From Deltaproteobacteria bacterium (GTDB lineage: Bacteria; Myxococcota_A; Polyangia; Polyangiales; JADJMO01), in assembly GCA_022843175.1 (NCBI GenBank), contig JALHOE010000033.1, positions 1 to 54,052 of the forward strand: 54,052 nucleotides of DNA. The letters are read 5' to 3'. Shown in pieces: positions 1 through 54,052 of the stretch. Position 1 is the stretch's first letter. Each line of letters begins with the position of its first letter. The notes under the pieces were generated by a model. It searched no databases and had not been told where the DNA came from. It saw only the letters and a list, made by a program, of their open reading frames with translations. Made by a program: the position numbers and the translations under genes.

Positions 1-319
1 GCTCGCCGCACTGACTGCGCGGCGCGGCGAGCTCGCGCCTGCCGACCACGTTGCCCGCGGGCGCACGCAGCGCGACCTCGGCGCGGACCTTCTGCTTGTC
101 GTCGCGGAATCGAACCTCGATGGTCTGCGTGGCCGAGGCGACGAAGGGATCGAAGCCGAGGCGCGAGACGACGCGATCGCGGAACTCGGTCTCGGTGGGG
201 CAGCTCTTGTCGGACGCGTCCCCGTGGAACTCGAGCCGCGCGTCGGGGCGAGCGGGCGCCGCTGCGCACACCACCGGGAGCGAGGCCAACGCCGCGCCGA
301 AGAGCCAACGTCTCCGCAC
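1..319 (-). CDS. Secreted protein of unknown function, N-terminal part (runs off the left edge)
   Basis: The minus strand gives an open frame from a GTG at 319, with an in-frame TAG four codons upstream fixing that start. The product begins VRRRWLFGAALASLPVVCAA, a convincing Sec signal peptide, and continues with DARLEFHGDASDKSCPTETEF and RDRVVSRLGFDPF. A Cys-Pro-Thr-Glu segment followed by an 'RDRV..RLG.DPF' helix is a pattern I associate with uncharacterised envelope proteins of myxobacteria; that is recollection, not a search result. About 106 residues are inside the window and the C-terminus is missing, so no function is assigned. It is divergent from the gene at 485. Confidence 0.6.
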   Translation of the reverse strand, partial: MRRRWLFGAALASLPVVCAAAPARPDARLEFHGDASDKSCPTETEFRDRVVSRLGFDPFVASATQTIEVRFRDDKQKVRAEVALRAPAGNVVGRRELAAPRSQCGE

Positions 320-443
320 GCTCGTGCACTACTCGATTCCGCTCGGATGCTCCACACGGGCCTTCACCATGGGTTGTCGCACCGCCGAGAAACCGTCGAG
401 AAAAGTGGCGCGGATTCCGGGGAAATCTCCGCCGCGCACACTG

Positions 444-475
444 TGCGTTGCTAGTAACTCACATATGCGTTACTA
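444..475 (+). promoter_or_regulatory. Operator-like site: tandem TGCGTTRCTA repeats overlapping a 7-bp inverted repeat
   Basis: TGCGTTGCTA (444-453) is repeated as TGCGTTACTA (466-475), 9 of 10 bases identical and offset by 22 bp, about two helical turns. The arms TAGTAAC (452-458) and GTTACTA (469-475) also form a perfect inverted repeat with a 10-bp spacer. The element ends 9 bp before the start codon at 485 and is AT-rich for this genome. This fits a dimeric regulator site over the promoter of the 485 gene; the regulator is unknown. Confidence 0.4.
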
Positions 476-484
476 AGCCCACCC

Positions 485-2221
485 ATGGTCAAGATCACCG
501 TCCGCAGGGCTGCGGCTGCGCTCGTCGGCGCGGCGCTCGCGCAAGGGAACGTCCACTGTGCTCCCGCCGATCGCGGCGAGGACGGTTACGAGCACGCGGT
601 CGCCGCGAAGTCCGCGGCCTACTCGGTGCCGAGCCCGGGCGCGGCCACGCTGCGACTCGACTTCTACTACTCGGGGAGCGGCGCGCCGCAGAAGCAGTTC
701 TCCGTCGGCGAGACGACGACCGACGAGTTCGTGCGCGTCGGCCAGAAGCTCACGCTGGAGATCCCCGGGTGGGTCATCCTGCCGCTCGTGCAGGACGAAG
801 CCGGGAGCGTCACTCCCGAGAACCTCTCGAGCAGCAACGTGAGCCTCGTGATCACGTGGCTCCACGGCGGCGCGACCCTGTCGACCGAGACCGTCAAGAT
901 CACGTCGTGGAAGGCAGAGGGCTCGAGCTACGGCTGGCCCGACGCGCGCATCGAGTCGATCGTCGTGCCCAAGGGCGCGACCGGCATGCGGTCGACGATC
1001 GTGGGGACGAGCGCCGACGGCAAGAAGACCGGCCGCGAGACGCTGGCCGAGACGCCGGTGTTCGGCGGCGAGCTGCCGAACAAACACGTCTACTTCGACC
1101 TCGGCAGCGACGGCCCGCAGAGCCGCGTCCTCGAGCGCGGCGAGCCCGTCGCCGGCTCCGAGCTCGTGGTCGCCTACGCAGACGGGCGGGCGGACCGACT
1201 CGTGGACAGCGGCTCGATCGACCGCCGCGTCGGCCGGGTGAAGACCTACAACCCGCGGTTCGGCACCTACGAGAGCGACGTGTTCGGCGAGGTCATCCAC
1301 GTGATCAGCGTCGGCTACGACTTCGGCGGCGGCTTTCGGGAGGAGGCCCTCACCAGGAGCCCGCTGCCGTACGCGCGCTACGGCAACACGCAGGAGACGA
1401 GGCTTCACGTGCCGGACGACGCGACCCGGGTCGCGATGTACTTCCACGTCAAGACGTACCTCGTCGCGAAGTACCCGACCTACGGCGAGGTCACCGAGCG
1501 CAAATACAAGGACGGCGAGTGGATCCTCGTCCGCGAGAAGTGGGACAACCCGAGCGGCGCCGGCAGCAACTTCGCGTTCGGCACCGAGGCGAAAGAGCCG
1601 CTCGAGAAGCACCTCCAGCGCACGGTCGTCTTCATCAAGGGCGAGACCTCGCCGGGCCAGGATCTCTTCATCCGCGGCGGCATCGATCACGAGGCGTCGA
1701 AGAGGCTTCGTGGCGTCGTGTGCCAGAGCGACGACGGCGCGCCCAACTACGCCTGCGCCCTCCCCATCTTCCACCGCAACCTGCGGAACCCCACCACCCG
1801 CGCGTGGAAGCTCGGCGACGCATTCCTCGACTGGTATGGCCGCGAACGATCGCAGCTCGTCTCCTCGTCGAGCGGGCTCGCGCAGGGCACCGCGGCCGAT
1901 TGGACGACCAACGCCTGGCCCTCCTCGTGGGGCGCGCCGAAATCGGTCGCCGTCGACGGCTACGGCCTCGAGAAGCTCAACGGCGTGGGTGCGCACCTGT
2001 GGATGCTCGACGTCGACATGGACTGCACCAGGGCCTTCGCGGCGCCCGACGGCACCCGCTGGTTCGAGGCGAAGAGCTTCATCTCCAACGGCCCCGGCTG
2101 GGAGGGAGACGTAGCCCAACCCGGCGCGCCCTACCCGTCGGCCAATCACTTCGCGAAGTGCGGGCAGGTGAGCCTCTTCGAGCGTGGCAGCGGCGCCGCC
2201 ACGTTCAAGCCCTTGCCCTGA
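485..2221 (+). CDS. Secreted protein of unknown function with a conserved-looking Trp-rich C-terminal domain
   Basis: The 578-residue product opens with a basic stretch and an Ala/Leu-rich core (ITVRRAAAALVGAALA), so export is likely. Residues about 45-420 look beta-rich, with repeated charged and aromatic strands. The last 150 residues form a separate domain rich in W, G, D and C (WKLGDAFLDWYGRE, DWTTNAWPSSWG, WMLDVDMDCTR, FISNGPGWEGD). I have an impression that similar tails occur in other myxobacterial exported proteins, some near amylases, but cannot confirm this. The next gene starts 25 bp downstream and encodes an amylase-radical SAM fusion, so the two are probably co-transcribed. The repeats at 444-475 lie just upstream. 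A carbohydrate-binding role is possible but is inference only. Confidence 0.75.
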   Translation: MVKITVRRAAAALVGAALAQGNVHCAPADRGEDGYEHAVAAKSAAYSVPSPGAATLRLDFYYSGSGAPQKQFSVGETTTDEFVRVGQKLTLEIPGWVILPLVQDEAGSVTPENLSSSNVSLVITWLHGGATLSTETVKITSWKAEGSSYGWPDARIESIVVPKGATGMRSTIVGTSADGKKTGRETLAETPVFGGELPNKHVYFDLGSDGPQSRVLERGEPVAGSELVVAYADGRADRLVDSGSIDRRVGRVKTYNPRFGTYESDVFGEVIHVISVGYDFGGGFREEALTRSPLPYARYGNTQETRLHVPDDATRVAMYFHVKTYLVAKYPTYGEVTERKYKDGEWILVREKWDNPSGAGSNFAFGTEAKEPLEKHLQRTVVFIKGETSPGQDLFIRGGIDHEASKRLRGVVCQSDDGAPNYACALPIFHRNLRNPTTRAWKLGDAFLDWYGRERSQLVSSSSGLAQGTAADWTTNAWPSSWGAPKSVAVDGYGLEKLNGVGAHLWMLDVDMDCTRAFAAPDGTRWFEAKSFISNGPGWEGDVAQPGAPYPSANHFAKCGQVSLFERGSGAATFKPLP

Positions 2222-2246
2222 TCGGCCGCGACGGAGACAGTGGGGC

Positions 2247-5153
2247 GTGGCTCCGATCCGCCTCGAGCTCCCCCGCGGCAGCGAGCTCTTCGGTGAGCTC
2301 ACCGACTGGCTGCACCCGCGCGTGCTACCGGAGGGTCTGTTCGAGGAGGCCCTCCCCACGGGTCTGTACGCGTACAAGGTTCGGCTCGACGGGGCGTGGC
2401 TCGAGCCCTCGGGTCGAACGCGCAGCGTCGACGGCGTGCGCAACAACGTGCTCTCCGTCGGCGGCACGCCGGAGCCACTCCTCTTCGCGCCGGCGGCCCC
2501 GTGCGTGCACGAGCACGCCGACGGCACGCTGCACCTGTTCGCAGCGCTCCGCCGCGGCCACGGCGCGCAGCTCCGCGTGCGCTACCGCGAGCACCCGACC
2601 GATCCGCTGGTAGCGGTCGAGTGCGAGCCGTTCGCCGAAGAGGACGAGCACCGCGTGCTCCGCGCGGTGTTGCCCACCTCGAGCGACGCGGTGGAGCTCG
2701 CGTTCGAGGTCGACGGGGCGCCCGTCGGCGAGCCGCTGCGTTGGTGTCGAACCGCACCGCGCGAGGCGCGGGCGCCGCTTCGCAACGTCTACACCATCTT
2801 CGTCGATCGCTTTCGCCGGGTGCCCGAGGGCGCGTGGAGCGACCCGGGCCGCGACGCGCCGGCGGGCGGGAACCTCGACGGCATCACCGCCTCGCTCGAC
2901 GAGCTCCGCGCGCTCGGGGTCGACACGCTGTACCTCACGCCCGTGCAGCTCGCAGCGAGCTGCCACCGCTACGATCTCGTCGATCCTCTCCGCGTCGATC
3001 CCGCGCTCGGCGGCGAAGAGGCGTTCGCGCGCCTGCTCGACGGCGTTCACGCGCGCGGCATGCGTTGCCTGCTCGATTTCTCGTTCGTCCACGTCGGCCG
3101 TGGGTTCGCGCCCTACGAGGACGTGCGAACGCACGGGCGCGCCTCGCGCTACGCCGCATGGTTCCAGTGGCACGGCGCGGAGCTCCGGCACTACGGCCAC
3201 CGCAGCGACGCGCCGCTGCTCGATCTCGAGCACCCCGAGGTGCGCGCGCTCGCCCTCGCGACGGTCGAGCACCTCGCGAAGCTCGGCGTCGACGGCTTTC
3301 GTTTCGACGCCATCGCCGACGTCCCGCTCGAGCTCGCGCGCGCGGTGCGGACGCGCCTGCGGCAGCTGCGCCCCGAGGCGATCGTCCTCGGCGAGGTGGT
3401 TCCACCGCACGCATGGCGGTTCTCGGGTGCGGTCGACCTCGCGACCGACTTCGCGTTCCACGCGCTCGCGACACAGTTCGTCGCGCAACGCTCGATTGAC
3501 GCGGCGGACTTCGCCCTCGGACTGCGACGCGCCGAGCTCACGCGCGGCACGTCCGAGGGGAGCGCGGTGCGGTTCCTCTCCACGCACGATCACCCGCGCT
3601 TCGCCTCGATCGCGCGGCGTCAAGGCGATGCGTCGCGAACGCCGCTCGGCCTGCTGCTGCTCCTCTCGTCGCCCGGCGTTCCGGCGCTGCTCTACGGAGA
3701 GGAGCTCGGACTGTCGTCCCCCGACGTCGCGATGGACCTCGAGGCGGCGTGGTCGGATCGGATGACCATGCCCTGGCACGAGCGCGCGCGCCACGAGCCC
3801 GCCCGCGCGTTCGTCGCCACGCTCCTCCACCTCCGCGCCCGCGAGCCCGCGCTCGCCCGCGGAACGTGTGAGGTGTTGCACGCGGAGGGGCCGCTCCTGG
3901 TCTTCCGTCGTCGGGCGGGGAGCACGGTGGACGTCGCGATCAACGCCTCGGACGACCCGCTCGAGCTCGACCTCGAGGACGACGAGCTCGCGAGCCTCGA
4001 GCTGCTGGTCGCGGCGGGGGAGGCGCGCGTCGAGGGTCAGACGCTCCACCTCGGCGCCAACGCCGGCGTTGTGGTGCGCCGGTCGCGGTCGACGGAGCAG
4101 CGCGCGCGGCGCGGGGCGTTCGTGCACGCGCTGCCGGTGCTGCGCGATCGAGACTTCGCCGCCGCGAGCGCCGCGGTCGCCGGTCGCCCGCTGCGCCTCG
4201 ACTTCGCGATCACCGAGCGCTGCAACCTACGGTGCGCGCATTGCCTCACGCTCGCGCCGCAGAAGACCGCCGACGGCACGGCGCGCACGCTGAGCCACGC
4301 CGTCCTCGAGCGGCTTCGAGACGACCTCGCCCACGCCTCGTGGTTCGGCTTCGTGCACGGAGGCGAGTCCCTCACGAGCCCGATGCTCTTCGAGGTGCTA
4401 TCCGCGATTCGCGAGGAACGCAGCGACGCCATGGTCCACCTGCTGACCAACGGAAAGCTGCTGCGCCCCGCGATGACCGAGCGGCTGAGCGCGCACGGGG
4501 TGCGCTCCCTGTTCGTCTCGCTCGACGGCGCGACCGCAGCCACGAACGACCGCATCCGCATCGGCGGCGAGCTGCACGCGATCTGCGCGAACGTACGCGA
4601 CGCCGTGCGCCTGCGAGACGAGCAGCGGCTCGACCTGCGCATCGGCCTCTCCTACGTCATCCTCCGCTCCAACCTCGAGGAGCTGGTGGCGTTCGTGGAG
4701 CTCGCCGCCCGCCTCGGCGTCGACTGGATCAAGCTGGAGGAGCCCGTCGCCGCCACGCCGTTCGCGCGCGACGAGCTGGTCCGCCCCACCGACGAAGGGG
4801 TGCGCGCGCGCGTCGCGGCGGCGCTGGAGCGCGCGCGGACCCTCGGCCTCGTCGCCGTCGATCACTTCGCGCCGGAGCCCGTCTGGCGCTGCCGGCTCGA
4901 CGCGACCTCCCGCGCTTTCGTCGAAGCCGACGAGTTCGCCAACCGAACGACGATTCACCCGTGTCGCGCGGCGTGGGAGCGTGCGTGCATCCTCCCCAAC
5001 GGCGACGTCGCGATCGACGACTTCACCGATCCCGTGGTGGGCAACGTGCTCTCGACGCCGCTCGCGCTCCTGTGGAACGGCCCCGAGGCCCGCGCGCGGC
5101 GCGAACGCTCACGGAGCGGGTGGATCTGCGGGGGCAGGCCGACCTGCGTATGA
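2247..5153 (+). CDS. GH13 alpha-amylase-like enzyme fused to a radical SAM/SPASM domain
   Basis: I start this at GTG 2247, 25 bp after the preceding stop, because a GGAG lies 10 bp upstream. The product has 968 residues and no signal peptide, so it is cytoplasmic. Residues 1-75 resemble an amylase-associated N-terminal beta-sandwich. Residues about 179-630 are a GH13 barrel: 'HRYDLVDPLRVDPALGG', nucleophile D354 in GFRFDAIAD, acid/base E383 in VLGEV, and D448 in STHDHPR. The usual Asn of region I (DxxxNH) is Val here. Residues about 645-968 form a radical SAM domain with C659-x3-C663-x2-C666 (CNLRCAHC), HGGES, and a SPASM-like tail (C906, C914, C961, C967 around ACILPNGDV). The two halves are in one uninterrupted frame. 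The substrate is unknown; alpha-glucan is the default guess for the first half. I know of no characterised protein with this domain pair. Confidence 0.85.
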   Translation: MAPIRLELPRGSELFGELTDWLHPRVLPEGLFEEALPTGLYAYKVRLDGAWLEPSGRTRSVDGVRNNVLSVGGTPEPLLFAPAAPCVHEHADGTLHLFAALRRGHGAQLRVRYREHPTDPLVAVECEPFAEEDEHRVLRAVLPTSSDAVELAFEVDGAPVGEPLRWCRTAPREARAPLRNVYTIFVDRFRRVPEGAWSDPGRDAPAGGNLDGITASLDELRALGVDTLYLTPVQLAASCHRYDLVDPLRVDPALGGEEAFARLLDGVHARGMRCLLDFSFVHVGRGFAPYEDVRTHGRASRYAAWFQWHGAELRHYGHRSDAPLLDLEHPEVRALALATVEHLAKLGVDGFRFDAIADVPLELARAVRTRLRQLRPEAIVLGEVVPPHAWRFSGAVDLATDFAFHALATQFVAQRSIDAADFALGLRRAELTRGTSEGSAVRFLSTHDHPRFASIARRQGDASRTPLGLLLLLSSPGVPALLYGEELGLSSPDVAMDLEAAWSDRMTMPWHERARHEPARAFVATLLHLRAREPALARGTCEVLHAEGPLLVFRRRAGSTVDVAINASDDPLELDLEDDELASLELLVAAGEARVEGQTLHLGANAGVVVRRSRSTEQRARRGAFVHALPVLRDRDFAAASAAVAGRPLRLDFAITERCNLRCAHCLTLAPQKTADGTARTLSHAVLERLRDDLAHASWFGFVHGGESLTSPMLFEVLSAIREERSDAMVHLLTNGKLLRPAMTERLSAHGVRSLFVSLDGATAATNDRIRIGGELHAICANVRDAVRLRDEQRLDLRIGLSYVILRSNLEELVAFVELAARLGVDWIKLEEPVAATPFARDELVRPTDEGVRARVAAALERARTLGLVAVDHFAPEPVWRCRLDATSRAFVEADEFANRTTIHPCRAAWERACILPNGDVAIDDFTDPVVGNVLSTPLALLWNGPEARARRERSRSGWICGGRPTCV

Positions 5154-5187
5154 CGAAGCTTCGGCCGTTCGCGGTAGGCTTCCGTCC

Positions 5188-5859
5188 ATGCGAAGGCTGC
5201 CCGCCGCGTTCGTTCCATTCGCCGCGGTCGTCGCCCTCGGATGCGGCGGCGCCGGCGGGCGCCCCGACGCGAGCTCCATGGCGGTCATGCCCGCGCGCCC
5301 GCAGTGCGGGGCGCTGAGCCTGGCCTGTGTCGGACAGAAGCTCGACGCGCCGATCGCGCTCGGGAGCACGCTCGAGCTCGACGTGCGCTACCAGATCGCC
5401 GGCAGCTCGGGGCCGCCGACCACGCTCGAGACCGCGGATCCCTCCGTGCTCGTCCTCGACGGCTCGCACCTGCGGGCCGTGGGCGCGGGTTTGAGCGCGG
5501 TGCTCTTCCTCGGCCCCGACAAGACGGTGATCGACTTCCTCCACCTGTGGGTCGAGCCCGCGACCGAGCTGCGCATCCTGCGCTATTCGTCCGCCGGCAC
5601 GCTGCTCGGCCGGGTGCAGAGCTCGGTGAAGCTGCTCGTGCACGACGAGCTGCTCGTCTCGGTCGAGCCGTTCGCGAAGGGACAGCCGCTGATCGGCAAC
5701 TTCAAGCTCGAGACCACCGTCGCCGGCAACAGCGTCGCGATCGTTCCGGACTCGGTCTCGGGCTTCCACCGCGTTGTCGCGCGCTCGCCGGGGCCGAGCC
5801 AGGTCAAGCTCGCGGCGCTCGGGCTCTCGACCGAGTGGACGATCGAGGTGCAACCGTGA
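5188..5859 (+). CDS. Lipoprotein with bacterial Ig-like (BIG2-type) repeats
   Basis: The ATG at 5188 gives 223 residues beginning MRRLPAAFVPFAAVVALGCG, a signal sequence with lipobox ALGC. The body is all-beta. A stretch such as 'LETADPSVLVLDGSHLRAVGAG' followed by 'VIDFLHLWV' matches the pattern of bacterial Ig-like domains (value, 'xPSVxxLdG', then a 'G.a.V' strand). It probably sits in the inner leaflet of the outer membrane or on the surface as a binding or structural protein. Its stop codon overlaps the GTG of the next lipoprotein gene (GTGA), so the pair is translationally coupled. The gene follows the amylase fusion by 34 bp and may be in the same transcript. Confidence 0.7.
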   Translation: MRRLPAAFVPFAAVVALGCGGAGGRPDASSMAVMPARPQCGALSLACVGQKLDAPIALGSTLELDVRYQIAGSSGPPTTLETADPSVLVLDGSHLRAVGAGLSAVLFLGPDKTVIDFLHLWVEPATELRILRYSSAGTLLGRVQSSVKLLVHDELLVSVEPFAKGQPLIGNFKLETTVAGNSVAIVPDSVSGFHRVVARSPGPSQVKLAALGLSTEWTIEVQP

Positions 5860-6233
5860 GGCAGCTCCTGTTGCTCCTCGCGTGCGCGGCCCTCGGGTGC
5901 CCCGCCGCGCCCGCACCGAAGCGCGCCGTGCTGTACCCGATCACCAGCGCGCCGCCGGCCCGCAGGCTCGAGGTCGTGAGCAAGGACGACCAGCACGCGA
6001 TCACCGTCTCGAGCGGCGTCGCGTTCGGCGTGTCGGTGTCGGACTCGTGCGATCCGCTGTCCCCACCCGCCCTGGAGATCGCCGATCCCAACGTGCTGAG
6101 GGAGCATCGACTCGGGCGCCACGGCGCGAAGCGCGAGTTCGTCCTCGTCGCGGTGCGGGCCGGCAAGACCCGGGTGACGATCCGGGCGGAGTGCACGACG
6201 CAGACGTACGAGGTGACCGTCGTCCCGCAGTAG
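5856..6233 (+). CDS. Small lipoprotein with an Ig-like domain
   Basis: GTG 5856 overlaps the previous stop codon by 4 bp (GTGA). The 125-residue product begins VRQLLLLLACAALGCPA, a typical lipobox signal. The mature part holds one beta-sandwich-like domain with 'SGVAFGVSVSDSCDP', 'LEIADPNVL' and a closing 'AGKTRVTIRAEC..QTYEVTVV', where two Cys could form a disulfide. The closing strand pattern is shared with bacterial Ig-like and inhibitor-type folds; I cannot tell which. Its coupling to the upstream Ig-like lipoprotein suggests the two work together. The end of the gene lies 3 bp from the 3' end of the convergent gene at 6237. Confidence 0.7.
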   Translation: MRQLLLLLACAALGCPAAPAPKRAVLYPITSAPPARRLEVVSKDDQHAITVSSGVAFGVSVSDSCDPLSPPALEIADPNVLREHRLGRHGAKREFVLVAVRAGKTRVTIRAECTTQTYEVTVVPQ

Positions 6234-6236
6234 GCG

Positions 6237-7052
6237 TTAGCGGTACGCGTGCGTCAGCGGGCGGACCTCGCTGCAGGGACGGCACATCGCGTTGGGCAGG
6301 CCGGTGTTGCGACGCGTACGACCGGCCACCGCCTTGAACACCGGCCCGCTCTTCTCCTCGTCGCACACGAGGCAATCGTTCAGGCCGCCGTCCTCGAGGT
6401 GGTACGGCTTGCCGAGCGCGGCAACGCAGGGCGCGCTGCACGCCGTGCGCGTGTTCACCGTGTTGAAGTACCAGATCTGCGCGCACGGGTAGTCGAAGCC
6501 GAGGTCCTGCAGGCAGCGGATGTGCTCGGCCGCGGGGCCCTTGAAGAACCTCACGCCGCACTCCCGGACCGGCTGGGTCAGATCGTTGTGCTGCATGTAC
6601 ACCGCGAGATCGACCAGCGGCGAGCACACCCCGCACGCGCCGAAGTGGGTCGGCACCGCCCCCTTCGCGCGCGCCTCGTCCGCCGAGGGGAACGTCGCCA
6701 GGCGATAGTCGCGAGCGCCGCCGCTCTTGACCACCGCGCAGACGACGTCCGGACCGGACGGCGGCGGGGCGGGCGAGGCATACGGATCCGCGGTGAGCGC
6801 ACCCGGCGGATCGAGCAGCGTCCACGCCCGGAGATCGTCGATCTCTCGCGCGCTGTAGTCGGGCGAGACGAACGCGTCGGCGCCGCACGCGCAGCGCGGC
6901 TGACACTGCTCGGCGGTCAGCCCGGTCATGTCGTTCGGCCGTCCGAACAAGACGGAGCAACCGGCGTCCGGGCTCGCGGCTGGAGCGCCGTCGGGCGAGC
7001 ACCCGATGAGGCACGCGACGAGGGTGAGCGCGCCGATCTGCATCTTGTGCAT
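6237..7052 (-). CDS. Cysteine-rich lipoprotein of unknown function
   Basis: The 271-residue product starts MHKMQIGALTLVACLIGCS, a signal peptide with lipobox LIGC. A second ATG three codons in (7043) would serve equally well. The mature protein has about 17 Cys, many paired as CxxC or CxC (CQPRCACG, FGACGVCSPL, CLVCDEE, CRPC), so it is likely disulfide-stabilised outside the cytoplasm. A central segment 'VDLAVYMQHNDLTQPVRECG' followed by 'CAQIWYFNTVNT' looks like a conserved core, but I cannot attach a family name or function. It is convergent with the lipoprotein gene ending at 6233. Confidence 0.7.
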   Translation of the reverse strand: MHKMQIGALTLVACLIGCSPDGAPAASPDAGCSVLFGRPNDMTGLTAEQCQPRCACGADAFVSPDYSAREIDDLRAWTLLDPPGALTADPYASPAPPPSGPDVVCAVVKSGGARDYRLATFPSADEARAKGAVPTHFGACGVCSPLVDLAVYMQHNDLTQPVRECGVRFFKGPAAEHIRCLQDLGFDYPCAQIWYFNTVNTRTACSAPCVAALGKPYHLEDGGLNDCLVCDEEKSGPVFKAVAGRTRRNTGLPNAMCRPCSEVRPLTHAYR

Positions 7053-7065
7053 CGCTCGATGCTCG

Positions 7066-8130
7066 CTATTCCAGCGCGCGCCACAAGTAGAAGCTGCCGA
7101 TCGACCGAAATGGCCGCCACGCCTCGGCGCGCGCGACGATCGCCGGAGCCGCCGGCAACGCCCGCAGCCCCCACACCTTCTGCGCGCCCTTGCGGATGCC
7201 GAGGTCGTCGACCGGGAGCACGTCGGGGCGACCGAGATCGAAGATCAACAGCATCTCCGCCGTCCAGCGGCCGATGCCGCGGACCTCGCGGAGCGCCTCG
7301 ATCACGCGCTCGTCGGGCAAGCGCACGAGGCGCTCGAGATCGAGGCGTCCATCGCTGACGCGCGCGGCGAGATCGCGCAGCGACGCCGTCTTCGCGCCGG
7401 ACAAGCCCGCGGCGCGCAGGACGTCGTCGCTGGTTGCGAGGATGCGCGCGGGCGCGTCGCTCGACCACCGCGACGCGACGCCGAGCGCGGTCTCGACCCG
7501 GCCGAAGATCGTCGCCGCCGCCTTGGTGGACAGCTGCTGGCCGGCGATGGCGCGGACGATGGTGCGGAACAGGTTGCCGTTGGCCCGCACCGGCAGCGTG
7601 CACGGCACCGCCTTCACGAACGGTGCGAGCGCTGGATCGACGCGGACGAGGTGCCGCCGCGCGACGCGGTGGGTCTCGTCGTCGAGCGCGCCGCCCTCGA
7701 TCGCGAGGAGCTGCGCCTTGGTGGAGTTGCCGCCCGGCGCGGAGAACCCGCCGCAGTCGTCCTTGCCGACGATGCGGTGGCAGGGGACGACGATCGGGAT
7801 GGGGTTCCTGCCGAGCGCCACGCCGACCGCGCGCGCGTTGACGGTGGAAATCTCGCGGGCGAGCTGCGAATAGGTGAGGGTCTCGCCGCGCGGGATCGAC
7901 TGCGCCGCGCGGTACACCCGCGCAGCGAAGGGGCTCCACGTGGACTCGTCGACCGGTAGATCGTCGAAGCGGACGTGCTCGCCCGCGAGGTGCGCGGCCA
8001 GCCGCTCGCCCCACGCGGAGCGCTCGCCCCCGAGCGGTCGCTCGTCGAGGAGCTGCACCCGCGACAGGCCGCGCTCGGTCCACTCGAGCCCCAGCGGCCC
8101 CAACGCGGTCGGAATCACGGCGCCCGGCAC
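7066..8130 (-). CDS. Bifunctional DNA alkylation repair protein: Ogt methyltransferase fused to an AlkA-like glycosylase
   Basis: This is one 354-residue frame with two repair domains. Residues 1-155 are an O6-methylguanine-DNA methyltransferase: 'YSQLAREI', the arginine-finger helix 'NARAVGVALGRNP', and the alkyl-accepting C117 in IPIVVPCHRI. Residues about 165-354 are a helix-hairpin-helix-GPD glycosylase of the AlkA type: 'VRAIAGQQLSTKAA', hairpin 'LREVRGIGRWTAEMLL', then catalytic Asp at 309 (PVDD). The protein should remove methyl groups from O6-alkylguanine suicidally and excise N-alkylated purines such as 3-methyladenine. The GTG start at 8130 fits the usual Ogt N-terminus (IPTALGPL). 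The start lies only 23 bp from the divergent GTG at 8154, so its promoter must reach into that gene. Confidence 0.9.
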   Translation of the reverse strand: MPGAVIPTALGPLGLEWTERGLSRVQLLDERPLGGERSAWGERLAAHLAGEHVRFDDLPVDESTWSPFAARVYRAAQSIPRGETLTYSQLAREISTVNARAVGVALGRNPIPIVVPCHRIVGKDDCGGFSAPGGNSTKAQLLAIEGGALDDETHRVARRHLVRVDPALAPFVKAVPCTLPVRANGNLFRTIVRAIAGQQLSTKAAATIFGRVETALGVASRWSSDAPARILATSDDVLRAAGLSGAKTASLRDLAARVSDGRLDLERLVRLPDERVIEALREVRGIGRWTAEMLLIFDLGRPDVLPVDDLGIRKGAQKVWGLRALPAAPAIVARAEAWRPFRSIGSFYLWRALE

Positions 8131-8153
8131 GCGCGTGTTGTAGCACTGGGGGG

Positions 8154-9761
8154 GTGGGGCTCCTCGATCCGACGCCGCCGCCGTACGCCCCGCTCGAGTG
8201 GGTGAAGAAGCCGCTCGACGAGCGCGGTCGCATGGTGTGCGCGGCCTGGGCGCTCCAGGGCTACGGCACGCCGCTCGCCGTGTTCCTCGTCTACGCGCTG
8301 AAGGTCGCGCTCTACATCGGCGCGTGGCGCGCGTTCTGCTTCGGGCTGCCGTGGCTGCACCCGATCGCGTTCCAGAAGGCGATCGTGTGGAGCATGTTGT
8401 TCGAGGTCCTCGGCCTCGGCTGCGGCAGCGGCCCGCTCACTGGTCGCTACTTCCCGCCGGTCGGCGGCTTCCTCTATTTCCTCCGTCCCGGCACCACCAA
8501 GCTGCCGCTGCTTCGCGGGCTCGGCCGCACGCGCGGCGTCTTCGACGTGACGCTGTACGCGACGCTGCTCGGCGCGGCTGTGTGGGTCCTTTGCCTGCGC
8601 GCGCCGACGCCGCGGGACTTCCTCCCGCTCGTCGTGCTGGTGCCGTTGCTCGGCGTGCTCGACAAAACGCTCTTCCTCGCCGCGCGCGCCGAGCACTACT
8701 GGGTGACGATCGTCTGCTTCGCGTTCGCGTCGCAGTGGATCGCCGGCGCGATGGCCGTGCAGATCGCGCTGTGGTTCTGGGCCGGGTTCTCCAAGCTCAA
8801 CCACCACTTCCCCACCGTCGCGTGCGTGATGACCAGCAACGGGCCGTTCACCCGGTTCCCCTGGCTCCGCCGCCGGATGTACCGCGACTTCCCCCACGAC
8901 CTCCGCCCGTCCGCGCTCGCAACCGCGATCTCCCACTTCGGCACCGCGCTCGAGCTGCTGGTACCGATCGCGTTCCTCGTCACGCCGCTCGGCACCACGC
9001 CCGTCGTGGCGATCGTGCTGATGCTGCTCCTCCACGGCTACATCACGAGCAACGTCCCCATGGGCGTGCCGATCGAGTGGAACTTCATGGTGGTCTACGG
9101 CGGGTTCGCGCTGTTCTTCGCGCACCCCGAGATCTCGATTCGCTCGGTGGACCTCCTCGTCGCGCCGTTCCTCTTCGTGATGTGCGTGCTGTTGCCGCTC
9201 CTCGGCAACCTCTTCCCGTCGAGGATCTCGTTCCTGCTCGCCATGCGCTACTACGCGGGCAACTGGGCCTACTCGGTGTGGCTCTTCCGCGGCGAGTCGT
9301 ATCGCAAGCTCGCAAAACTCACGACGAGCAGCCCGTGGATCTACGACCAGCTCGCGCGCTTCTACGACCGCGCGACGTCGGTGGGGCTGGTCGGCAAGGT
9401 GATGGCGTTTCGGCTGATGCACCTCCACGGCCGAGCGCTCCCGCTGCTCGTGCCGAGGGCGGTCGATCGTCTCGAGGACTACGAGTGGCTCGACGGCGAG
9501 CTCGTCGCCGGCCTCGCGCTCGGCTGGAACTTCGGCGAGGGACACCTGCACCACGAGCAGCTGCTCGAGTCGATCCAGGCTCAGTGCGGCTTCGAAGAGG
9601 GCGAGCTGCGCTGCATCTTCGTGGAGTCGCAGCCGCTCGGGCGCGGGACGCTCGGCTATCGCATCGTCGACGCGAAGACGGGGCCGATGGAGTCGGGAGC
9701 GCTCCCGGTCGAGGAGCTGCGCACGCGGCAGCCGTGGAGCGCGTCGAGCTTCAGTCGGTGA
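8154..9761 (+). CDS. Polytopic membrane protein, DUF3556-like
   Basis: The 535-residue product starts at GTG 8154 just after a G-rich run. It opens VGLLDPTPPPYAPLEWVKKP, which resembles the N-terminus I remember for DUF3556 membrane proteins, and that supports the upstream start. Several hydrophobic segments (around residues 40-60, 70-90, 140-160, 165-185, 195-215, 265-305 and 340-360) suggest at least seven membrane helices. The motif 'FWAGFSKLNHHFPTVACVMTSN' resembles HTTM/gamma-carboxylase-like proteins. The last 150 residues are soluble. Function unknown; the family name is moderately sure. The 3' end overlaps the convergent GST pseudogene by 11 bp. Confidence 0.75.
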   Translation: MGLLDPTPPPYAPLEWVKKPLDERGRMVCAAWALQGYGTPLAVFLVYALKVALYIGAWRAFCFGLPWLHPIAFQKAIVWSMLFEVLGLGCGSGPLTGRYFPPVGGFLYFLRPGTTKLPLLRGLGRTRGVFDVTLYATLLGAAVWVLCLRAPTPRDFLPLVVLVPLLGVLDKTLFLAARAEHYWVTIVCFAFASQWIAGAMAVQIALWFWAGFSKLNHHFPTVACVMTSNGPFTRFPWLRRRMYRDFPHDLRPSALATAISHFGTALELLVPIAFLVTPLGTTPVVAIVLMLLLHGYITSNVPMGVPIEWNFMVVYGGFALFFAHPEISIRSVDLLVAPFLFVMCVLLPLLGNLFPSRISFLLAMRYYAGNWAYSVWLFRGESYRKLAKLTTSSPWIYDQLARFYDRATSVGLVGKVMAFRLMHLHGRALPLLVPRAVDRLEDYEWLDGELVAGLALGWNFGEGHLHHEQLLESIQAQCGFEEGELRCIFVESQPLGRGTLGYRIVDAKTGPMESGALPVEELRTRQPWSASSFSR

Positions 9762-10438
9762 GGGCCGCGACCCGCGCCATCCACTTCTGCACGCTCTCGT
9801 GTCCGTCGATCGCCCGCCGCCCCTCCGGCGTCTCGCCGACGCAATAGAGCTGCGCGAACACCGAGATGTCCGCGAGCGTCAGCGACTCGCCCACCAGATA
9901 CGACGCCGCGCCGAGCAGCCCCTCGACCGCCTCGAGGTGGCGCTCGAGCTCGCGGAGCACGGTGAACTCGCTCTTGCGACCGGTGCCCTGCGCCCGGAGC
10001 GCCTGACCCATCGCGCGCGGCACGGTGAGCGGCGCGGTGAGACGGATCGGGGCCGCGTCGTGCTTGGCCACCGCCGCCGCCCACACCTTCGCGTTCGCCG
10101 GGAGCGCGAAGCGCAGGTAGACCTCGTACCAGTAGAGCGACTCGTCGGCCCAGTCCTCGAGCACGTGCACGAGCGCGCGCTGGGCACGGTCTCTGGGGAC
10201 GAAGGCTCGGCTCGGGGAACTCGCGCTCCGCCCACAGCGCGATCTCGCTCGAGTCGCACACGACCTCGCCGTCGCGCTCGAGGAACGGGACCTTGCCCGC
10301 GGGGTTTCGCTTCTTGAGCGCGCCGAGCGCCTCGAACACCGTGACCTCGCGGGTCTCGAACGGCTGCTTCTTGTAACGGAGGACCCGTCGGATTTTGTCG
10401 CAGAAGGGCGAGATCTCGTATTGGTGGAGGACGATCAT
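9751..10438 (-). pseudogene. Glutathione S-transferase, broken by a +1 frameshift
   Basis: ATG 10438 opens a thioredoxin-fold GST domain: MIVLHQYEISPFCDKIRRVL, 'NPAGKVPFLERDGEVVCDSSEIALWAEREFPEPS'-type core with the conserved cis-Pro (KVPFL) and Glu-Ser-like glutathione site (CDSSEIA). At about 10204 the frame changes. Removing one C from the CC pair opposite 10204-10205 joins it to FVPRDRAQRALVHVLEDWAD and the helical C-terminal domain ending at 9751 (139 residues from 10170 downward). Both halves are well preserved, so the break is recent or is a sequencing or assembly error. If intact it would be a soluble transferase of about 228 residues. It overlaps the end of the upstream membrane-protein gene. 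Confidence 0.75.
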
Positions 10439-10488
10439 CGAGCCGCGAGCGTACACCGCTGCCTGGTACGCTGCCGGTTCGCCGAGGG

Positions 10489-11262
10489 TCAGCCCCTCGT
10501 CACGAGCCCGAAGAGATCGGAGGCGGCTTTCGTCGTGTCCGCCGCGACCTCTTGCTCGGTGCGCCCGAGCGAGGCGGCGACGACGCCGAGCACGTCGCGA
10601 AGGAACGCTGGTTCGTTGCGCCCCTTGCGCGGCCTCGGCGTGAGGAACGGCGCGTCCGTCTCGAGCATGAGCCGCTCGCGGGGGATCCGCGCCAACAGCG
10701 GTCGCAGGTGGGCCCCGCGGCGGTCGTCGTTGATCCATCCCGTGATCCCGATGAACATCCCGAGCTCGAGATAGGCGTCGAGCGCGGCGGCGTCGCCGGT
10801 GAAGCAGTGCACGACGCCGCGCACGCGCGCGCCGCGCAGGATCGCAAGGAAGTCCTCGTGCGCCGCGCGCTCGTGGAGGAACACCGGCTTGTGGGTCTCC
10901 TCGGCGATCCGCAGCTGCGCCTCGAACGCGCGACGTTGGGCGTCGCGGGGCGAGAAGTCGCGGTCGTAGTCGAGGCCGCACTCGCCGACCGCGACGACCT
11001 CGGGCTCGCGGAGCAACTCCCGAATCGCGAGCTCGGCGTCGCGACCGAAGCGCGACGCGTCGTGCGGGTGCACGCCCGCGGTGCAGGAGAGGAACGAACG
11101 GTCGCCGCGCGCGAGCTCCCACGCGCGACGGCTGCCGAGGGCCGAGGTGCCGGTGACGATGACGTGTGCGACGCCCCCTGCCCTGGCGCGCGCGAGCACC
11201 GCGGGCAGATCGTCGCGAAAGGACTTGTGCGCGAGGTTCGCGCCGATGTCGACGAGCTTCAT
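10489..11262 (-). CDS. tatD: TatD-family metal-dependent DNase
   Basis: I start at ATG 11262, giving 257 residues, the usual TatD length; a longer frame upstream is not TatD-like. The TIM-barrel metal ligands are all visible: 'DIGANLAHKSF' at the N-terminus (the variant seen in eukaryotic TATDN1-like members in place of DxHxH), 'GVHPHDA', 'VGECGLDYDRD', 'FLHERAAHEDF', 'VHCFTGD' and 'LETDAPFLTPRP'. TatD enzymes are cytoplasmic 3'-5' exonucleases/DNases that help process damaged DNA. The start codon overlaps the stop of the upstream 90-residue gene by 4 bp (ATGA), so the two form an operon. Confidence 0.92.
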   Translation of the reverse strand: MKLVDIGANLAHKSFRDDLPAVLARARAGGVAHVIVTGTSALGSRRAWELARGDRSFLSCTAGVHPHDASRFGRDAELAIRELLREPEVVAVGECGLDYDRDFSPRDAQRRAFEAQLRIAEETHKPVFLHERAAHEDFLAILRGARVRGVVHCFTGDAAALDAYLELGMFIGITGWINDDRRGAHLRPLLARIPRERLMLETDAPFLTPRPRKGRNEPAFLRDVLGVVAASLGRTEQEVAADTTKAASDLFGLVTRG

Positions 11263-11531
11263 GGCGACACCTCGAATCGCGCGGCGATCTCTCCGTGGTA
11301 GGCGCGGAGCCTCTCGTCGGTCCAGTCGGCGCGACGAAAATGCAATCGCCCGCGCGACCAGGCGATGGTCGCACACAGCTCGGTCGCGCGCGCGCGCAAC
11401 CACACCAGGCGGCGTTGTTCCTCGTGCATCGGCCGCGTCCAGGTGGCGCCGAGCAGTCGTTTGATCGGGCGGATCTCCGCCTCGATCGCCTGGAGATCGC
11501 GCACGCGCGCGTCTCGATCGATCTTCTTCAT
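11259..11531 (-). CDS. Small basic protein of unknown function, coupled to tatD
   Basis: ATG 11531 has a GGAGG ribosome site about 6 bp upstream, which fixes the start; a longer frame upstream is not coding. The 90-residue product is basic and helical (DLQAIEAEIRPIKRLL, EEQRRLVWLRARATELC) with a Trp-containing second half. No signal peptide or membrane segment. It overlaps tatD by 4 bp and is probably translated with it. I do not recognise a family. The T-W-x-R-P-M-H-E-E-Q segment at residues 30-39 and the pattern R-x-D-W-T-D-E-R-L would be useful search seeds. Confidence 0.7.
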   Translation of the reverse strand: MKKIDRDARVRDLQAIEAEIRPIKRLLGATWTRPMHEEQRRLVWLRARATELCATIAWSRGRLHFRRADWTDERLRAYHGEIAARFEVSP

Positions 11532-11613
11532 CGAATCCTCCGTGATGGTTCGGTCTTGGTTCGCGACAACGAACGACCGAAGCGGAGGATCCCGAATCTG
11601 ACGGAGACCTCGG

Positions 11614-11686
11614 GTGCGGGGACTCGAATCGAACGAGCCTCTCCGGGAGGCTATCCCGGCGTAGGAACCGCTCCTACCACCCCGCC
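11614..11686 (-). tRNA. tRNA-like sequence with an AGC anticodon, possible tRNA pseudogene
   Basis: A 73-nt minus-strand sequence folds as a cloverleaf. Acceptor GGCGGGG pairs with CCCCGCA (six of seven pairs; 1-72 is G-A). T8 is present. The D stem GTAG/CTAC has GG in the loop, and an extra G-C pair replaces A14/A21. The anticodon stem CCGGG/CCCGG holds loop ATAGCCT. The T arm GCTCG-TTCGATT-CGAGT is canonical. No CCA is encoded. An AGC anticodon with A34 is very rare in bacteria and the acceptor lacks the G3-U70 alanine identity pair, so it may be non-functional or a tRNA-like element. The 337-bp gap 11532-11868 holds this and the repeat at 11701-11762, and nothing else I can see. Confidence 0.35.
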
Positions 11687-11700
11687 ACGCAGGGGGAGTG

Positions 11701-11762
11701 CTCGCAAACAGGCAGCTGAACTGAAATGCGGATTGAGCTCTAGCCGGACACCTGCTTGCGAG
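11701..11762. repeat. 12-bp imperfect inverted repeat next to the tRNA-like sequence
   Basis: CTCGCAAACAGG (11701-11712) and CCTGCTTGCGAG (11751-11762) are reverse complements at 11 of 12 positions, separated by 38 nt that are AT-richer than the surroundings. It lies 14 bp upstream of the tRNA-like sequence as transcribed and 106 bp upstream of the divergent gene at 11869. It could be a transcript hairpin, a regulator site or the trace of a small mobile element. Confidence 0.35.
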
Positions 11763-11868
11763 ACAACGCACGCAATCTGCGCGCGAACGTCTCTATGTCA
11801 AGGGCGCGCAGCCATCGTTACGAGCGACGCCCCGAGCGGACGCGCGTGCATTGCGCTACCACTGCCGG

Positions 11869-12825
11869 GTGCGCCGTATGTCCCTCGGGCTCCTCGTCCT
11901 GCTCTCGGTCGAAAGCGCCTCCGCCAAAGACCTCGGCGACGCCACCGCCAAGGATCTCGACGCCGAGGTGAAGAAGCTCCTCGGCAAGGGCGCGCCGTCG
12001 AAGCGATGGGACGCCATGATGAAGTTCCTCGGCGTCTCGCGGAGCTGCCCCGCCGAGTGCAAGGAGATCGCGTCCGCGAAGGTGCTCACCGCGAACCTCG
12101 ACGGAGACAGCGACGACGAGCGGGTCCTCGCGATCACCACCGTGGGCGACGGCGCGTGCGCCGCGGCCAGCCTCGAGGTGTTCGTGCTCGATCCGAAGCC
12201 CAAGGGCTTCGCTTCTCTCGCGCACACCCACCTTCACCTGAGCGGCGGCGCCAAGCCGCTCGGCGAGGTCACGGCGACGAAGATCCACTCGGCGTCGGTC
12301 AAGGACCTCGTCCTGCGTGTCGACGGTCAGTGCCCCGGCAGCGCCCGCGAGCAGTCGATCCGGGTCGTCACGCTCGAGCACGGGAAGCTCGAGGAGCTCG
12401 CGAGCAGCGAGACAGTCCCCGAGCTCGCGTCCTACGCCGTCCACGGCGCGCCACCGGCCACGATCGAGCTCAAGGACAGCAAGGCGACGACGACCCTCTA
12501 CTTCGATTCGGTCGCCTTCGCGTACGACGCGCTGCCGCCGTACGAGCCGACGATGAAGAACAGCGTCAGCAAGGACACCGACGACGTGCTGACGACCAAG
12601 CAGTGCGCGGCGCCCATCTCCGCGGCCGTCGCCGCCGCGTGCAAGGTGTCGGGCACCGCGACCATTCAGGTGGCGGTGAGGGAAGGGCAACCGATCGGTT
12701 TGACCGTGACCACCACACCCGAACAACCGCCGGTCGTTCGCTGTCTGCGCAAGAAGGTCGCCAGGGCCACCTGGGACAGCACGCCGGCCGTGAGCGGTTG
12801 CAAGCAGACGTTCACCGTGAAATGA
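11869..12825 (+). CDS. Secreted protein with a TonB-C/AgmX-like C-terminal segment
   Basis: The GTG at 11869 (VRRMSLGLLVLLSVESASA) gives 318 residues with a Sec signal cleaved after ASA; ATG 11878 is a possible alternative. The middle resembles a repair-like repeat: 'SAKVLTANLDGDSDDERVLAI' is an FG-GAP-type Asp-rich strand (DGDSDDE) that may bind calcium. The last 75 residues contain paired Cys and the sequence 'CKVSGTATIQVAVREG', then 'VRCLRKKVARATW', the pattern of the myxobacterial AgmX/TonB-C-like domain found in many kinase-associated and envelope proteins. Probably periplasmic. A hairpin terminator follows at 12848. Confidence 0.75.
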   Translation: MRRMSLGLLVLLSVESASAKDLGDATAKDLDAEVKKLLGKGAPSKRWDAMMKFLGVSRSCPAECKEIASAKVLTANLDGDSDDERVLAITTVGDGACAAASLEVFVLDPKPKGFASLAHTHLHLSGGAKPLGEVTATKIHSASVKDLVLRVDGQCPGSAREQSIRVVTLEHGKLEELASSETVPELASYAVHGAPPATIELKDSKATTTLYFDSVAFAYDALPPYEPTMKNSVSKDTDDVLTTKQCAAPISAAVAAACKVSGTATIQVAVREGQPIGLTVTTTPEQPPVVRCLRKKVARATWDSTPAVSGCKQTFTVK

Positions 12826-12847
12826 GCTCCGATCCCAGCGTCGCACT

Positions 12848-12869
12848 GCGCGAGCAAGGGAGCTCGCGC
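12848..12869 (+). terminator. GC-rich hairpin after the 11869 gene
   Basis: GCGCGAGC (12848-12855) and GCTCGCGC (12862-12869) form a perfect 8-bp stem with an AAGGGA loop, 22 nt after the stop codon. There is no T-tract, so it would be a non-canonical terminator or an RNA-stabilising hairpin. The rest of the gap to 13025 shows nothing else. Confidence 0.4.
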
Positions 12870-13024
12870 GCAGCGCCACTGCAACGATCGTCCCTACGAA
12901 GAACCGCACGCCGGCGACCTCAACCGCGAATTTGCCGGGCGTTCTCGGGGTCAGAACGAGATTCGCCCACGACGGCGCGCAGCAGCGGCGACAACCTGTC
13001 CCACGCGGTATTCTCTCCGCCCGA

Positions 13025-15379
13025 ATGACGAGCACCGCCGCAGACACGCGCGACCACTGGCGCGTCGGCATGGTCATCGGCGGAAAGTACGCGCTCTTGT
13101 CGCTGCGCGGCGAGGGCGGCGAGGGGCCCCTGTTCGAGGCGCAGAACACGTGGACGGGGCGACGCGTCGCGATCAAGCTCCTCCACGCGCGCCACGGCGG
13201 CAACGACGAGTCCATCGCGCGCTTCCTCGAGCAGGCGCGCACCGCCACCCTCCTCGAGCACCCGCACATCGTCGACGTGCTCGACATCGGCCAGGACACG
13301 AGCGACGGCTCGTACTTCATCGTGCAGGAGTTCCTCCGCGGCCACGACCTCCGCGCGATGATCGACCGCCAGCAGCTCGACCCCGGGCAGGCGATGAACC
13401 TGCTCCTGCCGATCATGTCCGCGCTGATCGCGGTGCACGACCGCGGCATCGTCCACCGCGACCTCAAGCCGGAGAACATCTTCCTCGCGAAGAACGCGCT
13501 CGGCACGGTGGTCCCGAAGCTCATCGACTTCGGGGTCGCGCGCGCCGTGAGCACGGTCACCCGCACGCTCGCGCACCACGAGCGCGGCGTCGGAACCATC
13601 GAATACATCGCGCCCGAGCAGGTGCGCGGAGACATGCTCGACGCGCGCGCCGACGTCTGGTCGATCGGCGTCGTGCTCTACGAGATGATCGCGTGGAAGC
13701 GTCCGTTCGAGGGCAGGGACGACAAGGACATCGCCCACAAGATCCTCAACGAGAACCCGGCGCCGCTCGACGAGGTCGCCAAGACGGCGTCCCGCGACTT
13801 CGCCGCCGTCATCGCGCGCGCGCTCAACCGCGACCGCGACAAGCGCTGGCCGTCGATGCGCGACTTCCTCCAGGCCATCCTCCACTGCCCGTCGCTGCCC
13901 ACCGAAGAGCTGCGCGCGCGGCACAAGGCCGTCCTCGCGAGCCTCACGCCGACCGGCACCGAGCGCCCCCTCCCCGCGCCGAAGCCGGGGCGTCGCTCGA
14001 TCTCCGTCGTCGACCTCGACATGTCGCAGCACCTCCGCGCTGCCGAGCGTCTCCAGAGCGACCTCGGCATCGAGTCGGGCGCGCGCGCCAACACCGACGG
14101 CCTCGCCGACGCCGCCGAGCGCGCGCTCCAGACCAACGCGCTCGACGAGTGCATCAACGACGCCGAACGCGCGATCCGACGCGCGGTCGGCAAGCAGGAC
14201 ATGACCGCGCGGATGCGGCTCGTGCAGGCCGTCGCGTATCGCTGGCGCGGCACGCACAGCGAGGCCGCGCGCTGCGCCTTCGAGGCGATGGAGCTCCACA
14301 AGAAGAGCACCGCGCCCTGGTTCGAGTCGGTCGCCGAGCTCGCCGTCGCGAGCGGGCTGATCGGCGAGCGCGATCGGCTCGGTTCGCTCGCGGCTGCGGT
14401 GCTCGCCGCGGAGCCGTCGAGCGCCGGCGCAGCGGCGGAGCGCGTCGTCGCGGCGTTCCGCATCGCGGTCTGGCTGCTCCGCACCGGCCAGACCGAGCGC
14501 TCCGAGTCGCTCCGCGCCGCGGTGTACGACGAGGCCCAGCGTTACGACCACGAGCCGCTCGTGCGCGCGTGGCACGCGCTGATGCGCGCCGAGGTGTGCT
14601 CCCACGTGGGCGATCCCGGCGCGTCGCTCGAGCACCTCCAGCGCGCCGTCGAGGCGTTTGGCGCAGCGGGCGACGCGCGCAGCGCCTGCGTCGCGCGCAT
14701 GAACCTCGCGAACCAGTACATCCAGCTCGGCGCCTACTCCGAGGCCAACGACGTGCTCGTCGAGGTGCTCCAGGCCGCGCTCGCGATGAAGCTCGAGATG
14801 GCCGCCGCGGTGAAGGCCAACCACGCGGTCGTGCTCGCGCGCATCGGCGACGTCGATCACGCCGCGCGGCTCGCGCGCGAGGCCGTCGACGAGCTCGTCG
14901 CGCGCGGCAACCGCCGCGCCGAGGCCTTCACCCGCATTTACTACGCCGGCATCCTCTCCTTCAAAAAGGAGTTCGCCGCGGCGGAGGAAGAGGCGCGCGC
15001 CGCCATCGCCGCCGCGAGCAGCGCCCCCGAAGCGCGCGCCTACGCGTTCGCCACGCTCGGCGCGCTGCTCCTCCGCCAGAAGAAGGCGCAGGAGGCGCAC
15101 GAGGTCGCGACCCGGGCGATGGAGATTCTCCTCACCATCGGCGGCGTGAGCGAGGGCGAGTCGCTCATCCGCCTCGTGCACGCGGTCTCGCTCCGCGCGC
15201 TCAAGCGCCACGCCGAGGCCGAGGTGGCGCTCGACGAGGCCGTCGCGCGCCTGCACGAGCGCGCCGACACCATCAGCGACGCGCGCTGGCGGCAGAGCTT
15301 CCTCGAGAACATCGCCGAGAACGCGAGCACCCTCGCCCGCGCCGGCCGGCGCGAGGACCTCACCCACGCCGCGGATTGA
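13025..15379 (+). CDS. Ser/Thr protein kinase with a C-terminal TPR-like repeat region
   Basis: ATG 13025 gives 784 residues. Residues about 20-285 are a Hanks-type kinase: glycine loop GEGGEG (29-34), ATP-anchoring K51 in VAIK, catalytic D146 in HRDLKPEN, D168 in DFG, then 'GTIEYIAPEQ' and 'ADVWSIGVVLYEM'. Residues about 375-775 are helical repeats rich in Ala and Leu with TPR-like spacing ('AARLAREAVDELVARGN', 'EAEVALDEAVARLHERAD'), as in many myxobacterial kinases where they bind partners. No transmembrane segment is obvious, so it is probably cytoplasmic. It should phosphorylate unknown targets. It stands alone between the terminators at 12848 and 15386. Confidence 0.9.
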   Translation: MTSTAADTRDHWRVGMVIGGKYALLSLRGEGGEGPLFEAQNTWTGRRVAIKLLHARHGGNDESIARFLEQARTATLLEHPHIVDVLDIGQDTSDGSYFIVQEFLRGHDLRAMIDRQQLDPGQAMNLLLPIMSALIAVHDRGIVHRDLKPENIFLAKNALGTVVPKLIDFGVARAVSTVTRTLAHHERGVGTIEYIAPEQVRGDMLDARADVWSIGVVLYEMIAWKRPFEGRDDKDIAHKILNENPAPLDEVAKTASRDFAAVIARALNRDRDKRWPSMRDFLQAILHCPSLPTEELRARHKAVLASLTPTGTERPLPAPKPGRRSISVVDLDMSQHLRAAERLQSDLGIESGARANTDGLADAAERALQTNALDECINDAERAIRRAVGKQDMTARMRLVQAVAYRWRGTHSEAARCAFEAMELHKKSTAPWFESVAELAVASGLIGERDRLGSLAAAVLAAEPSSAGAAAERVVAAFRIAVWLLRTGQTERSESLRAAVYDEAQRYDHEPLVRAWHALMRAEVCSHVGDPGASLEHLQRAVEAFGAAGDARSACVARMNLANQYIQLGAYSEANDVLVEVLQAALAMKLEMAAAVKANHAVVLARIGDVDHAARLAREAVDELVARGNRRAEAFTRIYYAGILSFKKEFAAAEEEARAAIAAASSAPEARAYAFATLGALLLRQKKAQEAHEVATRAMEILLTIGGVSEGESLIRLVHAVSLRALKRHAEAEVALDEAVARLHERADTISDARWRQSFLENIAENASTLARAGRREDLTHAAD

Positions 15380-15385
15380 CGAGCT

Positions 15386-15401
15386 GTCGGCAAGTCCCGA
15401 C
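15386..15401 (+). terminator. Short hairpin after the kinase gene
   Basis: GTCGG (15386-15390) pairs with CCGAC (15397-15401) around a 6-nt loop, starting 6 nt after the stop codon. The stem is short and no T-tract follows, so this is weak. Confidence 0.25.
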
Positions 15402-15454
15402 GGAAACAGAGTCCACATCACTCCCTGGCTGCGGCGTGTTGGAACTATGACACC

Positions 15455-16393
15455 GTGGCCCTTACGTCGCGGCGCGCGCGGAGTGACATTGCTCCTGCCG
15501 GGAATTCTCTTCCGAGCCGCGACGTCAGGAAGCGATTGACCGCCACTGCAACTGCCACCGTCCCCGCGCCGCCGCGCCGCCTCATCGACAAGGTCTCAAC
15601 CGTGCTGACGATCGCGGTGCACCTCGCATGCATCGGCGTCTTCTTCGTCCCGGTCTCGCGCGGCGTCGTCGCGCTGGCGGTGGGCAGCTACCTCGTCCGG
15701 ATGTTCGCGATCACGGCGGGCTACCACCGCTACTTCTCCCACCGCTCCTTCAAGACGAGCCGGGTGTTTCAGTTCCTCCTCGGCCTCGTCGGCACGATGT
15801 CGATGCAGAACGGCCCGCTCTGGTGGGCGAGCTGGCATCGCCACCACCATCGCCACTCGGACACCCCCCTCGACGCGCACTCGGTCCGTCAGCGCGGCTT
15901 CTACCACGCCCACATCGGCTGGTTCCTCGACGGTGGCGGCGAGAACCCCGACCTCTCGAACGTGCGCGATCTGACCAAGTTCCGCGAGCTTCGCTGGCTC
16001 GAGAAGTACAAGTGGATCCCGCTCGTCGGCTACGGCGTGCTGTGCTTCCTCGTCGCCGGGCTGCCGGGGCTGTTCTACGGGTTCTTCCTCAGCACCATCG
16101 TCCTCCTGCACGCGACGGCGCTCATCAACTCGCTCGCCCACGTGTGGGGCTCGCGCCGCTTCGAGACCAACGACGACTCCCGCAACAACGCGCTCCTCGC
16201 GCTGCTCACCCTCGGCGAGGGCTGGCACAACAACCACCACCACCAGATGTCCTCCACGCGGCAGGGCGTCATGTGGTGGGAGCTCGACCTCGCGTGGCTC
16301 GGCCTCCGCGCGCTCTCCTGGCTCGGCGTGGTGTGGGATCTCCGCACGCACGCGTCGATCGCCCGCAGGCGCGTGGCGCCGGCGTCAAGGTAG
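15455..16393 (+). CDS. Membrane fatty-acyl desaturase (acyl-CoA/acyl-lipid delta-9 type)
   Basis: The three histidine boxes of integral-membrane desaturases are present: HRYFSH, HRHHHRH and GEGWHNNHHHQ, which together hold the di-iron centre. Hydrophobic segments precede box 1 (about residues 50-90) and lie between boxes 2 and 3 (about 190-230), giving the usual four-helix topology. The family introduces a cis double bond into fatty acyl chains, so the gene is likely used to adjust membrane fluidity. The GTG at 15455 gives 312 residues. The first 40 residues are basic and low in complexity, so the true start may be further in. The 3' end overlaps the convergent gene by 9 bp. Confidence 0.92.
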   Translation: MALTSRRARSDIAPAGNSLPSRDVRKRLTATATATVPAPPRRLIDKVSTVLTIAVHLACIGVFFVPVSRGVVALAVGSYLVRMFAITAGYHRYFSHRSFKTSRVFQFLLGLVGTMSMQNGPLWWASWHRHHHRHSDTPLDAHSVRQRGFYHAHIGWFLDGGGENPDLSNVRDLTKFRELRWLEKYKWIPLVGYGVLCFLVAGLPGLFYGFFLSTIVLLHATALINSLAHVWGSRRFETNDDSRNNALLALLTLGEGWHNNHHHQMSSTRQGVMWWELDLAWLGLRALSWLGVVWDLRTHASIARRRVAPASR

Positions 16394-16963
16394 CGGCGGA
16401 CAGGCCCCCGGCCCCTGCTTGCAGTAGTAGGAGCCCCCCGCGCCGCCCGCGCAGCACGTCTGACCCTTGCTGCAGCACGCGGCGTGCGGACCGTGGCCGC
16501 ACGCGGTCAAGCCCGCGCCGCAGCCCGGCCCGAGGAGCGGCGGCGCGATCGGAGCGCAGAGCGCACGCTCCGCTTCGTTGATCACCCGCGCGGGGTGCTG
16601 CGGACCGTACTTCTTCGCGAGCTCCTCGCCCTCGCTGCGCACCGCGGCGCACTCCGCTGCCGTGGGCGTGCGATCCGCGCACTGCGACAGCCGCGCGCGC
16701 ACGTCCATCAACTCCGGGTGCTTGTCACCCTTTCCAGAGGCAACCAGGCGCGCCTCGCGCAGCGCGAGTTGGCCGCAAGAGCTCGGCGCCGGGGCCGCCT
16801 GCACGACGGTCGGTGTGCTCGAGGGACAGGCGGGCGCGGGCGCGGGCGACTGCGCGGTGCATGGGCATGGAGGGGGAGGCGCGGCGCAGCCGGCGATCAT
16901 CCACAACAGCCCCGTCGCTCGCAGCCATCGACGGCCGGAGTCCCCCGCGAGCGCGCGTCCCAT
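16385..16963 (-). CDS. Lipoprotein of unknown function with a Cys-rich tail
   Basis: ATG 16963 gives 192 residues. The N-terminus 'RWLRATGLLWMIAGCAAPPPP' is a lipobox signal (IAGC) followed by a Pro/Ala-rich linker. The middle (residues about 60-130) is helical and has scattered Cys (SCGQLALREARLV, SQCADRTPTAAECAAVRSEG). The final 40 residues hold nine Cys, including CC pairs (HAACCSKGQTCC, YYCKQGPGAC), resembling short disulfide knots seen in secreted myxobacterial proteins. No function is assigned. The upstream frame to 17164 is not coding-like. Confidence 0.65.
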   Translation of the reverse strand: MGRALAGDSGRRWLRATGLLWMIAGCAAPPPPCPCTAQSPAPAPACPSSTPTVVQAAPAPSSCGQLALREARLVASGKGDKHPELMDVRARLSQCADRTPTAAECAAVRSEGEELAKKYGPQHPARVINEAERALCAPIAPPLLGPGCGAGLTACGHGPHAACCSKGQTCCAGGAGGSYYCKQGPGACPPLP

Positions 16964-17072
16964 CGCGGGCGATTCTACAGGGCGCGGCGACGCAGCGCCC
17001 ACACCCATCGCACCCGAACAACGTAGCAGTCGCTCAGGGCAACGGCGCCGTCGACGACCTCGGCACGACGTC

Positions 17073-17210
17073 GTGTCGGCGGGTACGGAGCGCACCGTCG
17101 AGAAATGTCTCAGTGGCGTTCTGCAGACCTGCGCGCCGGGATTCCCCTCATTCGAGACGTGCAACGGGATCGACGACGACTGCGACGGCAGCGTCGACGA
17201 GGGTTGCTAG
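17073..17210 (+). pseudogene. Remnant of a MopE-type (Asp/Cys metal-binding motif) protein
   Basis: The 45-residue frame from GTG 17073 ends in CLSGVLQTCAP and then CNGIDDDCDGSVDEGC, a copy of the 'CNGxDDDCDGxxDE' motif of MopE-like proteins, which normally repeats within long secreted proteins. No signal peptide, no upstream coding sequence in this frame and no second copy are present. I read it as the 3' end of a decayed gene; a real small peptide cannot be excluded. Two intact proteins with the same motif lie at 29011 and 48152. Confidence 0.45.
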
Positions 17211-17312
17211 ACGAGGTGAGCGCGCGCGGAGACGCGTTGACTGTGATCCGTGACAACGCAGCCACGCTCCCGACACGGCACCTCGCTTGCTGCTGCGGCG
17301 GGCGGGGGCCGC

Positions 17313-18015
17313 ATGAAACCACTGGGATGCAAAGGTCAGCGTTTCGCTTTGTTCGCGGCGACCGCGCTCGTGGGATGCGGGACCGACCACGATCCGACCC
17401 ACTCCCGCTCCGAGCGGTTGGAGCCCGCCGTGGCGAGCCAGAGCTGGTACGCGGGCACGTTTCGCGCGCTCCCCGCGCTGGATGCGGAGCTGGTCGCCCA
17501 CGTCACCAGTCGGCCGCGCGCGCCGTCGTATACGGAGCCCACCGCCGCGCGGCGCACGGCGATGAATACGATGATGGCGTCGATCTTCGCCGCACTCGAC
17601 AGCTCGCTCGCGCACGACGACGGTGACTGGTGCCGTGCGATCGCCGACGCGAGCAGCGCGGGGTATTCGCTGCTGCGCCTGCGCGACAACGGCAGCGGCC
17701 GCTGGTTTCTCCACGGGTTCGACGCGACCGCCGGCGGCGCGGCGTACTTCTGGATCGATCCCGAGCCGGGCCGGAACATCGTCGTCGAGGCTCCCCACGC
17801 AGGGACCGATACGGGGACCGACGCCGAAGCGGGGCGCATGTTCCTGGCGCTCGCCGCGCGCGCGCTCGTCGTCAACGGCGCGCGACGCTGCACGAGTCCC
17901 CTCGCGTCGGCGTGTACGGGGACGACCTCGGTCTGCACCGGTAGCAGCGCGGCGTATCGTCAATCCGACGTCACGCACGACGTCGACTCGGGCTTCCATG
18001 CGTTTCACGTCGCGC
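17313..18015 (+). CDS. Lipoprotein, probably an amidohydrolase-like enzyme, truncated at its 3' end by a junction
   Basis: ATG 17313 opens a lipoprotein (lipobox LVGC in 'ALFAATALVGCGTD'). About 235 residues look genuine: a helical N-terminal part, then 'NIVVEAPHAGTDTGTDAEAG', 'ARALVVNGARRC', and 'SDVTHDVDSGFHAFHVAL', a pattern of conserved His and Asp that suggests a metal-dependent hydrolase. I do not recognise the exact family. From about 18018 the frame stays open to 18971 but only as the antisense of the next gene and of cobA, so the natural C-terminus is missing. Both this gene and the one on the other strand stop at the same place. Confidence 0.6.
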
Positions 18016-18024
18016 TGCGCGGGC
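18012..18024. other. Junction where two genes on opposite strands are both cut off
   Basis: Left of this point the plus strand reads as a lipoprotein gene. Right of it the minus strand reads as an outer-membrane protein gene. Neither has its own 3' end, and each frame runs on into the antisense of the other. The bases at the join are GC-rich (GCGCTGCGCGGGCC). A rearrangement, a deletion or inversion, or a chimeric join in assembly or amplification would all look like this. Confidence 0.55.
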
Positions 18025-18713
18025 CGGAACCAGGTGGTGTCGCCGAGCTGAAAGTGACCGCGCACGCCGGCGGCCACGGTGAGGTTGTCGAGCGCCGGCT
18101 TGCCCGCGAGCGCGTCGTTCTTCAGGAAGCGCTGGTAGCGGAGCTCCGCGCCGAGGGAGAGCGCGGGGACGACGAAGTAGCCGACGTGCAGGCCGGTGGT
18201 GAGGTTCACGCGCGCGCGCTCGTCCTCGCCCTTCGCACGGAGCAGCGCGAGGACGGTCGCCTCGGCCTGCACCGTGAGCCCGCGCGCGACCCACGCGACC
18301 GACGCGCCGGGGAAGCACGTGAGGTAGTTGGTCGCGAACATCGCGTTGTCCATCGCGGACCGCGGGAGCACGCCGGCCGACGCCGCGGCCCGGCCGAGCG
18401 GCAGGGCGACGCCGAGGAAGAAGGCGGCCCGCAGCTCGCTGGTGAGGCTCACCAGGTACGTCGCGCCGAGCGCGGGGTTCGCCACCACCGTCGGCCCCTC
18501 GGAGCGGACGGCCGCAAACCGCGCGAGCAGCCCGAACGAGGGCGTCACCCGCACCGAGCCGAGCAGCATCGACGCGACCGTCGAGCGCTCGTCGTGAAAC
18601 GCGAGGGCGGTGTCCGAGCGCACGACGTTGGGCACCGCCGCCGGCCGCAGCTGAAAGGGGATCGAGTAGGGAGGCGGCTTCTGCGCGAGCAGCGCCGCGG
18701 CGAAAAACCACAC
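18016..18713 (-). CDS. Outer-membrane beta-barrel-like protein, 3' truncated, last gene of the nitrate operon
   Basis: GTG 18713 lies one base after the cobA stop, so this gene belongs to the nitrate assimilation transcript. The product begins VWFFAAALLAQKPPPYSIPF, a signal peptide, and then shows alternating amphipathic strands typical of an outer-membrane barrel ('SMLLGSVRVTPSFGLLARFAAVR', 'RARVNLTTGLHVGYFVVPALSLG', 'AELRYQRFL'). About 232 residues are natural, up to 'GDTTWFRPA' near 18018; the expected final strands are missing and the frame runs on to 17148 as antisense of another gene. A role as a pore for nitrate entry is inference from position only. Confidence 0.6.
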
Positions 18714-18714
18714 G

Positions 18715-19452
18715 TCAACCGCCCACGACCGCGCGCGCGGCGGTCCGGTCGACGACCCGATGACGGACGACCTCGCCGACGATCGCAATCGCGGGCGGCT
18801 CGATCCGCGCAGCGCGGGCGAGGTTTCCGATCGTCGCGAGGGTGCCCTCGACGACGCGCTCGGCGGGCGTCGTCGCGCGCTCGATCAGCGCCACCGGCGT
18901 GCTCGGTGGGCGACCGCCGGCCACCAGGCGCGCCGCGGTCTCGGCGATCCGCGAGAGGCCCATGTAGATGACGACGGTGCCGTGCGCCGGCACGTCCTCG
19001 AGCCCCTGATCGTCGACGCGGTGGGCGGTCGCGAAGGTGACCGAGGTCGCGACCTCGCGATGGGTGAGCGGGATGCCGGTCGACGCCGCGGCGCCGAGGG
19101 CCGCGGAGATGCCGGGCACGATCTCGAACGAGAGGCCGTGCTCGGCGAGCGCCGCGGCCTCCTCGCCCCCCCGCCCGAACACGAACGGATCGCCGCCCTT
19201 CAACCGCACCACCCGCTGCCCTGCGCGCGCGCGTTCGATCACGAGCGGGTGGATGCGGTCGTCGTGGTAGCGCACGCCGCTCGCGCGACGTCCGACCGGG
19301 ATCCGCTCCGCCCGCCCTGCCATCGCGAGGATCTCCTCGGAGACGAGCTCGTCGTACGCGACCACGTCGGCCGAGGCGAGCAGCCGCGCGGCGCGCAGCG
19401 TGAGCAGCTCGGGATCGCCGGGACCGGCGCCGACCAGATAGACCTTGCTCAT
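18715..19452 (-). CDS. cobA: Uroporphyrinogen-III C-methyltransferase (SUMT)
   Basis: The 245-residue product starts MSKVYLVGAGPGDPELLTLRA, the hallmark start of SUMT enzymes. Further family motifs are 'ADVVAYDELVS', 'VRLKGGDPFVFGRGGEEA', 'FEIVPGISAALGAAASTGIPLTHR' and 'TVVIYMGL'. The enzyme transfers two methyl groups from S-adenosylmethionine to uroporphyrinogen III, giving precorrin-2, the precursor of siroheme and B12. The length matches stand-alone CobA and not the longer CysG, so oxidation and iron insertion are done elsewhere. Its place in the operon makes sense because NirB needs siroheme. The start overlaps narK by 4 bp (ATGA). Confidence 0.95.
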   Translation of the reverse strand: MSKVYLVGAGPGDPELLTLRAARLLASADVVAYDELVSEEILAMAGRAERIPVGRRASGVRYHDDRIHPLVIERARAGQRVVRLKGGDPFVFGRGGEEAAALAEHGLSFEIVPGISAALGAAASTGIPLTHREVATSVTFATAHRVDDQGLEDVPAHGTVVIYMGLSRIAETAARLVAGGRPPSTPVALIERATTPAERVVEGTLATIGNLARAARIEPPAIAIVGEVVRHRVVDRTAARAVVGG

Positions 19453-20651
19453 GTCTCCTCCGCGCGGAAGCCGACGCGCCACTCGGCGCGGAAGCCCATG
19501 AGCATCCGCAGGCTGATGAACGCGACTGTCGCGGCGACGGCCATGGTGGCGAACGCCGGCGCGAACGAGCCGGTGAGCTGGCGGAGCGTGCCGAGGAGCG
19601 CGGGGAGGAAGAACCCACCGACGCCGCCGAGCGCGCCCACGAGCCCGGTCACGACGCCGATCTCGGCGCGGAAGCGCTGGGGCACGAGCTGGAACACCGC
19701 GCCGTTGCCGATGCCGAGCGCGATCGCGAGGCAGACGAACGCCGTCCCCGCGCGGCCGAGCGCGGGCTGCGTCGCGGAGATCGCGTAGAGCACCGCGACC
19801 GACGGGAACACGCCCGAGAGCACGCGCATCGCGCCCATGCGATCGGCGAGGTAGCCGCCGAGCGGACGCACGAGGCTCCCCGCGCAGCCGCAGAGCGCGG
19901 TGAGCATGCCGGCCTGCACCGGCGTGATGCCGTGGCGATCGACGAGATAGGTCGGGAGGAAGCCGGTGAGACCGACGTAGCCGCCGAAGGTCACCGCGTA
20001 GAACGCGCACAGCCACCACAGGTCGGGCTCGCTCAGGATCTGTTTGTAGTCCGCGAGGGTCTTCGGCGGCACGCGCTCGGGGCTCTCGCGCGCGAGACCC
20101 GCGAACGCGACCAGCACGATCGCGAGCGGAATCGTCGCGAGCCCGAACACCCCGTGCCAGCCCACGAGCCCGGCCAGGAGCGGGGCGGTGAGGTTCGCGA
20201 TCACGGTGCCGCTGTTGCCCGCGGCGGCGATGCCCATCACCAGGCCCTGACGCTCCGGCGGATACCACCGGCTCGCGAGCGGGAGCGCGACCGCGAACGA
20301 CGCGCCCGCGGTGCCGAGCAGGAACCCGATGAACAGCATCGAGCCGAACGAGCGGCCGAGCGTCGCGCCGAGGATCAGCGGAATGAACAGCGAGGCGAGC
20401 ATCGCGATGCCCACCCGCCGCGCGCCGAGCCGGTCGGCGAGCACGCCGAGCGGGATGCGCGCGAGCGAGCCGCTGAGAATCGGGATCGCCACCATCCACC
20501 CCTTCTGCGCGGGCGACAGGTGCAGGTCCTTCGCGATCGAGGCGCCGAGCGCGCCGATCAGCACCCACAGCATGAACGAGAGATCGAAGTGCAGAAAAGA
20601 GGCGAACAGCGTGGGCCCATGCCCACGCCGCGACGGCAGCGCGCGTTCCAT
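19449..20651 (-). CDS. narK: Nitrate/nitrite transporter of the major facilitator superfamily
   Basis: The 400-residue product has twelve hydrophobic segments and MFS motif A-like loops ('GVLADRLGARRVG' and 'GGYLADRMGAMRV'). The glycine-rich helices 'GTAGASFAVALPLASRWYPPERQGLVMG' and 'GNGAVFQLVPQRF' are the nitrate signature regions of the NarK/NasA (NNP) family, and the Arg in each half that binds nitrate is in keeping with them. It sits in the inner membrane and imports nitrate for assimilation, possibly exchanging nitrite. It starts 24 bp after nirD and overlaps cobA by 4 bp. Confidence 0.93.
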   Translation of the reverse strand: MERALPSRRGHGPTLFASFLHFDLSFMLWVLIGALGASIAKDLHLSPAQKGWMVAIPILSGSLARIPLGVLADRLGARRVGIAMLASLFIPLILGATLGRSFGSMLFIGFLLGTAGASFAVALPLASRWYPPERQGLVMGIAAAGNSGTVIANLTAPLLAGLVGWHGVFGLATIPLAIVLVAFAGLARESPERVPPKTLADYKQILSEPDLWWLCAFYAVTFGGYVGLTGFLPTYLVDRHGITPVQAGMLTALCGCAGSLVRPLGGYLADRMGAMRVLSGVFPSVAVLYAISATQPALGRAGTAFVCLAIALGIGNGAVFQLVPQRFRAEIGVVTGLVGALGGVGGFFLPALLGTLRQLTGSFAPAFATMAVAATVAFISLRMLMGFRAEWRVGFRAEET

Positions 20652-20675
20652 GACAGCTCCTCTTGGTTTCGTGAC

Positions 20676-21002
20676 TCAGGGGGCGAGGTGCAACGGGGCG
20701 CGTTCCTCGACGAGGAACAGCGCGCCGTCGCGGATCTCGATCGGATACGTCTTGAGCGGCGCGCAGTCGTCGCCGCGGCAGGCGCCGCTCGCGAGATCGA
20801 AGCGGCGCGCGTGGAGCGGGCAGATCACCGACGCCGCGCCGACGATCCCGTCGGCGAGCGGACCGCCGCGGTGCGGGCAGTCGGCCTGCGTCGCGAACAC
20901 CTGCCCGTCGCGGGTGCGGAACACGGCGATCCGCTCGCCGTCGACGTCGAAGGTGCGCCCCTCGCCGAGCGCGACGAGATCGATCGGGCCGAGGCGCTTC
21001 AT
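20676..21002 (-). CDS. nirD: Nitrite reductase small subunit (Rieske [2Fe-2S] protein)
   Basis: The 108-residue product is a Rieske-type protein: box 1 CPHRGG and box 2 CPLHARRFD supply the two Cys and two His of a [2Fe-2S] cluster. 'VALGEGRTFDVDGERIAVFRTRDGQVFA'-type N-terminal strands are typical of NirD. It is the small partner of NirB in the cytoplasmic NADH-dependent nitrite reductase that makes ammonium. The start overlaps the nirB stop by 4 bp, as usual for this pair. Confidence 0.93.
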   Translation of the reverse strand: MKRLGPIDLVALGEGRTFDVDGERIAVFRTRDGQVFATQADCPHRGGPLADGIVGAASVICPLHARRFDLASGACRGDDCAPLKTYPIEIRDGALFLVEERAPLHLAP

Positions 21003-23464
21003 CGCGGCCCCCCGGCAGCCTTCTTCACCAGCGACGACACCGGGATGAGCGACGCGAACTGGGTGGGATGCACGGGCTCCTCCGCCTCGCGCCACGGGTC
21101 GACGTAGGCGTCGACCGCGCGCTGCATCTCTGCGTCGAGCCGCGCGGCGATCCCCTCGGAGTCCTCGACGACGATCTTCTGCAGCGCCTCGATGCCCACC
21201 CGCTCGACGAAGTCGTAGGTGCGCTCGAGCCACTTGGCCTGCTCGCGGTAGTACTGGAGGAAGCGGCCGCTGATCCGGAGCACCTCGTCGTGGGAGTCGA
21301 CGATGCAGAGGAGATCGGCCTTTCGCACGCGCGAGCCGGCGCCGCCGCCGACCCAGATCTCCCAGCGCCCGCCCTCGATCGCGACCACCCCGACGTCCTT
21401 CACCGTGGCCTCGCTGCAGTTGCGCGGGCAGCCGGCGGTCGCGAACTTCACCTTCGCCGGCGCCTCGAGCCCCTGGAAGCGCTTCTCGATCGCGATCCCG
21501 AGCTTGGTGCTGTCGCCGACGCCGTAGCGGCAGAACTCGGAGCCGACGCAGGTCTTACAGGTGCGGAACGCCTTGGTGTACGCGTGCCCCGAAGGCATCC
21601 CGAGATCGCGCCACACGTTGGGCAGCTCGTCCTTCGGGAGGCCGAGCAGATCGATCCGCTGGCCGCCGGTGATCTTGATCATCTTCGCGCCGTACTTGTC
21701 GGACACGTCGGCGATGCGGCGCAGCTCGTCGGCGCTGGTCACGCCGCCGAAGATCCGCGGGATGACGCTGAAGGTGCCGTCGCGCTGGATGTTGGCGTGC
21801 ACCCGGTCGTTGACGAAGCGGGCGTCGCGCTCGTCCTCGTAGGCGCTCCCCCACATCGTCTTGAGGAGCGAGGCGAGTCCCGGCTTGCTCGCCGGATCCT
21901 CCTTGCCCGCGGCGAGCTCCGCGAACACCGCCGAGACGCTGCGGAGGCCGCGCGCGACGATCTCGGCCACCAGCTCGGGCTTGGTGAGCGGCACGCCGGG
22001 CACGTACCAGTGGATCGACGGATCCTCGGTCACCGCATCGCCGGCCTCGTGCGCGAGGAGCTGCTCGACCTGGCCCTTGCACGAGCCGCAGCCGGTGCCG
22101 GCGCGCGTCGCGTCGCACAACATCTTCAGGCTCCGCTTGCCGGCGCGGACCGCCTGCACGATCGCGCCCTTGGTGACGCCGTTGCAGTTGCAGATCTGCG
22201 CGTCGTCCGCGAGGTCCTCGACCTTGCACGCGCCCCCGCCCGCGACCGCCGGGAACAACAGCTCGCCGCGCGCCTCGGGCACCGGATCGGCGCGATCGAA
22301 GGCAGACAGCAGGGTCGAGGCGGAGCTCGCGTCGCCGAGGAGGATCGCGCCGACGAGCTTGCCGTCGCGGACGATCATCTTCTTGTAGATGCCGCGCGCC
22401 GGCTCGCTGTAGGTGACGACCTCGTCATCCGGTTCGTCGCCGTCGCGCTCGCCCATCACCGCGAGCTCGATGCCCGCGACCTTGAGCTTGGTGGAGGTCT
22501 TCGACCCCCTATAGCTGGTGCAGCTGGCGTCGCGCGCGACGAAGCGCTCGGCGAGGACGCGGGCCTGATCCCACAGCGGCGCGACGAGGCCGTACATCGT
22601 CTGCCGGTGCTCGGCGCACTCGCCGATCGCGAACACGTTCGGATCGCTGGTCTGGAGCCCGTCGTCGACGGTGATCCCGCGCCCGACCGCGAGCCCCGCG
22701 GCCCGCGCGAGGTCGACGTTGGGGCGGATGCCGGTCGCGATCACCAGCAGATCGCACGGCTCGGAGCTCCCGTCGGCGAACACCAGCTCGGAGACCGGCT
22801 CGCCGCGCACCGCGACCGTCGCGGTCTCGAGCGAGACCCGCGCGCCCATCGCGGCGACCGAGCGGGCGAGGATCCGGCCGGCCGGCGCGTCGAGCTGCAT
22901 CTCCATCAGGTGGGAGGCGAGGTGGACGACGTGCACCGAGAGGCCGAAGCCGAGCAGCCCCTTGGCCGCCTCGAGGCCGAGCAGACCGCCGCCGATCACC
23001 GCGGCGCGGCGCGCGCGCTCGGCGTGCTTGCGGATCGCGCTGCAGTCGTCGAGCGTGCGGAACACGAAGGCGCCGTCGACGAGCTGCCCGTCCCTCCGCA
23101 GCCCCTCGATCGGCGGGACGAACGCGCTCGAGCCGGTCGCGATGACGAGCTTGTCGTAGGGCGCGGCGACCTCGCCGGCGTGGACGACGCGGAGGTTCGT
23201 GTCGATCCCGCTGACCCGGTGACCGGCGTGCAGCGTGACGCCGTTCTGCGCGTACCAGGGCAGCGGATTGAGGAAGATGTCGTGGGCCGTGTGGGTGCCG
23301 GCGAGCACGCCGCTCAGGAGGATGCGGTTGTAATTGCCGGTGCTCTCGTCGCCGAAGATGGTGATCTCGTACCGATTGCGGCCGCCGCGCGCGATGAGCT
23401 CCTCGACGAAGCGGGCGCCCGCCATGCCGTTGCCAATGACGACCAATCGTTCCTTGCGGCTCAT
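20999..23464 (-). CDS. nirB: Nitrite reductase large subunit, NAD(P)H-dependent, siroheme
   Basis: The 821-residue product (from ATG 23464) is full length for NirB. Residues 1-300 are the FAD/NAD module: LVVIGNGMAGARFVEEL, then 'AAVIGGGLLGLEAAKGL' for NADH. A BFD-like [2Fe-2S] domain follows near residues 423-463 (CNCNGVTKG and GTGCGSCKGQ). The siroheme/[4Fe-4S] half has 'CKTCVGSEFC' near 636 and 'GCPRNCSE' near 680, giving the four cluster Cys. It reduces nitrite to ammonium with six electrons from NAD(P)H in the cytoplasm. It overlaps nasA and nirD by 4 bp on each side, so translation is coupled. Confidence 0.96.
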   Translation of the reverse strand: MSRKERLVVIGNGMAGARFVEELIARGGRNRYEITIFGDESTGNYNRILLSGVLAGTHTAHDIFLNPLPWYAQNGVTLHAGHRVSGIDTNLRVVHAGEVAAPYDKLVIATGSSAFVPPIEGLRRDGQLVDGAFVFRTLDDCSAIRKHAERARRAAVIGGGLLGLEAAKGLLGFGLSVHVVHLASHLMEMQLDAPAGRILARSVAAMGARVSLETATVAVRGEPVSELVFADGSSEPCDLLVIATGIRPNVDLARAAGLAVGRGITVDDGLQTSDPNVFAIGECAEHRQTMYGLVAPLWDQARVLAERFVARDASCTSYRGSKTSTKLKVAGIELAVMGERDGDEPDDEVVTYSEPARGIYKKMIVRDGKLVGAILLGDASSASTLLSAFDRADPVPEARGELLFPAVAGGGACKVEDLADDAQICNCNGVTKGAIVQAVRAGKRSLKMLCDATRAGTGCGSCKGQVEQLLAHEAGDAVTEDPSIHWYVPGVPLTKPELVAEIVARGLRSVSAVFAELAAGKEDPASKPGLASLLKTMWGSAYEDERDARFVNDRVHANIQRDGTFSVIPRIFGGVTSADELRRIADVSDKYGAKMIKITGGQRIDLLGLPKDELPNVWRDLGMPSGHAYTKAFRTCKTCVGSEFCRYGVGDSTKLGIAIEKRFQGLEAPAKVKFATAGCPRNCSEATVKDVGVVAIEGGRWEIWVGGGAGSRVRKADLLCIVDSHDEVLRISGRFLQYYREQAKWLERTYDFVERVGIEALQKIVVEDSEGIAARLDAEMQRAVDAYVDPWREAEEPVHPTQFASLIPVSSLVKKAAGGPR

Positions 23465-25527
23465 CGTGTTCCCTCTCGCGACACGCGCACTGCGCAGACC
23501 TTGAACTCGGGCATTCGACTGATCGGATCGAGCGCGGGGTTGGTGAGCTTGTTGGCGCTCCCCTCCCCCGCGAAGTGAAACGGCATGAACACCGTGTCGG
23601 CGCGGATGGTGTTGACCACGCGAACCCGTGCGGTCGCCGAGCCGCGGCGCGTCTCGATCTTCGCGAGATCGCGCTCGACGAGGCCGAGCCGCTGGGCGGT
23701 GGTCGGGTGGATCTCCACGAACGACTCGGGCGCGAGCTCGCGGAGCCGGCCCACCCGGCGCGTCTGCGTGCCCGACTGGTACTGCGCGAGCACCCGGCCG
23801 GTCGTGAGGCGCAGCGGGTACTCGGCGTCGGGCTCCTCGGCGGAGGCCTGGTGGTGCACCGCGTGAAAGCGCGCGCGGCCGTCCGGCGTGGGGAAGCGCT
23901 CGGCGAAGAGCCGCGGCGTGCCGGGGTGCTCCTCGGAGGGACACGGCCAGAACACGCCCCGCTCGCGCTCGATGCGCTCGTAGGTGATGCCGGCGTAGTC
24001 CGCGACGCCGCCGGCGGTCGCGCGCCGGAGCTCGTCGAAGATCTCGGCCGGGCCCTCGAACGTGAAGCCGCGCGGGCGACCGAGCGCGTGCGCGATCGCG
24101 CACATGATGTCGCTGTCGCTCCGCGCCTCGCCGAGCGGCGCGAGCGCGGCCCGTCGCAGGAGCACGCGCCCCTCGAGGTTGGTCATCGTCCCGGTCTCCT
24201 CCGCCCACTGCGCGCTCGGCAGCACCACGTCGGCGAGCGCGGCGGTCTCGGAGAGAAAGAAGTCGGCGACCACGAGGAAGTCGATCGCAGCCAAGCGGCG
24301 CGCGATCTCGTCGGCGTTGGGCGACGAGACGACGAGGTTCGAGCCGAACACGAAGAGCGCGCGGACCTCCTCGCCGAGCCGCGCGAGCATCTCGTAGGCG
24401 GAGCGCCCCGGGCCGGGGATGCTCTGCTCGTTCACGCCCCACACGGCGGCCATGTGCGCGCGCGCGGCCGGATCGTCGATGCGGCGATAGCCGGGGAGCT
24501 GGTCGGCCTTCTGGCCGTGCTCGCGACCGCCCTGCCCGTTGCCCTGTCCGGTGAGGCAACCCCAGCCGGCGTTGGGGCGACCGACCGCGCCGAGCGCGAG
24601 GGCGAGGTTGATGAACGTGAGCACGTTGTTCACGCCCTGCGACTGCTGCTCGGAGCCGCGCGCGGTGAGGATCATCGGGCGCTTCGCGCGACCGAGGATC
24701 CGCGCCGCCCGCACCAGATCCTGCTCCCGCACGCCGCTGATCCGCTCGACGCGCTCGGGCCAATACGCCGCGACCGCCGCGCGGACCTCATCGAAGCCCG
24801 TCGTGCGCTCGCGGATGTACTCGTGATCGACGCGCCCCATCTTGAGGAGCAGGTGCAGGAGTCCGTTGGCGACCGCGGCGTCGGTGCCGGGGACGAGCGG
24901 GAGGTGCAGCGTCGCGTGGGTGGCCGTCGGCGTGCGCCGCGGGTCGAGCACGATCAGTGCGCCGTGGTTCGCGCGCTGCTCCTCGAACCACTGCATGATC
25001 GGCGGCATCGTCTCGGCGACGTTCGCCCCGCAGAGCAGGACGGCGTCCGAACGCGCGATGTCGGCGACGGGGAACGGCAGTCCGCGATCGATCCCGAACG
25101 CACGGATCGACGCGGCGGCCGCGCTCGCCATGCAGTAGCGGCCGTTGTAGTCGACGTTCGACGTGCCGAGCGCGACGCGGGCGAACTTGCCGAGGAGGTA
25201 CGCCTTCTCGTTGGTGAGCGAGCCGCCGCCGAACACGCCGACCGCGCTCCGCCCGTGCTCGCCCTGTACCCGCGCGACGACGGTCGCGATGCGCGCGAGC
25301 GCCTGCTCCCACGTCGCCGGCACCAAGCGGTTCTGCGCGTCGCGGATCAGCGGCGTGGTGAGCCGCTCGCGGTGGTCGAGCGTGTCGGCCGCGGTCCATC
25401 CCTTGATGCAGAGGGCGCCGCGGTTGACCGGGAAGGTCTCGTCGCCGCGCACGCGCACCTCGCGGCCGCGCACCGCGAGCTCGGTTCCGCATTGGAACGC
25501 GCAGTACGGGCAGTGCGTTGCGACCAC
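23461..25527 (-). CDS. nasA: Assimilatory nitrate reductase catalytic subunit (molybdopterin)
   Basis: GTG 25527 gives 688 residues. Four Cys for an N-terminal [4Fe-4S] cluster lie at 6, 9, 13 and 40 (HCPYCAFQCG ... ALCIKG). The molybdopterin-binding domains follow, with 'NVDYNGRYCMASAAAA' (the Mo-ligand Cys region), 'GANVAETMPPIMQWF', 'GWGCLTGQGNGQGGREHGQKADQLPGYR' and the C-terminal 'MPFHFAGEGSANKLTNPALDP'. It reduces nitrate to nitrite in the cytoplasm. There is no signal peptide and no C-terminal [2Fe-2S] extension. The start is set by the need to include the Cys cluster and by the sigma54 promoter just upstream, which would leave almost no 5' leader. It overlaps nirB by 4 bp. Confidence 0.93.
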   Translation of the reverse strand: MVATHCPYCAFQCGTELAVRGREVRVRGDETFPVNRGALCIKGWTAADTLDHRERLTTPLIRDAQNRLVPATWEQALARIATVVARVQGEHGRSAVGVFGGGSLTNEKAYLLGKFARVALGTSNVDYNGRYCMASAAAASIRAFGIDRGLPFPVADIARSDAVLLCGANVAETMPPIMQWFEEQRANHGALIVLDPRRTPTATHATLHLPLVPGTDAAVANGLLHLLLKMGRVDHEYIRERTTGFDEVRAAVAAYWPERVERISGVREQDLVRAARILGRAKRPMILTARGSEQQSQGVNNVLTFINLALALGAVGRPNAGWGCLTGQGNGQGGREHGQKADQLPGYRRIDDPAARAHMAAVWGVNEQSIPGPGRSAYEMLARLGEEVRALFVFGSNLVVSSPNADEIARRLAAIDFLVVADFFLSETAALADVVLPSAQWAEETGTMTNLEGRVLLRRAALAPLGEARSDSDIMCAIAHALGRPRGFTFEGPAEIFDELRRATAGGVADYAGITYERIERERGVFWPCPSEEHPGTPRLFAERFPTPDGRARFHAVHHQASAEEPDAEYPLRLTTGRVLAQYQSGTQTRRVGRLRELAPESFVEIHPTTAQRLGLVERDLAKIETRRGSATARVRVVNTIRADTVFMPFHFAGEGSANKLTNPALDPISRMPEFKVCAVRVSREGTR

Positions 25528-25540
25528 GACGCACCGCGTC

Positions 25541-25555
25541 GCAACCCGCGTACCA
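25541..25555 (-). promoter_or_regulatory. Sigma54 (-24/-12) promoter of the nitrate operon
   Basis: The minus strand reads TGGTACG-CGGG-TTGC, matching the sigma54 consensus TGGCACG-N4-TTGC at all fixed positions except T for C at the fourth base, a change within the tolerated pyrimidine. GG and GC are separated by exactly 10 bp. The gene for a sigma54-dependent activator lies immediately upstream. Transcription would begin near 25529, at or next to the nasA GTG. Confidence 0.7.
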
Positions 25556-25607
25556 AACGGGGAACGCCGGCGATCGGAGCCGCACCCGGTTACGAATCCG
25601 ACGTTTT

Positions 25608-25669
25608 CGTTATAACGCGCCGCATAAAGCGACAATTGTGTCGTTTACCAAGTCGAAACCATCGGTAAA
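25608..25669. promoter_or_regulatory. Cluster of inverted repeats upstream of the sigma54 promoter, candidate activator sites
   Basis: Three symmetric elements sit about 80-140 bp upstream of the predicted start: the perfect palindrome CGTTATAACG (25608-25617), CGACA-ATTG-TGTCG (25630-25643), and TTTACC/GGTAAA arms at 25644-25649 and 25664-25669. This is the distance range where sigma54 activators bind. The 25528-25751 gap is markedly AT-richer than its surroundings. Which element is bound is unknown. Confidence 0.4.
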
Positions 25670-25751
25670 TCGCGACCTTGCCCCAGCAAAACCCACGTCG
25701 AGAAGAGCGCCGTAACCAGCGCGTTATCCGACAAAAACGTCCGAGGAGTCC

Positions 25752-27206
<1,455 letters not shown>

Positions 27207-27267
27207 GGCCGCGCCCCAGTATGACGCACGGCGTCAACCGGCGCCAGGAGCGGGCATTTTCAGGCGG

Positions 27268-28035
27268 TCACAGCAGCGGCGCCTCGGCGAGGAGGTGCCA
27301 GAGCTCGTAGAGCGCGAAGGCCAGCGCCGAGGCGAGCCCCGGCCACGAGAACGACCGGCTCATGATGGTGAAGCGCGGCACGGCGAAGAACAGAAGGAAC
27401 AGCGGCGCCGCGACGACGAACCCGGCCACGCTCGGCGACGAGGGCGTGGGCCCGGCGGCGTCGAGGCCGAGGAACCGGTGCCACAACGCCACCGAGAGGT
27501 TCAACATCACCTCGCTCACGAGCACGGTCGGCACGAGGATCGCGAGATAGCCGGGCTCGTTGGCGGAGTGGCGCGGCGTGATGTCGGTGAGCATTCCGCC
27601 CAGCTGCACGATGAAGATCACGATCGCCGCGATGATCGCGAACTGCTGCCAGGACTCGCCGAGCGCGCCGCTCGACGCGGTCATGCCGGAGACGCTCACC
27701 GCGGCCATGATCATCACGATCCCGAACCCGAACGACGGGTAGAAGAAGAGCAGCTGCGGCCAGGTGGTCTTCGTGGTCTGCACCCGGCCGTCGTCGCTGC
27801 GCGTGTGGATCGTCAGCGTCTTGAGCGCCACCTCGGGCCGGAGGCGGCCGAGGAAGTAGAGCGACACCGCGAACGCGAGGTAGAGGCCGAGCAGGGTGAA
27901 CAACCCCGCGATCGACGGCGCGCCGAGCAACGCGCGCAGCGGTCGGTTCAGCAGATCGAAGAGGAAGAAGTGAACGACGTCGACCACGACGGGAAACAGC
28001 GTCGCGGCGCGCTCGTACCCTCGTCCCCGGTCCAT
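27268..28035 (-). CDS. Integral membrane protein of unknown function
   Basis: ATG 28035 gives 255 residues with about six hydrophobic segments (residues about 10-30, 42-62, 95-118, 125-150, 165-190 and 205-225). Between the second and third lies a charged loop 'TIHTRSDDGRVQTTKTTWPQ'. The arrangement resembles YIP1-like small membrane proteins, but no signature confirms it. It is divergent from the gene at 28143, with 107 bp between them, and is separated from the activator gene by 61 bp. Confidence 0.65.
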   Translation of the reverse strand: MDRGRGYERAATLFPVVVDVVHFFLFDLLNRPLRALLGAPSIAGLFTLLGLYLAFAVSLYFLGRLRPEVALKTLTIHTRSDDGRVQTTKTTWPQLLFFYPSFGFGIVMIMAAVSVSGMTASSGALGESWQQFAIIAAIVIFIVQLGGMLTDITPRHSANEPGYLAILVPTVLVSEVMLNLSVALWHRFLGLDAAGPTPSSPSVAGFVVAAPLFLLFFAVPRFTIMSRSFSWPGLASALAFALYELWHLLAEAPLL

Positions 28036-28142
28036 CGTCGCTCTGGGTAGTCCCCGCGTCGCGCGGCGGAAAGTAGCCGGCGAAGACCGTGTGGTAGCGT
28101 CGACGGATAGCGGCGTGCGAGCGCCCTACCCGCGAGACCGAC

Positions 28143-28970
28143 ATGCGCCTTCGCGTCGACGCAGCAGGTGGTGAAGTCGTACTGCCGGGCGGCGAGTATC
28201 GAGTGGTGCCCGCGTCCGCGTTCGACGCGAACGAGGGGTTCCTCTCGGACGCTCGCGCGGAGGAGGCGGTCCTGTTCCACACCGATTCGTACGGGGAGCA
28301 TGCGCCCGAGGACACCGAGTGGCTGCCGGGGGCCCTCCTCTCGCTCGACGCTCCGTGGGTCGTCCTCGATCACGACGGTTGCCGGTCGGGAGTCCTCTCC
28401 GCCGAGGTGTCCTTTCGCGGAGGACCACGCGGGCGTTTCGTCGCGCTGCTCTCGGACATCTCTCAATACGGTCCGGTGGACGGGTGGGAGCGCGCGCCAT
28501 GCGTGGCGGGCGGCCGAATCGTTCGCGACGCCCCCGGATGGGCGGGGCCCTCCTTTCGCATGCTCCCGCACGCGCTCACGACGAGCACGACGCGCGACTG
28601 GATGTGGAGCGCGACGATGTCCTGGTCGGGGGTCCTTCTCGAGGTGGAGTGCGCGCTGCCTGCCTCGGCACTCCACGCGTGGCTCGCGCGGCACGCGCCG
28701 CTTCCGTACGTCGCCACGACCGAGGCGCGCTACGAAGATCTTCTCGAGGACGACCACCGCTCACGGATCGAGGTTCGCGATGGGCAGCTCTCGTTCTTGC
28801 GCAGCTTTCGCGCGAGCGACGCGCTCGTCTCGGTGGATCGAGGTCTCGTGGCCGAGGTCGCACGCGGAGCCCTCGGAGAGGTCAGGTGGAAGATCGTCTG
28901 CGGGGACTGGGGGAACACGCTGGCGGAGGGAGAGGACGTCGAGTCGTTGCGCGAGCACCTCGCACCATGA
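28143..28970 (+). CDS. Cytosolic protein of unknown function
   Basis: ATG 28143 gives 275 residues with no signal peptide or membrane segment. The sequence is acidic and beta-rich, with aromatic strands ('WVVLDHDGCRSGVLSAEVSFRG', 'RDWMWSATMSWSGVLLEVEC') and a C-terminal helix-strand section ending 'DWGNTLAEGEDVESLREHL'. No motif points to a reaction. Codon pattern and length support a real gene. It is convergent with the gene ending at 29011, 40 bp away. Confidence 0.6.
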   Translation: MRLRVDAAGGEVVLPGGEYRVVPASAFDANEGFLSDARAEEAVLFHTDSYGEHAPEDTEWLPGALLSLDAPWVVLDHDGCRSGVLSAEVSFRGGPRGRFVALLSDISQYGPVDGWERAPCVAGGRIVRDAPGWAGPSFRMLPHALTTSTTRDWMWSATMSWSGVLLEVECALPASALHAWLARHAPLPYVATTEARYEDLLEDDHRSRIEVRDGQLSFLRSFRASDALVSVDRGLVAEVARGALGEVRWKIVCGDWGNTLAEGEDVESLREHLAP

Positions 28971-29010
28971 CGCGCGCGGGCCCCGCCTCGAGCAAGAGGG
29001 CTCGCGACGT

Positions 29011-31380
29011 CTACTTCGTCCTCAGCGTGAACGAGCGCCCCGTCGCGTTGAGCACGTAGATGCGCGCATCGGTCCCGATCGTGTAGCTCCCGCTGATCGC
29101 GTTGAGGAACGCCGGGGTACCGCTCGTGTGATCGGGCGGCGCCCAATCGAACGGCGTGCCGGGGCCGGTGCCGTAGACGGGCGACATGGCGGTGCCCTCT
29201 TTGATCACCTTCCACACGTTGCCCGCGCTCCGCGCGAACCCGTATTGCACGCACTCCACCTGAATCTGACCGACGCGATCCGTCGGCATGCTGCTGCCCG
29301 CGGCGCCGAGCACCCGGTGGATGACCATGTTGGGCGGGCAGTCGTAGTCGAAGATGGTTCCCCCGATCGACGACCCCGACATCGCGGTCGTGCTGCACGC
29401 TCCGAGCGTCGGCGCCGTCGCGCTGTACTTGTAGGGCTTCACGGTCGTGTCGGTCGTCATCGAAAGCCCCGCGCACTTCCGACCGAGGGCGATGAGCCCC
29501 TTGCTGTCGACGCGGCCGCAGATGCCGACCATGGCTGAGGGAAACGCGCAGAGCCCGCCGAAACTGCTGCCGCCGACCGGCCCGGTGTAGCCCCACACGG
29601 GGCTCTTGCCCCAGAAGTCGACCCAGTTGAAGCCGGACGGGCAGCCCTCGTCGATCGCGCCGTCGCCGTCGTTGTCCATGCCGTCGCAGATCTCCTCACC
29701 GGCGGTGTCCATCGGCGCGGCGTCGCCGACGCCGGTGTCCGAGACGCTGGTGTCGGGCGCGCTGTCGCTCGTCGTCGCGTCCTCGACCGGACCGCCATCG
29801 GGCAGCCTCGGGCAGTCGCCGTTCTCGCCGGGCTTCCCGAGGCAGGGGAGCTCGTGTTTGACCTCGGCGATCGTGAAGGACTTCTTCGACTCGTCCTCAA
29901 CCTCTTTGAAGAACGGGCACGTGAGCCCGTATTCGCCGCCCGCAGCCGCCTTAATGCTCGCGCACGCCTGGAGCGGCGTGCTCGGACACTTCAACAGATC
30001 GCCCGACGAGGCGCTCTTGAGCTGAAGCTCCACCGTGCCGGTGAACGTGGGCGTGAAGAACGGTCCGATCACGCCGTACGTGAGGACGGCCAGCTGCAAG
30101 CCGCCCTTGACCTGCGCCGAGAGGCTCAGCGGCGAGAGGCTGTTGGGCGAGAGGAAATCGGCGAGCCCGGCGAACAGGTCGGGAGACAGGCCGCCGGTCA
30201 GCCCTTCTCCCCTGACGTAGTTCACGCGAAACGGCAGCGAGAAGCCCACCGTCGCCTTCGCCTTCAGCGAGACGTCGAACTCGAACACGGGCGTCAACGT
30301 CGGCACGAACACAGCAGGGCCCACCGCGATCGAGCCGAGGCGAATCGAGCCGAGCGGCGCCTTCCACTTGAAAAGGGAGCGCTTGAACGCGAAGTCGTAG
30401 GCGAACGTCGGCAGGGCTTCGAGCTTGAAGGTGTTCAACCTGAAGAAGGACACGTCGAGCAGGAACTTCTTGATGTTGAATCCCACGAAGAGCGAGTGCT
30501 CGAAGCGCTCGTCCCGCCTCGGCGGCAGTTTGACCTTCACGCCGAAGGAGCCCGAGCCCTTCACCTCGAGCGGTGCAGCGCTCTTGCCGAGGGACTTCGT
30601 CATCGGGAAGCTGGTGTCCACCGGGAGCCCGGGCGAGAGCTTCTCGACTTCGAACTCGGTGCAGTCGCCGGTGCTCGCATCGCACGTGGGATCGAGCGGC
30701 ATGACGATGTCGCGCGCGCCGAAGAAGCCGTTCTCGATCGCTTCGTTGAGCAATCCCTGCACGCCGTCGACGGTGAGCGTCGCGCCCGCCTTGGTCGCCG
30801 TGGTGACCTTGATCAGGTAGCCGTTGCCGGAGGTGCCGAGCAGGGTGTCGCCGGGATTCAGCGTGGGCACCTGCGCCTCGCTGGCGAACGTCAGGACCAC
30901 CTTGGTGTTCGGCGTCGCCTCCGCTTTGACGAACCCGGGCAGCTTCTCGGGAAATACGGCCGTCTTCGCGTAGTCGACTTTGTTGGCGTAGATCTCCTGC
31001 GTCGCCTCTGCCGTGCGCTCGCCGTCTGTCACGACGAAGCGCGGAACGTGCTCGCCAACCTTCGCGTAGGTATGCGTCGGCAGCGCAGCGGGGAGCTCAC
31101 TCGCCGTCGCGGGCTTGCAGTTCGCGATCTCCTGATCGAACGCGCCGTCGCCGTCGAAGTCGATCTTGCACGTGAGCGGCTTGCCCGTATTGGACTCGAT
31201 CGCCCACGTGAAGTGGACGGAGACGGGCGCGTCGCCCCAGCCCGCCTCGGCGACGTCGAACGACGTCACCTTCAACACCGGGGTTGTCGTCGCGGGCGGC
31301 GGCGGTTCGTCCTTCGACGAGCAGGCCGGCCAGAACGCGGCGGTCACACCGAGGCCCAGAAGCGCCGCGACTCTCCTCAT
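29011..31380 (-). CDS. Large lipoprotein with PKD-like N-terminus and a MopE-type metal-binding motif
   Basis: I start at ATG 31380 because GGAGGAAG lies 4 bp upstream; an earlier GTG at 31407 lacks such a site. The 789-residue product starts MRRVAALLGLGVTAAFWPAC, a lipobox (WPAC). Residues about 30-130 look PKD/cadherin-like ('FTWAIESNTGKPLTCKIDFDGDGAFDQEI'). Residues about 250-500 are beta-rich and may be a solenoid or barrel. A Ser/Asp-rich linker precedes CDGMDNDGDGAIDEGC, the MopE-type motif, which may bind metal. The last 170 residues resemble the tail of other secreted proteins with paired Cys. Surface-exposed; function unknown. Confidence 0.75.
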   Translation of the reverse strand: MRRVAALLGLGVTAAFWPACSSKDEPPPPATTTPVLKVTSFDVAEAGWGDAPVSVHFTWAIESNTGKPLTCKIDFDGDGAFDQEIANCKPATASELPAALPTHTYAKVGEHVPRFVVTDGERTAEATQEIYANKVDYAKTAVFPEKLPGFVKAEATPNTKVVLTFASEAQVPTLNPGDTLLGTSGNGYLIKVTTATKAGATLTVDGVQGLLNEAIENGFFGARDIVMPLDPTCDASTGDCTEFEVEKLSPGLPVDTSFPMTKSLGKSAAPLEVKGSGSFGVKVKLPPRRDERFEHSLFVGFNIKKFLLDVSFFRLNTFKLEALPTFAYDFAFKRSLFKWKAPLGSIRLGSIAVGPAVFVPTLTPVFEFDVSLKAKATVGFSLPFRVNYVRGEGLTGGLSPDLFAGLADFLSPNSLSPLSLSAQVKGGLQLAVLTYGVIGPFFTPTFTGTVELQLKSASSGDLLKCPSTPLQACASIKAAAGGEYGLTCPFFKEVEDESKKSFTIAEVKHELPCLGKPGENGDCPRLPDGGPVEDATTSDSAPDTSVSDTGVGDAAPMDTAGEEICDGMDNDGDGAIDEGCPSGFNWVDFWGKSPVWGYTGPVGGSSFGGLCAFPSAMVGICGRVDSKGLIALGRKCAGLSMTTDTTVKPYKYSATAPTLGACSTTAMSGSSIGGTIFDYDCPPNMVIHRVLGAAGSSMPTDRVGQIQVECVQYGFARSAGNVWKVIKEGTAMSPVYGTGPGTPFDWAPPDHTSGTPAFLNAISGSYTIGTDARIYVLNATGRSFTLRTK

Positions 31381-31461
31381 CTCTTCCTCCGAAATCCAGC
31401 CTAACACGGACTGTGCCCTCGGCTCGCAAGCGGCTGGGATAGAGGCCGAGGCGGGAGCGCG

Positions 31462-33234
31462 TCAGGCGTGCCGCGCGCGCTCCTGGAGGAACGCCGCGAT
31501 CTCGCGGAGGAGGCCATCGGTGTCGCCGAAGCACGGCACATGGTCGCCGTCGGGTTGCTCGTAGTACCGCGCGCCGGCGATCTTCTTCGCCATGTATCGC
31601 GCGGCCGACACGTCGATCGCGGCGTCCGAGACGCGATGCATGATCAGCGTGGGCACATCGATTTGCGCGAGCACCGGGCGCACATCCACGCCCATCATCA
31701 TCGCGAGGAGCGCGCGCGCGGCTCCCGGGCTCGCGCCGGAGCGCTCCCACCGCGCGAACCAGCGCCGCATGCGTGGATCGCCCATCACCGACGGGGCGAA
31801 GAGCTCCATCGTGACACCCGTCCCCCACCCCTTCTCGACCATCGCGCGGAGCTTCTCGAGGTTCGGCGCGTCCGGCCGATCCTGGAAGAACGGAGTCGTG
31901 CCGTAGAGGATGAGCCCCGCGGTTCGCGCTCGCTCCGTCGCCGCGAAGAGCATCGCCATCGGGCCGCCCTCGGAGATCCCGAACAGCACCGCCCGGCGTG
32001 AGGACGCGGCGTCCATCACGGCACGGACGTCGCTCATGCGCCGCTCGATCGTTGGGATGTTGGATTCCGGCACGCGATCGGAGAGGCCGGTGCCGCGCTT
32101 GTCGAACAGGATCAGCCGTGCGTTCGCGGCGATGCCGGAGAGGAGCCTTCGTCCCTCGGGCTCCTCCCACCAGTGTTCGACGTTCGAGACGAACCCGGGG
32201 ACCATCACGACGTCGATCGGGCCCTCGCCGATCACCTGGTAGGCGATCGCCACGTCGCCGTTGTGGGCGTAGCGCGTCTCCGGCATCGTTCGCTCGATTT
32301 CGAGCGGCTCGTGCGAGCGCTCCTCCTTCATCTCCGCGATGGAAGCGAGGGAGACCGACACCGCGGCGGCGTCGCGGGGGCGCGAGGTCGTGGTCTTGTG
32401 CAGGCACGCGCGCGCCACGTCGAGGACGGCGCGTGCGACAGTGGTGGTCGCCGAGAGCGGCGCCGGCTCGTCGCGCAGGATCGCAGAGATCGTCTCGGCA
32501 GGTGACGCGCGGCGGAAGGTGGAGTGGCCGGAGAGAGCCTCGTGGAGGATGGCTCCGAGCGCGAAGAGATCGGAGCGCGCATCGAGCTCGTCGGCGCGCA
32601 GTTGCTCTGGTGACATGTAGTCGAGCGTCCCGATGATGGCGCCCGCCTCGGTCACGTCGTGCCCGGCGCGCATCTCCTTGGCGATCCCGAAGTCGAGGAC
32701 CTTCACGGTGCCGTCGCTGCACAGAAAGACGTTCTCCGGCTTCAGGTCCCGGTGCACGATGCCGCGCGCGTGCGCTGCCGCGAGCCCGCGCGCGATGTGC
32801 GCGCCGAGGACGGCAAGCTCGTTGGCGGGGAGCGGCCCTGCCGCGAGCCTCGCGCGCAGCGTCGCGCCGCGCAGGCGCTCGAGCACGAGATAGGGCGTGT
32901 CGCCCACGCGACCAACGTCGTGCACCGTCACGACGTTGGGGTGCGAGAGCGAGGCGAGCAGCCGTGCCTCCCGATCGAAGCGGCGGAGGGCGAGGTCGTC
33001 GAGGCCCGACACGATTTTGATCGCGACCTCGCGCTCGAGCCGGCCGTCTCGCGCCGCGTACACCGCCCCCATCCCGCCGCGGCCGAGGAGCTCCTCCACC
33101 CGGTAGGGGCCGAGCTCGGTGCCGGGAGCAAGGTTCGCCTCGCTCGACGCGGCTGCCGTGCCCCGGTGCGCGAGATCGGTGTCCGGCGCGCGCGCGAGCT
33201 CGCGCAGGAGGTCGTCTTCCGGCGCTCGCTTCAT
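31462..33234 (-). CDS. Ser/Thr protein kinase fused to an alpha/beta hydrolase
   Basis: ATG 33234 (GGAGG upstream) gives 590 residues. Residues about 44-300 are a complete Hanks-type kinase: GRGGMG at 51-56, K73 in VAIK, D163 in HRDLKPEN, D181 in DFG, 'GTLDYMSPEQ'. Residues about 317-590 are an alpha/beta hydrolase: 'ILFDKRGTGLSDR', nucleophile S421 in GISEGG, a likely acid near D537 (SDAAID) and H565 in DGDH. This hydrolase subtype is usually found attached to adenylate cyclase domains, so a kinase partner is unusual. The hydrolase triad is intact, so it is presumably active. The start overlaps the sigma factor stop by 4 bp. Confidence 0.9.
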   Translation of the reverse strand: MKRAPEDDLLRELARAPDTDLAHRGTAAASSEANLAPGTELGPYRVEELLGRGGMGAVYAARDGRLEREVAIKIVSGLDDLALRRFDREARLLASLSHPNVVTVHDVGRVGDTPYLVLERLRGATLRARLAAGPLPANELAVLGAHIARGLAAAHARGIVHRDLKPENVFLCSDGTVKVLDFGIAKEMRAGHDVTEAGAIIGTLDYMSPEQLRADELDARSDLFALGAILHEALSGHSTFRRASPAETISAILRDEPAPLSATTTVARAVLDVARACLHKTTTSRPRDAAAVSVSLASIAEMKEERSHEPLEIERTMPETRYAHNGDVAIAYQVIGEGPIDVVMVPGFVSNVEHWWEEPEGRRLLSGIAANARLILFDKRGTGLSDRVPESNIPTIERRMSDVRAVMDAASSRRAVLFGISEGGPMAMLFAATERARTAGLILYGTTPFFQDRPDAPNLEKLRAMVEKGWGTGVTMELFAPSVMGDPRMRRWFARWERSGASPGAARALLAMMMGVDVRPVLAQIDVPTLIMHRVSDAAIDVSAARYMAKKIAGARYYEQPDGDHVPCFGDTDGLLREIAAFLQERARHA

Positions 33235-33767
33235 GCCTCCTCCAGAAGTCCCCGCGCCTCGACCTCGCGCTGGATGCGTGCCTTGATCCGCTCGAGGCGC
33301 TTGCGGAGCGTGGCGTCCGCCGTCCCGAGGATCGTGGAGACCTCCTTCCACGGAAGCCCGCGATCGATGCGCAGGACGAGGAGCGCCCGATCGTTCTCGG
33401 AGAGCCCCTCGCGGATCGCCTTCACCAGGTCGCGCGCGTCGGTGCGAAGCCAGGGCGAGGTCGCGGTGCGCGGCTGAAAGGGCACGTCCGGGGCAGTCTG
33501 CAGGACCTCGCGGCTCCGCCGGCGCTGTCGCGCGATGCGCGCTGCGGTGCGATGGGCGATGCGATACGCCCAGGTCCGGATCGAGCTCTCGCCGCGGAAG
33601 GAGCCGATGCTGCGGAGGAACTGCTCGGCAAACATCGCCCACGCGTCGCGCGCGACCTCCCGATCGCGGAGCACCGCCGCGAGATAGCCGCGGAGCTCCG
33701 GGCCGAGCCGCTCGAGCGCCGCATGACCGTCCACCCATCGAGCGTCACATGTCGCGAGGTCGGGCAC
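33231..33767 (-). CDS. ECF-type RNA polymerase sigma factor
   Basis: The 178-residue product carries sigma region 2 (residues about 25-90, 'FAEQFLRSIGSFRGESSIRTWAYRIAHRTA') and region 4 (about 115-165, 'LSENDRALLVLRIDRGLPWKEVSTILGTADATLRKRLERIKARI'), the ECF layout without region 3. It overlaps the kinase-hydrolase gene by 4 bp (ATGA), so the two are translated together and the kinase may control the sigma factor in place of an anti-sigma. The GTG start at 33767 lies only 8 bp from the divergent P450 start, so the real start could be further in. Confidence 0.88.
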   Translation of the reverse strand: MPDLATCDARWVDGHAALERLGPELRGYLAAVLRDREVARDAWAMFAEQFLRSIGSFRGESSIRTWAYRIAHRTAARIARQRRRSREVLQTAPDVPFQPRTATSPWLRTDARDLVKAIREGLSENDRALLVLRIDRGLPWKEVSTILGTADATLRKRLERIKARIQREVEARGLLEEA

Positions 33768-33775
33768 TACCCCTC

Positions 33776-34957
33776 ATGAACGACGTGATCGACTTTCGCG
33801 ACCCGGCCTATCGCACCGACCCGTACCCGATCCTCGCGCGTGCGCGGGAGCTCGCGCCCGTGCACGAGACGGAGTTCGGGACGTATTTCGCACTGCGTCA
33901 CCAAGACGTGCACGCCCTGAACCGAGACCCGCGCCTCGGACGCGACCTGCGCGCGTGGCTCGCGTACCCGATGGTGCGCCCCTGGCTCGCCGGCAGCGCG
34001 CTCGAGCACGTTGCCGAGCGCTGGCTGCTCGGCGTCGACGGCGACGTACACCGCCGCCTCCGAGGCGCGGCCGCCGCTGCGTTCGACAAGCGCGCGACGG
34101 CGGCGATGACCGCGCGGATCGAGCGCCTCGTCGACGACTTCGTCGCGCGGCTGCCCGCACACGGGGACTTCGAGCTGGTCTCCGCGCTGGCGCGCCCGTT
34201 TCCGCTGCAGGTGATCCTCGATCTGCTCGGCTTCGACGCGTCCGACGAGCTCGGGGGGCGCCTCGAGCGCTGGTCGGTCGAGATCGCCCGTTCCATGGAG
34301 CCGCTCCTCGGCACGGCGTCCCGCAAGGTCATCAGCCAGAACCTGACCGAGATGTCGACGTGGATCGTCGATCACCTCGGCGCGGTGCGGCCCGGTCTCA
34401 TCGAGCAGTGGGTCGAAGGCGCGAGTCGCCTCGAGCGCGAGGAGCTCGTCCCGATGATCGTCCTGATGATCGTCGCGGGCCACGAGACGACGACGAACCT
34501 CATCGCCAACGGCGTCGTCGCGCTCCTCGAGCATCGCGCGGAGCTTGCGCGCCTCGTCGACGATCCCTCGCTCGTACCCTCGGCGGTCGAGGAGCTCTTG
34601 CGGTTCGACGGACCGACGCACGTGAACGGTCGCGTGACGCTCGAGGAGATCTCGGTGAACGGCGCGACGATCCCTGCAGGCCGCGTGGTGCTGTGCATGC
34701 TCGGCGCCGCGAACCGCGATCCGCGGGTGTTCGTGCATCCCGATCGCCTCGACGTGTCGAGGAACCCCAACCCGCACGTCACGTTCGGGGGCGGGGCGCA
34801 CTATTGCCTCGGCGCGCCGCTCGCGCGGCTCGAGGCGCGGGCCGCGCTACAAGCGCTCCTTCCCCGGCTCGCCCAGAGCGTGGTGAAGAGCGCTCAGCGC
34901 CACGACCGCGTGAACGTCCGCGGCTACGAGTCGGTGGTCCTCGGCCCCCCGTCCTGA
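33776..34957 (+). CDS. Cytochrome P450
   Basis: ATG 33776 begins MNDVIDFRDPAYRTDPYPIL, the usual start of soluble bacterial P450s; an ATG at 33749 would add nine residues. The 393-residue product has the I-helix AGHETT, the K-helix EELLRF (ExxR) and the heme-binding loop 'FGGGAHYCLGAPLARLEA' with C344 as iron ligand. It should be a cytoplasmic monooxygenase needing ferredoxin and reductase, which are not encoded nearby. The substrate is unknown. It is divergent from the sigma factor gene, which could control it. Confidence 0.95.
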   Translation: MNDVIDFRDPAYRTDPYPILARARELAPVHETEFGTYFALRHQDVHALNRDPRLGRDLRAWLAYPMVRPWLAGSALEHVAERWLLGVDGDVHRRLRGAAAAAFDKRATAAMTARIERLVDDFVARLPAHGDFELVSALARPFPLQVILDLLGFDASDELGGRLERWSVEIARSMEPLLGTASRKVISQNLTEMSTWIVDHLGAVRPGLIEQWVEGASRLEREELVPMIVLMIVAGHETTTNLIANGVVALLEHRAELARLVDDPSLVPSAVEELLRFDGPTHVNGRVTLEEISVNGATIPAGRVVLCMLGAANRDPRVFVHPDRLDVSRNPNPHVTFGGGAHYCLGAPLARLEARAALQALLPRLAQSVVKSAQRHDRVNVRGYESVVLGPPS

Positions 34958-35002
34958 TCACGCAGGGCCGCAGCCCCCCGCGCGTTCGAATAGGATCGCG
35001 CA

Positions 35003-35905
35003 ATGCTCCTCCGCTCCGCGCTGATCGCCCTCTCGCTCGTCGGCTGCGGTTCCGATAGCCCCGGCTCCGTCCCTGCCGCTGCCGACGCTGCGAGCGACGC
35101 AGCCGACGCCGCGGATGGCACTCGCACCCTCGCCAACTGCACGACGAGCATCGCCGCCGACGCCCCCGAGTTCTTCAAGCGGTACTTCAAGTGCGTGACC
35201 ATCACGGTCACCGCCACCTCCGTCGTCATCGCGTCCGAGGGCCTCCCGCCGCACAAGAGCAACTACTGGCCGAACGCGAGCCCCAACTGGGAGGCCTTCG
35301 ACACGAGCCGCGGCGCGATGTACCTCGAGAACCCGAACAAACTTCAAACGCAGGCGCTGCGCTTCACGATCCCGAAGGAGCCCGTCGCCAAGCCGATCAC
35401 GATCAACGCCTCGTTCGTCGATGGCGTCGTCGGCACCAACGGCGAGGAGTACGGGCTCGGCCCGGTCGGCGTGGCGATCGACTCGGTCGCCCTCTTCAAC
35501 CCGCTCGCCGCTCCCGGCGACGACATCGAGGACGAGAAGTACACCTTCGATCGATACAACGCGCACCCCGAGATGCGCGGCGCGTACCACTACCACACCG
35601 CGTCGATGGGTCCGCTCGAGGTGCTGAAGTCGATCGGCGCCGTCACCAACACCACGCCGGGGAGCGCCGAGCTCGAGCTGTACGGGATCCTCTGCGACGG
35701 GACCGTCGTCCTCGGGTGTCGTGAGCTCGACGGCTCGGCGCCCGCGGGCACGCTCGATCCGCAGGGCGGTCACCTCCACGACCTCGTCGACAACAAGGGC
35801 GTGAAGCTGCTCGCGGGCCGCTATCACACCCACGTGTGCCCGAGCACCGCGGGCGCCCGGCGATTCACGCCGGAGATCCAGTACTACACGACCTGCCAGA
35901 AATGA
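35003..35905 (+). CDS. YHYH-domain lipoprotein
   Basis: ATG 35003 is preceded by an AGGA site. The 300-residue product begins MLLRSALIALSLVGCGSDSP, a lipobox signal followed by an Asp/Ala-rich linker. The YHYH domain (named for its motif) is clear: 'MRGAYHYHTASMGPLEVL' in the middle, then 'GGHLHDLVDN' and 'AGRYHTHVC', all His-rich, so metal binding is likely. Domain members are mostly secreted and of unknown function. The stop codon overlaps the next gene by 4 bp, so the two are coupled. Confidence 0.85.
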   Translation: MLLRSALIALSLVGCGSDSPGSVPAAADAASDAADAADGTRTLANCTTSIAADAPEFFKRYFKCVTITVTATSVVIASEGLPPHKSNYWPNASPNWEAFDTSRGAMYLENPNKLQTQALRFTIPKEPVAKPITINASFVDGVVGTNGEEYGLGPVGVAIDSVALFNPLAAPGDDIEDEKYTFDRYNAHPEMRGAYHYHTASMGPLEVLKSIGAVTNTTPGSAELELYGILCDGTVVLGCRELDGSAPAGTLDPQGGHLHDLVDNKGVKLLAGRYHTHVCPSTAGARRFTPEIQYYTTCQK

Positions 35906-37068
35906 CGTCGCGCGCCGCCCTGCTCATCGCTCTCTCGCTCGTCGCGTGTCGCAAGCGCACCGAGAACGCCGTCGCCCCCGCGGTGAGCGCGCCGATCGTC
36001 GACTCGGCGCCCGAGGCCCCGCCCGCTGTCGAGGCGCCGAAGCCCACGCCCCCGCCCCCGCCCCCGCCGACGGCGCCGGCTGTGGCGTGCACACCCGATC
36101 CGCATCTGCGCTTCAAGCAGGCGCCGATGGACCTCGAGCACCTCGAGCCCACGCCACACGCGGGCCCGGCCGGTCTCGCGTGCTCGCCGTTCGTGACGGC
36201 GGGGTCGTCCGAGCTCACGATGGCGCCCGGCACGTTCCTCCAGATCTCGATGGACGCGGAGGAGAGCGTGGACGGCGCCTTCGACGACCTGGTCGACGTG
36301 ACGTACGCCACGGCCGGTCTGCCGAAGCTCGCGTGGGTCGATCCAGCGACGCGCACCTTCAAATGGAAGGTCGCGGGCGCGGACGGCGACGTCCTCGCGT
36401 TCTCGGTGGCGACGGTCAAGAAGGCCGGTCCGCAGTGCGTGACCGCGTCGTACGTCATACGCGTCAGGGACGACGACGCGACCCGTCGCGCGCAGGCGAT
36501 GTGGCTCAACCGAGAGGAGAGCGTCGGGGCTGTGCTCCGCACGTTCTACCCCTTCTCCGACTCGCCCCAGCTCCGCGAGCTCGCCCGCAAGATCCAGTGC
36601 GGCGCTTCGCCCATCGCGCCGGTCTTCCGCGACGCGGACGGCGACGGCCTCGCAGACGCGCTCTTCGGTTACCCGTCGCCCGGGGGCGGCAACGCGGCCG
36701 AGACGGACGTCTGGCTGCGACGCGGGGAGACCTTCGCGAAGGTTGGCCGCGCGACCGGGCGACCCGAGCGCGCCGCCGACGGCACGACCTTCGTCGTCGA
36801 CACCACCTCGGCCGGCACGGGCTTCGCGTGCACGCTCGGCGTGAAGATCTTCCAGGTCTTCAAGAACCGCGTGCAGCTTGTCGTCGACGAATCGAGCGAG
36901 GCCTCGGTCGATCTCACGGGCGTCTCCTGCGCGCCGGGCGACGGCATCACCATCGATCGCGTGGGCCCGGACCTCCTCGGCTTCACCGATCAGGGGACGC
37001 CGGCCGGGGGCAAGCCGCGCCGCCGCGTGTGGCGCTGGGACGGCAAGCGCTTCACGCGCGCGCCGTGA
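35902..37068 (+). CDS. Lipoprotein with an FG-GAP-like calcium-type repeat
   Basis: ATG 35902 overlaps the previous stop by 4 bp (ATGA). The 388-residue product begins MTSRAALLIALSLVACRKRT (lipobox LVAC) with a Pro-rich linker of repeated proline. It then has beta-strand segments and, near residue 240, 'FRDADGDGLADALFGYPSPGGG', the Asp-rich loop of an FG-GAP/integrin-type repeat that binds calcium. Cys pairs are present ('GVSCAPGDGITIDRVG'). Probably an envelope protein working with the YHYH lipoprotein. No family assigned. Its 3' end is 20 bp from the convergent kinase gene. Confidence 0.7.
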   Translation: MTSRAALLIALSLVACRKRTENAVAPAVSAPIVDSAPEAPPAVEAPKPTPPPPPPPTAPAVACTPDPHLRFKQAPMDLEHLEPTPHAGPAGLACSPFVTAGSSELTMAPGTFLQISMDAEESVDGAFDDLVDVTYATAGLPKLAWVDPATRTFKWKVAGADGDVLAFSVATVKKAGPQCVTASYVIRVRDDDATRRAQAMWLNREESVGAVLRTFYPFSDSPQLRELARKIQCGASPIAPVFRDADGDGLADALFGYPSPGGGNAAETDVWLRRGETFAKVGRATGRPERAADGTTFVVDTTSAGTGFACTLGVKIFQVFKNRVQLVVDESSEASVDLTGVSCAPGDGITIDRVGPDLLGFTDQGTPAGGKPRRRVWRWDGKRFTRAP

Positions 37069-37088
37069 CGCTGGGCGACGCCCCGAGA

Positions 37089-39053
37089 CTAGCGTTCGAC
37101 AATCGCGATCAAACGCCCGAGCCGCGCCGACTCGATCGCGCGAATCGCGCGCGCGGGATCGCCGCCGAGGAGCTCGACGAGGTCGCGCGGCTCGACGGCC
37201 GAGCGCGTGCGTTCGAGCACCGCCTCGACCGCCGGTGACCAGCCCGCGTCTCGCAGCGACGCCGGCGCGTCGACCGCGGCGAGCGGCCCGCGCCATGACT
37301 GACGACGAACGTATGCGCGCTCGTCGGGGAGGAGCGCCTCGACGCCCGCCTCGATCAGCGGCCCGAGGGCGAGCGACAGCGGGTGGACCGTCTTGTTCGG
37401 GGCCGCGTCGCTGTAGAAGCTGATCTCACCGTCGGGCACCGAGAACAGCGCGACGACCTCGGCGCGCGAGTGCTCCGCGACCTGCCTCTGCCACACCGAC
37501 GGCTCGAGCGCGCCGAGCCCGACAAGCGCGTCGCCGAGGTCGTCGCCGAAGCGGCCGGCGAACGCGCACGCCGTGTCGACCGCGCTCAGCGTCAGCACGT
37601 TCTGCGCGACGAGCGAGTCGGCGATGGCCCGGTCCGCGAGGGCCACGTGGAGCAGGCGACCACGCTGGAAGTAGAGCTCGCGCCGGCCCGACGCGCGGGT
37701 CACGAAGAGCGCGCCGGTCTTCCTTCGCGCGGCGATCCACGAGAGCGCGGAGGCGATGCCCGGGTCGTCGCCGTCGTGCGCGTCGGACGGGTCGCTGACC
37801 GGGCCGTACCAATCGGGCGCGCCCGGCCCGGGCACCTGCGTGGTTTCGGTGCGGCGCGGCTCGAGGTGGCCGGACAGATCGACGATCTGCTTGAGCGGCA
37901 CGTAGCCGCTGCCGGTGAGGTCTATGCCGTCGTCCGGCGACAGCTTGCCGGTCGCGACCATGTCGACCAGCTCGCCGTAGTTGAACGGACCGAGCGACTC
38001 GTTGGACGTGGTGAGCACGCGCGCCGTGGCCGCGAGGTACTCGGCGGTGACGCCGGGCACCGAGCCCGACTTGGTGTGGGGCGGGATCGACGGCATGGCC
38101 ACCGGGAACATCGACGGCACGCCGACGACCATCGGCGGCTCGGGCGAGTCGTCTCCGGCGCGTGCTTCGTGCGGCGTGCGCACCGCGGCCACGCGCTCCA
38201 CGATCGCCGCGCGCCCGACTCCGGGATCGGCCGCGAACGGCGCGAGCGCGGCGGACAGCTCGTCGGCGCTCGGATAGCGATCGGCCGGCTGTCGTGCGAG
38301 CGCGCGCTCGAGGACGGCGACCAGCGCGGGCGGGAGGTGTGCGCCGTGCGTGCGCAAGTTGTCGATCCGCGCGTCGCGCACCGCGAGGAGGACGGCGAGC
38401 TGCCCCGAGCCCTCGAACAAACGGCGACCGATCAGCGACTCCGCGAGGAGGTTCGCGACGGCGAACAGATCGGTCCGCGAGTCGGTCGGCTCACCGGCGA
38501 TTTGCTCGGGCGCGAGGTAGGCGAACTTGCCGCGCACGCCGAGGTTGGCCGGCGTGCGTGGGGAGGTGAGGTAGCGCGCGATGCCGAAGTCTCCGAGCTT
38601 CACCGCGCCCTCGACCGAGAGGAACACGTTCGACGGCGTGACGTCGCGGTGGACGATCTCCGCCCGGTGCACCGCAGCGACCGCAGACAGGAGCTCGCGC
38701 GCGATGAACACGGCGACGCCCGTGTCGAGCGGGCGGCCGCTCGCGCGTGCGTTGCGCAGCACCGTGTCGTAGTCCGCGCCGAGCACCAGCTCCATCGCCA
38801 GCCACGGCTCGTCGCCCGCGAGCCCTGCGCCGAAGCAGGCGACGATGTTGGGGTGGCGACAGCGCTCGTAGAGCAGAGCCTCTTTGGCGAACGCGCCGCG
38901 CGCCTCGGGATCGCGCAACAACGACGGCAGCAGGCGCTTGACGACCAGCCGCTCGGGTGAGCCGCCGCTCGAGCGCGCGATCCACACCTCGGCCGAGCCC
39001 CCGCTCGCGAGGCGCTCGTCGAGCAAGAACGGACCAAACGCAACCCCACCCAC
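37089..39053 (-). CDS. Ser/Thr protein kinase with a C-terminal PATAN (DUF4388) domain
   Basis: GTG 39053 (VGGVAFGPFLLDERLASGGSA) gives 654 residues. The kinase occupies residues about 5-270: a modified glycine loop LASGGSAE, VVK lysine, catalytic loop HRDVTPSN, then DFGIA and 'LAPEQIAG'. The catalytic-loop Lys is replaced by Thr (HRDVT for HRDLK), a change seen in several myxobacterial kinases that keep activity. Residues about 340-390 may be a GYF-like adaptor ('GPFNYGELVDMVATGKLSPDD'). Residues about 440-560 are a PATAN domain ('ALSWIAARRKTGALFVTRASGRRELYFQRGRLLHV'), found with signalling proteins and gliding regulators. Cytoplasmic. Confidence 0.88.
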   Translation of the reverse strand: MGGVAFGPFLLDERLASGGSAEVWIARSSGGSPERLVVKRLLPSLLRDPEARGAFAKEALLYERCRHPNIVACFGAGLAGDEPWLAMELVLGADYDTVLRNARASGRPLDTGVAVFIARELLSAVAAVHRAEIVHRDVTPSNVFLSVEGAVKLGDFGIARYLTSPRTPANLGVRGKFAYLAPEQIAGEPTDSRTDLFAVANLLAESLIGRRLFEGSGQLAVLLAVRDARIDNLRTHGAHLPPALVAVLERALARQPADRYPSADELSAALAPFAADPGVGRAAIVERVAAVRTPHEARAGDDSPEPPMVVGVPSMFPVAMPSIPPHTKSGSVPGVTAEYLAATARVLTTSNESLGPFNYGELVDMVATGKLSPDDGIDLTGSGYVPLKQIVDLSGHLEPRRTETTQVPGPGAPDWYGPVSDPSDAHDGDDPGIASALSWIAARRKTGALFVTRASGRRELYFQRGRLLHVALADRAIADSLVAQNVLTLSAVDTACAFAGRFGDDLGDALVGLGALEPSVWQRQVAEHSRAEVVALFSVPDGEISFYSDAAPNKTVHPLSLALGPLIEAGVEALLPDERAYVRRQSWRGPLAAVDAPASLRDAGWSPAVEAVLERTRSAVEPRDLVELLGGDPARAIRAIESARLGRLIAIVER

Positions 39054-39117
39054 GGGCGAGAGGATAGGTCGAGCGCGGCCCGCGGCGCGAGCACTTGTGC
39101 GCTCATGCAGCGCTTGC

Positions 39118-40014
39118 TCAGTAATCGGCGCCGACGAGCACGCGGAGCGCGCGCGGCACGATGCGAAAGGTGACCGAGCCCCGGGAGAGGAGCTCGCCAT
39201 CGACGTTGAACGCCATCGGAGGCTCGGACACGACGCGGACGGCGCGCGCGCGACGATGCATCACTTCGTCGAGGTAGTCGCCCTTGGCGAGCGCGACCGC
39301 GACCCGCGCGAGATCGAGCGCGCTCCCGGAGCGCACCACGACGACGTCGAGCAGACCGTCCTCCGGGTCGGCGGTGGGCGCGACGGCCCAGCCGCCGGCG
39401 CACGTGCGCGCGTTGGCGACGATCACGTTGAGCGCGTCGACGCGCTCGGCCTCGCCGTCGTCGAACGAGAGCGTGGTCTGGTAGCCGGCGAGATCGGGCA
39501 GCACCTTGGCCGCGCTCCATAGATAGGCGAGCGGTCCCCAGCGGGCCTTCGACTCGGCCGTGAGCACCTCGTCGACCTGCCCGCTGAAGCCGCCGGCAGC
39601 GACGTTGACCGCGTAGGTGCGCTCGCCGCCGTCTGGCTCCACGGCGATCGCGTCGAGCACGCGCTCGCGGCCGCCGTCGATCACCGCGAGCGCGCCGTCG
39701 ACGTCGTCGAGCGGGACACCGAGCGTGCGCGCGAGGTCGTTCCCGGTGCCGAGCGGGAGGATCGCGAATCGCGCCTCGGTCCGGAGCGGGATGAGGCCGC
39801 GTGCCACCTCGCTCACCGTGCCGTCGCCGCCGGCCGCGACGATCAGCGGCGAGCCCGCTCTGGCGCGCTCGGCTGCGACCACGGTCGCGTCGCCCGGACC
39901 GAGCGTGCGTCGCACCTCGTAGCCGAGCGCGGTCAGCTGGCGATCGAGCGCGTCCAGGTCGCGCCCGCTGCCCGCGTGCGCGTTGAGCACGACACACGGC
40001 GCAGGCGATCGCAT
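39118..40014 (-). CDS. Diacylglycerol/lipid kinase-like protein
   Basis: ATG 40014 gives 298 residues, standard for the bacterial DgkB/YegS family. Visible motifs: 'VVLNAHAGSGRD' at the start, 'AAGGDGTVSEVARGL' (the GGDGT nucleotide site), 'ILPLGTGNDLARTLG' and a C-terminal 'FNVDGELLSRGSVTFRIVPRAL'. It should phosphorylate diacylglycerol or a similar lipid at the inner membrane face and recycle it into phospholipid synthesis. It runs in the same direction as the kinase gene downstream, 64 bp apart. Confidence 0.9.
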   Translation of the reverse strand: MRSPAPCVVLNAHAGSGRDLDALDRQLTALGYEVRRTLGPGDATVVAAERARAGSPLIVAAGGDGTVSEVARGLIPLRTEARFAILPLGTGNDLARTLGVPLDDVDGALAVIDGGRERVLDAIAVEPDGGERTYAVNVAAGGFSGQVDEVLTAESKARWGPLAYLWSAAKVLPDLAGYQTTLSFDDGEAERVDALNVIVANARTCAGGWAVAPTADPEDGLLDVVVVRSGSALDLARVAVALAKGDYLDEVMHRRARAVRVVSEPPMAFNVDGELLSRGSVTFRIVPRALRVLVGADY

Positions 40015-40049
40015 GCCGAGTGCGATGCCGCACCGCGTGCCGCGTCGCG

Positions 40050-40466
40050 TTAGGCGGCGGCGATGGCGCGCGGCGTGGTGCGAGCGCGCAGCTCGCGGAA
40101 GGCCTCGGGCAGCGTATCGACCAGGAGGACGCCCTCGCGGTAGGCGCTGAGCGGACGCGGGCCGCCCACCCAGATCACCGGCATGCCGATCGCGAGCGCG
40201 ATGCGGGCCTCGGCGTACATCTCGCGACCGGCGCCGTCGCGCGGGAGGACGAGCACGATGTCGGACGTGGCGAGCGCGTGGTCGTTGCGCTCGGCGATGG
40301 CGCGGACCTGCGCAAGCGGCATGGAGGCCAAGTCTTCTGGGCCGTTGGCGTGGTCGGCCCAGGAGCTCGTGGGCTCGATGCCGAGGAGGCGCAGACACGC
40401 GTGGACCTCGCGGACGTAGGGCGCGTCGATGAACGGGGCGGCGACATAGCAGCGGAGCGTCGGCAT
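40050..40466 (-). CDS. Nucleoside 2-deoxyribosyltransferase-like protein
   Basis: ATG 40466 gives 138 residues (MPTLRCYVAAPFIDAPYV). The fold signature of nucleoside 2-deoxyribosyltransferases is present: 'AAPF' after the first strand, 'SDIVLVLPRDGAGREMYAEARIALAIGMPVIWVG', in which an Asp and Glu normally hold the ribose. It may therefore cleave or exchange N-glycosidic bonds of a nucleoside or modified nucleotide, but the protein is shorter than characterised enzymes and the substrate is unknown. It is divergent from the Hsp70 gene across 89 bp. Confidence 0.6.
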   Translation of the reverse strand: MPTLRCYVAAPFIDAPYVREVHACLRLLGIEPTSSWADHANGPEDLASMPLAQVRAIAERNDHALATSDIVLVLPRDGAGREMYAEARIALAIGMPVIWVGGPRPLSAYREGVLLVDTLPEAFRELRARTTPRAIAAA

Positions 40467-40555
40467 GGGGTCATCGTTACGCATCGCACGGCGGCTGGGC
40501 GAGCGCTCGGCGCGGGCGTCTGACAAACAATGTCCGATCTGGTAGACCCTCGCGG

Positions 40556-42052
40556 GTGCAGCTCGGAATCGACTTCGGGACGACCAAGACCGTCGTGGCG
40601 GTGTGCGACCGCGGCAACTACCCGGTCGTGCACTTTCAGACCGACGGCGGCGACACGCTCGACGGCATCCCGTCGATCGTCGCCGAGAAGGACGGCGAGC
40701 TCCGCTACGGCCTCGACGCGCTGATCGACGAGCCGGGTTGGACGGTGGTCCGCTCCTTCAAGCGCGCCCTCGGAGAACCCGGCGGTCCCGAGCGCAAGCT
40801 CGCCATCGGCAGCGTCGAGGTGCCGGTCTTCGACCTGCTCGTCGGCTTCCTCTCGGCCCTGCGCACGGCGATCCTCGAGCGCGGCAACCTCCCCAAGTCC
40901 AAGAAGAAGGACCGGGAGCTGCGCGCCGTCGTCGCGACGCCCGCCCACGCCCTCGGCGCTCAGCGCTTCCTCACCCTCGAGGCGTTCCGCCGGGCCGGGT
41001 TCGACGTCATCGCCACGCTCAACGAGCCGTCGGCGGCCGGCTTCGAGTACACCCACGCGCACGCGAGCACCATCACCGCCAAGCGCGAGCACGTCGTCGT
41101 CTACGACCTCGGCGGCGGCACGTTCGACGCGTCGCTGGTGCGAGTCACCGATCTCAAGCACGACGCGGTCGTCACCGCGGGAGACGCGAAGCTCGGCGGA
41201 GACGACTTCGACGCGGTGCTCCTCGACATGGTCGTCCGCGCCGGCAAGCTCCGGAGGTTCGACCGCGCGCAGCTGCTCGATCAGTGTCGCGACGCCAAGG
41301 AGCGGATCAACCCGAGCTCCAAGAAGATCTCCATCGACGTCGACGACAAAACCGTCACGGTGCCGATCGCCGACTACTACGACGCGTGCACGCCGCTCGT
41401 CGAGCGCACCATCGAGGCGATGCTCCCGGTGATTCGTCGCGCGCAGACCGACGAGGCCGAGGCGCTCGGAGACATCGCCGGCATCTACGTGGTCGGTGGC
41501 GCGAGCGCGCTCCCCATCGTCGGCCGCGTGCTCCGCGAGCGCTTCGGGCGCCGCGTGCACCGCTCGCCCTACCCCTCCGCCGCCACGGCGGTCGGCCTCG
41601 CCATCGCGGCCGACGACACCTCTGGCTTCTCGCTCACCGACCGCTTCTCGCGCACCTTCGGCGTGTTCCGCGAGGCGGAGGGCGGCAGCGACGTCGCGTT
41701 CGACATCATCTTCGATCGCGAGACCGAGCTGCCGTCGAGGGAGGCCGTCCGCAAGGAGCGCCGCTACCAGGTGGCGCACGACCTCGGCCACTTCCGCTTC
41801 GTCGAGTGCACGGGCGTCGATCGCGCGGGCGTGCCCGAGGGCGATCTCTCGCTGTTCGCCGACGTCCGCTTCCCGTTCGCCCCCGAGCTGCAGCGCGACG
41901 AGGTCGATCTCGCGGTGGCCCCGGTGCACCGCCTGCCCGATCTCGGGACGACCGTGTGCGAGTCCTACGAGCTCGACCCGCACGGCCTGGTGCGGCTGTC
42001 GATCAAGGACGAGCGCACCGGCTACGCCCGCACCTTCGAGCTGCGCCGATAA
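40556..42052 (+). CDS. Hsp70-family chaperone, short form without the lid domain
   Basis: GTG 40556 gives 498 residues, about 140 fewer than DnaK. The ATPase domain is complete: GIDFGTTKT at the N-terminus, 'VVYDLGGGTFDASLV' (phosphate 2), 'AGDAKLGGDDFD' and the adenosine motif 'YVVGGASALPIVG'. After residue 370 there is only a beta-sandwich-like segment ending at residue 498, with no helical lid and no EEVD-type end. It resembles atypical bacterial Hsp70s (HscA-like or kinase-linked ones). The neighbouring genes offer no J-protein or GrpE. The strong hairpin at 42101 lies 48 bp after its stop. Confidence 0.88.
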   Translation: MQLGIDFGTTKTVVAVCDRGNYPVVHFQTDGGDTLDGIPSIVAEKDGELRYGLDALIDEPGWTVVRSFKRALGEPGGPERKLAIGSVEVPVFDLLVGFLSALRTAILERGNLPKSKKKDRELRAVVATPAHALGAQRFLTLEAFRRAGFDVIATLNEPSAAGFEYTHAHASTITAKREHVVVYDLGGGTFDASLVRVTDLKHDAVVTAGDAKLGGDDFDAVLLDMVVRAGKLRRFDRAQLLDQCRDAKERINPSSKKISIDVDDKTVTVPIADYYDACTPLVERTIEAMLPVIRRAQTDEAEALGDIAGIYVVGGASALPIVGRVLRERFGRRVHRSPYPSAATAVGLAIAADDTSGFSLTDRFSRTFGVFREAEGGSDVAFDIIFDRETELPSREAVRKERRYQVAHDLGHFRFVECTGVDRAGVPEGDLSLFADVRFPFAPELQRDEVDLAVAPVHRLPDLGTTVCESYELDPHGLVRLSIKDERTGYARTFELRR

Positions 42053-42100
42053 CGCGCGGCATGGAGCCGCGACCGCCAGGGAGCGGGTTGTCGAGGTGAA

Positions 42101-42180
42101 CGACGGGGCCGCGCGCGTCAGCGCGCGGTTGCCGGAATAGCCCGGTGAAGCAACCGCGGGCTCACGCCGCGGCCCCGTCG
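42101..42180 (+). ncRNA. 80-nt nested hairpin in the Hsp70-amylase gap, possible structured RNA, terminator or REP element
   Basis: The outer arms CGACGGGGCCGCG (42101-42113) and CGCGGCCCCGTCG (42168-42180) are perfectly complementary over 13 bp. Inside, GCGT/ACGC (42115-42118 with 42164-42167), AGC/GCT (42120-42122 with 42160-42162) and CGCGGTTGC/GCAACCGCG (42124-42132 with 42150-42158) continue the helix. Only one bulged base (42114) and two mismatched pairs (C-C, G-G) interrupt it, closing on a 17-nt loop. An alternative pair, AGCCCG (42139-42144) with CGGGCT (42157-42162), would compete with the inner stem. The strand and function are unknown; it could act as the hsp70 terminator. Confidence 0.5.
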
Positions 42181-42243
42181 GCCGGTGACCGGGGCGGGCG
42201 CCTCACGCGCCTCACGGCAGAGTTACGCTAAGATGGACGCCGC

Positions 42244-44430
42244 ATGCGCCGTTCGCTTCTCCTGGCCGTCCTCCTCAACCTCGCCGCCTGCGGCAGCTCC
42301 AACGCCGATCCACCCGCGGCCGACGCCGGCGAGGACGTGTTCGTTCCGGGGCTCGACGGCGGCGGCGATACGCCGATCCCCGACGCGCCGAGCGAGGTCC
42401 CGAAGCGGAGCTGCAAGACGGCGTTCGAGCACGCGCCGGGGACTTCGGCGACGGTCGAGGTCGCGGGCGAGTGGGACGGGTTCAAGACCAAGACCGCGCT
42501 CACCGACACCGGCGGCGGCAAGTACCGCGTGGAGATGGACCTGCCGAAGGGCGACTACGGCTACAAGCTCATCGTCGGCGGCACCGACTGGAAGCTCGAC
42601 CCCGCGCACGGTCGCCGCAAGTACGTCGGCGGCGTCGAGAACTCGCGGGTGGTCGTCCCCGACTGCAAGGACCCGCTGCTCCGCCTCGACAAGTTCGAGG
42701 CCCGCAAGGACGGCTTCACGATCGTCGCGCAGTACCTCGACGGCCAGGACGGCGCGGGCATCGGCGAGCTCAAGGCCACGTCGAAGTCGCTCACGCTCAA
42801 CCCGGCGATCACCAACGGCCAGGTCACGATCAACATGACCGCGGCGAAGGGCAAGCACACGGTCATCCTCACCGCGAAGGACAAGGCGGGGCGGACCGCG
42901 CAATCGCTCACGGTCCCGCTGTGGATCGAGGACGAGGCGTTCCAGTGGAACGACGGGCCGATGTACTTCGTGTTCACCGATCGCTTCCGCAACGGGAGCC
43001 CCGGCAACGACGCGAAGATCGCCGGCATCGACGACCGCGCCAACTACCAGGGCGGCGACTTCGCCGGCCTCAAGCAGGCGATCGACGAGGGCTACTTCGA
43101 CAAGCTCGGCGTCAGGAGCCTGTGGCTCTCGCCGGTCAACGACAACACCAACAAGAAGGGCAAGGGCTCCGACGGCCGCGACTACTCGGGTTACCACGGC
43201 TACTGGCCGACCGAGCCGCGCAAGACCGAGGAGCACTTCGGCTCGATGGACGAGCTGCGCGCGGCCATCGGCGCGGCGCACGCGCACGGCATCCGCGTGG
43301 TGCTCGATCTCGTGTCGAACCAGGTGCACGAGGACCACGCCTACGTCACCGCCCACAAGGGCGAGGGCTGGTTCAACGGCGACGGCTCGTGCGTGTGCGG
43401 CGGCCCCGGCTGCTCGTGGGACGACCGCCCGGTCGACTGCTGGTTCACCAATTACCTGCCGGACGTGAACTGGGCGTCGACCGCCGCGCAGGACGCCTTC
43501 ATCGAGGACTCGCTGTGGTGGCTCCTCGAGTCCGACGCCGACGGCTTCCGCGTCGACGCGGTCAAGCACATGAACGACGTCGCCTCCACCGCGCTCCGCA
43601 CCGAGATCCGCGCCCGCCTGGAGGGCGGCAACGCGAAGTACTACCTCGTCGGCGAGACCTTCACCGGCGGCGGCGACGGCGAGCGCGATCTGATCAAGAA
43701 GTACGTCGGCCCCAACGCGCTGTGGGGTCAGTTCGACTTCCCGTTGTTCTGGGCGTTCGACTACACGTTCGCGCAGAACGGCGGCGCGATGAGCAGCCTC
43801 GAGGCGGCGATCGCCAAGAGCGACACCTCGTACGGCCCCGGCGCGTTGATGTCGCCGTTCCTCGGTAACCACGACGTCACCCGCTTCATCTCGCGCGCGG
43901 CCGGACACATCGGCAGCAACCCGCAGGATCAGGCGTGGTCGGCGCCGCCGGGCAAGCCCACGACCGACGAGCCGTACGACCGCGCGTTCCTCGCGTTCGC
44001 GGTGCTGCTCGGGCAGCCCGGCGTGCCGCTCATCTACTACGGCGACGAGGTCGGCCTGCCCGGCACCGCCGACCCGGACAACCGCCGCTTCCTCACCGCC
44101 GAGTCCGCGCTCGACGCGCGCGAGAAGAAGCTCCTCGATCGAGTGCGCGTGCTCGCGAAGGCGCGCGGCACCCACAAGGGCCTCATGCGCGGCGCGCGCA
44201 AGTGGCTGCACGACGACGGCGACGGCTACGTGTTCGCGCGGGGCACGGGCGCAGATCTCGCGATCGTCGCGGTCAACCGCGGCACCACCGCGCGCACGGT
44301 GAGCGTGAAGGTGCCCGGTGAGACCGGCACCCTGAAGGATCTGCTCGGCGGCCCCTCGATCACCATCGCTTCCGGCGTGGTCGAGCTGCCCCTGTCGGCC
44401 AAGGGAGCCGCCCTCTACGTCAAGCCGTGA
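42244..44430 (+). CDS. Exported alpha-amylase-family glycoside hydrolase (GH13) lipoprotein
   Basis: The 728-residue product begins MRRSLLLAVLLNLAACGSSN (lipobox LAAC) with an Asp/Pro-rich linker, so it is anchored to a membrane. Residues about 55-215 hold a starch-binding or CBM48-like beta domain ('VEVAGEWDGF' then 'KGDYGYKLIVGGTDWKLDP'). The GH13 barrel follows with DLVSNQVHEDH (region I, usual Asn present), nucleophile D438 in GFRVDAVKH, acid/base E471 in GETFTG, and D544 in LGNHDVTR. A C-terminal beta domain ends the protein. It should hydrolyse alpha-1,4 glucans outside the cytoplasm. The gene ends 15 bp before a small lipoprotein gene. Confidence 0.95.
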   Translation: MRRSLLLAVLLNLAACGSSNADPPAADAGEDVFVPGLDGGGDTPIPDAPSEVPKRSCKTAFEHAPGTSATVEVAGEWDGFKTKTALTDTGGGKYRVEMDLPKGDYGYKLIVGGTDWKLDPAHGRRKYVGGVENSRVVVPDCKDPLLRLDKFEARKDGFTIVAQYLDGQDGAGIGELKATSKSLTLNPAITNGQVTINMTAAKGKHTVILTAKDKAGRTAQSLTVPLWIEDEAFQWNDGPMYFVFTDRFRNGSPGNDAKIAGIDDRANYQGGDFAGLKQAIDEGYFDKLGVRSLWLSPVNDNTNKKGKGSDGRDYSGYHGYWPTEPRKTEEHFGSMDELRAAIGAAHAHGIRVVLDLVSNQVHEDHAYVTAHKGEGWFNGDGSCVCGGPGCSWDDRPVDCWFTNYLPDVNWASTAAQDAFIEDSLWWLLESDADGFRVDAVKHMNDVASTALRTEIRARLEGGNAKYYLVGETFTGGGDGERDLIKKYVGPNALWGQFDFPLFWAFDYTFAQNGGAMSSLEAAIAKSDTSYGPGALMSPFLGNHDVTRFISRAAGHIGSNPQDQAWSAPPGKPTTDEPYDRAFLAFAVLLGQPGVPLIYYGDEVGLPGTADPDNRRFLTAESALDAREKKLLDRVRVLAKARGTHKGLMRGARKWLHDDGDGYVFARGTGADLAIVAVNRGTTARTVSVKVPGETGTLKDLLGGPSITIASGVVELPLSAKGAALYVKP

Positions 44431-44445
44431 GTTACGATCGCGGCC

Positions 44446-44886
44446 ATGAAGCTCCTCGTCACCTCCATGCTCGCGGCGGTGGTCTCGTGCAGTAGCAACG
44501 ACAACCCTCCGCCGCCCGTGGAGAACGCCGGCAGCTCCTGCACCACCCCGGCGCAGTGCTACCCCGCGATCGACGGCGGAACGCTCAAGGGCGCCGTGCA
44601 GTGTCTCAGCCGCGTGCCGGGCGGCTACTGCACCCACCTCTGCACGACCGACGCCGACTGCTGCGCGATCCCCGGCGAGTGCACGAGCGGCTTCAAGCAG
44701 GTGTGCTCGCCGTTCGAGTCCACCGGGCAGATGATGTGCTTCCTCAGCTGCGAGAAGGCCGACATCGCCGCGGCCGACGCCGGCGCGATCGACGACACCG
44801 TCTACTGTCAGACCTACGCCAACAAGGCCATGAGCTGCCGCTCGTCGGGCGGCGGCTCGGCCAACCGCAAGGTCTGCGTCCCCTAG
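44446..44886 (+). CDS. Small Cys-rich lipoprotein
   Basis: ATG 44446 gives 146 residues. The N-terminus MKLLVTSMLAAVVSCSSND is a lipobox signal (VVSC). The mature part has about 15 Cys, including CTTPAQCYP, CTHLCTTDADCCAIPGEC and CFLSCEK, in an arrangement of disulfide-rich EGF-like or dickkopf-like repeats often seen in myxobacterial secreted proteins. It follows the amylase lipoprotein by 15 bp and is probably co-expressed with it. Function unknown. Confidence 0.65.
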   Translation: MKLLVTSMLAAVVSCSSNDNPPPPVENAGSSCTTPAQCYPAIDGGTLKGAVQCLSRVPGGYCTHLCTTDADCCAIPGECTSGFKQVCSPFESTGQMMCFLSCEKADIAAADAGAIDDTVYCQTYANKAMSCRSSGGGSANRKVCVP

Positions 44887-44895
44887 TTAACAAAC

Positions 44896-44919
44896 AGGCG
44901 CGCGCGTCAGCGAGCGCCT
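44896..44919. terminator. Hairpin between convergent genes
   Basis: AGGCGC (44896-44901) pairs with GCGCCT (44914-44919) around a 12-nt loop, 9 nt after the stop of the Cys-rich lipoprotein gene and 16 nt before the convergent gene. It could stop transcription from both sides. No T-tract. Confidence 0.3.
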
Positions 44920-44935
44920 ACCAACTTCCGATCGC

Positions 44936-45706
44936 TCAAACGTCGTACAGCAAATACGGCGTCGCGCTCCCGTTCCCGAGCAGCAGCGGCATCGCCACGT
45001 TGAACACCGGAATGCCCTGCGCCGTGCGCCCCTCGGCCGTGCCCTTGTGGGCGTGGCCGTGGAAGACGACGTCGACCGGGTAGCGCATCAGCGGCTCCTC
45101 GAGCCGACTGCACCCGAGGTAGGGATAGATCTCGGCGCGCTCGCCGAGCACCGTGTGCTCGATCGGCGAGTAGTGCATCAACACGATGCGGCGCTCGGTC
45201 TTGAGGTGGGCGAGCGCGCTCTCCAGCTTGAGCGCCTCGTCGATCGCGGCCTGCACGAACTGCTTGACCGCGGCCTCGCCCCAGAACCCAAGGGTGCTGC
45301 GCCCGAAGCCGCCGAGGAACCCCTTCACGCCGGCGAACCCGACGCCGTGGTGCTCCACCGCGTCGCCGTCGAGCACCGAGACCCCGGCCTCCGAGAGCAG
45401 CTCGGCGACCTTCTCCGGGACGCCGGCCTCGTGGTCGTGATTGCCGAGCACGGCCACGACGGGGATGCGGGTGTGCGCGACCTCTCTGGCGAGGATGTGC
45501 GCTTCCTCGACGGTGCCGTGGTCGGTGAGGTCGCCGCAAAGGACCAGCACGTCGGCGCGTTCGTGCACGCTGCCGAACAAGGGCTCTAGCTTGCCGGCGG
45601 AGCCCTTGGTGCAGTGGATGTCGCCGACGGCAGCGATCCGCACGCGCTTTTCCGGCGTTTCGCTGCTGACGATGGTGTCACGGGTCTCGCTGTTGTCACC
45701 CGGCAT
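44936..45706 (-). CDS. Metallophosphoesterase
   Basis: The 256-residue product has every metal-binding motif of the calcineurin-like phosphoesterases: GDIH near residue 28, 'LVLCGDLTDHG', 'AVLGNHDHE', 'LMHYSP' and 'FHGHAHKG'. These bind a two-metal centre. There is no signal peptide, so it is cytoplasmic. The substrate cannot be read from sequence; cyclic nucleotides and phosphodiesters are typical in this superfamily. The start is 79 bp from the divergent gene at 45786. Confidence 0.92.
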   Translation of the reverse strand: MPGDNSETRDTIVSSETPEKRVRIAAVGDIHCTKGSAGKLEPLFGSVHERADVLVLCGDLTDHGTVEEAHILAREVAHTRIPVVAVLGNHDHEAGVPEKVAELLSEAGVSVLDGDAVEHHGVGFAGVKGFLGGFGRSTLGFWGEAAVKQFVQAAIDEALKLESALAHLKTERRIVLMHYSPIEHTVLGERAEIYPYLGCSRLEEPLMRYPVDVVFHGHAHKGTAEGRTAQGIPVFNVAMPLLLGNGSATPYLLYDV

Positions 45707-45785
45707 CGTCGTGCTGAGACCGCAAGATCGGTGCCTCGGCTGGAACGCCTCGGAAGCGGCACGACGATTGCGACGCCACGCACGA

Positions 45786-46589
45786 ATGCACAGCGCTTCG
45801 ATCGAACCGCCCTTCGACGAGGATACCCACGCATTCTACCGCGACGTCCTCACGACGCTGCGCGACGAGGGGGTGCCGTTCCTGCTCGGCGGCGGCTACG
45901 CGATGCGCCACTGGACCGGCATCTCGCGTGACAGCAAGGACCTCGATCTGTTCGTCACCGAGGAAGACTGCCCGCGCGCGCTCGCGGTCATGCGCGCGCG
46001 CGGCTACCTGACGACGACGCCGTTCCCCCACTGGCTCTCGAAGATCTACTGGGAAGACCTCTACGTGGACGTGATCTTCAACTCCGGCAACGGCCTCACG
46101 CGGGTCGACTCGCTGTGGTTCGAGCACGCCGTCGACGGCCGGTTGCTCGGCGTGCCGGTGAAGATCTGCCCGGCCGAGGAGACGGTGTGGTCGAAGTCGT
46201 TCGTGATCGAGCGCGAGCGGTGCGACGCCGCGGACGTCGCGCACCTGCTCCGCGCACGGGGAGACACGCTCGACTGGGACCGCCTCCTCGCGCGCTTCGG
46301 CGACCACCGCCGCGTGCTCTTCGCGCACCTGGTGCTGTTCGGGTTCATCTACCCCGGCGAGGCCCACAAGGTTCCGCGCCGCGTGCTCGACGAGCTCTAC
46401 GCGAACCTGTCCAACGAACAGCCCCCCGCGGACGACGACCTGTGCAAGGGCACGCTCCTGTCGCGCGCGCAGTTCCTCGTCGACCTCGAGCGCTGGGGCT
46501 ACCGCGACGCGCGCACCGCGCTCGGCGTGATGCGCGAGTCCGCAGTGGACATCTGGACGGCGGCGATCGCGGACAGCAAGCCGCGCTGA
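45786..46589 (+). CDS. Nucleotidyltransferase-fold protein
   Basis: ATG 45786 gives 267 residues; the upstream open frame is antisense to the phosphoesterase gene. The N-terminal 130 residues carry the nucleotidyltransferase pattern: 'FLLGGGYAMRHWTGISRDSKDLDLFV', which gives GG followed by the paired acidic DLD, and a third acidic strand 'LYVDVIFNSG'. This arrangement is that of AbiEii/kanamycin-type transferases, which attach NMP to a protein, RNA or drug. The C-terminal half is helical. No toxin or antitoxin partner is adjacent. It precedes the methyltransferase gene by 41 bp and may share its transcript. Confidence 0.6.
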   Translation: MHSASIEPPFDEDTHAFYRDVLTTLRDEGVPFLLGGGYAMRHWTGISRDSKDLDLFVTEEDCPRALAVMRARGYLTTTPFPHWLSKIYWEDLYVDVIFNSGNGLTRVDSLWFEHAVDGRLLGVPVKICPAEETVWSKSFVIERERCDAADVAHLLRARGDTLDWDRLLARFGDHRRVLFAHLVLFGFIYPGEAHKVPRRVLDELYANLSNEQPPADDDLCKGTLLSRAQFLVDLERWGYRDARTALGVMRESAVDIWTAAIADSKPR

Positions 46590-46630
46590 CGTCCGTTCGC
46601 CGAGCGCGGCCCGATCGGATATAGAGCGCC

Positions 46631-48067
46631 GTGCTTCCCGACGTCTCTCGCTTCGACCGCGTCGACCCCGAGCTCTTTCGCGCCCTCGGCGCGCGACTCC
46701 GCGCGATCGGCCTCAACGCCGAGGCGGTGACGCCGATCGCGCGCGTGTGCAGCGGCATGCTCGATCCGCTGGCCGCGCCGCTGCGCCGCTATCACGCCCG
46801 CAAACGGGACGACGTCGTCGGGCACGCGATGCGCCTCTTCATGTTCGGCGACGCGCTCCCGGCGTTCGAGGCGCGCGGCGTCTTCGGCGAGCTGCCGCTC
46901 GAGGCGTTCCTCGAGGGCGGGCTGCTGGTCCCGGCCGGCGATCTCGTCCGCTCCCCGTTCGGGATCAACGTCATGAGCTCGCTCTACGTCCTGTGCGACG
47001 ACCTCGTCCACGGCGACGAGGCCGTGATGGGCGTGAGCAACACCACCGCCGATCTCTGTCGCGCCGTGCGCTCCGATCGGCGGCTCGACCGCGCCCTCGA
47101 TCTCGGCTGCGGCGCCGGCGCCGCCGCGCTCTCGCTCGCCGCGCGCTGCAGAGAGGTGATCGCGACCGACATCAACCCGCGCGCGATCGTGTTCACCCGG
47201 ATCAACGCGCTGCTCAACGACCTGAACAACATCGTGCCCCGCGTCGGCGACATGTTCGCCCCGGTCGCCGGCGAGACGTTCGACCTCGTGGTCTCGCAGC
47301 CACCGTTCGTTCCGCAACCCGAGGGCGCCGCCGCGGCCACCTTCCTCTACGGCGGCCGTCGCGGCGACGAGCTCCCGCTCCGGCTCCTGCGCGAGCTCAC
47401 GCCGCACCTCTCGTCGGGGGGACGGGCGGTGGTGCTGATCGACTGGCCGGTGGTGGCTGGCGATCCGATCGAGGCGCGCGTGCGCGGCGCGGCCCCCGAG
47501 CTGTCCGCGCTCTTGCTGTCGGCCCCGCCCGAGGACCTCGACCAGTGGTCCGCGGGCCACGCGTTCCTCGAGGAGCGCGCCGTCGACGAACGCTACGCAG
47601 CGCGCGCGACGCTGCGACGCCAGCACTTCGAGCGGATGGAGATCGAAGCGCTGCGCCTCACGTTCAACGTCCTCGTCAACGACGGCAAGCACTGGGCACG
47701 CACCGTGGAGATCCTCCCGGCGAGCCGGGCAGCCGTCCAAGAGGCGCACATCGACACGCTCCTCGCCACCAGCGAGCTCATGCTCGCGCCCGACGCGGTG
47801 CTCCTCGCCGCGCGGCTGCGTCTGCCGGCGGGCGCCGAGATCGTCGAGCGCGGCGGCCGCGCGCGCGTCGTGTTCCGTGAGCTGCTCCCGCCGATCGATC
47901 TCAGTCGGGGCGCCGCGATGCTCGCCGCGGCGGTGGCCTCGGCCGAGACGGTCGAGCAGGGGCTCGGCAAGCTCGCGGCGCAGCTCGGCGCCGGGACGCC
48001 GGCGCAGATGCTCGCCGGTGTGCGCCAAGCGCTCTCGCTCGACGTCTTTCAGCCGATCCCGCGCTAG
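46631..48067 (+). CDS. PrmC/RsmC-like class I methyltransferase
   Basis: GTG 46631 gives 478 residues. The SAM-binding core is at residues about 150-260: 'ALDLGCGAGAAALSLAA' (motif I), 'EVIATDINPRAIVFTRINALL', and 'DLVVSQPPFVPQ'. The last resembles the [ND]PP[FY] motif of glutamine, cytosine and adenine N-methyltransferases, but Gln replaces Asn. The N-terminal 140 residues look like a substrate domain and the C-terminal 200 form a further helical region. Possible targets are a ribosomal component, tRNA or a release factor. Cytoplasmic; the exact substrate is unclear. Confidence 0.75.
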   Translation: MLPDVSRFDRVDPELFRALGARLRAIGLNAEAVTPIARVCSGMLDPLAAPLRRYHARKRDDVVGHAMRLFMFGDALPAFEARGVFGELPLEAFLEGGLLVPAGDLVRSPFGINVMSSLYVLCDDLVHGDEAVMGVSNTTADLCRAVRSDRRLDRALDLGCGAGAAALSLAARCREVIATDINPRAIVFTRINALLNDLNNIVPRVGDMFAPVAGETFDLVVSQPPFVPQPEGAAAATFLYGGRRGDELPLRLLRELTPHLSSGGRAVVLIDWPVVAGDPIEARVRGAAPELSALLLSAPPEDLDQWSAGHAFLEERAVDERYAARATLRRQHFERMEIEALRLTFNVLVNDGKHWARTVEILPASRAAVQEAHIDTLLATSELMLAPDAVLLAARLRLPAGAEIVERGGRARVVFRELLPPIDLSRGAAMLAAAVASAETVEQGLGKLAAQLGAGTPAQMLAGVRQALSLDVFQPIPR

Positions 48068-48151
48068 CCGCCGCACGACGCCCCGCGTCGAACCGGCGGA
48101 ATTTCCACGCTCGGCTTGACGTACCTCTGAATTGAGTCACTACTTCTGGCC

Positions 48152-49855
48152 ATGCGCTCGGCCGCCATGCTCGCTCTCGCAGTCCTGTTGGCCGCCCCCT
48201 CCGCCAGCGCGCTGAGTCAGCCGGACGGCAAGGCCATCCCCACCGCCCCGGGGTGTGACAGCGGCAAGCCCACCGGCCTCATCTCGGTCTTCTCGTGCGC
48301 GTGCACGCCGCCGGGCATCTGCAACATCGGCGCGCCGTGCGCGAGCGAGACCTCTTGCGACGACGGCAAGAAGGGCACGTGCGAGAGCCGCATGTACCAC
48401 GTGTTCAACGACAACACGTGTATCCCGAGCAAGTTCGACGGGCTCGATCCCTACGCCGAGGCGGCGACCACGCCCGAGACGTTCCGACCGACCTGCGCGT
48501 TGACGTTCACGATCGTCTCGCGCGGCACGGCGATGTTCAAGGACATCTTCGGTTGGTACAACGTCTCGGGCAGCAAGCCCGATCCGAGCGATCTCCACCC
48601 GATGCTCGGGTGCGACGACGGCACCGGCAAGACGGTGGTCCTCGATCTGGCGAAGGAGCCGGCCTACAAGGGCGGCGACATCGGGTTCTTCCTGATGACG
48701 CCCGAGTCGCGCACCGCGGCCAAGAGCTGCGCGTCGGGCAACTGCTGCCCCACGGTCGAACGGCTCAAGGCGGGCGAGGGCTTTGCCTACTACTCGGAGC
48801 GCAAATACAACCCCGATCCCGGCGGCTATATCCACCTGCTCACCTACAACAGCAAGATCACCAAGTCGAAGTTCTACTTCGCGTGGGAAGACCTGTTCGT
48901 CGGCGGCGACAACGGCTTCACCGATCTCGTCACCAGCGTCGAGGGCGTGCAGTGCTCCGGCGGCGGCGTCAGCTGCGACACCGGCAAGCCGGGCGCCTGC
49001 AAGATCGGCGTCACCCAGTGCAGCGGCGGCGCGGTGAGCTGCACCGCGGTGATCGCGCCCGGCAAGGAGGAGTGCAACGGCGTCGACGACGACTGCGACG
49101 GCGCGATCGACGACGACGCGATCTGCCCGCGGCCGGGCGACATGTGCATCCACGGCCGTTGCCTGCCCCCGTGCGCGAGCGGCGAGTTCAAATGCGATCC
49201 CGGCACCGTGTGCGACAACGCGAGCGGTCGCTGCGTCGACGCGGAGTGCGTCGGCAAGACCTGCCCCTCGGGCGAGGTCTGTCGCGCGGGCGCGTGCGTC
49301 CCGCCGTGCGGCGGCGTGACATGTCCGTACGGCAGCGTGTGTGTCGCCGACAAGTGCGTCGCGCCGTGCGGCTCGGTCAAGTGTCCGACCGGTCAGGTCT
49401 GCCGCGGCGGCGTGTGCCTGCCCGGCTGCACATCGTGCTCCGGCGTCGCGTGCGGCGCGGGGACCAAGTGCGATCCCGCGACCAACGACTGCGTCGACCC
49501 GAGCTGCTCCAAGCCGTGCGGGCCCGGAACGCACTGCAGCGCCGGCGCCTGCGTCGACGATTGTGCCGGCGCGAAGTGCCCGACCGGCCAGGTCTGCACC
49601 ACGGGCCGCTGCCTGTCCGCGTCCGATCCGGGCGCCGACGGCGGCTTCGGAGACGCGGGCCCGATCGGACCGGGCGGCGACGACGCCAGCACGGGCGCCG
49701 ACGGAGGCGTCTCGGGAGCGCCGGGCGATCTCCCCTCGGCGAGCGCGTGTCAGTGCGACGCGTCGCTCGGGGCTGCCGCCGGCACGACCGCAGCGCTCCC
49801 GCTCGCGGGGCTCGCGCTCCTCGCGCTCCAGCGCCGTCGCCGCCGCTGCTCGTGA
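48152..49855 (+). CDS. Secreted MYXO-CTERM protein with DUF4114 and Cys-rich repeats
   Basis: The 567-residue product starts MRSAAMLALAVLLAAPSASA, a Sec signal. Residues about 130-265 fit DUF4114 ('YKGGDIGFFLMTPESR', 'IHLLTYNSKITKSKFYFAWEDLF', 'NGFTDLVTSVEG'), a domain of secreted proteins. After a MopE-type CNGVDDDCDGAIDDD come about seven short Cys repeats of the type CPxGxVCxxGxCxxPC. The C-terminus, 'ACQCDAS', a hydrophobic helix (ALPLAGLALLAL) and RRRRR, has the layout of the MYXO-CTERM sorting signal, so it should be processed and anchored at the surface. A TTGACG lies at 48116. The function is unknown, probably adhesion or cell-surface binding. Confidence 0.85.
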   Translation: MRSAAMLALAVLLAAPSASALSQPDGKAIPTAPGCDSGKPTGLISVFSCACTPPGICNIGAPCASETSCDDGKKGTCESRMYHVFNDNTCIPSKFDGLDPYAEAATTPETFRPTCALTFTIVSRGTAMFKDIFGWYNVSGSKPDPSDLHPMLGCDDGTGKTVVLDLAKEPAYKGGDIGFFLMTPESRTAAKSCASGNCCPTVERLKAGEGFAYYSERKYNPDPGGYIHLLTYNSKITKSKFYFAWEDLFVGGDNGFTDLVTSVEGVQCSGGGVSCDTGKPGACKIGVTQCSGGAVSCTAVIAPGKEECNGVDDDCDGAIDDDAICPRPGDMCIHGRCLPPCASGEFKCDPGTVCDNASGRCVDAECVGKTCPSGEVCRAGACVPPCGGVTCPYGSVCVADKCVAPCGSVKCPTGQVCRGGVCLPGCTSCSGVACGAGTKCDPATNDCVDPSCSKPCGPGTHCSAGACVDDCAGAKCPTGQVCTTGRCLSASDPGADGGFGDAGPIGPGGDDASTGADGGVSGAPGDLPSASACQCDASLGAAAGTTAALPLAGLALLALQRRRRRCS

Positions 49856-49870
49856 GCGGGTCGCTCGTCT

Positions 49871-52690
49871 CTACACCGCAGGCTGCGCGCGCCACTGCTC
49901 GGCCGTGGCTGCCGTGGGGATCGTGAAGAAGAAGATGGCGCCGCGGCCGAGCGTGCTCTCGGCCCACACGCGACCTCCGTGGGCCTCGACGATCCCGCGG
50001 ACGATGGGGAGCCCGAGGCCGGTGCCGTGGCGCTTCTGGGACTTGGCCTGCCAGAACTCGTCGAACACGTGAGGAAGATCCTCGGCGGCGATCCCCGCGC
50101 CGTCGTCCGCTACCCAGAACAGCACCTCGCCGGCCCGCGGCGCGGCTCCGACGGTGATGCTCCCGCCCGCATGAGTGAACTTCACGGCGTTGCCGATCAG
50201 GTTCTCGAGAACCTGCAGGAGCCGGTCTCGATCGCCCCACACCTCGGGAAGCGGCTCCGAGACGTCGCGACGAAGGTCGATCGACGCCGACGCGGCGAGC
50301 GTCTTGTGCGCGTCGCACGAGTCGAGGATCAGCTCGGTCGCGGGCACGCGGCACTGGTCCAGCGAGAGGCTCCCCGAATCCAGGCGGGTGATGTCGAGGA
50401 GATCCTGGATGAGCCGATTCATTCTTCGCGCGGCGCGTTCGATCACCTCGGCCGGTCGTCCCGAGCGACGCTCGGGGGCTCCGCCGGAGCGCCGCAACAG
50501 CCCGGCCTGCATGAGGATGCTGCTGAGCGGGTTGCGCAGATCGTGAGCGACGATTCGGAGGACCTCCTCGCGCGCCCGGATCGCGCGCGTGGCGAGCCGG
50601 TAGAGTCGCGCGTTCTCGATGGCGACAGCCGCCCTCTGCGCGAGCTCCTCTGCGAGCTGCACATCGGAGGGTCGGTACACACGGGACTCGGTCGAGGAGA
50701 TGAACGCCACCGCGCCCGCCGGCTCGCCGCGCACCAGGAGCGGCACCACCATCATGGACTTGGGCTCGAGTGACTGCAGCGCGCTCAGGTGGTCCTCGCT
50801 CTGAGCGAGCGAGCGGAGCGTCTTCGGGGTCACCCGCTCGAAGAGCGTGGTGCGCCGTGTCTCGAAGGCCTCCTTGGTGAGGTGCGGCCTCGAGCGATCC
50901 AGCCTGAGCTGCTTGAACAGGTCGCAGACCCAAGCCTTCTCGGGGGCCCGACTCTCGACGGTCTGTCGTCGTGTCTCGCCGTCGAGGGCCACATCGAGGA
51001 TGCAAAAATCTCCGAGCTCGCGCGCGGCGACCCGCGCGACGGTGTTGAGCGTCTCTTCGTAGTCCAACGTCGAGGCGAACAGCTTTCCGGCCTCGGCGAG
51101 CAGGCGAAGGTCGTCTTCGGCCCGCTTCCGCGAGGTGATGTCGAGCTGGGTCCCGACCATCCGAATCGGCTCTCCTCGCGGATTGCGCGCGAAGACCTTG
51201 CCGCGGTCGAGGATCCAGATCCAATTCCCCGACTTGGTGCGCACGCGATGCTCGACGCTGTACTCGGCCGCGTGCCCGCGCAGGTAGTCCTCGAGACGCT
51301 CCTGCACTCGCGGCCAATCCTCTGGATGAACACCGGCGATCCACGTGTCGACGTGGGGCGTGATCTCGTCGACCCGATACCCACGCATCTCGGCCCAGCG
51401 CGGGTTGAACACCACCCTGCCCGTCTCGATGCTCCAATCCCACGCGCCGAGGTCGGCGCCGCGAAGTGCGAGCTCGAAGCGCTCCCGCGCCTCCCGGAGC
51501 TCCTCCTCGTATTGCTTTCGCTCGGTGATGTCCTGGGTGATGCCGATCCCGCCGATGACCTCGCGGTGCTCGTCGAGCTCGAGGTCGGCCTTCTCGCGCA
51601 CCCACTTGACCCTGCCGTCCGCGACCACGCGGTGCTCGATGTCGTAAGGCTGACCGCGGAGCGCCGCGCGCCACGCGCGGTCGACGAAGGCGCGGTCGTC
51701 CGGGTGCACGCACGCGAGGAACCTCTCGTAGGTCATCTGCGTCCCGAGGGGGACGTTGAAGACGCGGTAGGTCTCGTCCGACCATTCGAGCACGTTCCTC
51801 CTGAGGTCGAGCCGCCAGCTGCCGACCCTGGCGACCGACTGCGCGCGGACGAGATCGGCCTGCTTGGCGCGCAGCGCTGCTTCGAGCGCCTTCCGCTCGC
51901 TGATGTCACGGACGACGCCCTGCCAGCGACCGTCGGGGAGGATCTTGGCGCTGATCTCGACCGGGACGAACGTCCCATCCTTTCGCCGCAGCCTCGCCTC
52001 GGCCACGTGCTTCGTCCCCGAGGGCGTCCCGGCCCCGCTCGGCTGGAGGTGCGCGACGTCCTCCGGCGGAAGCAGCTCGAGGGGCTTGCCGAGGATCTCG
52101 CCGCGCGCGTAGCCGAGCATCCGACAGCCCGCGTCGTTCACCGCGGTGTAACGACCGTCGAGGTCCGCGACGAAGATGCCGTCCGGCGCTTGCTCCAAGA
52201 GCGAAGCGAGCTCCACCGTCTCGCCGAGCTGCTTCCGCGACAGAACGTTGAGTACGCGCGCGCGCAGCTCCTCGATGGAGAAGGGCTTGGTGAGGTAGTC
52301 CTGCGCTCCCTCGCGCAGGAACGAGACCCGAAGCGCGTCGTCCGCCTTGGCGGTGAGCACGATGATCGGCGTCGCATCGAGCTCGGGGAGCTTTCGAACG
52401 GCACGAACCAGCTCATCTCCGCTCATCTCGGGCATCACCATGTCGGTGAGGATGAGATCGGGCGTGAGCGCCTTGGCCGTCTCGAGCCCCTCCCTCCCGT
52501 TGAACGCGACCACGACGGCGTAGTCCGGGCCGAGGTTCTCCGCGATGAAGCGGTTCATCGCGCGATTGTCCTCGACCACCAGCACGAGCCAGCGTTCCCC
52601 GTGCAGGTTGTTGACGCTCGTCGGTTCCGTCACGCCCCCACCTCGCACGTCGGTCAGCTGGTCCGTGAGGCCGTGGATCACGGTCTGCAC
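49871..52690 (-). CDS. Hybrid sensor histidine kinase: REC, three PAS, GAF, HisKA and HATPase
   Basis: The 939-residue product begins with a receiver domain (phospho-acceptor D83 in LILTDMVMPEMSG, the conserved Thr and the Lys in YLTKPFS), then three PAS regions near residues 160-280, 290-400 and 410-530 ('APDGIFVADLDGRYTAVND', 'PLGTQMTYERFLACVHPDDR'), a GAF domain at about 545-700, HisKA with phospho-His near 714 (RIVAHDLRNPLSS) and an ATPase domain (NLIGNAVKF, DDGAGI, GTGLGLPI). The order with REC first is a common myxobacterial hybrid. No membrane helix is present, so it senses a cytoplasmic signal or another kinase. The cognate output partner is not encoded here. Confidence 0.93.
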   Translation of the reverse strand: MQTVIHGLTDQLTDVRGGGVTEPTSVNNLHGERWLVLVVEDNRAMNRFIAENLGPDYAVVVAFNGREGLETAKALTPDLILTDMVMPEMSGDELVRAVRKLPELDATPIIVLTAKADDALRVSFLREGAQDYLTKPFSIEELRARVLNVLSRKQLGETVELASLLEQAPDGIFVADLDGRYTAVNDAGCRMLGYARGEILGKPLELLPPEDVAHLQPSGAGTPSGTKHVAEARLRRKDGTFVPVEISAKILPDGRWQGVVRDISERKALEAALRAKQADLVRAQSVARVGSWRLDLRRNVLEWSDETYRVFNVPLGTQMTYERFLACVHPDDRAFVDRAWRAALRGQPYDIEHRVVADGRVKWVREKADLELDEHREVIGGIGITQDITERKQYEEELREARERFELALRGADLGAWDWSIETGRVVFNPRWAEMRGYRVDEITPHVDTWIAGVHPEDWPRVQERLEDYLRGHAAEYSVEHRVRTKSGNWIWILDRGKVFARNPRGEPIRMVGTQLDITSRKRAEDDLRLLAEAGKLFASTLDYEETLNTVARVAARELGDFCILDVALDGETRRQTVESRAPEKAWVCDLFKQLRLDRSRPHLTKEAFETRRTTLFERVTPKTLRSLAQSEDHLSALQSLEPKSMMVVPLLVRGEPAGAVAFISSTESRVYRPSDVQLAEELAQRAAVAIENARLYRLATRAIRAREEVLRIVAHDLRNPLSSILMQAGLLRRSGGAPERRSGRPAEVIERAARRMNRLIQDLLDITRLDSGSLSLDQCRVPATELILDSCDAHKTLAASASIDLRRDVSEPLPEVWGDRDRLLQVLENLIGNAVKFTHAGGSITVGAAPRAGEVLFWVADDGAGIAAEDLPHVFDEFWQAKSQKRHGTGLGLPIVRGIVEAHGGRVWAESTLGRGAIFFFTIPTAATAEQWRAQPAV

Positions 52691-52774
52691 ATCGGAGCTT
52701 CTTCTGCGAGGGTCGCATGCAAGAAGCGGGAATCGACGCGCTCGGCGCGCGCTGAGCCCGCCGCACCGTGGGCT

Positions 52775-53782
52775 CTACGCGGACGCGGACTCGGCCACGC
52801 TCGGGGCGTCGAGCGCCGCCGCGAAGCGCTGAACGATCGCGCCGGCGGGCTCGACCCTCGTGACGCCGTCCACGCTCATCCCGGCTTGGAAGTACTGCTG
52901 ATAACCAGCGCCGCGCTGCGACGCCTGCTTGAGCTGCCACACCGAGCGCAACGAGTAGTACGAACGCACCCAGTGCTTGGCGCGCGGGTGCTGGAGCAGA
53001 CGCTTGGCGAGGAAGCCAGCCTTCGTGCCCACCGCGTCGACGTATGGCGTGCGAATGATCGCGACGGGCACGCCGCTGATCTTCTCGGTGTGGACGATGT
53101 CCTCTGCACGCGCGCCGACGATGGCCTGCTTGTAGTCCGCGTGCGCGCGGCACTCCTCGCTCGCGATGAACCGAGTGCCCATCTGGACGCCCGCGTAGCC
53201 GAGATCGAGCATCCGCACGAAGGCGGCCTCGTCACCGACGCCTCCCGCGCACACCACCGGCTTGCCGAGCGGCGCGATCTCGTCGAACAGCGCCTCGGGC
53301 GTGCGATCGCCCGAGTGCCCGCCCGCCCGCCCATTGACCGCGATGAACCCGTCGACGCCGTGCTCGGCGGCGCGCTCGGCCCACCGGCGGTTGGTGGCGT
53401 CGTGGTAGACGATGCCGCCCGCCGCGTGCACCGCGTCGACGACCCTGCGCGGGTTGCCGAGCGCGGTGATGAAGAACCGCACGCCCTCCTCGAGCGCGAT
53501 GTCGACCCAACGCTGCATCTGATCGAGCAACATCTTCGACGAGGCCTCGAGGATCGCGTTGAACCCGATCGGCTTGCTCGTCTGGCGCCGGATCATGCGG
53601 ATGCCCTCGCGCAGGTCGTGACGGTGGACGAAGATCATCGACACCGGCTGCACGACGCCGAGCCCGCCGGCCTCGCTCACCGCCGCGATGAGCTCGGGGT
53701 TGGAGCACGGGTACATCGCGCCGCAGATCAGCGGGAGCTCGATGCCGGCGTCACGGGTGAGGGGCGTCGTACGGTGGGCCAT
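52775..53782 (-). CDS. Nitronate monooxygenase-like flavoprotein
   Basis: The 335-residue product has the TIM-barrel pattern of the 2-nitropropane dioxygenase/nitronate monooxygenase family: 'LPLICGAMYPCSNPELIAAVSEAGGLGVV' at the start, 'FIAVNGRAGGHSG', 'PVVCAGGVGD' and 'GVQMGTRFIASEEC'. FMN binds through these loops. Such enzymes oxidise nitronates or reduce enoyl compounds in the cytoplasm. An FMN-dependent enoyl-ACP reductase role is an alternative. It lies 85 bp downstream of the kinase start on the same strand but is a separate unit. Confidence 0.8.
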   Translation of the reverse strand: MAHRTTPLTRDAGIELPLICGAMYPCSNPELIAAVSEAGGLGVVQPVSMIFVHRHDLREGIRMIRRQTSKPIGFNAILEASSKMLLDQMQRWVDIALEEGVRFFITALGNPRRVVDAVHAAGGIVYHDATNRRWAERAAEHGVDGFIAVNGRAGGHSGDRTPEALFDEIAPLGKPVVCAGGVGDEAAFVRMLDLGYAGVQMGTRFIASEECRAHADYKQAIVGARAEDIVHTEKISGVPVAIIRTPYVDAVGTKAGFLAKRLLQHPRAKHWVRSYYSLRSVWQLKQASQRGAGYQQYFQAGMSVDGVTRVEPAGAIVQRFAAALDAPSVAESASA

Positions 53783-53815
53783 TCCCAGCAGGGTAGCGCA
53801 CGATGACGCACCGTG

Positions 53816-54039
53816 TCACGTCGCTCGCGGCGCCCGCTGCGTAAGGCGGCGGAGCGCGCGGTCGCGTACCCGGATCGCGATCGCGCGCGCGCGTCGCGGG
53901 GTGACGTGACCGTGCGCCGAGAAGCCGCGCGGGGTGCGCCGATCGTCGACGGCGGGGAGCTCGATCTCGGCGTCGAACTTCGTCGCGAGCGCTTCGACGA
54001 CGTCCCACGCGAGCTCGGCGTGGCGCGCCTCGTCGGCGG
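53816..54039 (-). CDS. Ferritin-like domain protein, C-terminal part (cut by the contig end)
   Basis: The minus frame ending at TGA 53816-53818 begins at the edge with ADEARHAELAWDVVEALATKF and continues to 'RALRRLTQRAPRAT'. The 'DEARHAELAW' segment is the second metal-binding helix (ExxH) of ferritin-like four-helix proteins seen in myxobacterial genomes. Only about 74 residues remain and the true start is outside the window. The last codons before the edge overlap the adapter sequence at 54040 and should not be trusted. Confidence 0.55.
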
Positions 54040-54052
54040 AGATCGGAAGAGC
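54040..54052 (+). other. Illumina TruSeq adapter sequence at the contig edge (artefact)
   Basis: The final 13 bases read AGATCGGAAGAGC, identical to the start of the universal Illumina adapter. A 13-base match placed exactly at the edge is best explained by untrimmed adapter. It is not genomic, and the true genomic end is near 54039. Confidence 0.9.

Follow-up and report, generated by a model that had tools for sequence, protein, structure and literature searches.

What does a protein do that joins a GH13 amylase to a radical SAM/SPASM domain? Such a protein is encoded in the window analyzed here, a stretch of 54,052 nucleotides from a Deltaproteobacteria bacterium, immediately downstream of a gene for an exported protein that we call partner A. 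The original prediction, made from the sequence alone, placed a complete GH13 catalytic triad (D354, E383 and D448) and a complete CxxxCxxC motif (C659, C663 and C666) in one 968-residue frame, and all six residues proved to be where it had put them. As it also stated, no signal peptide is visible in the fusion protein. The Alpha-amylase, DUF3459, Radical_SAM and SPASM domains of the protein all score above their Pfam gathering cut-offs (Table 1).

Table 1. The two-gene unit in the window and the parts of its proteins (residue numbers refer to the respective protein)
Feature	Position	Strand	Basis or remark
Partner A (exported, 578 aa), upstream gene of the two-gene unit	485..2221	+	ends 25 nt before the fusion
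Partner A C-terminal domain, ~200 residues	1607..2221	+	same kind of domain as at the C-terminus of a GH13 amylase secreted by Pseudoalteromonas
GH13-radical SAM/SPASM fusion protein	2247..5153	+	968 aa, GTG start, open frame
CBM48-like glycogen-binding module, about residues 10-80	2274..2486	+	homologue profile A7; AMPK1_CBM in a Sorangium-like relative
Possible Ig-like/CBM34-type amylase N domain, about residues 81-176 (tentative)	2487..2774	+	sub-threshold PF02903 in homologues
GH13 catalytic domain, residues 184-495	2796..3731	+	PF00128, 2.8e-34
GH13 triad codons	3306-3308 (D354), 3393-3395 (E383), 3588-3590 (D448)	+	alignment
Amylase C-terminal beta domain DUF3459, residues 523-609	3813..4073	+	PF11941, 6.9e-6
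Radical SAM domain, residues 655-819	4209..4703	+	PF04055, 4.4e-11
Radical SAM motif codons	4221-4244 (CxxxCxxC), 4359-4367 (GGE)	+	invariant in 38 sequences
Reduced SPASM (auxiliary-cluster) region, C882 to C967	4890..5150	+	PF13186 and cysteine conservation

The source assembly is fragmented (470 contigs), and nothing else speaks for an artefact of assembly or annotation. Against this, the fusion is present in one frame in the complete chromosome of Minicystis rosea and in a single-contig genome (G223). Moreover, a search of 318 genomes of the class at a threshold of 1e-30 gave matches in 46, seven of them GH13-only; the fusion, its contig-end fragments or a split form of it are found in the other 39. 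One further fusion is encoded in a genome of another class (G486). Thus, the same fusion does recur in related genomes, as the original prediction had proposed to check: it is real and conserved, and the probability of an artefact is practically negligible. The scan of contigs relied on a single query sequence and detects close relatives only, and these occurrences refer to Myxococcota. When the full fusion was used as a query against a plasmid collection, the matches listed were GH13-only, with no fusion among them, and none of the records spanned 80% of the query. In one genome (G197; L093, 8133-11020), the frame of the fusion changes near residue 741 and is thereby interrupted, through either a sequencing error or decay.

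The extent of the conserved unit could be delimited with a genome of the same genus. DNA identity between the two covers exactly positions 483-5147 of the window, that is, the partner A gene and the fusion with nothing flanking, and the 25-nt gap separating the two genes is identical in both genomes. The same-genus homologue (start at 9992 in L027) also backs the start assigned to the fusion. Gene starts in several other relatives were chosen by us, and genes in the neighborhoods were called by a simple codon-position script, with tblastn checks on the named parts. In the same-genus pair, dN is well below dS in both halves of the fusion (dN/dS of 0.18/0.60 for the GH13 half and 0.17/0.62 for the radical SAM half). 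The original prediction had suggested that a short conserved ORF nearby might encode a peptide substrate, and none was found in this two-gene block. A RiPP-like system with its short precursor peptide encoded elsewhere in the genome would match the general habit of radical SAM/SPASM enzymes, which is general knowledge with no tool result in its support. Since there is no conserved short gene at the locus, and since such a system would leave the glucan-binding modules described below unexplained, we consider it highly improbable.

The best solved relatives of the GH13 half are cyclomaltodextrinase (1ea9) and neopullulanase (1j0h), both at about 1e-44. The Asp/Glu/Asp triad lies inside the PF00128 domain and, together with H240, Y242, H282, R352 and H447, is invariant in all 34 aligned sequences, which include one GH13-only outgroup. 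The catalytic domain and all these residues are shared with the cyclomaltodextrinase/neopullulanase/maltogenic amylase group. However, the fusion differs from this group in having a CBM48-like module added at the N-terminal side and the radical SAM domain at the C-terminal side. A further difference concerns region I. Most GH13 enzymes have Asn at the position preceding the region-I His, but this Asn is replaced by V, T, S, A or L in nearly all members of the fusion family, being present in only one of the 34 sequences. The NCBIfam AglB model matched at 4e-55, yet far below its cut-off. The active site of the GH13 half is intact, and the domain is predicted to be active on alpha-glucans.

The original prediction said nothing of the region N-terminal to the GH13 domain. 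A profile of the first ~180 residues of seven fusion homologues (A7) matched the glycogen-binding domains of AMPK beta-subunits at 1e-7 and, more weakly, glucan phosphatases. In addition, the AMPK1_CBM model scored above its gathering cut-off in a relative from the Sorangium-like group described below, in which the N-terminus is fused directly to radical SAM (L105). The window protein alone gave no glycogen-binding Pfam match at E-values up to 1. By homology, the N-terminus of the fusion is assigned as a CBM48-like, AMPK-beta-like glycogen-binding module. The second, Ig-like amylase N domain is indicated by sub-threshold PF02903 matches in two homologues (L030 and L105).

In the radical SAM half, the CxxxCxxC and GGE motifs lie within the PF04055 domain, and C659, C663, C666 and G705-G706-E707 are invariant in all 38 aligned sequences, two distant radical SAM outgroups included. 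The SPASM assignment was only partly sustained. Residues 906-955 do match the Pfam SPASM model above its cut-off (23.3 versus 21.5 bits), but instead of the seven-cysteine, two-cluster set of a full SPASM domain there are three near-invariant cysteines (C882, C906 and C967) and two variable ones (C914 in 22 and C961 in 14 of the 38 sequences, the latter mainly in clade 1, defined below). This reduced set suggests at most about one auxiliary cluster and may resemble that of BtrN-type enzymes. Within the five genomes examined, the fusion family stands alone, with E-values below 1e-134 versus about 1e-23 for the next radical SAM protein. A radical SAM/SPASM gene some 4 kb from the same-genus fusion (L027, 16641-18188) was set aside as a distant, separate enzyme.

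Which known radical SAM enzymes does this half resemble? With maturases such as PqqE, SkfB and the anaerobic sulfatase-maturating enzyme (anSME), it shares both motifs, a C-terminal auxiliary cysteine region and the core fold. It differs from them in its reduced cysteine set, in the attached glucan-active modules and in the lack of an equivalog, as no NCBIfam radical SAM model came near its cut-off for the fusion family. Among solved structures, the family profile matched BlsE best (8e-12) and PqqE second (4.5e-9), with BtrN and DesII also among its best relatives. BlsE, BtrN and DesII act on sugars, but their substrates are nucleoside, aminocyclitol or nucleotide sugars rather than glucans, they lack CBM or GH13 domains, and their similarity to the fusion is limited to the core radical SAM fold and non-specific. 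An AlphaFold2 model of the fusion built from four sequences (pLDDT 54, pTM 0.35) is too poor for judging domain contacts.

Trees of the GH13 half and of the radical SAM half agree in separating two clades. Partner A homologues adjoin or lie near the fusion in 14 tabulated loci. By co-occurrence counts, which ignore shared ancestry, as do the Fisher values (not used here as probabilities), partner A is present in 20 of the 318 class genomes, all with a clade-1 fusion or the split form (G002 is counted here). Conversely, it occurs in 20 of the 21 genomes with a clade-1 fusion or the split form, the sole exception being G274, in which the fusion lies on a 3.3-kb contig. Other relatives have a different exported partner (B), a lipoprotein with a CBM21 domain (PF03370 above gathering in all four proteins scanned) that also matches PP1 glycogen-targeting regulatory subunits at 7e-8. 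By counts of the same kind, partner B is found with strong matches in 19 class genomes, 18 of them with a clade-2 fusion, out of 20 clade-2 genomes in total. In both clades, a gene for a PHP phosphoesterase (PF02811 with conserved metal ligands) is found near the partner or the fusion, in 20 of the loci retrieved. This PHP subfamily was detected at 1e-30 or better in 24 of the 318 genomes, and all of them hold the fusion or its split form except G123, where the contig ends 289 nt past the PHP gene. G257 carries the fusion, partner A and PHP each on a contig of its own, and partner B and the fusion are on different contigs in G178 and G180, so that the association is more than adjacency. The fusion therefore belongs to a gene module with an exported partner and, often, a PHP phosphoesterase. 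No conserved glucan importer or transporter was seen beside the fusion.

These conserved neighbors, namely the exported protein at 485-2221 and, in relatives, the CBM21 lipoproteins and the PHP phosphoesterase, were likewise missing from the original prediction. It had mentioned a secreted protein gene and two Ig-like lipoproteins next to the fusion; the former is indeed conserved, but the two downstream lipoproteins are not conserved neighbors.

Partner A itself gave nothing significant against Pfam, NCBIfam and PDB profiles. Most homologues have a canonical lipobox, whereas that of the window protein is degenerate (residues 22-25, NVHC). The N-terminal region is regular, following M-[IVLM]-K-[VI]-x-V-x-[RK] in most sequences, which are otherwise about 30% alike. 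An AlphaFold2 model of partner A built from four sequences (pLDDT 53, pTM 0.36) is too poor for judging domain contacts. VIA-align on partner A yielded nothing beyond beta-sandwich matches of the Ig-like kind, all with Z below 8, and this may be a common arrangement. Partner A could not be identified as a CBM21 protein, as there was no PF03370 match and the hhalign probability against partner B was 12%; the two families have in common only a WDN-G-N-Y-like ending.

In seven genomes, partner A is of a long form that ends in an additional amylase-type domain, found among partner A proteins in these long forms only. PHP is absent from six of the seven and present but unlinked in the remaining one, G257. 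By tblastn, the domain is 50% identical over 98% of the query to an amylase gene on Pseudoalteromonas plasmids; none of the proteins scanned gave a Pfam match for it. We presume that it corresponds to the domain that forms the C-terminal propeptide in the P. haloplanktis amylase. That propeptide is cleaved extracellularly and is dispensable for secretion (PMC1766363). The same domain is carried by other exported proteins in the order (L140-L145), which from their sequences read as sugar-dehydrogenase-like, kelch/galactose-oxidase-like and esterase-like.

Six genomes (G294-G299), for which 'Sorangium-like' is an inferred label, encode the two activities on two unlinked genes. The first comprises the N-terminus and GH13, belongs to clade 1 and adjoins partner A. 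In the second, the N-terminus is fused directly to radical SAM; this gene is nested within clade 2, with SH-aLRT values of 95-99 on the separating branches (IQ-TREE). Fusions of both clades coexist in G232, and G233 has a clade-2 fusion as well as a contig fragment adjacent to a partner A gene. Most simply read, the split form is derived and arose through opposite domain losses from two ancient paralogues. Two separately encoded homologues, proposed originally as a sign of an assembly fusion, thus do not have that meaning here, the fused form being present in complete chromosomes. In G002, whose radical SAM half lies at the edge of a contig, this half branches basally on the clade-2 side, though partner A and PHP are nearby.

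The split form offers a natural way to see which part depends on which. In the Sorangium-like clade-2 radical SAM protein, GH13 has been lost while the glucan-binding N-terminus is still attached, an argument that glucan binding is a requirement of the radical enzyme itself and that its substrate is glucan-bound. On this argument we favor direct action on an alpha-glucan, that is, the fusion as a cytosolic alpha-glucan-modifying enzyme, over maturation of the exported partner, although we put this reading at slightly less than an even chance. The CBM48-like module would dock onto glycogen or maltodextrin, and the cyclomaltodextrinase/neopullulanase-like GH13 domain would cut or reshape the glucan chain. 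The radical SAM domain would then act by hydrogen-atom abstraction on the bound glucan or on a released oligosaccharide, altering it by, for example, oxidation, dehydration or epimerization. The PHP phosphoesterase, cytosolic and present in many lineages, and the exported glucan-binding protein may serve the same glucan pathway. The analysis shows the fusion and its conservation, the intact catalytic residues, the linked genes and the glucan-binding homologies of the N-terminus, of partner B and of the C-terminal extension of partner A; we infer that both halves would work on one substrate, that this substrate would be an alpha-glucan, and the kind of radical reaction.

Glucan-related modules of independent kinds on the partners (CBM21 and the amylase C-terminal domain) count in favor of action on a glucan, as does the presence of BlsE, BtrN and DesII among the relatives of the radical SAM profile. 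The CBM48-like N-terminus, the invariant GH13 residues with dN below dS, the co-occurrence of the genes and the CBM21-like protein that overlaps the fusion in G232 point the same way. The sugar or peptide-sugar modification envisaged originally fits the CBM48-like and CBM21 links; the idea of a coupled sensor found no support. On the other side, the most constant partner is exported whereas radical SAM enzymes are cytosolic, no glucan importer is conserved beside the fusion, and most characterized SPASM-type enzymes act on peptides or proteins.

In an alternative reading, the radical SAM/SPASM domain matures partner A or B before export, with the CBM and GH13 recruiting or preparing a glycan-bound substrate. 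It would account for the partner being the most constant neighbor and for the unusually regular N-terminal region of partner A, and it agrees with the usual maturase role of SPASM enzymes. However, the Sorangium-like genomes have the clade-2 radical SAM protein without any partner B, while their partner A stays beside the GH13 gene that lost radical SAM. Furthermore, the two partner families lack significant similarity, and in most short partner A proteins the lipobox cysteine is the only one, so that thioether chemistry on them is excluded. We regard maturation of the partner as the main rival reading, but rather unlikely. If true, it would be a novel pairing for protein modification with a link to carbohydrate binding, and would lie closer to what is already known. 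Its logic would be that of anSME and its secreted sulfatase, in which a cytosolic radical SAM enzyme is paired with an exported protein; here, however, there is no sulfatase, the partner domains are glucan-binding or of unrecognized type, and the modification is hypothetical.

Alternatively, the locus might serve the use of starch or glycogen, through an exported lipoprotein that binds glucan and a neopullulanase-like GH13 enzyme in the cytosol, with the radical SAM domain only tethered to the glucan and making an unrelated cofactor or regulatory modification. An exported glucan-binding protein beside a GH13 enzyme is indeed a feature of Sus-like starch-utilization loci, with their surface glucan-binding lipoprotein and neopullulanase, and in the Sorangium-like genomes it is the GH13 gene alone that remains beside partner A. 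In contrast to Sus-like loci, no importer or SusCD was seen, the enzyme is cytosolic, and radical SAM and PHP phosphoesterase are added. The radical SAM domain has been kept and fused in two clades and several families, and its split-off form retained the glucan-binding module. Taken with the missing transporter, this makes a merely tethered radical SAM domain quite improbable.

Returning to direct action on a glucan, its complete version would be a myxobacterial radical SAM enzyme acting on a storage or environmental alpha-glucan (glycogen, starch or maltodextrin), fused to a chain-shaping GH13 domain and served by a PHP phosphoesterase dedicated to it and by an exported protein that binds glucan. 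We consider this possible, but well below an even chance. If the radical domain does act on glucan, radical SAM chemistry would reach polysaccharides, beyond small sugars and peptides. In line with the original prediction, which knew of no characterized precedent, none of the papers searched described a GH13-radical SAM fusion or contained CBM21 together with radical SAM. For the architecture and gene module no described counterpart was found, although every single domain comes from a known family. To our knowledge, no system joins GH13 and radical SAM and links both with a PHP phosphoesterase and with an exported protein that binds glucan.

Several loci have additional features. In the clade-2 copy of G232, a second CBM21-like protein with no visible signal peptide (L087, 11057-11893) overlaps the stop codon of the fusion. 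The G486 fusion has next to it a gene (L094, 5417-7414) for a divergent exported protein with many CxDGxC-type repeats and the stretch MWDSRNGENWRV, which resembles the CBM21 ending. In one family (G178-G180), a biotin-synthase-domain gene (BATS and Radical_SAM) lies directly upstream of the fusion (L082, 7814-8821; also L083 and L085), with a one-base overlap between the two frames in L082. Minicystis rosea (G276) has a second PHP gene (5084242-5085534) beside a partner A fragment, far from the fusion locus. In the window, ARAGORN called a tRNA-Ala at 11612-11686 with the anticodon AGC, which is unusual in bacteria, and the call may be false. Farther on, the window encodes at 12932-15379 a homologue of the same-genus gene at 6252-8054 of L027, whose product has protein kinase and FGE-sulfatase Pfam domains.
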